A stretch of 32,826 nucleotides of DNA from Elusimicrobia bacterium HGW-Elusimicrobia-1 (GCA_002841695.1 PHAN01000017.1:1-32826); one strand, 5' to 3'; shown: positions 1 through 32,826, counted from the stretch's first letter. A program made the numbers and translations. The notes: generated by a model not told the origin, from the sequence alone.

Positions 1-31
1 CCCCTACGCGTAGGGGCGACCTTGGTCGCCC
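1..31. repeat. Palindromic repeat, GTAGGG family
   Basis: A 16-bp perfect palindrome (1-16, centred on ACGCGT) overlaps a second dyad: GGGCGACC (14-21) pairs with GGTCGCCC (24-31). The GTAGGG start followed by a GC-rich arm matches the style of the elements at 574-596, 13927-13969 and 23099-23166. From 32 to 147 I see no convincing gene; a 71-codon frame there has no Shine-Dalgarno and no recognisable protein. Confidence 0.6.
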
Positions 32-147
32 TCTTCTCTTTTGAGGGAAAGTTTAATGCTCACGAAAAATACGACAAAAAAAGAATTTTAAGCCGGACAT
101 CTCCGCTATCGGCGCCGGCCACGTCCATTACCCGACAGCAAAAACTT

Positions 148-176
148 TTGACAAACACCCCCCACTTTGGTATAAT
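148..176 (+). promoter_or_regulatory. Near-consensus sigma-70 promoter with extended -10
   Basis: TTGACA at 148-153 and TATAAT at 171-176 are separated by exactly 17 bases. TGG immediately before the -10 supplies the extended TGn element. Transcription would begin near 183. The resulting leader carries an imperfect dyad at 179-208 (CCCC/TAAGT against ACTTA/GGGG with a small bulge). The promoter drives the small membrane protein at 234 and could read on to rpsO, as no T-tailed terminator follows. Confidence 0.8.
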
Positions 177-233
177 CTCCCCTAAGTCAGCGGGGACACT
201 TAAAGGGGGGATACCGCGGCCTACGTTGACACG

Positions 234-509
234 ATGAAGGTTTTTGAAGTTTTAAGAATTGAGTTTGAAGAGAAAAAAGCCGAGAATATAGCACACGGAA
301 TAGAGGTTGCCTTGGATACGCACGACACGGCTATGATGAAAGATATCGCCACTAAAGGCGATATAGCCGAGTTGCGAAATGAAGTGCGGGTGGATATGGC
401 CAATATGCGGGCCGACCTCATCCGCTGGATGTTTGTGTTCTGGATGGGACAGTTCGCTACTACCGTCGGAGCGATGACAGCTATAATCTTTGTTTTTTTG
501 AGAAAATAA
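234..509 (+). CDS. Small coiled-coil protein with C-terminal TM segment (DUF1640-like)
   Basis: A 91-residue protein. Residues ~1-60 are charged and predicted helical, with alternating hydrophobic positions and a TKGDIAELRNEV stretch of the kind seen in DUF1640/CCDC90-like small proteins. Residues ~65-88 form one hydrophobic membrane segment, ending in a short basic tail. This organisation (short coiled coil, 'ADLIRW'-like junction, TM helix) is common in small bacterial proteins of unknown function, often near mobile DNA. It sits right behind a strong promoter, but no good Shine-Dalgarno precedes ATG 234, so the exact start is uncertain. Role unknown; an oligomeric membrane-tethered coiled coil is the most that can be said. 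Confidence 0.6.
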   Translation: MKVFEVLRIEFEEKKAENIAHGIEVALDTHDTAMMKDIATKGDIAELRNEVRVDMANMRADLIRWMFVFWMGQFATTVGAMTAIIFVFLRK

Positions 510-544
510 ATAGAATTCGGCAACGGCACCTGCGGGCCGGCCGG

Positions 545-635
545 CCTTTGATGTTTATCAAAGGTTAACAACGTAGGGACAGGTCGCGACCTGTCCTTGC
601 CACCGCAAGGTCCATATCGTCCGAGATAAATCTCG
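545..635. repeat. Cluster of palindromes upstream of rpsO
   Basis: Three dyads lie in the 150-bp gap. CCTTTGA (545-551) pairs with TCAAAGG (558-564). A perfect 20-bp palindrome, GGACAGGTCGCGACCTGTCC, occupies 577-596 and is preceded by GTAG. CGAGA (622-626) pairs with TCTCG (631-635). The middle one is a member of the dispersed GTAGGGACAGG family. None is followed by a T run, so they are not obvious terminators. Confidence 0.7.
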
Positions 636-659
636 ACGATAATAAAAACAGGAGGCAGT

Positions 660-920
660 ATGCCGGTATCAAAAGCGCCCATCATCGAGAAGTTCAAAGT
701 CCACCCCACTGACACGGGTTCTTCCGCGGTCCAAATAGGAATAATCACGGAAAGAATCAACCTTTTAAACGAGCACTTCAAGAAGTTCCCCAAAGACCTC
801 TGTTCGCGGCACGGTTTTTTGCGTCTCATAGGCCGCCGCCGCCGTCTTTTGGAATACCTCAAAAGAATCGACTTCGCCAGATACAAAGAAGTAATAGCGT
901 CGCTCAATTTAAGAAAATAA
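660..920 (+). CDS. rpsO: 30S ribosomal protein S15
   Basis: An 86-residue S15, close to the usual 88-89. The hallmark S15 region is present: the DTGSSAVQIGIITERI segment (residues ~19-34), the LNEHFKKFPKD stretch, then HGFLRLIGRRRRLLEYLKR. S15 binds 16S rRNA at the three-way junction of the central domain and nucleates assembly of the small-subunit platform. ATG 660 is supported by AGGAGG at 650-655. The rpsO-pnp order is a classic conserved pair in bacteria, so co-transcription with pnp downstream is expected. Confidence 0.97.
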   Translation: MPVSKAPIIEKFKVHPTDTGSSAVQIGIITERINLLNEHFKKFPKDLCSRHGFLRLIGRRRRLLEYLKRIDFARYKEVIASLNLRK

Positions 921-1049
921 GACAGGGCGCGGATATGCGCCCCCTTCAACAAGGGTGAAGGGTGAAAAGCAAAGAGTGCCTTGATGTTTCGACGGCGCTT
1001 TTTACTATTCTCCCTTCGCTCTTTGATAAGGAAACATCAAGGAGATGTT
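921..1049 (+). promoter_or_regulatory. Structured rpsO-pnp intergenic leader covering the pnp RBS
   Basis: GGGCGC (925-930) pairs with GCGCCC (937-942) just after rpsO. Further on, CCTTGATGTTTC (979-990) is perfectly complementary to GAAACATCAAGG (1031-1042), a 12-bp stem whose 3' arm overlaps the pnp Shine-Dalgarno AAGGAG (1039-1044). CAAAGAG (970-976) can instead pair with CTCTTTG (1019-1025), and GAAGGG (957-962) with CCCTTC (1012-1017). These pairings interleave with the long stem, so they are alternatives or a pseudoknot. In E. coli, pnp is autoregulated through RNase III and PNPase acting on a stem-loop in this same gap; equivalence here is inference. Confidence 0.65.
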
Positions 1050-3146
1050 ATGAAGAACGAAGTAAAAGTCATGCTGGACGAGAAGACAAAACGCACGCTT
1101 GTCGTGGAACACGGCCAGCTTGCAAAACAGGCCGACGGCGCGTGTATAGCTAAAATCGGCGAAACGATAGTGCTGGCCACGGTGGTTTATAACCCCACCG
1201 ACAAAGAAAACGCGGCGTTTCTGCCCCTCACCGTGGATTATCGCGAAAGAACCTATGCCGCGGGAAAAATCCCCGGCGGTTTCTTCAAGCGCGAAGGCCG
1301 TCCGTCGGAAAGAGAGATACTTACCTCCCGCCTCATAGATAGATCCATCCGCCCGCTTTTCCCCGAAAACTGGTATAAAGAAACCAACGTCAACATAATA
1401 GTGATGTCCCACGACGGCGCGAACGACCCCAACATACTGGCCGTCGAAGCCGCGGCATGCGCTCTGCGCCTGTCGACGATTCCTATGAGCGACGATCTGG
1501 CTTCGGTGCGCGTAGGCAAAATAGACGGCGAGTTCGTCGTCAACCCCACGCTCGACGAGCAGGCCGCCAGCGCTCTTGACATAGTCGTGAGCGGCACGAA
1601 AGACGGCGCCGTGATGATAGAAGCCGGCGCCCGCGAAGTGTCCGAAGACGAGATACTTGCGGCCATTGATTTCGCGCGCGGTGTCATCAAAAAAATCCTG
1701 AAAGAGACGGCCGCGGCCATTCCCGCCGGCAAAAAAATCGACCTTCCCGTCGCCGACGCGGTCGTGGAGACGATTAAAGCGAAGGTATTCTCGATAATTT
1801 CTACCGACGACGTCAAGTCGATAGTTCTTACGAAAGAAAAGAAAGAGCGCGACGTCAAATGGTCGGCCGCCAAAAAAGAGGTCGTCGATAAAGTCGCCGC
1901 CGAGATACCCGAGTCCCAGAAAAAGACCTCGTCGATACTCGAAGATATGTTTTACGCCGTCGTGCGCGAGCTTATAATAAAGGAAAACACCCGCGCGGAC
2001 GGAAGAAACCCCGACGAAATCCGCCCCATAGAGTGCTACCCGCACTACTTTGAGCGTCAGCACGGCTCGGCCATATTCCAGCGCGGCCAGACGCAGGCGT
2101 TTGCCGCCGTCACGCTCGGTTCCCCGCGCGACAAACAGATAATGGACGTGCTTGAGGGCGAATATAAAGAGCGGTTTATGTTCCACTACAACTTCCCGGG
2201 TTTTGCCACCGGAGAAGCCAAACCGGAACGCGGCGTTTCCCGGCGGGAACAGGGCCACGGCGCTCTTGCCAAAAGGGCTCTTTATCCCGTTCTTCCCGAG
2301 GCAGAAGAGTTTCCTTACACGATAAGAGTCGTATCCGACATACTGGAATCCAACGGTTCGTCTTCAATGGCTTCCGTTTGCGGCGGTTCGCTGGCGTTGT
2401 TCGACGCGGGCGTTCCGATCAAACGCGCCGTGGCGGGCGTCGCCATGGGCCTCGTCAAAGAGGATTCCAAATACGTGATACTCACCGACATAATGGGAAT
2501 GGAAGATCACGTGGGCGATATGGACTTTAAGGTCGCGGGCACCCGTCAGGGAATAACAGCCCTTCAGATGGATCTTAAAATCACGAACATCGACGCGGCC
2601 ACAATGAAGGATGCTCTTGAACGCGCCAAAACCGCGCGATTCTTCATTCTTGATTTGATGGACAAAGCGCTTGCCGCGCCGAGACCGGAAATTTCAGAAT
2701 ACGCTCCCAAAATGGAAATAGTTCAGATAAGCCCCTCGAAGATAGGCGCTTTGATAGGCCCCGGCGGCAAGAACATCAAAAAGATACAGGAAGAGACAAA
2801 GGCCAATATCAGCGTTGAAGACGACGGAAAGGTTTACATATCCGCCGTTGATGCGGCCGCTCTTGAACTTGCCAAGCAAATGGTGGAGTTTTATACCGCC
2901 GACGCCGAAATGGGCAAGACCTACAAAGGCAAGGTGACCAGGACACTTAAGATAGGGGCATTCGTGGAGATAATGCCCGGGAAAGAGGGTCTGGTGCACG
3001 TTTCGCAATTAAGCCGCGACCGTATGGCGCGCGTTACCGACTATGTGCAGGAAGGCGACGAACTGACCGTAACGGTTTCCGAGGTCGACGATAAAGGCCG
3101 CATCAACCTGTCTCTACAGGGCAACAATAATAAGCTTCGCAAATAG
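1050..3146 (+). CDS. pnp: Polyribonucleotide nucleotidyltransferase (PNPase)
   Basis: A 698-residue PNPase, typical in length. It catalyses phosphorolytic 3'-5' RNA degradation and is a core RNA-decay enzyme. The order is complete: a first RNase PH domain (~1-210), an all-alpha linker, a second RNase PH domain (~310-540) with the FERQHGSAIFQRGQTQ and GHGALAKRAL signatures, a KH domain with GPGG at 570-573, and an S1 domain (~620-690) with GAFVEIMPGKEGLVHVSQL. An upstream in-frame ATG at 981 exists, but ATG 1050 is chosen because AAGGAG (1039-1044) sits five bases before it and the protein then begins with the usual MKNEVKV-type sequence. It follows rpsO, and its RBS can be masked by the preceding leader fold. 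Confidence 0.98.
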   Translation: MKNEVKVMLDEKTKRTLVVEHGQLAKQADGACIAKIGETIVLATVVYNPTDKENAAFLPLTVDYRERTYAAGKIPGGFFKREGRPSEREILTSRLIDRSIRPLFPENWYKETNVNIIVMSHDGANDPNILAVEAAACALRLSTIPMSDDLASVRVGKIDGEFVVNPTLDEQAASALDIVVSGTKDGAVMIEAGAREVSEDEILAAIDFARGVIKKILKETAAAIPAGKKIDLPVADAVVETIKAKVFSIISTDDVKSIVLTKEKKERDVKWSAAKKEVVDKVAAEIPESQKKTSSILEDMFYAVVRELIIKENTRADGRNPDEIRPIECYPHYFERQHGSAIFQRGQTQAFAAVTLGSPRDKQIMDVLEGEYKERFMFHYNFPGFATGEAKPERGVSRREQGHGALAKRALYPVLPEAEEFPYTIRVVSDILESNGSSSMASVCGGSLALFDAGVPIKRAVAGVAMGLVKEDSKYVILTDIMGMEDHVGDMDFKVAGTRQGITALQMDLKITNIDAATMKDALERAKTARFFILDLMDKALAAPRPEISEYAPKMEIVQISPSKIGALIGPGGKNIKKIQEETKANISVEDDGKVYISAVDAAALELAKQMVEFYTADAEMGKTYKGKVTRTLKIGAFVEIMPGKEGLVHVSQLSRDRMARVTDYVQEGDELTVTVSEVDDKGRINLSLQGNNNKLRK

Positions 3147-3163
3147 TCGGCATAATCGTAACA

Positions 3164-3685
3164 ATGAAGAACGTCAACGTCTCCAAAGATGCCGCCTCCG
3201 AGACCGTCTCCGGTAAAGAGAACGGCCGCGCGCGCTTGTCGCCCGTAGCCGAAAAAGTCAAAGACGCCTACGGCTCGATGTGCGATGAAGGCCTTCTGGA
3301 AATGGAGATTAAGGAAGGCGATGTCGCCGTCTACATCAGGCGGGCGGGCGCCGACGACGCGGTAGAATCGTCGGGCCGCGCCGCAGACGACTCGCGCCGG
3401 CGGGCGGCCGCTCCGTCTTCCGTTCCGCAGAAAGAACCCGCGCTCCCCGCCGGACGAAATCTTACATCGCCCATCAACGGCATTTTCTACAGGTCTTCGT
3501 CGCCGAAATCGCCTCCGTTTTCGTCCGAAGGCGATACGGTTGACGCCGGGAAGACCCTCTGTATCATCGAGGCGATGAAGGTGATGAACGAAATCAAGGC
3601 CGACTCGCGCGTCAAAATCGTAAAAATCCTCGTCGAAAACGGCATCGGTGTGACGCAGGGTCAGCCGATAATGCTGGTGGAATGA
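3164..3685 (+). CDS. accB: Biotin carboxyl carrier protein of acetyl-CoA carboxylase
   Basis: A 173-residue BCCP. The C-terminal biotinyl domain (~100-173) has the canonical EAMKVMNEI motif with the acceptor lysine at residue 139, and the preceding SPINGIFYRSSSP segment holds the protruding-thumb-type region typical of AccB. An N-terminal helical part (~25-60) and an Ala/Pro/Ser-rich linker (~65-95) match AccB rather than the biotinyl domain of a decarboxylase. It carries carboxybiotin between biotin carboxylase and carboxyltransferase in fatty-acid synthesis. No accC follows, so the partners must lie elsewhere. It starts 17 bases after pnp without a clear Shine-Dalgarno, and its TGA overlaps the next ATG. 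Confidence 0.9.
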   Translation: MKNVNVSKDAASETVSGKENGRARLSPVAEKVKDAYGSMCDEGLLEMEIKEGDVAVYIRRAGADDAVESSGRAADDSRRRAAAPSSVPQKEPALPAGRNLTSPINGIFYRSSSPKSPPFSSEGDTVDAGKTLCIIEAMKVMNEIKADSRVKIVKILVENGIGVTQGQPIMLVE

Positions 3686-3888
3686 TGAACGAAAAAATCG
3701 GCGCGGCGGCCGGCGCTGTCTGGCGATTTTTAAGCGAAGCCAGCGAGCCGTCGGGCATCATTAAGATAAAGACGGGCCTTTCGCTTTCCAATTCCGAAGT
3801 TTTTCTGGCGCTGGGATGGCTTGCCCGCGAAAATAAAATCGTTATGGAAGCCAAGGGCAACACAATTTTCGTATCGATTAAGAAATAA
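3682..3888 (+). CDS. Winged-helix domain protein (DUF2582-like)
   Basis: A 68-residue single-domain protein with a winged helix-turn-helix pattern: an initial helix with AGAVWRFLSE, a second with SGIIKIKTGLS, a recognition-type helix NSEVFLALGWLARENK, and a beta wing IVMEAKGNTIFVSI. This matches the small DUF2582 winged-helix proteins. Its ATG overlaps the TGA of accB (ATGA), indicating translational coupling. Such proteins lack known enzymatic residues. DNA binding is plausible from the fold but unproven, and a protein-protein role in lipid metabolism is an alternative suggested only by position. Confidence 0.8.
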   Translation: MMNEKIGAAAGAVWRFLSEASEPSGIIKIKTGLSLSNSEVFLALGWLARENKIVMEAKGNTIFVSIKK

Positions 3889-3918
3889 TTCGCGGGAAGA
3901 CAAACCCGCCTCCGTCCG

Positions 3919-4722
3919 ATGACCACATCGCTTCCGTCACTTTCTTTTCTGGGCATAGTTCAAGGGTTGACCGAATTTTTGCCGGTATCTTCCAGCGGAC
4001 ATCTTGCCATTCTGGGCGCATTCCTTAAACTCGGCGATTCGTCTCTGGCTGTTTCCGTCGCGCTGCATCTTGCCACGCTTGCCGCCGTGATTGTTTTTTT
4101 CAGGCGGCGCATAGCGGAAGCGGCGATGTCTCCGCGCGCGTGGTTGCTGGTGGCGGCCGCGTCGCTGCCCACGGCGCTGATCGGACTGGCTCTTAAATCG
4201 CAGGTGGAAAAGATTTTCGCCGGACGGATTTCGTGGGTGTATATCTTAATGGCGTCGACGGGCGCCTTTTTATTTGCGGCGTCTAAAACGCGCAATGCGG
4301 TTTCCGACGCGGAAGTTTCTCCGGCGGAGGCCGGTTCCGTATGGAAGACGATAACGCCGCTTAAGGCCGTAGCCGTCGGGGTCGTCCAGGGCGTTGCCGT
4401 TTTGCCCGGCATAAGCCGTTCCGGAGCCACTATATCCGCGGCTCTGGCGATGGGCATCGGCCGACGGGAAGCCGCCGAGTTTTCGTTTATAATTTCCATT
4501 CCGGCCGTGGCGGGAGCCGCGCTGCTGGAACTCAAAGACGCTTTGTCCGCCCCGGTACAGGATGTTTCTTACGCGCCGATGGCGGTTTCGATGGTTTTGG
4601 CGTTCGTATCGGGTTTATTCGCCATAGGATTTTTACTTAAAGTCATGGAGTCGCGGCGGTTGTCGTATTTTTCGTATTATCTCTGGGCGCTTGCCGCCGC
4701 GGGAATTATTTTCGGAAGATGA
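3919..4722 (+). CDS. uppP: Undecaprenyl-diphosphatase (UppP/BacA)
   Basis: A 267-residue polytopic membrane protein of normal family length. It dephosphorylates undecaprenyl diphosphate to regenerate the lipid carrier for peptidoglycan and other envelope polymers; resistance to bacitracin is a known consequence of this activity. Both signature motifs are intact: GLTEFLPVSSSGH (residues 16-28, catalytic-region Glu19) and PGISRSGAT (163-171, Arg167), each between hydrophobic helices. Four or more further TM segments follow to the C-terminus. The gene lies 30 bases after the winged-helix gene in the same direction, probably in the pnp-accB transcription unit. There is no strong Shine-Dalgarno before ATG 3919. 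Confidence 0.96.
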   Translation: MTTSLPSLSFLGIVQGLTEFLPVSSSGHLAILGAFLKLGDSSLAVSVALHLATLAAVIVFFRRRIAEAAMSPRAWLLVAAASLPTALIGLALKSQVEKIFAGRISWVYILMASTGAFLFAASKTRNAVSDAEVSPAEAGSVWKTITPLKAVAVGVVQGVAVLPGISRSGATISAALAMGIGRREAAEFSFIISIPAVAGAALLELKDALSAPVQDVSYAPMAVSMVLAFVSGLFAIGFLLKVMESRRLSYFSYYLWALAAAGIIFGR

Positions 4723-4778
4723 AAACAGATTTTTATTGATGTCAAATCACCTTACGAAACAACCCCCTTGCCCATATT

Positions 4779-4816
4779 CCCCTCTAAAAAGAGGGGTGTC
4801 CCGCCATAGGCGGGAC
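4779..4816. repeat. Double-hairpin intergenic repeat between uppP and ftsK
   Basis: CCCCTCT (4779-4785) pairs with AGAGGGG (4790-4796) across an AAAA loop. It is followed directly by GTCCCGCC (4798-4805) pairing with GGCGGGAC (4809-4816) across ATA. The flanks 'aaccccc..gccc' and 'ggggtgtgt' belong to a CCCCTC/GAGGGG repeat style seen scattered in many bacterial genomes. There is no T run, so it is not a standard terminator. No gene is seen in 4723-4893. Confidence 0.7.
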
Positions 4817-4893
4817 GGGGTGTGTAATGAAAATCCGTTACAATCCGGGATTAAAACAATGTGGTTGATGGTCAATTCCTTTAAGTTTTTTCT

Positions 4894-7125
4894 ATGACAT
4901 ACTATAAATTTCAATCACGGCTTCTTCGCAAAAAATCCGGAAAACCCGCCGACATAAGGCCGTATCTGGCCGCGGGATTGACGATTGCGGGCGCGGTGAT
5001 GTTTTATTTCATAGTTTTCAACGACCGCTCCGGCGTGGTGGGGAAAATTGCCGCCCGGATACTGCTGAACTTTTTCGGGAGGGTTGCCTATATTTTTGCC
5101 CTGTGGCTGGCCTACGAAGGCGTGTCGCTCTGGCGCTCGAAAAACGAAAAGAAGTGGCGGATGGACTTCGCGCTTTCGGCCCTCGAAGTGGCTCTGCTGT
5201 GCGGACTCGTTAAATTCGTAAATGTTTATTTTCCGGCGGTGCCGAACTACGGCGGACTGTTGGGCAAGAACGTCGCCGAGTTTTTCACCAGATTGTTCGG
5301 CCCGGCAGTCGGAGGCGCGCTCAATCTTACCGTTTTCCTGTATGCGTTGAGCGTAATCAAGGATTTTTCTTTCAAGGATATTTTCCATAGAGTTTACGAC
5401 GTCGCTAAACGCGACATCGAAGAATACCGCAAAGTCCGCGCGCTGGCCAAAAAACTCGACGACCGTCGGGTGGCGTCGTCATCCGGCTCCGATGAAGTCG
5501 GCAAAGCCCGCGCGAAGGCCGTCGCGCCCGAGGCGGCACAGACGGCGACGCCGCCGAAAGCGCCCGTCAAACCTTCCGCGCCCGCGCGGTCGCAGACGCC
5601 CGCGCCGCCTCCGGCTCAGTTTCCGCCGGCTCCTCCACAGTACGTCAATTATAAAATTCCGCCTCTTGATATTCTCACTCCGCCCAAAAACAGCGCCGAG
5701 GAAGAACAGCATCACGCGCATCTGGACCGCGCCAAGGTTCTTCAGCAGACCCTCGGCGATTTCGGCATAAAAGTTGAAGTCGGCGACATAATCCCGGGCC
5801 CCGTCGTTACACGCTACGACCTGAATCTTGAAGCCGGCATAAAATATCAGAGCATTACGACTCTGCAGGACAATCTCGCGCTGGCCCTCAAAGCCGCGTC
5901 CATACGCATAGTGCCCATACCGGAAAAATCCGCTGTCGGCATAGAAGTGCCCAATCCGGCGACTCGCATAGTCACCATAAAAGAAATGGCGCAGGCGGAT
6001 GATTTCGTTAAAAATCCCTCGCCTCTCACATTCGCGTTGGGTCAGACAACGGACGGCGTTCCGTATGTAACGGACATTATTCCCATGCCGCACCTTCTTA
6101 TCGCCGGCGCCACCGGCTCCGGCAAGAGCGTGTGTATTCATTCTCTCATCGTCTCGATTCTTCTTAAAGCCCGCCCCGACGAACTCAAATTTATTCTTAT
6201 CGACCCGAAGCGTCTGGAACTTCCTATTTACGCCGGACTTCCGCATTTGTACGATCCGAGCGTGACTCCCGATAAAGTCGGCATCATTACCGACGCGCGC
6301 AAGGCAATGTCAACGCTTAAACAACTCGTTTATATAATGGAAAAGCGTTACGAACTTTTCGCCAAACATACCGTAAGAAACATAGAAAGTTTCAACGAAC
6401 TCGCCCGCTCCCGCTCCGTCGAGGGGATGCATCCGGTTCATTATATTGTCGTCATAATAGACGAACTCGCCGACTTGATGTTGATTTCAAGAAGAGAAAT
6501 AGAAGACGATATACAGCGCCTGGCTCAAATGGCCCGCGCCGTCGGTATTCATCTGGTTCTGGCCACGCAGCGTCCGTCGGTGGACGTTATCACCGGAGTC
6601 ATCAAAGCCAATTTTTCCGCCCGCATCGCTTTTCAGACCACTTCAAAAGTTGATTCTCGCGTTATACTCGACGCTATCGGCGCCGACGAACTTTTGGGCA
6701 GGGGCGATATGCTTTTTCTGCCTCCCGGCGCGCCTCGTCCCGTGCGCCTGCAGGGTACGTTTGTATCGACGAAAGACGCCGAAAATGTCGCAAAATATAT
6801 ACTCGCGCAGGGGCATAAGCCCTCATACGAGGAATATGTAAGGCGCGACGGCGCCGCGGCCTCCGCCGCTCCTGTTGACAGGGAAAAAGAGGAAAAAGAG
6901 AAACAGTATATACTTTCCGCGTTGCGGCTGGTGCTTGAGCGGCGCAGGGTTTCGCAGGATTTGCTCAAAGCGCATTTCGGATCATCCGCGCAGGCCACAA
7001 ACGTTTTGAGCTTGCTGGAAAAAGACGGATTCATAATGAAGCCCGAAGGCACCAACAGATGGACTATCCATTACGATAAAATACAGGAGCATCTTGCCAA
7101 TGAGGAATCTACCGCGAAAGAATAG
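4894..7125 (+). CDS. ftsK: DNA translocase FtsK/SpoIIIE
   Basis: A 743-residue septal DNA pump that clears chromosome termini during division. The N-terminus (~25-165) holds about four TM segments. A Pro/Ala-rich linker (~200-255) leads into a RecA-type motor: alpha domain at ~265-370, Walker A GATGSGKS at 405-412 and a Walker B-type IIDELADLM. A gamma winged-helix domain (~665-735) ends the protein and would read orienting sequences and contact XerD. Length is typical for the shorter FtsK/SpoIIIE class rather than the 1300-residue E. coli form. No Shine-Dalgarno is obvious at ATG 4894. The 3' end overlaps lolA by 26 bases, suggesting coupled translation. Confidence 0.96.
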   Translation: MTYYKFQSRLLRKKSGKPADIRPYLAAGLTIAGAVMFYFIVFNDRSGVVGKIAARILLNFFGRVAYIFALWLAYEGVSLWRSKNEKKWRMDFALSALEVALLCGLVKFVNVYFPAVPNYGGLLGKNVAEFFTRLFGPAVGGALNLTVFLYALSVIKDFSFKDIFHRVYDVAKRDIEEYRKVRALAKKLDDRRVASSSGSDEVGKARAKAVAPEAAQTATPPKAPVKPSAPARSQTPAPPPAQFPPAPPQYVNYKIPPLDILTPPKNSAEEEQHHAHLDRAKVLQQTLGDFGIKVEVGDIIPGPVVTRYDLNLEAGIKYQSITTLQDNLALALKAASIRIVPIPEKSAVGIEVPNPATRIVTIKEMAQADDFVKNPSPLTFALGQTTDGVPYVTDIIPMPHLLIAGATGSGKSVCIHSLIVSILLKARPDELKFILIDPKRLELPIYAGLPHLYDPSVTPDKVGIITDARKAMSTLKQLVYIMEKRYELFAKHTVRNIESFNELARSRSVEGMHPVHYIVVIIDELADLMLISRREIEDDIQRLAQMARAVGIHLVLATQRPSVDVITGVIKANFSARIAFQTTSKVDSRVILDAIGADELLGRGDMLFLPPGAPRPVRLQGTFVSTKDAENVAKYILAQGHKPSYEEYVRRDGAAASAAPVDREKEEKEKQYILSALRLVLERRRVSQDLLKAHFGSSAQATNVLSLLEKDGFIMKPEGTNRWTIHYDKIQEHLANEESTAKE

Positions 7126-7789
7126 CCGCCTCGTTTTTTTTGCGGCGGCGATGTCGCTTCTTATAAGCGTTGCGAACCGAGGCATGGCCGTCGAACCCTC
7201 GACGGCGGAAGTGAAATCTTCCACAGATGTTTTTGCGCGGCTTGAGGCCCGGGAAAAAGAAACGTCCTCCGTTTCTTTTGATTTTGCGCAGACGGTAAGA
7301 TTCGACATACAGGATTACGTCCAGAAAAACACAGGCAGCGTGATTTTCATGAAACCCGGGCATCTTCGCATAGAATTAAAAAAACCCATCCGCCAGATAA
7401 CCGTTTCCGACGGAAAAACTTTGCGCAATTATAATGCCGACACAAATCAGCTGGTGGTTTCCGACTGGAAAAAGATAAAAGACACCGGAATGCTTTTCGG
7501 CTGGCCTGACAGTTTCGCGGGAAATATTTCGGCCATAAGAGACAAATATAACCTCAAACAAGTCGAGAGTTCCACGGATACGATAAAACTCGCTCTTGAA
7601 GACAGAAAATCGGGGTTTGCCATGTTTATGCTGTTCGACGCATCATCGCTGGATCCGCTGTCGACGGAACTCGTTTCAAAAGGCGTAAAAATCACCACGG
7701 ATATTTCCGGCTTCAAACGCAATCCCGCCCTCGCCAAAGACACTTTCAAGTTCACTCCGCCCAAGGGCGCCGAGATTATCAGGCAGTAG
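7100..7789 (+). CDS. lolA: Outer-membrane lipoprotein carrier LolA-like
   Basis: A 229-residue periplasmic protein beginning with a basic N-terminus and hydrophobic core (residues ~1-30, signal peptide ending near ANRGMA). The mature part has the LolA pattern: SFDFAQTVRF, then GSVIFMKPGHLRIEL, IRQITVSDGKTLRNYNADTNQLVVSDW, and an SFKFTPPKGAEII-like end (here TFKFTPPKGAEII). LolA shuttles lipoproteins from the inner-membrane LolCDE complex to the outer membrane. The gene overlaps ftsK, an arrangement also known elsewhere. AGGAG at 7085-7089 fits ATG 7100 (ten-base spacing) or TTG 7094 (four-base spacing); ATG is preferred. It supports a diderm host. Confidence 0.88.
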   Translation: MRNLPRKNSRLVFFAAAMSLLISVANRGMAVEPSTAEVKSSTDVFARLEAREKETSSVSFDFAQTVRFDIQDYVQKNTGSVIFMKPGHLRIELKKPIRQITVSDGKTLRNYNADTNQLVVSDWKKIKDTGMLFGWPDSFAGNISAIRDKYNLKQVESSTDTIKLALEDRKSGFAMFMLFDASSLDPLSTELVSKGVKITTDISGFKRNPALAKDTFKFTPPKGAEIIRQ

Positions 7790-7835
7790 CCCTCCGTATT
7801 CCGTATAATGAGACCATTAAAAAACACCTTTATTC

Positions 7836-8105
7836 GTTATTCTGAGTCCTTCGCCGGTGTCATTCTGAGTCCTTCGGCGAGCGTCATTCTGAGTCCTTCG
7901 CGATGTCATTCTGAGCGAAGCGAAGAATCTCAGCTTTTCGCTCAGGATAAACTCCGCGAAGAATCTCATAATGCCTCAGGATAAACTCCGCGAAGAATCT
8001 CGTCTTTCGACGACGAACGAGACCCTTCACGGAGCATGCCCTGAGTTAAAGGCGAGACCCTTCGTTTCACTCAGGGTGACAAAAGCGAAGGGTTCAGAAT
8101 GACAT
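7836..8105. repeat. Gene-free repeat block (TCATTCTGAG family)
   Basis: The 345-base gap 7790-8134 contains no gene. It begins with TTATTCTGAGTCCTTCG, followed by two TCATTCTGAGTCCTTCG copies (near 7860 and 7884) and TCATTCTGAGCGAAG (7906). A 27-bp unit beginning CTCAGGATAAACTCC is repeated perfectly at 7941-7967 and 7975-8001 (34-bp period). The block closes with TCAGAATGAC, the inverse of its opening, so it is bounded by inverted ends and looks like several nested or tandem copies of one palindromic element. Elements with the TCATTCTGAGCGAAGCGAAG core are widespread in bacterial genomes. A lone TATAAT (7804-7809) has no matching -35. Confidence 0.85.
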
Positions 8106-8134
8106 TTTGTGGGATTTTTCGACGATCTTAATCT

Positions 8135-9424
8135 ATGAAAGTTTACATCGAAACTCTCGGCTGTGCTAAAAATCTTACGGAGTCCGAGACCCTCGCCGGA
8201 CGTCTTTTGGCGTCGGGCGCCGAACTCGTGTCCGAACCTTCCGCGGCCGATGTGCTGGTGGTACACACTTGTTCATTCATCGGCGACGCTCTTGACGAAT
8301 CCGCGGCGGCCATTCACAGGGCGGCGCGTCGCAAGTCGAAGGGTTCGCGGTTGATAGTTTCCGGCTGTCTGGCGCAGATGTCCGCGCTCAAAACCGCTCC
8401 CGATAAAGTCGCCTCAGCCGTCGCTGCGGCCGACGTCGTCGTCGGCACGGGACGTCTTGGCGACGCGGCGGACGTCATTCTCGGACGGAAGACCGGAATT
8501 TCCGGTATGCTCGGCGCGCCCGGCGGTTTTCACGACGCCGAATCCCGCGCGCATCCGGCGGGAAGCCCATGGGCGTATCTGCGCGTTGCCGAGGGCTGCG
8601 GCCATCGCTGCAATTACTGTCTTATACCGTCGCTGCGCGGGACTTACAAAAGCCGTCCCGCCGACGACATCGTGCGCGAGGCCGGGCGTCTTGCTTCAAT
8701 GGGCGTAAAAGAATTGAATCTGATATCGCAGGACACTTCGGGGTACGGATTGGATATGCCGCCGTCGCGTCGCACGTCTATCGCCGGACTTCTGGGACGG
8801 CTTGAAAAAATACGCGGCATCGAGTGGATCCGGCTTCTCTACTGTCATCCTTCGACGATATCCGGCGATATGCTCTCGGTTATGTCGGCCTCGCGTAAAA
8901 TCGTGCGCTACCTCGACGTCCCGTTGCAGCACGTCTCCTGCGGAGTGCTGAGGGCGATGGGCCGTCCCACCGGCGGCGAATCTCCGCGCGAGTCGGTCAA
9001 AAAACTTAAATCGCGCGTTCCGGGAATCGCCCTAAGAACCACGTTTATCGTCGGACATCCCGGCGAGAGCGATAAAGATTTCAGAGAGCTTATTGACTTC
9101 ATCAACGAGGGACATTTTATGTGGACGGGGATATTCGCCTATTCCGCGATGTCCGGCACCGTTTCGGCGCGGTCACAACTGCCGGTTCCTTCCGCGTCCG
9201 TCGTGAAGCGACGTCTTGCCGCCGCGCTGGCGGCCGCCCGTCGGACGAATCGCCGCGCGCTCGATAGTTTCAGCGGAAAAAAAATCAAAGCGCTTGTTAC
9301 GACGCCCTCGACCGCCCGCCCGTATTTCTGCGCTCCCGAAGTCGACGGGGAAATAAAATTGCGTCCGCGTTCCGGCGCAGCCGCGGGGAATTTTGTATCG
9401 GTATTTTGCGACGAAGTATATTGA
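8135..9424 (+). CDS. rimO: Ribosomal protein S12 methylthiotransferase RimO
   Basis: A 429-residue radical-SAM methylthiotransferase that modifies a conserved aspartate of ribosomal protein S12. The N-terminal UPF0004 domain supplies three cluster cysteines (C10 in TLGCAKN, C46, C78). The radical-SAM domain has C155, C159 and C162 in the CGHRCNYC motif, followed by LIPSLRG. A C-terminal TRAM domain runs from ~365 to the end. The LGCAKNLTESE opening and CGHRCNYCLIPSLRG favour RimO over the tRNA-modifying MiaB, which has a different motif style. No Shine-Dalgarno is visible at ATG 8135. The gene is monocistronic in appearance, bounded by the repeat block and the nadE promoter region. Confidence 0.93.
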   Translation: MKVYIETLGCAKNLTESETLAGRLLASGAELVSEPSAADVLVVHTCSFIGDALDESAAAIHRAARRKSKGSRLIVSGCLAQMSALKTAPDKVASAVAAADVVVGTGRLGDAADVILGRKTGISGMLGAPGGFHDAESRAHPAGSPWAYLRVAEGCGHRCNYCLIPSLRGTYKSRPADDIVREAGRLASMGVKELNLISQDTSGYGLDMPPSRRTSIAGLLGRLEKIRGIEWIRLLYCHPSTISGDMLSVMSASRKIVRYLDVPLQHVSCGVLRAMGRPTGGESPRESVKKLKSRVPGIALRTTFIVGHPGESDKDFRELIDFINEGHFMWTGIFAYSAMSGTVSARSQLPVPSASVVKRRLAAALAAARRTNRRALDSFSGKKIKALVTTPSTARPYFCAPEVDGEIKLRPRSGAAAGNFVSVFCDEVY

Positions 9425-9477
9425 TCCTCACCTGATCATGCGCGGCTCAATAAGACGCGGTTAAGTCATATTTTTGA

Positions 9478-9539
9478 TATAATAATATTCAAGCAGTGCC
9501 GGCGGGGACTTGACAAGGCGTGCCGCGATTTTGTACAAT
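9478..9539 (+). promoter_or_regulatory. Promoter region upstream of nadE operon
   Basis: TTGACA at 9510-9515 and TACAAT at 9534-9539 are 18 bases apart, giving a near-consensus sigma-70 promoter with a start near 9546. A second possible element, TGA-TATAAT (TATAAT at 9478-9483), lies upstream with no good -35. The first is the better candidate for transcription of nadE-tlpA-ftr-polA. Confidence 0.75.
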
Positions 9540-9567
9540 TTTCCCAAAGAATCAACACCCGTCCTAC

Positions 9568-9603
9568 GCGCCCAAGTTCCCCCCACTTGGGCGCATTTTT
9601 TTT
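9568..9603 (+). terminator. Intrinsic terminator in the nadE leader (possible attenuator)
   Basis: GCGCCCAAGT (9568-9577) pairs perfectly with ACTTGGGCGC (9585-9594) across a seven-base C-rich loop. One A and then eight T (9596-9603) follow. It is a textbook Rho-independent terminator, about 22 bases after the predicted transcription start and only 7 bases before nadE ATG 9611. It therefore cannot simply end rimO transcription without also terminating the nadE promoter. Confidence 0.85.
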
Positions 9604-9610
9604 GCGCGCG

Positions 9611-10327
9611 ATGTATATGAAACGTTCCGCCTCCGTCGTAAAATGGATCAAAAACAGAGTCCGCGCCGCCCGCGCGCGGGGATGTGTCGTGGGGCTCTCC
9701 GGCGGAGTGGATTCCGCCGTTGTCGCGGCGCTGTGCAAAAAGGCCGCGGGCGCCCGTCTTTTATGTCTGATTATGCCCTGCGGCTCGTCTCCCGATGATA
9801 TGAAAGACGCCGCTGCGGTTGCAAAAAAATTCCGGCTGAAAACAAAAATCGTCGATATCAAACCTGTGTATCGGGCGTTCCTGAAAATACTGCCCGCAGG
9901 CGCTTCCCTTGCCGCGTCCAATCTTAAACCGCGCCTGAGAATGGCGGCGCTCTATTACTTCGCGAATCTGTATAATTTTTTGGTGGTCGGGACCGGCAAC
10001 AAATCCGAGATTGCCGTGGGATATTTTACAAAGCACGGAGACGGAGGCGCCGACGCGCTTCCGTTGGGCTCATTCTATAAGAGCGAGGTTTACGCTCTGG
10101 CGCGGGAATTGGGCGTTCCGCGTTCGGTTATGGAGAAGCCGCCCTCCGCCGGTCTTTGGCCCGGTCAGACGGACGAAGGGGAAATGGGCGTTACCTACGA
10201 AGAAATCGAACGCGCTTTGCGCGCCGCCGGACGAACGGGCCGCATCGATAATTCCAAAGTCGCCGCCATGGCGCGCCGGTCGGAACACAAAAGAAAGCCG
10301 CCGGAAATTTATACGGAGGAAAAATGA
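9611..10327 (+). CDS. nadE: NH3-dependent NAD+ synthetase
   Basis: A 238-residue NadE lacking a glutaminase domain, so ammonia-dependent. It amidates nicotinic acid adenine dinucleotide to NAD+ using ATP. The PP-loop SGGVDS lies at residues 30-35, and GTGNKSEIAVGYFTKHGDGGAD with LPLGSFYKSEVYALAREL forms the conserved dimer and active-site region. PSAGLWPGQTDEGEMGVTYEEID-type sequence near the end is characteristic. Start choice: ATG 9611 or ATG 9617; a longer TTG-initiated frame from 9587 would begin inside the terminator hairpin and is rejected. No Shine-Dalgarno is present between the T run and the start, so initiation may be unusual. It is the first gene of the operon and its TGA overlaps the tlpA ATG. 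Confidence 0.94.
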   Translation: MYMKRSASVVKWIKNRVRAARARGCVVGLSGGVDSAVVAALCKKAAGARLLCLIMPCGSSPDDMKDAAAVAKKFRLKTKIVDIKPVYRAFLKILPAGASLAASNLKPRLRMAALYYFANLYNFLVVGTGNKSEIAVGYFTKHGDGGADALPLGSFYKSEVYALARELGVPRSVMEKPPSAGLWPGQTDEGEMGVTYEEIERALRAAGRTGRIDNSKVAAMARRSEHKRKPPEIYTEEK

Positions 10328-10869
10328 GAAAATTGATTCTGACGATATTTTTCGGTCTCGCCCTGGCGGGCGGCGTTCATGCGCAGACGTCCGCGTCCGC
10401 TTATCAGTTTTCGCTTACGACCGTCGACGGAAAAACCGCGCGGCTCGAAGATTTCAAGGGTAAAGTCGTTTTTCTGGATTTCTGGGCGGGTTGGTGTCCG
10501 CCTTGCCGCGCCTCTATACCAAGCGTTAAGAAACTCTATGAAAAATACGCCCAAAACAAGGATTTTGCGGTCATAGGTATCAATATGGAAAATATCGACA
10601 CGGCCAGGAAACTTTCCGCGGAAAAAAATATCAAATACATCAGCGCCGTCGGCGACGATGTCACCGCGCGACGGTACGGTGTCAGGGGTATCCCGACTTT
10701 CATAATGATAGACAAACGCGGCGAGATATCAAAGAGGTGGGTGGGTTTCAGCGAGACCTTGTACGACGAATGGGTCACAACGGCCGACGAGGCGCTCGCC
10801 TATAAGCCGGAGCCGGTAAAGCCCGCCCCCAAAAGAGGCAAGTCCAAATCATCGTCGAGGAAAAAATAA
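10324..10869 (+). CDS. TlpA/ResA-like exported thioredoxin-fold protein
   Basis: A 181-residue protein with an N-terminal signal peptide (residues ~1-20, ending VHAQ) and a TlpA-like domain. The redox motif WCPPC has Cys58 and Cys61; the cis-Pro region GIPTFIMIDKRGEI follows. A Lys/Ser/Pro-rich C-terminal tail (~163-181) is extra to the family and may hold the protein to membrane or wall. Such proteins reduce or exchange disulfides in the periplasm, for example in cytochrome c maturation, but no cytochrome gene is nearby. GGAGG at 10315-10319 supports ATG 10324, which overlaps the nadE stop (ATGA). Confidence 0.9.
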   Translation: MRKLILTIFFGLALAGGVHAQTSASAYQFSLTTVDGKTARLEDFKGKVVFLDFWAGWCPPCRASIPSVKKLYEKYAQNKDFAVIGINMENIDTARKLSAEKNIKYISAVGDDVTARRYGVRGIPTFIMIDKRGEISKRWVGFSETLYDEWVTTADEALAYKPEPVKPAPKRGKSKSSSRKK

Positions 10870-10870
10870 A

Positions 10871-11191
10871 ATGAACGAACCCGAACGCAAGGAAACTACT
10901 GCCGCGCAAAAAATCGCGGAAGAAAAAGCCAAAATTTACGATTACGCGCGCGCCTACGCCGAGCGCGAGGGATTCGATATCAATCCGGATCCCAAAATCG
11001 TCGATGCTGTCGTGGAAGGTCTTGCCCGCAACAAAATAAAACACGGCGCGCGCTATTGTCCGTGCAGACCGTTGAGCGGCAACCGCGACGAGGATAAGTT
11101 CAAAATTTGTCCCTGCAAGTGGCACAAGGATGAGATAGATAAAGACGGTTATTGCCACTGTGTTTTGTTCTTTAAGAAAAAGGCGACATGA
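10871..11191 (+). CDS. Ferredoxin:thioredoxin reductase catalytic-chain-like protein
   Basis: A 106-residue cytoplasmic protein with the three paired-cysteine motifs of the FTR catalytic subunit: CPCR (~63-66), CPCK (~80-83) and CHC (~95-97). In this family they bind a [4Fe-4S] cluster and form the adjacent redox disulfide that passes electrons from ferredoxin to thioredoxin. The N-terminal ~55 residues are helical and charged. No variable-chain gene is adjacent, as is common for non-photosynthetic versions. It begins one base after the tlpA stop and its TGA overlaps polA (ATGA). A [4Fe-4S] disulfide reductase role suits an anaerobe; the substrate is unknown, and coupling to the TlpA neighbour would need a membrane carrier. 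Confidence 0.88.
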   Translation: MNEPERKETTAAQKIAEEKAKIYDYARAYAEREGFDINPDPKIVDAVVEGLARNKIKHGARYCPCRPLSGNRDEDKFKICPCKWHKDEIDKDGYCHCVLFFKKKAT

Positions 11192-13869
11192 AACTCTATC
11201 TCATCGACGGGAACGCCGTAATACACCGGGCATATCACGCCATATCGAATCTTGCGACTTCGTCGGGAGAAAGCACCAACGCCGTTTACGGCACGGTCCG
11301 CGTGCTGCTTAAAATCCTGAAAAAATACAAACCCGACCGGCTTGCCGTTTGCTTCGACTATCCCGCGCCCAACTTCCGCCACAAAAAATATCCCGAATAC
11401 AAGGCCACCCGCAAAAAAACCGACCAGGAACTTAAAAATCAATTTCCCATAGTCAGGGAATTCGTGCGCGCCATGGGGATTCCGCAGATTGAGACCGAAG
11501 GTTTCGAGGCCGACGATCTTATAGCCGCCGCCGTCTCAAAAATGAAGGACAGTTTCTCGGAGATCGTCGTCGTTACCGGCGACAAGGATATACTGCAACT
11601 TGTCGGCGGCAAGGTGAAGGTGCTCAACGAACCCAAGGATAAAATATTCGACGAGGCGGCGGTCGAGGAAACCTATGGCGTTTCGCCGTCGGCTTTTGCG
11701 GATTATCTTGCGCTCGTGGGCGACAAATCGGATAATGTTCCGGGCGTGGCCGGCATAGGCCCCGTGGCGGCTTCAAAACTCATAAAAGAATACGGCGGAA
11801 TCAAAGGTATTTACGATAATCTTCCGTCGATCAACGAGTCCGCGCGGCAAAAACTCGAATCCGGCCGCGACGCGGCGTTTATGTCGCTTGATCTGGTAAT
11901 GCTTCGCAAGGACGCGCCCGCGCCGTCGTCTCCCGACGGTTATATCGTGGCCGCGCCCGACGGCGCCGCGCTGTCGGCTCTGGTCAAAAGATACGAGTTC
12001 ACGTCGCTGCTTAGGGAAATACCGGGCGCGGCTGCCGAACCGTCGCGGGCGTTCGGCGTAAAAACGATTTATACGCAAAAAGACCTCGACGCAATGACAT
12101 CCTCCGCCCGCGCCGCCGGAGCGTTGGCCGTGGACCTTGAAACCACGTCGATAGACACTTTGCGCGCTCAAATCGTGGGGATTTCGTGCGCGGTATCCGG
12201 CGGCGAAGCGTTTTACATCCCCGCCGGACACCGGTATCTCGGCGCGCCGGAGCAGATTTCCGTCGACGACCTCCTCAGAGCCCTGAAACCGCTGCTTGAA
12301 GACGGGAGTATCGTCAAAATAGCCCACAACCTGAAATATGAAATGATGGTTCTAGGCAGATACGGCGTCGAAATAAAAGGCGAAAACTTCGACACAATGG
12401 TGGCATCGTACTGCCTGAATCCGTCGAAGCCCAATCACGGGCTCAAGGATGTCGTTTTTGCCGTCATAGGCGATACTATGACCGAAATAAGAGAACTCAT
12501 AGGCAAGGGCAAAAAACAGATAACCATGGCCGAAGTCGCCGTGGAGGATGCGGCCAAATACGCGGCCGCCGACGCTCACTACACGCTGGCTCTGCGCGAT
12601 AAGTTTCAAACCGCCCTGACGGAAAAAAATCTCGACAAACTTTTCCGCGATATCGAAATGCCTCTCGTGGAAGTTCTGGCCGCGATGGAAGAAGCCGGCA
12701 TCAAGATAAACACCGGACACTTTGAGGCGCTTCAGGCGGAGTTCGGCGCCAAAATCGCCGCGATTGAAAAGGAAGCCCGCGCAATCGCCGGCGAAGATTT
12801 CAATCTGAATTCTCCGAAACAACTTGCCGCGATTCTTTTCGACAAACTGAAACTCCCGCCCGTAAGAAAGACAAAAACCGGCTATTCCACCGACGAAGAA
12901 GTCCTTGTGTTGCTTTCGTCGCAGCACGAACTGCCCAAAAAAATACTGGCTCACAGGGAGCTTGCCAAACTCAAATCTACTTACGTGGATTCGATACTTG
13001 CCTCGGCCGAACAAGGCACGCGGCGCATACACAGTTCCTTCAATCAGACGGTAACCGCCACCGGACGGCTTTCCTCGTCGGACCCTAATTTGCAAAATAT
13101 CCCCGTTCGTTCCGAAGAGGGCAGAAAAATCCGCCGCGGATTCGTTGCCGAAGACGGATTTGCGCTTCTTTCCGCGGACTATTCGCAGATAGACCTAAGG
13201 GTACTGGCGCACCTATCCGAAGATCCCGGCCTGACCGAGGCCTTCCGTTCCGGCGAAGATATTCACGCTCGCACCGCCCGCGAACTTTTCGGCGATAAAA
13301 AAGAGGATTTCGACTCGCTCCGCCGCGCCGCCAAAACCATCAATTTCGGAATAATTTACGGTATGGGTCCGTTCGCGCTTTCGCAGTCGCTGGGCATAGA
13401 CCAGAAGACCGCCGCCGAATATATCGATAATTATTTTGCCAGATACTCCGGCGTCAAAAAATGGGTCGAGCGCGTTTTGTCCGACGTCCGCAAAACCGGT
13501 TCCGTGTCCACGCTTCTGGGGCGCATCAGGTACATTCCGGAAATCAACTCTTCAAACGCGCAGATTCGCGCTTCGGCCGAACGCATAGCTATGAACACGC
13601 CCGTGCAGGGGACTTCGGCCGACATAATAAAGGTCGCGATGATAAACATACACCGCAAACTGCGCTCCCAGAATTCCGCCGCGCGTATGCTGGTTCAGGT
13701 GCACGACGACCTGATGTTTGAAGTGCCGTCGGCCGTCGCGGCGGATTTCGCGGTTTTCGTCAAGAAAGAAATGGAATCCGCCGTGCGGCTGAACGTCCCC
13801 GTGGCCGTCGACGTGAAAACCGGACCCAATTGGGACGAGATGATAAAAGTCGGTAAAGGCAGTAGTTAG
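11188..13869 (+). CDS. polA: DNA polymerase I
   Basis: An 893-residue full-length family A polymerase for repair and Okazaki-fragment processing. Domains: 5'-3' exonuclease/FEN (~1-285), 3'-5' exonuclease (~300-480) and polymerase (~490-893). Proofreading residues D316 and E318 (motif I, DLETTS) and Y458/D462 (motif III) are present, but the motif II Asp is Glu385 (NLKYE instead of NLKYD). Polymerase motif A is DYSQIDL at 664-670, and motif B carries RRAAKTINFGIIYGMG. Motif C is VHDDL with D840/D841, where HDE is usual. The polymerase should be active; proofreading may be altered. Translation is coupled to the preceding FTR-like gene. Confidence 0.97.
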   Translation: MKLYLIDGNAVIHRAYHAISNLATSSGESTNAVYGTVRVLLKILKKYKPDRLAVCFDYPAPNFRHKKYPEYKATRKKTDQELKNQFPIVREFVRAMGIPQIETEGFEADDLIAAAVSKMKDSFSEIVVVTGDKDILQLVGGKVKVLNEPKDKIFDEAAVEETYGVSPSAFADYLALVGDKSDNVPGVAGIGPVAASKLIKEYGGIKGIYDNLPSINESARQKLESGRDAAFMSLDLVMLRKDAPAPSSPDGYIVAAPDGAALSALVKRYEFTSLLREIPGAAAEPSRAFGVKTIYTQKDLDAMTSSARAAGALAVDLETTSIDTLRAQIVGISCAVSGGEAFYIPAGHRYLGAPEQISVDDLLRALKPLLEDGSIVKIAHNLKYEMMVLGRYGVEIKGENFDTMVASYCLNPSKPNHGLKDVVFAVIGDTMTEIRELIGKGKKQITMAEVAVEDAAKYAAADAHYTLALRDKFQTALTEKNLDKLFRDIEMPLVEVLAAMEEAGIKINTGHFEALQAEFGAKIAAIEKEARAIAGEDFNLNSPKQLAAILFDKLKLPPVRKTKTGYSTDEEVLVLLSSQHELPKKILAHRELAKLKSTYVDSILASAEQGTRRIHSSFNQTVTATGRLSSSDPNLQNIPVRSEEGRKIRRGFVAEDGFALLSADYSQIDLRVLAHLSEDPGLTEAFRSGEDIHARTARELFGDKKEDFDSLRRAAKTINFGIIYGMGPFALSQSLGIDQKTAAEYIDNYFARYSGVKKWVERVLSDVRKTGSVSTLLGRIRYIPEINSSNAQIRASAERIAMNTPVQGTSADIIKVAMINIHRKLRSQNSAARMLVQVHDDLMFEVPSAVAADFAVFVKKEMESAVRLNVPVAVDVKTGPNWDEMIKVGKGSS

Positions 13870-13910
13870 TGGATAGTGGTTAGTGGCTTGTAGAAACAAA
13901 AAACGCGGCT

Positions 13911-13969
13911 CGCGGTTAACCGCGCAGGGGCGATCCCGAAACAAGTTCGGGGCAGGCACTTGGTCGCCC
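13911..13969. repeat. Nested palindromic repeats after polA
   Basis: A perfect 14-bp palindrome CGCGGTTAACCGCG (13911-13924) is followed by an outer dyad GGGCGA (13928-13933) with TCGCCC (13964-13969). Inside it lies a separate dyad, CCCGAA (13935-13940) with TTCGGG (13946-13951). The outer arms match the GGGGCGACC element at 13-31, and the inner one resembles another dispersed repeat (CCCGAA-ACAAG-TTCGGG). The arrangement looks like one element inserted into another. No gene is seen in 13870-14056. Confidence 0.65.
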
Positions 13970-13996
13970 GAAGTTACACGTCCTCGCCAAATTGTC

Positions 13997-14016
13997 ATTC
14001 CCGTGTAAACGGGAAT
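13997..14016. repeat. Short hairpin repeat ATTCCCGT/ACGGGAAT
   Basis: ATTCCCGT (13997-14004) pairs with ACGGGAAT (14009-14016) around GTAA, flanked by 'gtc' and 'ccag'. This TCATTCCCG...CGGGAATCC core is another widely dispersed intergenic palindrome type. It ends about 40 bases before coaE and lacks a T run. Confidence 0.6.
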
Positions 14017-14056
14017 CCAGAATGATTAATAGAGGCAAGAGAAAGAAAAACTCGAT

Positions 14057-14776
14057 ATGGCGATAAAAATTAAGACCGTCAAAATTCCGCCCGTCGTGGG
14101 TATAACGGGGCTGCCGGCTTCGGGCAAGTCGACGGCGCTTAAGGTATTCGCCCGCGAGGGCTTCGGGACTTTTTCCGCCGATGACGCCGCCCGCAGAGTT
14201 TTTGCGCGCCGCAAAACTCGCGTCGCCGTAAAAAAAATATTCGGAACATTAGCCAGAAAAGAAATCGCCCGCGAAATTTTCCTTGACGGCTCAAGGCGGC
14301 GCGCCCTTGAAAAAATAATTCATCCGGCGGTAATAGGCGAACTCCGCGGGGCGATTTTGTCCGCCCGCCTCTCCCGCCGCCCTTTCGCGGCGGAGGTTCC
14401 GCTGCTTTTTGAAAAAAACCTCGAAAAAATGTTTAATACGATTGTAACGGTCGCCGCTCCGCGCCGTATTCTTCTTGCGCGGATGGCTGCCAAAGGAATT
14501 CCCCGCCGCACGGCGGCCGGAATGATACGCGCGCATCTGCCGCAAGCGCGCAAATCATCGCGCGCCGACATCGTGGTAAGAAACGTCGGGTCATTGAAGG
14601 ATTTTCGCTCTTCGGTCGTCCGCACGATTAACACTATTCAAGCAGAATATAATTTGAGGCAGTTGAAAAATACTTCCCGAGTGTCATTGCGAGGAAGGAG
14701 CGAAGCGACTGACGAAGCAATCTCGCCAAAGCGCACAGAGAGATTGCCGCGCCGCCCTGCGGGCGGCTCGCAATGA
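14057..14776 (+). CDS. coaE: Dephospho-CoA kinase with repeat-derived C-terminus
   Basis: A 239-residue protein of which ~1-205 is CoaE, the last step of coenzyme A synthesis. The P-loop GLPASGKST spans residues 18-26, the DD of FSADDAARRVF lies in the substrate region, and EVPLLFEKNLEKMFNTIVTV is the usual Walker B-proximal segment. Some positions diverge from the common family (HLPQARKSSRADIVV in place of the QxxxxxKxxxAD form), so it is a divergent but complete member. From codon 209 the reading frame runs into a palindromic repeat (14683-14777), which contributes the final ~31 residues and the stop codon. The original stop was probably lost by the insertion. ATG 14057 has no clear Shine-Dalgarno. 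Confidence 0.87.
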   Translation: MAIKIKTVKIPPVVGITGLPASGKSTALKVFAREGFGTFSADDAARRVFARRKTRVAVKKIFGTLARKEIAREIFLDGSRRRALEKIIHPAVIGELRGAILSARLSRRPFAAEVPLLFEKNLEKMFNTIVTVAAPRRILLARMAAKGIPRRTAAGMIRAHLPQARKSSRADIVVRNVGSLKDFRSSVVRTINTIQAEYNLRQLKNTSRVSLRGRSEATDEAISPKRTERLPRRPAGGSQ

Positions 14777-14777
14777 C
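14683..14777. repeat. Palindromic repeat (TCATTGCGAG family), copy 1
   Basis: The element is bounded by perfect 11-bp inverted ends, GTCATTGCGAG (14683-14693) and CTCGCAATGAC (14767-14777). Internal conserved blocks GACGAAGCAATCTCGC (14711-14726) and GAGATTGCCGCG (14740-14751) recur in the second copy at 26795-26904. It lies within the 3' end of coaE. The core is a well-known dispersed repeat type in many bacterial genomes and has no coding capacity for its own movement. Confidence 0.9.
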
Positions 14778-14874
14778 AACCATGGGGTAACTTTTTTATT
14801 TGGCTCAATTTAGCGAAAACTCGGTTGCAAAACGCGCACGGTTCGGGGCAACGCTTAATATGGAGGAACAGGAA

Positions 14875-15327
14875 ATGTCAAGAACTCTTACGCAGGACGA
14901 AGTATCGTGGCTGTTCAAAAATTTAAGAAGAGTAAACTTCTTCACAAAGGTTACTATCGATAACATCGACCGGATTGTCGCGAAATTCGGAGTGTATTCC
15001 TACGAGAAGGGAAAATCCATAATCAAAGAGGGCGCCGTCGGAGGAGCTCTCTATATAATAAGAAGCGGCGAGTGCGAGGTCTCCAAGAAAAAAGGATGGT
15101 TCGGCAGCGCGCGCCTGGCGGCGCTTAAAGAGGGTGATTTCTTCGGGGAGATGTCCCTGGTGTCCGACGAGCCCACTACGGCGACCGTCAGAACGCTGGC
15201 TCCCGCGGAAGTTTTTGTGCTTTTGAAGCGCGATTTTCTTGCGCTGAAAACCGACAACAAGGAACTCTCGGACGAGATAGATTTTATAATAGAAAGAAGA
15301 AAATTCGACACAGTCAGAGCCAAATAG
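14875..15327 (+). CDS. Cyclic-nucleotide-binding-domain protein
   Basis: A 150-residue single cNMP-binding-fold protein with an N-terminal helical stretch. The beta-roll spans ~40-130: FGVYSYEKGKSIIKEGAVG, then GALYIIRSGECEVSKKK, and a phosphate-binding-cassette region GDFFGEMSLVSDEP (~97-110). The cassette normally continues with an Arg that contacts the cyclic phosphate (PRSATV-like); here it is PTTATV, so nucleotide binding may be lost or altered. No DNA-binding domain is attached, so it is not a Crp-type regulator by itself. ATG 14875 is chosen because GGAGG at 14862-14866 sits eight bases upstream; ATG 14860 and a TTG at 14800 lack one. Confidence 0.85.
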   Translation: MSRTLTQDEVSWLFKNLRRVNFFTKVTIDNIDRIVAKFGVYSYEKGKSIIKEGAVGGALYIIRSGECEVSKKKGWFGSARLAALKEGDFFGEMSLVSDEPTTATVRTLAPAEVFVLLKRDFLALKTDNKELSDEIDFIIERRKFDTVRAK

Positions 15328-15377
15328 CCGCCTCGCGCGCCGAAGTCGCGGTCGTCAGGCGGAAAGGAGGAGCATTT

Positions 15378-15776
15378 ATGGCAAAGAAAGTCGCAAGTAA
15401 GAAGGCAGTCGCAAAAGAAGTGAAACCGTTGTCGCCCGCTCGGGGGGTCAAATCTCCGAAAGCGGCGGCTAAAATCAAGAAAGCGGCTAAACCCCGCGTG
15501 TCTCCGGTTAAACATCAAATAAGCATAGATCATCCGTCGCACGGCGACAGTATTTCACGGAGTTACTACGCCATAAGGATTTCGTGCTCCGCTTCCGGCC
15601 ACGCCGAACTCTCCATAAACGGCGGACCGTGGATGTCCTGCCGCGAGGCCGTGGGATTTCGATGGTTCGACTGGAATCCCGCCGAGAGCGGCGAACACGT
15701 TCTGGCCGCCCGCCTGCTGGACGATAGCGGCGCTGTGGTTTGCGAATCGTCCGTCATTGTCTGCGAAGCCGAGTAG
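15378..15776 (+). CDS. Lys/Ala-rich tail plus Ig-like domain protein, unknown function
   Basis: A 132-residue protein with two halves. Residues ~1-45 are Lys/Ala/Pro/Val-rich (KKVASKK, KAAAKIKKAAKP), like histone H1 or nucleoid-protein tails. Residues ~48-132 form an all-beta domain with DHPSHGDSISRSYYAIRISC, ELSINGGPWMSCREAVGFRWFDW and a closing ARLLDDSGAVVCESSV. The 'SINGGPW..C' and WFDW features recall the Ig-like dimerisation domain of sulfite-oxidase-type enzymes. No signal peptide is present, so it is probably cytoplasmic. AAGGAGG at 15364-15370 strongly supports ATG 15378. It follows the cNMP-domain gene by 50 bases. Function is unknown; nucleic-acid or polyanion binding through the tail is a guess. 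Confidence 0.75.
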   Translation: MAKKVASKKAVAKEVKPLSPARGVKSPKAAAKIKKAAKPRVSPVKHQISIDHPSHGDSISRSYYAIRISCSASGHAELSINGGPWMSCREAVGFRWFDWNPAESGEHVLAARLLDDSGAVVCESSVIVCEAE

Positions 15777-15823
15777 ACCGGCATATAATTTCTCTAATCG
15801 TTGAGCGCCTTTTGTCAAAGCGT

Positions 15824-15847
15824 CGGCTGTGATTTTAATCACAGCCG
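15824..15847. promoter_or_regulatory. Perfect dyad upstream of the giant-gene promoter
   Basis: CGGCTGTGATT (15824-15834) is followed, after TT, by its exact reverse complement AATCACAGCCG (15837-15847). No T run follows directly (the next T-tract is at 15872-15878, about 25 bases on), so it is a poor terminator. Located about ten bases upstream of a possible -35, it could be a terminator hairpin for the preceding gene, an operator, or another palindromic repeat. Confidence 0.5.
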
Positions 15848-15857
15848 GTGTCAACTA

Positions 15858-15886
15858 TTGTCCGCGGGGGGTTTTTTTGCTATAAG
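15858..15886 (+). promoter_or_regulatory. Putative promoter of the giant surface-protein gene
   Basis: TTGTCC (15858-15863) and TATAAG (15881-15886) are spaced by 17 bases, with an extended TGC before the -10. Transcription would start near 15893, leaving a short ~20-base leader before ATG 15914. The match is good but not perfect. Confidence 0.55.
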
Positions 15887-15913
15887 TTTAGCGGACATTT
15901 CGACGGCTAATAT

Positions 15914-18900
15914 ATGCAGCGGGGTCATAAAAGTACAAGCGCAGGAAAGACGTCCTTGGCGTTGTTCGCCGCGGCGGCTTTCCTTTTTATTTTTACGGGC
16001 TATGCGTCGGCTTCATATACGGGCGACTTTCTGTCGGCCGGCGGAGCCGTCTATGACGGCGGCGACTTCGACGAGGCCTATGCCGTCGCCGTCGATACCG
16101 TTTCCGTCGGCGGACCGTACTTGTACGTGGCGGGCGCGTCTTCCCGCGCCGCGTCGGGACTCGATTACTTCCTGGTGAAATATGACGCGTCCGGCGTCAT
16201 GCTTGCTTCGGCGACTTATGCCGGCGGATACGAAGACCGCGCCCGCGGCATCGCGCTCGACCCGCACAACGGAGCCGTTTACGTCACCGGTGAATCGTTC
16301 AACGGTTCCCGTTACAATGTTTTCACCGTAAAATACACCACCGCGCTCGAGTATGTGTCCTCCCACACTTTCGAAAGCGCGTTCAGTAGTCACTCCAGCG
16401 GTTTTTCAGTCGCTGCGGACAGGCAGAATCCGCCTTTTATTTACGTGGCGGGAGACATCAACAACGGCTCGGACTACGATTATCTTCTGATTAAGTACGA
16501 CGCGGATCTCGTTTTTATTTCCTCCGCGGTCTATAACGCCGGAGCCGACGACTTTTGCCGTTCCGTGGCGGTATCCACCGTCGGGGCGCACATCTACGCC
16601 GCCGGCTACTCATACGGCGCCACCTATGACTATCGCACCGTGAAATACGATTCTTCGCTGAACTTCGTGTCGTCGGCGACTTTTGACGGCGCCGGCAGCG
16701 GCTCCGACCGCGCGTACGCCGTGGCGACGGCCCCCTCCGGCGACGTAATCGTCGCGGGGGAAAGCGACAACGGCTCCGCGATAGAGTTTCGCGTACTGCG
16801 GTACTCGCCGTTTCTCGCGCTGCTGTCGTCGGCCGGCTACGCCCACAACGGCGCCGAAACCCGCGCCCGCGGCGCGGCCGTCGCCGCAAACTCCGATATT
16901 TACGTGACGGGCTTCGCCTTCAACGGCGCCGACACCGACTATCTGACGGCCCGTTACAGCTCCACCCTCGCCACGCGCCTTTCGACCGCGACATACGACA
17001 GCTCGCAAAACGACTACGCGATGTCCGTCGCCGCGGGGATTTCTTCTTACGTTTACGTGACCGGTTATTCCGGCATTTCCGCCGCCGCCAACTTCCGCAC
17101 GCTCCGCTTTTCCGCCGACGGCGCGCCGCCGGACACCACCCCGCCCGCCACAGTTGAGGATTTGTCCGCTCAGCCCGGCAATGCGGCGGGTCAGGTGAAA
17201 CTCACATGGTCCGCGCCCGGCGACGACGGAGCAACGGGGGCACTGCCCCCCGGCTCGGCTTTCAAGATTCAAGTATCAAGCGTCTCCGACGGTACCGGCG
17301 ACGGAAAAACCGGATGGCTTTATCAGAACGCCCAAATCACCGTATCAACATCTGGCGTCACTCCGACAACATTGGTAAGTTATGTAGTGGCAGGGCTTGT
17401 CCCTGCTTCAACATATTATTTCAAAATCTGGCATGCCGACGAAGTCCCCAACTGGTCAGGACTTTCAAACACAGCAACTTCATGGGCGCAGGTACCGCAA
17501 GCGGGATTATGGAAGAGCGTGCAGGGCGGCGGTTGGTCTAACGGGGCGATATGGGATAAAGGAAGCGTCCCTCATTCATTGAGCGTTGTCGAGATTTCGC
17601 ATACCGTTACATTTGATATGTTTGAGACGGAATCTTCGACGATAAACGTGATGAATTTAGGCACGTTACAATTTGACGGAGCCGTTTCGTCGCGCGCGCT
17701 TGTTGTCGCTGGTAATCTTGAAATAATGAACGGCGGAAAGTTTTTGATGCCGCCCAATACGGGATACATCTCGGCTTTGAAGATAAAATGTAACGCCTCG
17801 GGGGAATTTGGAGTTATCGTCAACAATGGCGGCGTTTTTGACGTTCGGGGAAACACCACGACCACCCCTTCGACGAGAAACACGCTGATAACATCCGCGA
17901 ATCCCGCCAACAAAACCTACATCAGAAACCTCTCTCAGACCGAAGCGAACTTCAATATGTATTATGTGGAAGTAAGCAGTGTGGGGGTGGATGATACATC
18001 AAAACGGGGAATAACTTTTGACGGTGCCGGAACAAGAGGAAAAATCAATTATTCAAATATTCATAATGGGTATTATGGCATTTACCTTACTGACAGTTCC
18101 AATAATACATTGAGCAATAACAGCGTCTACTCAAATACAGATATAGGGATTTACCTTGAGTATGGTTCCAATAATACCCTAATCAATAATAGCGTCTACT
18201 CAAATCCTCAGGGGATTTACCTTAATGGTAGTTCCAATAATACCCTGAGAAATAACAGCGCTTACTCACATTCATTCTATGGCATTTACATTTACAACAG
18301 TTCCAACAACAATACTATAAGCAATAACCGCGTCTACTCAAATACATATCAGGGGATTTGCATTATTAGTGATTCCAATGATAATACCCTGAGCAATAAC
18401 AGCGTTTACTCAAATTCAATTGGGATTGAACTTTATCAGAGTTCCAATAATACAGCCGTGAACTGTGATTTTGGGAAAGACGGGAACAACACAAGCGGAG
18501 ACATCGGGTACCGTGATGACCCAAACAATAATTCAACATTAATACTTAAGAGTTGCAACCTCTATTCTACAACCAAAGTAAATACAACTTATTTAGATGA
18601 TGCCGGCGCTTATGTTGTTTCTTACAACCAGAACGGTGAAGCAGGCACAGCAAAAATCTGGGGCGATTACAATATCCCTAACGGAAAAGCGGAAAAATTC
18701 AACTATGCGGATTTGCTTTACGTCTCGACGGCGACACAGCCGAACTCGACATTAAAAGGCGCCGGCTCGATTACATATCCGACGACAGAAGACGGCAAAA
18801 CGCAGACGGAATTTTGGGAAGTCAGATATAACGGCTCGAGTTTCGACGTAAAAAGAGGCACCGGCCCGGTTCTCGCTTTCGACGGCATAGCGAATGTGGG

Positions 18901-21900
18901 CTCCGGATATTATTCGGGCGACCGCGGAGTGGGTTTCACGGCCAGCGGCACGTTCCAGCCGGACGACGCATTTTATTTTGTCACGATTTCATCGTCTGGC
19001 GACCAGGGCGTTCAGAAAAAAATCGAGTTTAACGACTCGCCGGTCGGAACAAAACTGACGGTTGACGCCGGCGGCGCTCTTGAAATGATAGGCGCTCCGG
19101 GGAATCCCACGATTTCCACGGCCTCCTCCTCGGGCGTTTATTACGGCTTTAATTCGTCGGGGACACTTAACTTCAACAATTACATAATTTCAAATACTTC
19201 TTCCACGGGGCTTTCGATTTACGGCGGCAGCATCGTTAATTTAAGCAGCGGTACGTTTGCGAACATTCGTCCGGCCGTCGCGCCTTCAAGCGCGGCGTAT
19301 ATAAATGTAAGCGGCGTTACATCCAACGCCACTTTTTACGGATGTGTTTTCGAGGGCGGCCCGGCCGATTACAACGTAAAAGCCGACGGCTCCGGAATTA
19401 ACTGGACGTTCAAAAACTGGAGCGGCCCGAAGGGCGGGCCCGCATATACGTCCGCCGTCAACGGCGCGACGGTGAATTGGGAAAGTCCGCCGCCAAATGT
19501 CAAAATCTGGGACGGCGGCGGCGCCGACAGTTTGGCGTCAAACGCACTTAACTGGGTTAATGATGTCGCCCCGCAAAACGGCGATTCTATTATTTTCGGC
19601 TCAACCAATCCAACGAAGGGATGTCTATGGGATATCGGCGGCATAAGTTTCTCATCGTTCACAATGAGTGTCGATTATTCAAGTTCCGTCGTGCTGAACG
19701 ACAGCTTTACTGTCGACAATGATTTTACGCTTGCCGGCGGCACCTTTAATGCTGCCGGTATTTTTCTGAATATCCGCGGTAACTGGACTCATTCGGGCGG
19801 CAATATCGCGGTAAGCACCGGCGGAATCACATTTAACGGCTCAACCCTGCAGGAGATTTATCAGTCGCCCGGCAGTTTTTTTCCGGTCAGGGTGCAGGTT
19901 TATTCGTCAAACATCGTCCGCGCCGTTTCTGACTTAGAATTCCGCCAACCTTCAACTTTTAACCCGTTTTTAATAATTTCATCGGGCACTTTTGAAGCGG
20001 GAGCATCTACTCTGACATTTATTTTGCAGGGCGCCAATAACGGGCAATGGTGGCCTGTTTATCTTGATACTTCAGGAATATTTCTGCCCCAGACATCAAC
20101 TGTAAAATTATTAAGAAGTTCCGGCACAACTAATGGTTTTCGTTTTGAACATAACCTGAATTTCAATAATCTTATTATTGATAACCATGGAGTTGATGGC
20201 GGAGTCGCGCATCAGTTTACGGGGCCCGCGGATCAGATTGTAACCGCTGATTATTTTGAATTCACAGAAGGTTCTCTATATGCAGGCGGGAAGTTCATAA
20301 TCAACGGCAATGTTGTTTTGGGGGTGCCGTCGGATTACAATAAAACAGCAGTATTAAGTATGCAGGCGGCAGGTTCCACCATAACAGTTCGCGGCAGTTT
20401 CACGACATATGGGATGGGTGGGCTTGAGTTGGGAGCCATGCTGGAATTGGGCGGTAATTTCACCGGTTCAATAGATGCGGCGGGAAGCAACTCGGTAATT
20501 ACCAGCACCAGTCCCGGGAATGTATTTCCGCTCATTACTTTAGACCGCACGTATCAATACACGGGTTTGAAAGAAACTACTTTTGATTCTATACAAGGAG
20601 TTGTTATTTCAACATGGGTACAGGGCGGGTATTATTCCGGCGTTGCTTTCTCTTCTATAACTTTCCAAAACTTAAAACCCGGCGCGACGGCGGTAACTTA
20701 TACTTTGTCCGGCGACACCCAGACGTGGGCGAATTTGAATTTTGCCGACACAACTATGTCCGTGAACGTTTCGGCGCCTAATCTTGTCTGGCCGGGATTT
20801 GTCGCTTTGCCGAATGCTTTCGGCCCCCGCTCCGGCCCCGCCTACGAAAACGACCCGAACAATGTGATATTCTGGTCGACGCCGACCGCTCCGTCGGGGT
20901 TCGACGCCGCTGCGGTGTCCACATCGGGAATAAAATGGTTCTGGACGGATAATTCAAACGACGAGAAGGGTTATCGTCTTAAAAACTCCACCGGTGCCGT
21001 CATCGCCGACCTGTCGTATAACACAACGGAATTCGTTTTGACGGGACTTGCGCCGAACGCGTCCGCCGCCGCGCTTGTCGAGGCGTATAATCCCATCGGC
21101 GCGTCAACGAGAGCTCTCGTGGCAAAATACACTCTCGCCGACATTCCGTCGGGATTGTATTTGTCCAATGTGACGTCACACTCGGTAACCGCCAACTGGT
21201 CCGCCAACGGCAACCCCGCCGGAACATTTTACGATTTGGAATACTCCACCTCGCCTGATTTTACGCCTTACGACGAGGTTTACGGAACCATTGCGCTCGC
21301 CGAAGTTTGTGGCCCTCTTCTTGCAGATACAACATATTATTTCAGAACGAACGCCAGAAACTTCGATTCGATAAACACGGGATTCAGCGCGGTTGTCTCT
21401 ACGTTAACGCTCGCTCCGCCGCCCGCCGGTCCCGACAAAGTATGGTCTCGCTCCGCGGATCTCGGAAGCGGCTTGGCCTCATCGGCGGCCAACTGGTCGC
21501 CGTTCGGAGTTCCCGCCGACGGAGATGCGGTCTACTTTAACGCGACATCGACCCAATCCTGCGCGTGGGACATCGCGGGTTTAACGCTTTCTTCTTTCAC
21601 AATGACGTCCGGCTATACGGGGCAGGTAAATCTTTCCACCAATGTTTTTGTCGACGGGGGTTTCTTAAAAACCGGAGGGGCTTTCAGCATAGGCAACAGC
21701 ATACTTGAACTCACCGGCGATTTCACTTCTACGGCCGGCAGTATGGGCGCCGGCACGACCGGCAAGATACTGTTTTCGGGCAGTACCGTTCAGTATCTCA
21801 ACGCTTCGGGAATGGTGACGTTTGAAGTCGCCTCGTCGAGCGAGGTCGTAAATATCACCTCCGGCTTTATGAGCGTCAACGGCAACGTGTTTCTTACGTC

Positions 21901-24900
21901 CGGAGTTTTGAGGGCGGGCAACGAAATAAGAGTCGGCGGCGACTGGACTCAGGCCGGCGGAGTATTCGACGCGCAGAGCAGCACCGTTACATTTGATTCG
22001 ATAAATCTTTCTCAGGATATAATGACGCTGACGGTAAATCCGTTCAATCATTTCAAAGTCAATGCGACGACAAACGTTTACGTCTATTCGACCGTCGACG
22101 TCAACGGCGTGTTTACCCTCGATACCGGCACGCTGTCACTGGTGTCCGGCGGACGGATAAACGCCAATCAATCGTCGGATATTATGTCCCGTTTCGAGGT
22201 GAATGCGGGCACATTCTCCTCCACCGGAATGGCCAGAGTCCTCTCCGGCGGAGAACTCGATTTGAGCGGCGCTGCCGCTTCGACCGTGCGGCTGGCTACG
22301 GGAATAAACATAGGCGCGGGCGGAAGAATAAGCGCCAATTCCGCTTTGGACGTCATTAAATCTTCCGCGGCCGGCCAGTATTATTCTTTCACGGTCGCCT
22401 CCGGCGCGCTTAACGTGACCGGCCTCACTCTCGACGGATTGAATGCCGCGGGTCTTGTCGCGCAAAGCGGTTCGCTTATACAGAATCTCAACAACGTCAA
22501 TTTTAAAAACGCCGCCGCCGGCGCCGTCGCGCTTCAAATACTTTCCGGCGGCACGTCAATCTATACTTTCTCGAACCATTACTTCGACGCCTCCGTTTCC
22601 ACCAACGTTTACGCTCCGAATCTCACCGCCCCCGGATATATCAATATGTCCGGAGCGACCGGGCCGAAATCGGGATACAATTATGAGAATGATCCCAACG
22701 GACGCATTTTCTGGGGCGCTCCCGAGACACCGACGGGAGCCGATTCTGTCGCGGTCGGTATATCATCCATAACCTGGGGATGGACGGACAATGCGTATGA
22801 AGAAGAGAGTTATAGGATCAGCAGAGTTTCAGACGGAGCTTTCTTGGTTCAAGGGTTATCGATAAATACTACATACTGGACACAAACAGGTTTTTCGCCG
22901 AACACATCGGAGCAGATTACGGTCGAAGCCCTAAACGTCATCGGCGGGGCCGGTTCAACACCTTCTCCCATCCGATATACTCTTGCCGCAGTTCCGACGG
23001 GATTGTATCTGACTAATGTGACGTCGCACTCGGTAACGGCGAACTGGTCGCCGAACGGCAATCCGTCGGGTACGCAATATTATGTTGAATGTTCTTCCGT
23101 AGGGACAGGATTTATTCCTGTCCTCTCTAACAGCGGGTGGACGACCCAAATAAATTGGGTCGCTACATCACTTCAACCAAATACCACATACTGGTTCAGG
23201 GCGCAGTCTAGGAATGTCGATGCAATTGCAACTGCTTTTGATACGACTGTTTCCACGGCGACACTCCCTGATCCCGTCAAGCCGGCGTCCGGCATACTGT
23301 ATCCGGCGCACTCGTCGTATTGCAAAGCGCTGAACGTCATCTCCGGCACCGCCGCTGCCACCGGCGGGGCTTCGATTGCCGAAGTTCAGGTCTTTCTCTT
23401 CGATATAGCCCTTGGCAAATATTGGAACGGAGTAAACGCATGGTCTCTCGATGCGGAATCGTGGTTTTCCGCCGCTGTTTATCCGTCGAGCTGGACATAT
23501 GACGTCTCTGCCGCTGCTTTCCAAAACGACAAAGAATATCGCGTCGTTTCCCGAGCCATAGATACTTTCAGCAATTATGAAACCCTCAGAGCGACCGCGG
23601 TCTTCAGGATAGATACTGCGCTCCCGGCGTCCGGCGTGGCATACCCTGTTAATAACAGCGCCTACTCGTCGCTGGGCGTGGTTTCCGGCACCGCCGCCGA
23701 CGCGGCAAATGCGTCCTTTAACTCCGGCGTCTCGTCGGTAAAAATACGCTTGTTGCGTCAGTCCGACGGATTTTTCTGGGACGGCGCGGTCTGGGTCGTC
23801 GGAGAGTCGTGGCTCGACGCCACTGGCTCGGGCGCATGGTCATACAACTCGTTGCCCGCGTTTACATCGGGATATTACATTGTCAATTCGCGGTCGTACG
23901 ACGTCGCCGGCAATGACGAGGTTGCTTTCTCGACGAGCGCGTTCTATATATCGGGACCCGCCACGCGACTTATTTTGACCATCCCCGGCGAAACGTTCCA
24001 GGAAGGCGCCGCTCCGGGTAAAATCGGGACGCCGGCTTCGCGGACGGCCGGTTCGGCTTTTATGATAACGGCTTTCGCCGTGGACGACAACTATTATCTC
24101 GACGCATCGGCGAACGCGGGTGTATTTGCGGTCACGTCCGACGGATACGACGTCGAACCGGCCACTCGGACGCTCGTCGGAGGGACGACGACATTCGCGC
24201 TGAATCTCCTGGCCGCCGGAACTTCGCAGATAACCATTTCGGCTTCCGTTCTGACATCGGCTGCCACATCAGTCGTGGTGCTTCCTTCCGTTCCGACGAG
24301 AATTCAACTGCTCGTGCCCGGCGAAACGGCTGCCCCGGGCAAAGTTATGTCGGCGCCCTACGGTAAAACCGGAACCCCCGCGACTCAGATAACGGGACAG
24401 GCCTTTAACGTCACGGTTATGGCAACCGACGATTACTGGAATATTCAGCCCGCGAGCAATCCTGTCGTCAACATAATCACGAGCGACCCCGCCGATTCTC
24501 ATCCGCCCGACGCTTCGCTTGTGTCGGGAGAAAAGATATTTTCCGTCATATTCGTAACGGCCGGCTCATGGACGGTCTGCGCCACCGATATAGACGGAAC
24601 TCCTTTGGAGTCATCAACAAGCACAGTCGTAAATGTTTTAGACAACACACCGCCCGCCGCCGTTACGGATATTACAGGACAACCCGGAGTTTCCGACGGA
24701 GCAATTGTTTTGAATTGGCCGGCTCCGGGCGATAATGGGGGGGCAAGCCCGCTCCCCGCGGGTTCAATGTTTAAGATTCAACACTCAACTTGGGCGGGTG
24801 TTTTATGGTCGACGACGGCGGCACAAATCACCGTTTCCACATCGGGTGTCACACCGACCGCGCAGGTCGCTTACACTGTCGCGGGTTTAACGGGCTGGAC

Positions 24901-26734
24901 GACATATTATTTCAAACTCTGGCACGCCGATAATGCGCCGAACTGGTCGGAACTTTCAAATACCGCCACTTCTTACGCCGCCGATTTTGCCGCGCCGGGC
25001 GTTCCGTCGCTGATATCTCCGTCGAGCGCGACCGCCGCCAATCTTTTGGCCGTCGATTTTTCGTGGAACCCGTCCACGGATTCGGGCTCCGGCGTGGCCG
25101 GTTACGAACTTTACATTTCCACTTCCGGCGATCCTGCGGTGTTTGTTTCTTCGACGGCGACGGTCTCGACCTCCGTTAATGTCGTCCTGCCTAATCAGGG
25201 AGCGTATCAGTGGCGCGTCAGGGCCAAAGACAAGGCCGGCAATTTTTCGACTTACTCCGCCGCGTACACACTCACGGTCGACACCACTTCGTCGTCCGCG
25301 CCTGCCGCGCCGACGTCTCTGTCCGGCACGGTAATTTCGACTGTTTCAGTGCGATGGAATTGGCTCGATAACGCGACGAACGAAACCGGATATAGATTGC
25401 AGAACGCCGCCGACGAAATCATAATAGACGGCCTCGCCGTCGACACTACTTTCTACGTCGAGTCGACGCTTTCGCCGAACACGCAATATGTCCGCCGCGT
25501 TCGCGCATACAATGGCGCCGGCGCGAGCGCTAAATCGAACGATGCGGCCGTATATACACCGGCCAATCCCCCGTCGAATCTTACTTCTCTGTCGCGCACG
25601 GCGGCTTCAATTTCGCTTTCCTGGACGGCCGGCGGAGGCGGTAATACCCGCTTTGCCGTCGCGCGTTCGTCCGACGGAATATTGTATCAGATGCTTGTGG
25701 CCTGGGCAGACGCCAAAGTCGGGACCAATTATACCGACGCCGGTTCCATCAAACCGGACACAACCTATTTTTACCGCGTGGCAGGTTACAACGGCGACGC
25801 CGTTATTACGGCATTCACTTCCGTCATAGCGGTGAAGTCCGAATCGGTTCCCCCCGATACTATATCGGGCAAAATCACTCAGGCCGACGGCAAGACGCCC
25901 ATCGCGGCTTTAAGGGTGGATGCCGCGGCTCCCGACGGGACTTCGGTATATTTCGTGCATACTTCCACCGACGGCTCATACACCATATCCGCGGTCGCGC
26001 CCGGCAAGTATCGCGTTCAGGCGGGATGGGCGCTCAACGACATCGTGTCGTCGGTTTACAAAGACGAAATATATAACGGCTCCGTCGGAGTGGACTTCAC
26101 GCTTGAAGTCAGTTTCGCGCCGTCGGCCATATCGGGCGTCATACGCAAAGCCGACGCCGGTGTGAGCGCGCCCAAAGTGCGCCGGGTCAACGGTCCGCTG
26201 GCTCCGGAGGAACAACTCGGCGAAACTTTCGTCGAGATATTGAAGGACGGAGTGATAGCTCTCAGGGTGTACGCGGATCGTTTCGGCTATTTCGAGATAG
26301 GAAATCTTATGCCGGGCGGCTATGTGTTGCGCGCGTTCAACGGTCTGGCGTACAGCGCGCCGAAAGCCGTCTCCCTGGCGGAAGGCCAGATGGCCGTGCC
26401 GGCGTTCGCATTTTCGCCCATTGCCGGTTCCGGCGATGATGTTTACGCCTACCCCAACCCCGCGCGGGGATCGTCGGCTGCAATACGCTTTAAGGCCGGT
26501 GTCGCTTCTCCCAAAATCGAACTTAAAATATACAATATAGCCGCTGAACTCATACGCTCGGCGGATCAAAATGATTTTGCGGCGTCGGGAGCGGGAGTGT
26601 ACAAATTCGACTGGGACTTGAATAATTCGTCGGGCAAAAAGGTCGCCTCCGGCGTCTATATATATGTGCTTAAAGTTTCTTCCGAGGACGGCGAAGAATC
26701 CGTGGTTAAAAAGAAGCTGGCGATCATAAAATAA
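15914..26734 (+). CDS. Giant modular secreted surface protein (3606 residues)
   Basis: A signal peptide (~1-34, ending ASAS) starts a fully beta-rich, probably surface-exposed protein. Modules: seven propeller blades with DYFLVKYD-like strands (~40-400, SBBP type), FN3 (~407-525), a G8-like/right-handed-helix segment from ~532, six NosD-like 22-24-residue beta-helix coils (~722-855), two large homologous blocks starting at WDGGGAD (~1196) and WSRSADLGSG (~1841), two Ig-like domains (~2456-2685), two Big_1/invasin-like domains with IPGET/VPGET starts (~2685-2910), several FN3 domains (~2911-3313), and two carboxypeptidase-regulatory-like domains (~3315-3505). The C-terminal FlgD/Por-sorting-like domain (~3509-3606) has YPNPARGSSAAIRF and KVASGVYIYVLKV. 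Adhesion or matrix function is likely; no catalytic residues are recognised. Palindromic repeat DNA is translated within it near residue 2400. Confidence 0.88.
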   Translation: MQRGHKSTSAGKTSLALFAAAAFLFIFTGYASASYTGDFLSAGGAVYDGGDFDEAYAVAVDTVSVGGPYLYVAGASSRAASGLDYFLVKYDASGVMLASATYAGGYEDRARGIALDPHNGAVYVTGESFNGSRYNVFTVKYTTALEYVSSHTFESAFSSHSSGFSVAADRQNPPFIYVAGDINNGSDYDYLLIKYDADLVFISSAVYNAGADDFCRSVAVSTVGAHIYAAGYSYGATYDYRTVKYDSSLNFVSSATFDGAGSGSDRAYAVATAPSGDVIVAGESDNGSAIEFRVLRYSPFLALLSSAGYAHNGAETRARGAAVAANSDIYVTGFAFNGADTDYLTARYSSTLATRLSTATYDSSQNDYAMSVAAGISSYVYVTGYSGISAAANFRTLRFSADGAPPDTTPPATVEDLSAQPGNAAGQVKLTWSAPGDDGATGALPPGSAFKIQVSSVSDGTGDGKTGWLYQNAQITVSTSGVTPTTLVSYVVAGLVPASTYYFKIWHADEVPNWSGLSNTATSWAQVPQAGLWKSVQGGGWSNGAIWDKGSVPHSLSVVEISHTVTFDMFETESSTINVMNLGTLQFDGAVSSRALVVAGNLEIMNGGKFLMPPNTGYISALKIKCNASGEFGVIVNNGGVFDVRGNTTTTPSTRNTLITSANPANKTYIRNLSQTEANFNMYYVEVSSVGVDDTSKRGITFDGAGTRGKINYSNIHNGYYGIYLTDSSNNTLSNNSVYSNTDIGIYLEYGSNNTLINNSVYSNPQGIYLNGSSNNTLRNNSAYSHSFYGIYIYNSSNNNTISNNRVYSNTYQGICIISDSNDNTLSNNSVYSNSIGIELYQSSNNTAVNCDFGKDGNNTSGDIGYRDDPNNNSTLILKSCNLYSTTKVNTTYLDDAGAYVVSYNQNGEAGTAKIWGDYNIPNGKAEKFNYADLLYVSTATQPNSTLKGAGSITYPTTEDGKTQTEFWEVRYNGSSFDVKRGTGPVLAFDGIANVGSGYYSGDRGVGFTASGTFQPDDAFYFVTISSSGDQGVQKKIEFNDSPVGTKLTVDAGGALEMIGAPGNPTISTASSSGVYYGFNSSGTLNFNNYIISNTSSTGLSIYGGSIVNLSSGTFANIRPAVAPSSAAYINVSGVTSNATFYGCVFEGGPADYNVKADGSGINWTFKNWSGPKGGPAYTSAVNGATVNWESPPPNVKIWDGGGADSLASNALNWVNDVAPQNGDSIIFGSTNPTKGCLWDIGGISFSSFTMSVDYSSSVVLNDSFTVDNDFTLAGGTFNAAGIFLNIRGNWTHSGGNIAVSTGGITFNGSTLQEIYQSPGSFFPVRVQVYSSNIVRAVSDLEFRQPSTFNPFLIISSGTFEAGASTLTFILQGANNGQWWPVYLDTSGIFLPQTSTVKLLRSSGTTNGFRFEHNLNFNNLIIDNHGVDGGVAHQFTGPADQIVTADYFEFTEGSLYAGGKFIINGNVVLGVPSDYNKTAVLSMQAAGSTITVRGSFTTYGMGGLELGAMLELGGNFTGSIDAAGSNSVITSTSPGNVFPLITLDRTYQYTGLKETTFDSIQGVVISTWVQGGYYSGVAFSSITFQNLKPGATAVTYTLSGDTQTWANLNFADTTMSVNVSAPNLVWPGFVALPNAFGPRSGPAYENDPNNVIFWSTPTAPSGFDAAAVSTSGIKWFWTDNSNDEKGYRLKNSTGAVIADLSYNTTEFVLTGLAPNASAAALVEAYNPIGASTRALVAKYTLADIPSGLYLSNVTSHSVTANWSANGNPAGTFYDLEYSTSPDFTPYDEVYGTIALAEVCGPLLADTTYYFRTNARNFDSINTGFSAVVSTLTLAPPPAGPDKVWSRSADLGSGLASSAANWSPFGVPADGDAVYFNATSTQSCAWDIAGLTLSSFTMTSGYTGQVNLSTNVFVDGGFLKTGGAFSIGNSILELTGDFTSTAGSMGAGTTGKILFSGSTVQYLNASGMVTFEVASSSEVVNITSGFMSVNGNVFLTSGVLRAGNEIRVGGDWTQAGGVFDAQSSTVTFDSINLSQDIMTLTVNPFNHFKVNATTNVYVYSTVDVNGVFTLDTGTLSLVSGGRINANQSSDIMSRFEVNAGTFSSTGMARVLSGGELDLSGAAASTVRLATGINIGAGGRISANSALDVIKSSAAGQYYSFTVASGALNVTGLTLDGLNAAGLVAQSGSLIQNLNNVNFKNAAAGAVALQILSGGTSIYTFSNHYFDASVSTNVYAPNLTAPGYINMSGATGPKSGYNYENDPNGRIFWGAPETPTGADSVAVGISSITWGWTDNAYEEESYRISRVSDGAFLVQGLSINTTYWTQTGFSPNTSEQITVEALNVIGGAGSTPSPIRYTLAAVPTGLYLTNVTSHSVTANWSPNGNPSGTQYYVECSSVGTGFIPVLSNSGWTTQINWVATSLQPNTTYWFRAQSRNVDAIATAFDTTVSTATLPDPVKPASGILYPAHSSYCKALNVISGTAAATGGASIAEVQVFLFDIALGKYWNGVNAWSLDAESWFSAAVYPSSWTYDVSAAAFQNDKEYRVVSRAIDTFSNYETLRATAVFRIDTALPASGVAYPVNNSAYSSLGVVSGTAADAANASFNSGVSSVKIRLLRQSDGFFWDGAVWVVGESWLDATGSGAWSYNSLPAFTSGYYIVNSRSYDVAGNDEVAFSTSAFYISGPATRLILTIPGETFQEGAAPGKIGTPASRTAGSAFMITAFAVDDNYYLDASANAGVFAVTSDGYDVEPATRTLVGGTTTFALNLLAAGTSQITISASVLTSAATSVVVLPSVPTRIQLLVPGETAAPGKVMSAPYGKTGTPATQITGQAFNVTVMATDDYWNIQPASNPVVNIITSDPADSHPPDASLVSGEKIFSVIFVTAGSWTVCATDIDGTPLESSTSTVVNVLDNTPPAAVTDITGQPGVSDGAIVLNWPAPGDNGGASPLPAGSMFKIQHSTWAGVLWSTTAAQITVSTSGVTPTAQVAYTVAGLTGWTTYYFKLWHADNAPNWSELSNTATSYAADFAAPGVPSLISPSSATAANLLAVDFSWNPSTDSGSGVAGYELYISTSGDPAVFVSSTATVSTSVNVVLPNQGAYQWRVRAKDKAGNFSTYSAAYTLTVDTTSSSAPAAPTSLSGTVISTVSVRWNWLDNATNETGYRLQNAADEIIIDGLAVDTTFYVESTLSPNTQYVRRVRAYNGAGASAKSNDAAVYTPANPPSNLTSLSRTAASISLSWTAGGGGNTRFAVARSSDGILYQMLVAWADAKVGTNYTDAGSIKPDTTYFYRVAGYNGDAVITAFTSVIAVKSESVPPDTISGKITQADGKTPIAALRVDAAAPDGTSVYFVHTSTDGSYTISAVAPGKYRVQAGWALNDIVSSVYKDEIYNGSVGVDFTLEVSFAPSAISGVIRKADAGVSAPKVRRVNGPLAPEEQLGETFVEILKDGVIALRVYADRFGYFEIGNLMPGGYVLRAFNGLAYSAPKAVSLAEGQMAVPAFAFSPIAGSGDDVYAYPNPARGSSAAIRFKAGVASPKIELKIYNIAAELIRSADQNDFAASGAGVYKFDWDLNNSSGKKVASGVYIYVLKVSSEDGEESVVKKKLAIIK
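18077..18445 (+). repeat. Six tandem 66-72 bp beta-helix coding repeats
   Basis: Inside the giant gene, units beginning GGN-ATT-TAC (G-I-Y) start at 18077, 18146, 18212, 18281, 18353 and 18422, with period 66-72 bp. Each encodes a coil with the pattern GIYL..SSNNTLSNNSVYSN, the NosD/PbH1 beta-helix type. Copies share long near-identical DNA blocks such as GTTCCAATAATAC and AGCGTCTACTCAAAT, and the DNA is visibly AT-richer than flanking modules, which points to recent tandem amplification or a distinct origin. Confidence 0.85.
19500..23270 (+). repeat. Duplicated ~1.9 kb module within the giant gene
   Basis: Two homologous blocks lie head to tail (about 19500-21425 and 21436-23270). Each has a WDGG/WSRS-type opening, NW....P..GD...F, a CxWDI..L..SSFTM motif, a beta-helix-like middle, then an APNL..PG segment, YENDPN..IFW, and paired FN3 domains with TSHSVTANWS.NGNP. 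DNA similarity is diverged, so the duplication is old compared with the beta-helix repeats. Confidence 0.75.
23099..23166. repeat. Palindromic element translated inside the giant gene
   Basis: GTAG (23099-23102) and CTAC (23163-23166) bound two hairpins. GGACAGGA (23103-23110) pairs with TCCTGTCC (23116-23123), and CGACCCAA (23142-23149) pairs with TTGGGTCG (23155-23162). It is of the same GTAGGGACAGG family as 574-596. The open frame is kept and the element encodes about 23 residues (~2396-2418) in an FN3 domain. Confidence 0.8.
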
Positions 26735-26794
26735 GAGACAAACGAGAGCCGGGAATAGTAACGTAGTGAGATCGTTGAAACAGTTCCCTTGGCC

Positions 26795-26904
26795 GTCATT
26801 GCGAGGAACCCCGCATCAGAGTGCGGGGTAAACTCCGTGACGAAGCAATCTCGCTGTTGTGAGATTGCCGCGCCCCGCCACACAACGGCGGGGCTCGCAA
26901 TGAC
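26795..26904. repeat. Palindromic repeat (TCATTGCGAG family), copy 2
   Basis: Perfect 11-bp inverted ends, GTCATTGCGAG (26795-26805) and CTCGCAATGAC (26894-26904), enclose GACGAAGCAATCTCGC and GAGATTGCCGCG, both shared with the copy in coaE. Two internal hairpin arms (CCCCGCATC..GTGCGGGG and CCCCGCC..GGCGGGG) are also present. The rest of the 26735-26981 gap shows no gene. Confidence 0.9.
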
Positions 26905-26981
26905 AAAGTATGGGGTTTTCCAATGGTCTCGCAGCAAGAATATTAAGAAGTAAGCGATAAAAATCCGTGCCGGAAGAAGCG

Positions 26982-28514
26982 ATGAAAAAAATAATGCTCA
27001 ATATTGTTTTTGCGTCGGTTATAGCGGGCGTTTTGAGCGCCGCCGCCGCCGCCGCCGTTGAAATCAGGGCGGCGTATGTCACCGACGGCCTGGGCGCGCG
27101 CCGGACGACTTTTTCTTCGACGGAAAGAATAACCCTTAAGGCCGAGGTCTACAACTCCGCGCCGTCCGACAGAATAGATTTTGTTTTCATTATTTACGAC
27201 GCGCTCGGCTCAAAACTGATGGAACATACCGGCAATTCCGTACCCGGCTCGGTCGGCGCCGGCGGGTCGTCGTTATCGGCGGTTCAGATTTCAAGATTTT
27301 ACAAATCGCCCGGATCTTACGTCTATGAACTCAAGGTAAATGAAATACGCGGCGGCGCCGTGGCCGACTCAAAGACGTCGCGCGCTTCCTTTTTCGTGTA
27401 TTCACCGATACTTACGCTTACCTATCCGAACAATAACGCAATGAACCTGGCCGATAGCCCGCTTGCATTCCGTTGGGCGGGTTCCGGAGCGGCCAAGTAT
27501 CGCATTTCCGTCGACGATGATATGTCTTTTTACAACACTATTTTTTCGGCGGAGACCCTGGACACGTTCTATTCTTATCCTCAGAATCCGCCGGATATCA
27601 GACAGCGTCTCAAAGGTTCGCAGAATTATTATTGGAAGGTGGAAGGTCTTGACGCCTTCGGAAATGTCATAGCCGCGTCTCAGATGCCGTTTGTATTCAC
27701 TATAAAGGACACCGCGTCCTCGCAGATTTCGCGCGATATCGGCATCGTGTCGGTGGTCATTGAGCCGCCGGACGAGGATTTCGTGCTGATAAAAGTGGAG
27801 ATAAAAAATCTGGGCGCCCGGGGGGAAAGCGGCATACCCGTCGCGCTTTTTGTCGACGGCGTATCCGCAGGGTCGTCAAGAATAGAATTCTTGAACGCAG
27901 GGCAGTCGTTTGTCGCGGAGTTCAGAACGCCGAGGCCCAAAGCCGAAAAAATAGTCGTAACGGCGGCGCACAATTTCATCGACGATACTCCGGCCAACAA
28001 TATGCTCACTCTTACTCTTGCGCTGCCGCAGGCAATGGCGGTCACGCGCGGGCGCATAATAGGCAAGGCGCTGGAAGACGACGGCGATAAATCCAAAGAC
28101 AAGGGCATAGACGGCGCGGCTGTATCCTACGTCGGGCCGGTGTCGGGGGAAGTCAAAACCGCCGTGAACGGGCAGTATCAGATACGGGATCTGCCCTTGG
28201 GCGCGTATAAAATTTCGGTGACCCACCCTGATTACGAGCCGGCCGAAGCGTCCGTGGAGTTGTCGCGCTCGCGGGCGTATCCGGCGGTGGATTTCCGACT
28301 GAAAACGGCGAAAAAAACGGCGGCTTCTTCGATAATAATGAGCCGCGTGGATTTTTGGAATACATTGCGTCGGCATCTCTCCGGAACAACGCGCGATAAA
28401 ACCGAAGGATACGAACTTTCCGAGATAACAGGCATCGCGGAGAGCGAGTACGCGGCTATCCTGGAAGCGCTTAAAAACGGCAAAGCCCGCATAACAAACG
28501 AAACTTTGGAGTAA
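26982..28514 (+). CDS. Exported CARDB and carboxypeptidase-regulatory-like protein
   Basis: A 510-residue protein with a signal peptide (~1-25, ending AAAAAA). Residues ~28-125 are Ig-like (AAYVTDGLGARRTTFSSTE onward), ~145-240 a second beta domain with LTYPNNNAMNLADSPLAFRW (a sugar/peptide-binding-like sandwich), and ~250-350 a CARDB-like domain (DIGIVSVVIEPPDEDFVLIKV, GESGIPVALFVDG). Residues ~360-445 are a carboxypeptidase-regulatory-like domain with NGQYQIRDLPLGAYKISVTHPDY. The last ~65 residues are charged and helical. The GTG at 26967 gives five extra residues, but ATG 26982, with purine-rich GGAAG nearby, fits the signal peptide better. It opens the four-gene envelope set. Function unknown. 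Confidence 0.75.
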   Translation: MKKIMLNIVFASVIAGVLSAAAAAAVEIRAAYVTDGLGARRTTFSSTERITLKAEVYNSAPSDRIDFVFIIYDALGSKLMEHTGNSVPGSVGAGGSSLSAVQISRFYKSPGSYVYELKVNEIRGGAVADSKTSRASFFVYSPILTLTYPNNNAMNLADSPLAFRWAGSGAAKYRISVDDDMSFYNTIFSAETLDTFYSYPQNPPDIRQRLKGSQNYYWKVEGLDAFGNVIAASQMPFVFTIKDTASSQISRDIGIVSVVIEPPDEDFVLIKVEIKNLGARGESGIPVALFVDGVSAGSSRIEFLNAGQSFVAEFRTPRPKAEKIVVTAAHNFIDDTPANNMLTLTLALPQAMAVTRGRIIGKALEDDGDKSKDKGIDGAAVSYVGPVSGEVKTAVNGQYQIRDLPLGAYKISVTHPDYEPAEASVELSRSRAYPAVDFRLKTAKKTAASSIIMSRVDFWNTLRRHLSGTTRDKTEGYELSEITGIAESEYAAILEALKNGKARITNETLE

Positions 28515-28527
28515 CGGTCGATTCAAT

Positions 28528-29538
28528 ATGAAAAAGACGACAGGCATTATCTTTTCCGCCTTGATAATGGCGGCGGTATCGATTGCGTCCTTTGCGGCGG
28601 AAGAGCCGGAAAAAAAACACGCCGCGGGTTTTGTGACGGACACCGAGGGTGAATGCTGGATCTTAAATCCTTCGGCGGACCGTTCCCGCATAAAACTCGG
28701 TATGTTCGTATACGAACGCGACACCATAAAAACAGAACGCCGCGCGCAGGTAAAGATGGTTTTTTCAAACGGTGTGGAAATCAGAATCCGCCAAAATTCC
28801 GAACTCTCCGTTATGGAAGTGCCTCCCGCCGAGCGCGGGATGTCTTCGAGGGTAAAAATGGTTTTCGGCGGAGTGTTTTCCAGAGTGATAAAGCAAAAGA
28901 CAAAGTTCAATGTGCACACACCCGTCGTCACTATTGCCGTGCGCGGCACCGAGTTCGATACGGACGTTGCGCAGGGAACTGGCGCTACGGACATCAGGGT
29001 ATTCAAAGGCGTCGTGGCTCTTGAAAATGATTTCGGCTCAAGGGAACTCAAGGCAAATATGAAATCTTCGGTGTCGGCCGGCGAGCCGCCTGCGCCGCCC
29101 GCAGCGTTGTCCGAAGAAGAAAAAAAACCGGAGGTTCCCGCCGAACCCGTCTATTCCCTTGGCATTGAGACGGCTAAGACGGAGCTTGAGGAGGGAAAGG
29201 AATTTTCCGCCGCAGTTACCGTCAAAGACGCCGAAGGCCTGGAAGCAAAAAACTTCAAAAACAAAATTACGCTTAGTGTAACCGGCGGAGCGCTTCTGAG
29301 CCGTTCCGGACAAAATAAGTGGTCGTCGTCGGTAGAGGGTTCTTCCCGCGACGGTGAATTTAAGTTCGGCATCAAAACCGTTTCGGCCGGACCGGCGCAG
29401 ATAGTGGCGGCGGCCAAATCGGCGCAGTCGTCGTCCCTTGATATCAACATCTTGCGTCCGAAAGAAAGGACTCTCAGAATAAACGTAAAAGAGGGCTCAT
29501 CGGAGCGGGAGATCAAGATTAAACTGAAATCTAAATAA
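28528..29538 (+). CDS. FecR-domain protein, standalone exported
   Basis: A 336-residue protein with a signal peptide (~1-23, ending SFAAEE). A FecR domain spans ~30-165: VTDTEGECWILNPSADRSRIKLGMFV, RIRQNSELSVMEV and the characteristic VHTPVVTIAVRGTEFD, where VRGTEF is the strongest family mark. It lacks the N-terminal cytoplasmic anti-sigma helix and TM of classical FecR regulators, so it is not a typical anti-sigma factor. A Pro/Glu-rich linker (~185-210) and an Ig-like domain (~212-310) follow, then a basic C-terminal tail. It starts 13 bases after the upstream gene, in the same transcript. A wall- or surface-associated role is likely for such standalone FecR proteins; exact function unknown. 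Confidence 0.82.
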   Translation: MKKTTGIIFSALIMAAVSIASFAAEEPEKKHAAGFVTDTEGECWILNPSADRSRIKLGMFVYERDTIKTERRAQVKMVFSNGVEIRIRQNSELSVMEVPPAERGMSSRVKMVFGGVFSRVIKQKTKFNVHTPVVTIAVRGTEFDTDVAQGTGATDIRVFKGVVALENDFGSRELKANMKSSVSAGEPPAPPAALSEEEKKPEVPAEPVYSLGIETAKTELEEGKEFSAAVTVKDAEGLEAKNFKNKITLSVTGGALLSRSGQNKWSSSVEGSSRDGEFKFGIKTVSAGPAQIVAAAKSAQSSSLDINILRPKERTLRINVKEGSSEREIKIKLKSK

Positions 29539-29549
29539 CGGCTCCGTTA

Positions 29550-30704
29550 ATGAAAAAAGCAGCGTTAATGCTATTCCCGTTAATCGCGTCATTTGCGTTG
29601 GCGGGAATTGTTTTTTACTATCTTATAATGATGCCTCTGTCGGGCGGTTACAACGTAACCGTGCGCACATCGGGGCTGAAGCCCGTTTATTCCGTCGGCG
29701 CTCCCGTCACTTTTAACGGCATAATCGCCAACGCGGGCAAAAACGCTTCGGAGTTTTACATAGATTCCGGCATAATATCCGACGGCACGGATAATATTTT
29801 GCGCAAGTCGTATTTCCTGGCGGCGGGTGGAAGCAGGCATTTTTCGTTTGGTTTTGCCGCCGATAAGTCCCGCGAGGGAAAAAAAACGCTTTTAGTGTCC
29901 GTATCCCGACCGTCGAAACTGCCCGGCTTCAAAGACGCCGTAATTTGGTCGCGCCAGACCGAATTGGTTTTTGCCCCGCTCCGCGACACAAAACCGGCCT
30001 CGCCCGAGGTAAAATCCAAGCCGTCGCCCGCGCCGCTTGCGGCGCCTCCGCCAAAATATGCGGAAGAGATCGTGCGCGCGCAGTTTTCGGCAACATTCCC
30101 CGAAACAGTCCGCTATGGCGAGGTCTCCAAACTCACCGTCCGTCTGAAAAATCTTACATCGACCCCGGAGGTTTTCGATGTGTTTCTTCAAATAACGCCG
30201 CCATCGGGTACGGAAACGCTCTCCACGAGCCGCGTTGCGCTGCGTCCGTCGGAAACCAAGCAGGTCGACTTTTTGTACAAAGTTATGCCGGGGCATTCGG
30301 AGGGAAATTATTCCGCGAAAATATGGTACCGCACGAGGCAGGCGGTGTCCGAAGAAATTTACGCCGGCGCGTTCAAACTATCGGACGAGGAACCCGTGAT
30401 ACAGGTAAAGAAAATGCTTATGGATCCGGTATCGGGCAAACCCGCGGAGATACTTGTCGAGGCCTCCGACGATATAGGCGTTCGCGAAGTCATATTTATC
30501 TCGGCGGCGCAAAGTCCGACGGGTGCGCGGTCGGACAGCAGAAATATTCCTATGTATCTTTTTTCAGGCGACGAGAGGAGGGGGATATGGCGCTGCGAAT
30601 ATATACCGAAAAAATCCGACGCCTACGTCTTTTCGTTTCTGGCGGTGGACACTAAACGTCAGCGCTCGCGCCTGGGCGAATTTCCCGTCAAAGTTATCAA
30701 ATAA
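29550..30704 (+). CDS. Membrane-anchored protein with Ig-like domains, unknown function
   Basis: A 384-residue protein. Residues ~4-30 are a hydrophobic anchor (FPLIASFALAGIVFYYLIM) without a clear signal-peptidase site, suggesting an inner-membrane-tethered periplasmic protein. Residues ~35-140 are an Ig-like domain with PVTFNGIIANAGKN, ~145-170 a Pro/Ala/Ser linker, ~175-285 a second Ig-like/CARDB-like domain (GEVSKLTVRLKNLTSTPE), and ~290-384 a third, with ASDDIGVREVIFISA. It starts 11 bases after the FecR gene. I recognise no enzymatic motif; with its neighbours it may be a periplasmic part of an envelope assembly. Confidence 0.7.
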   Translation: MKKAALMLFPLIASFALAGIVFYYLIMMPLSGGYNVTVRTSGLKPVYSVGAPVTFNGIIANAGKNASEFYIDSGIISDGTDNILRKSYFLAAGGSRHFSFGFAADKSREGKKTLLVSVSRPSKLPGFKDAVIWSRQTELVFAPLRDTKPASPEVKSKPSPAPLAAPPPKYAEEIVRAQFSATFPETVRYGEVSKLTVRLKNLTSTPEVFDVFLQITPPSGTETLSTSRVALRPSETKQVDFLYKVMPGHSEGNYSAKIWYRTRQAVSEEIYAGAFKLSDEEPVIQVKKMLMDPVSGKPAEILVEASDDIGVREVIFISAAQSPTGARSDSRNIPMYLFSGDERRGIWRCEYIPKKSDAYVFSFLAVDTKRQRSRLGEFPVKVIK

Positions 30705-30762
30705 GAATCGCCGCCGCCGAATTAAAAAAAATCCTGAAACTTGAGCGAACCGGAGAACATTC

Positions 30763-32694
30763 ATGAGCGTTAAAAAATCCCTGAAGCTGTGCGCGGCGGT
30801 TTTTCTGGGTGTGGCATTCCTGCGTCTTCCCGCCGCCGCCGGATTATCGGCACAGTTGCAATTGTCGGTAGCCGTTCCCGATCCGATAGTTGCCGGCGAG
30901 GAACTGACTATCCAGGCGATAATATTCAACAACGGAACCGAGATTTGGGCCGCCGGGGATTATTCCGCCGAGGTCGAAATATTCGACGCTTCTAAAAACT
31001 ATGTGGCGAAAACGCCGCGCAAGAAGGGAACGCAGCTCATAAGGCCGTCGGAGGCGGCGCTGTTTTATGTGCCTTTCGCCGTTCCCGCCGGTTTCAACGG
31101 GTCTTATTTTTACAAGGTCTACCTGCTGCATAAGGACCGTCGCATCTCGGAAAGCGATTTTTTCGGCTTTAACGTCCTTCCTTTGTCGAGGCCGCCCAAA
31201 GAACCTTCGGCGCTTGAACTCGGCGGCAACGCTTTCATATATTATAAGGGGACTTCAAAATACGATTGGGCCGATTACACCGGTAACTTTAACTTGAATT
31301 TGATCGGCGCGGTCAATCGTAAGCCCATGATGTTCAATATCTACACTTTCCACACGCCTAAGTCGACGTCCACTCCGTCCGACGTCAATCACGAGATATA
31401 CACCATCTTCGCCGGCTATTACGCCGATGACTGGTCGGTGTCTCTCGGCGACATCCTGCCGGTATTTTCGCCGCTTTCGCTTTACGGAACCGGTATGCGC
31501 GGCGGAATTTTTGATGTAAGAAGCGGAGGTCTCAGCGCGTCCGTCGTGGGCGCAAGAAGCGTGGCCGCGCGCGAAGGCAGCCAAACCATCGACGGAGTTT
31601 ACGAGAGAATTGTCGCGGGCGCCCGCGCGGAATACGCTGTGGCCGAATTTGTCTCGCTCGGCGGCTCGTATCTTTACGGTTTCGACCGGCGGGAATCTAT
31701 AATCGCCGCCGGCCCCGCTCTCCGGCCGGCTTCCAACGGCGTGACCGGCGGAACACTGAAAATCAAACCCGCCGAGCATGTGAGCTTATCGGCCGAATAT
31801 CAGACGAGCGATTACCGCTCGAACGTCGACATATCGTCGACTTCCGCGGCGGACACGGCTTACAGGTTGGAGATAAGCTGGGCTCCGCGCAACTTCAACG
31901 TCAGGGGCGCCTATCAGACCACCGGGGTTGATTTCAATACTTTCGGCGCGCCCGGCGCCGCCAAGGACAGAAAAACCATAGATTTATCGTCGGGGCTTAC
32001 GCTTTTCTCAAAGATGAATTTTTCAATCGGCTATCTTAATTATACCGACAACGTGGCCGCCGATCCGTCGAAAGTTACAACCAACCAGAATATGTACAGC
32101 GGCGGAATTACGCTTGCTATGGACGGCTCGATTCCATCGCCGTCGGTGTCTTATTCGCAGAATGAGGCCTGCGCCCTGGAGCCGAACCGCGCCGCGCTCG
32201 ATAATATAACCAGGACAGTCGCGGCGGGTTTGTCGGGCAGGATTATCGGTACGAACTACTCCGTTTCCGCGCAGCGTTCCGATTTCGCCGATCTGAACAA
32301 AACGGCCGACGATTTCAGAAGCGATACGGTGTCGTCGGGTTTTTCCTTCGAGCCGGCAAAATTCGCCGCGGTCAATATAGGCGCCACGTTAAGCGTTACT
32401 GATAATCTTATTCAAAATACGCAATCCCGCACCGGCTCCGCTTCCGGCGCCGTCAATATTAAGATCGTTCCCGACAAGCTCACATCTCAGATCTGGGGAA
32501 GTTTGACCGATCGCCGGAATCCCGCCGAAGCCGTCGACGTTTCGGACGCGGGCGGGAACATTGAGTTCACTTATCAATTCAACGGTTCCCTGGCGTGGAC
32601 TCTTGGCGGCGGACTAACGCGCGTCGAAGACAGATTCGCCGAAACTTCCGTACCGGAACACGGGCTGAACACTCGCGTGAGTTACTCATTTTAA
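30763..32694 (+). CDS. Outer-membrane beta-barrel with N-terminal Ig-like domain
   Basis: A 643-residue protein with a signal peptide (~1-27) and an Ig-like domain (~30-145, beginning LQLSVAVPDPIVAGEELT). From ~150 to the end, alternating short beta strands ending in aromatic residues form a probable barrel. The C-terminus TRVSYSF ends in Phe, the usual BAM-recognised signal. Residues 227-248 (LGDILPVFSPLSLYGTGMRG) form a conspicuous GD-P-FS-L-G-RG motif, faintly like segments in usher-type or gliding/secretion barrels; that comparison is inference. GGAG at 30752-30755 supports ATG 30763. It is separated from the upstream gene by 58 bases, and downstream, within 15 bases, is the transposase end. 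Transport or display function is plausible, not shown. Confidence 0.78.
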   Translation: MSVKKSLKLCAAVFLGVAFLRLPAAAGLSAQLQLSVAVPDPIVAGEELTIQAIIFNNGTEIWAAGDYSAEVEIFDASKNYVAKTPRKKGTQLIRPSEAALFYVPFAVPAGFNGSYFYKVYLLHKDRRISESDFFGFNVLPLSRPPKEPSALELGGNAFIYYKGTSKYDWADYTGNFNLNLIGAVNRKPMMFNIYTFHTPKSTSTPSDVNHEIYTIFAGYYADDWSVSLGDILPVFSPLSLYGTGMRGGIFDVRSGGLSASVVGARSVAAREGSQTIDGVYERIVAGARAEYAVAEFVSLGGSYLYGFDRRESIIAAGPALRPASNGVTGGTLKIKPAEHVSLSAEYQTSDYRSNVDISSTSAADTAYRLEISWAPRNFNVRGAYQTTGVDFNTFGAPGAAKDRKTIDLSSGLTLFSKMNFSIGYLNYTDNVAADPSKVTTNQNMYSGGITLAMDGSIPSPSVSYSQNEACALEPNRAALDNITRTVAAGLSGRIIGTNYSVSAQRSDFADLNKTADDFRSDTVSSGFSFEPAKFAAVNIGATLSVTDNLIQNTQSRTGSASGAVNIKIVPDKLTSQIWGSLTDRRNPAEAVDVSDAGGNIEFTYQFNGSLAWTLGGGLTRVEDRFAETSVPEHGLNTRVSYSF

Positions 32695-32708
32695 AAAAAA
32701 TTAGGTGA

Positions 32709-32826
32709 TTATAAACGATTTGGCACTAAATTCGTGATATAAGACACAAGCAACTCGAACAGCGGCTCATGTCTATGATTATATCTAAACTCCATCTCTT
32801 TAAGGTAAAACGGGAACCATTCTTTG
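32709..32826 (-). CDS. IS1595/ISXO2-like transposase, C-terminal end (partial)
   Basis: Reading the - strand from the window edge, 38 codons are open to a TAA (complement of 32709-32711). The peptide contains WFPFYLKEMEFRYNHRHEPL and FELLVSY, the ending typical of ISXO2-like (IS1595-family) DDE transposases, in which 'EFRYNHR' is followed by FELL. Only the C-terminal ~38 residues are in view, so DDE residues and the IS ends cannot be checked. The DNA here is AT-richer than the neighbouring gene. The element ends just 14 bases beyond the stop of the outer-membrane protein gene, convergent to it. Confidence 0.7.
   Translation of the reverse strand, partial: KEWFPFYLKEMEFRYNHRHEPLFELLVSYITNLVPNRL

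Follow-up and report, generated by a model that had tools for sequence, protein, structure and literature searches.

Gene content of the locus

The window, that is, the whole 32,826-nucleotide stretch of DNA that was analysed, is one entire contig (C17) of the genome of Elusimicrobia bacterium HGW-Elusimicrobia-1, which is 2.06 Mb and 97% complete. The initial annotation had described a giant secreted protein followed by a set of four envelope genes spaced 13, 11, and 58 bp apart, and the positions of the open reading frames and the spacings are exactly as described (Table 1). All four proteins of the set start with a hydrophobic leader. In the congener G001 the five genes, namely, the giant and the four that follow it, are in identical order, and comparison of the four window genes with those of the congener gave dN of 0.18-0.26, dS of 1.3-2.3, and dN/dS of about 0.09-0.20. 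Thus, all four genes are under purifying selection and, because the gene order is identical as well, the set is not there by chance. The contig stops 132 bp beyond the barrel gene inside a transposase-like fragment, which we take to be of the IS1595/ISXO2 kind, and the contig end is attributed to this fragment. The idea that the same repeat ends both congener contigs was not supported, as the end sequences differ.

Table 1. Features of the window and one related gene elsewhere in the genome (the last row is numbered within its own locus)
Feature	Position	Strand	Remarks
Cyclic-nucleotide-binding protein	14800..15327	+	PF00027, 67 bits
Giant secreted surface protein	15914..26734	+	ORF, 3606 aa
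FlgD_ig-like/sorting-type tail of the giant (YPNPA...KKKLAIIK)	26441..26731	+	FlgD_ig 23.5 bits; alignment A7
CARDB/carboxypeptidase-regulatory-like secreted protein	26982..28514	+	510 aa; PF07705, PF13620
Stand-alone exported FecR-domain protein	28528..29538	+	336 aa; PF04773
Genus-specific anchor: N-terminal membrane helix and Ig-like domains	29550..30704	+	384 aa; low-confidence model
Outer-membrane protein: N-terminal Ig domain and ~26-strand barrel	30763..32694	+	643 aa; model
Transposase-like frame, C-terminal fragment KEWFPFYLKEMEFRYNHRHEPLFELLVSYITNLVPNRL	32709-32825	-	At contig end
Divergent Sov/SprA-like protein	L164 4109-9187	-	Own genome, adjoins LptF/LptG

The giant protein has a signal-like N-terminus, Ig domains, and Pfam matches to fn3 (97.7 bits) and Beta_helix (101 bits). 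That it carries a C-terminal sorting-like domain, as had been claimed, holds in the form of a FlgD_ig-like tail whose score is below the cut-off of 27, and this was the only tail domain found, there being no Por_Secre_tail-type sorting domain (PF18962) on the window giant. Tails of the FlgD_ig-like type gave 28 matches across the genome at E ≤ 0.01. In the relative L160 the protein that precedes the barrel does have a Por_Secre_tail (PF18962, 31.5 against a cut-off of 27). Homologous giants lie upstream of the CARDB gene in L031, L032, and L033, and in G002 (contig C14, L033+L058, ~5665-26257) a single giant gene of ~20.6 kb, coding for ~6860 aa, occupies the position equivalent to that of the window giant.

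In the first protein of the set CARDB (24.9 bits) and CarboxypepD_reg (36.7 bits) were both above the Pfam cut-off, and the second matched FecR with 60.4 bits; four further FecR proteins are encoded in the genome. The third and fourth proteins, the anchor and the barrel, matched no Pfam family. The low-confidence model of the anchor (pLDDT 47) has an N-terminal helix at residues 3-27 followed by beta domains. Among the loci fetched it was seen only in this genome and in the congener, with 64% identity between the two, and it is therefore genus-specific and outside the conserved core. A 684-aa protein of L111 was considered as an anchor homologue but this is unsupported (hhalign probability 0.1), and that protein is a string of CarboxypepD_reg domains.

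The barrel was modelled by AlphaFold2 with six sequences (mean pLDDT 70), and the model has an Ig-like domain at residues 30-139 followed by ~26 long strands and a terminal Phe. The sequence has no match in PDB, Pfam, or NCBIfam, and Foldseek gave a generic likeness to large barrels. Structure prediction had been named as the test of whether this is an ordinary porin, and the strand count together with the fold search rules out a porin of 16-18 strands. The top global fold match is MtrB (TM 0.46), which would fit a wide barrel at the centre of an MtrCAB-type conduit for extracellular electron transfer, but the barrel has no sequence match to MtrB and the five proteins have 0 CXXCH motifs. With no multihaem cytochromes among them, such a conduit was ruled out and its probability is close to nil. 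A distant barrel paralogue, conserved between families, is present on contig C6 of the same genome (98420-99325) and in L038 (3993-9143) and L039 (3104-6273); in the latter two its neighbour is a long protein homologous between them (1183 aa in L038, incomplete in L039).

Recurrence in the phylum and linkage to rotor and stator genes

Recurrence was examined in 295 Elusimicrobiota genomes, many of which are from one genus so that the counts are not independent. The barrel was found at ≥100 bits in 57 of these genomes and the CARDB protein at high score in 50, 49 of which are also barrel-positive (Fisher P 3e-46, not corrected for kinship). Thirty-eight of the 51 CARDB genes are on the same contig as the barrel, every one of them within 25 kb. 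CARDB, FecR, and barrel occur together in G001, G002, G049, G087, G095, G210, G228, and others, and the set extends to further families of the phylum (L032, L033, L111, L153, L155, and L156); in these six loci and in L031, FecR sits between CARDB and the barrel. A search for the FecR, anchor, and barrel trio had been proposed, and what recurs is FecR and the barrel with CARDB, while the anchor is limited to this genus. The suggestion that the genes form an undescribed envelope module is thus supported, since the set recurs and the barrel differs from an ordinary porin.

In relatives the set is usually accompanied by genes for a rotor and a stator. In L111 (G095), which belongs to a different class of the phylum, ten genes run in the order giant, CARDB, FecR, Ig protein, barrel, FliFG, MotA, MotB, MotB, and TPR. 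The same components are found in L032, L033+L058, and L156, and some of them in L153, and in families f12 and f15 the order is barrel, FliFG, MotA, MotB, MotB, and TPR. In G049 FecR and the barrel are separated by genes for a protein with a FliG domain, MotA, two MotB proteins with OmpA domains, and a TPR protein, and in G002 the same motor genes lie across the ~6860-aa giant, on its far side. FliFG-like proteins are present in 122 of the 295 genomes, and all 57 barrel genomes are FliFG-positive (P 6.5e-27, kinship ignored). In at least 35 of these 57 the barrel and FliFG are no more than 15 kb apart, the chance expectation being ~3% as estimated with three copies per genome, whereas in G005 and G014 the barrel and the motor are on separate contigs. 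FlhA (PF00771), the flagellar export protein, is absent from the genome under study and is present in only 3 of the 295; the few FliFG matches in genomes that do have FlhA may be genuine flagellar FliG.

These findings bear on the simplest explanation, which is that the window holds an ordinary secreted-protein operon and that surface, FecR, and barrel genes merely lie near motor genes in some genomes. Large secreted proteins often contain FecR, CARDB, and fn3 domains and this genome has its four other FecR proteins, but the genes co-occur and co-localise in many families of the phylum and are fully ordered in the L111 cluster, which makes this explanation very unlikely.

FliFG is a single protein of ~490 aa in which a FliF RBM3-like domain, a TM helix, and FliG are fused. 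Its N-terminal part has a signal-like leader, an RBM3-like domain, and then the TM helix; the top PDB match of this domain is FliF RBM3, which is weak (E 0.0047), and Pfam FliF_C was found at 8e-5, just under the cut-off, in two members. The FliG part has a match at 1.6e-41 to FliG of T. maritima, with the charges of the torque helix kept in part only. Because it has the RBM3-like domain, the TM helix, and the FliG part in one chain, FliFG resembles, as judged from sequence, a minimal MS-ring and torque ring combined. MotA matches flagellar MotA at 2.8e-52 and flagellar MotA/PomA models at 1e-53 to 1e-59, while TolQ/ExbB models gave only 0.006-0.008, and by these matches MotA is assigned to the flagellar class. 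MotB (1.8e-35) has an OmpA domain and there are usually two MotB genes per cluster. The proton-binding Asp of MotB is present in 41 of 50 rows and is Asn in the remaining 9 (one locus being counted twice); at each locus with an Asn-type MotB the partner MotB retains the Asp, and such pairs would suit an asymmetric MotB heterodimer. The Asn-for-Asp form is found in L054 (11541-12284) and also in L032, L099, L103, L107, L114, L145, and L148.

In the FliFG tree a barrel-linked clade A is separated from clade B with support of 100/99. Clade B members are found together with a PorV-like/TPR fusion and a giant that has a CTD tail. Type C, a longer form of ~600 aa, falls within the B side of the tree and is followed by long proteins without a Pfam match. 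Type C clusters are seen in L102 (contig C11 of the same genome, 10134-20000) and in L113, where a PorV-TPR protein, the ~600-aa FliFG, and then a 1546- or 1851-aa protein are encoded along with a proline-rich protein, neither the long nor the proline-rich proteins having a Pfam match. FliFG also occurs beside response-regulator-like genes with no MotA nearby in L108 (3026-4483) and L109 (4843-6366).

The cyclic-nucleotide-binding protein upstream of the window giant has a close homologue (9e-43) in L147, where it comes right after the TPR gene of the motor cluster, and in L037 a weaker one behind the barrel, the latter beside a large membrane protein which is presumably CHASE2-cyclase-like. 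It may be a regulator of the cluster or the motor.

A proposed ion-driven arm and its alternatives

We propose that the set and the giant are the periplasmic and surface arm of an ion-driven trans-envelope machine, powered by a non-flagellar FliG/MotAB motor and giving gliding-like surface motion, and we rate this proposal at even odds. Ion flow through the flagellar-class MotA/MotB stators would drive an inner-membrane ring of FliF(RBM3)-TM-FliG, and the torque of the rotating ring would pass through periplasmic partners, namely, TPR, FecR, CARDB, and the Ig domain of the barrel, in a presumed order of contacts, to the large outer-membrane barrel. The barrel would then hold, display, move, or export the giant CTD-tailed surface protein, the putative load, and the result would be surface adhesion with gliding-like movement. 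This proposal is supported by the ordered cluster of L111, the FliG, MotA, and MotB matches, the presence of FliFG in every barrel genome, the absence of FlhA, the link between clade A and the barrel, and purifying selection on the window genes. It is weakened by the split contigs in G005 and G014, the partly kept torque charges, the Asn in some MotBs, and counts that are linked by kinship.

It is weakened also by the motor complement of the genome itself. There is no motor gene within the window, and searches of this genome and the FliFG tree gave no clade-A motor, only clade B on contig C2, in a cluster with MotA and two MotBs, and type C on contig C11. Contig C21 (L055, 9050-10613) has in addition a MotA/MotB pair without a FliG-like gene, adjoining two secreted proteins that lack Pfam matches. 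The window set may work with the paralogous clade-B motor of contig C2 or with a motor that was not assembled, or its own motor may have been lost. If it was lost, the envelope genes could have been kept for adhesion as a static scaffold or anchoring complex in which the anchor ties the set to the inner membrane. The absence of a clade-A motor from both genomes of the genus, the restriction of the anchor to this genus, and the purifying selection that persists on the genes would all fit such a scaffold. On the other hand, the clade-B motor on C2 has its stators, and the absence in the congener is weak because that genome is 89% complete and in 340 contigs. We therefore consider a static scaffold improbable.

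The initial annotation had suggested that the set could bridge both membranes, but it makes up only the half at the surface and in the periplasm; relatives have it joined with a FliG/MotA/MotB motor and, at some loci, with PorV, and the anchor is not part of the core. Its remark that there is no ATPase stands, and relatives carry an ion-driven motor in its place. Its statement that T9SS core genes are lacking is correct inside the window but not genome-wide, because SprA-like and PorV-like genes are found elsewhere in the genome. The clade-B cluster has a member of the PorV/PorQ family (NF033709, 102 against a cut-off of 90) that does not reach the PorV and PorQ equivalog cut-offs, and the profile of this family finds the PorV chain in 6H3I, a structure of the T9SS translocon, at 1e-14. 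The SprA/Sov-like protein has 1691 aa and matches TIGR04189 with 135 bits (E 1.7e-39), below the equivalog cut-off of 200; searched as a single sequence against PDB it gave no match. Similar proteins are encoded in the relatives L166, L167, and L168.

These genes raise the alternative that the motor powers secretion. In such a type IX-like export FliFG/MotAB would replace GldLM, PorV- and SprA-like proteins would carry CTD-tailed giants across the outer membrane, and the window set would serve one giant as the site of its export and anchoring. Besides the PorV/PorQ domain of the clade-B cluster, the SprA-like protein, and the 28 tail matches, this alternative is favoured by L156, where a PorV gene (PF19572, 35.6 against a cut-off of 27) lies between FecR and the barrel, and by the Por_Secre_tail protein before the barrel in L160. 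Against it, the SprA-like gene adjoins LptF/LptG and not the motor, the SprA-like protein is present in genomes of family f3 in which no FliFG was found, and its score is under the equivalog cut-off. Export alone is thus a tentative possibility that we hold to be rather unlikely, and movement, to which we give an even chance, is favoured over it; the two readings overlap because the T9SS performs both jobs. The earlier term surface assembly describes one of two live functions, the other being a moving surface adhesin.

Relation to known systems and significance

FliG has been regarded as a mark of the flagellum. The motor of the relatives' clusters resembles that of the flagellum in the middle and C domains of FliG, the FliF RBM3-like domain with its TM helix, the flagellar-class MotA, and the MotB with an OmpA domain. 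It differs in that the FliF and FliG parts are fused, FlhA is missing, there are usually two MotB genes, and it is linked to an outer-membrane barrel, FecR, CARDB, TPR, and giant surface proteins. The FliG rotor and MotA/MotB are present in relatives, where they belong to the linked clusters, and in this genome on a contig other than the window.

To our knowledge, the CARDB, FecR, and barrel set does not occur in the T9SS/gliding machinery of Bacteroidota (SprA, PorV, GldKLMN, and SprB). The likeness to that machinery consists of the PorV-like proteins, the sorting-type tails, the divergent SprA-like protein, and the giant surface protein, and, by analogy, an ion-driven inner-membrane motor. 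The difference is that the motor here is FliG/MotAB; GldM (TIGR03517) matched 0 of 60, with the control genomes silent as well. A gliding-motor review describes GldLM as non-homologous to MotAB (PMC13104615).

We know of no FliG in the Agl-Glt system of Myxococcus. That system, according to the same review, is like the one proposed here in having a proton-driven MotAB-like motor and an envelope-spanning complex without a flagellum (PMC13104615). AglRS is placed on the generic ExbBD/TolQR side of the family in a review of MotAB relatives (PMC12505986), whereas MotA here is of the flagellar class and not of the TolQ/ExbB-class AglR type. Two other systems were rejected. The MotB-like subunits match ZorB models of Zorya, generically, but neither MotA nor FliFG had a PADLOC match, there is no ZorA, and FliFG and surface proteins are present here. 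FecR-FecI-FecA signalling shares the FecR domain and is ruled out because FecR here has an exported-type leader and the barrel, having no Pfam match, is not a TonB receptor by Pfam.

According to a 2025 survey, 11% of non-motile species have rotor proteins but no filament, and the survey left open what use these proteins have (PMC12199754). Neither the gliding-motor review (PMC13104615) nor the MotAB-relatives review (PMC12505986) names, in the passages searched, a FliG-based non-flagellar motor or Elusimicrobiota. In open papers, with few subscription journals among those covered, there was no account of a FliG/MotAB motor together with surface proteins in Elusimicrobiota, and an earlier description elsewhere, for instance on bioRxiv, is possible. 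The parts belong to known families and it is their combination that is new.

The divergent Sov/SprA-like protein extends type IX-like parts beyond Bacteroidota. Elusimicrobiota may well have, with chances that we put as equal either way, a separate class of rotary trans-envelope machine in which a fused FliF/FliG ring and MotAB, without flagellar export, act through a wide Ig-barrel to drive either surface adhesins or an exporter of the type IX-like kind. With a FliG rotor and MotAB joined to giant surface proteins in the absence of FlhA, the question of what such half-motors do becomes directly testable. The conserved cluster bears on the origin of the flagellar motor and, if the proposal is true, the flagellar rotor would here be functional outside a flagellum.
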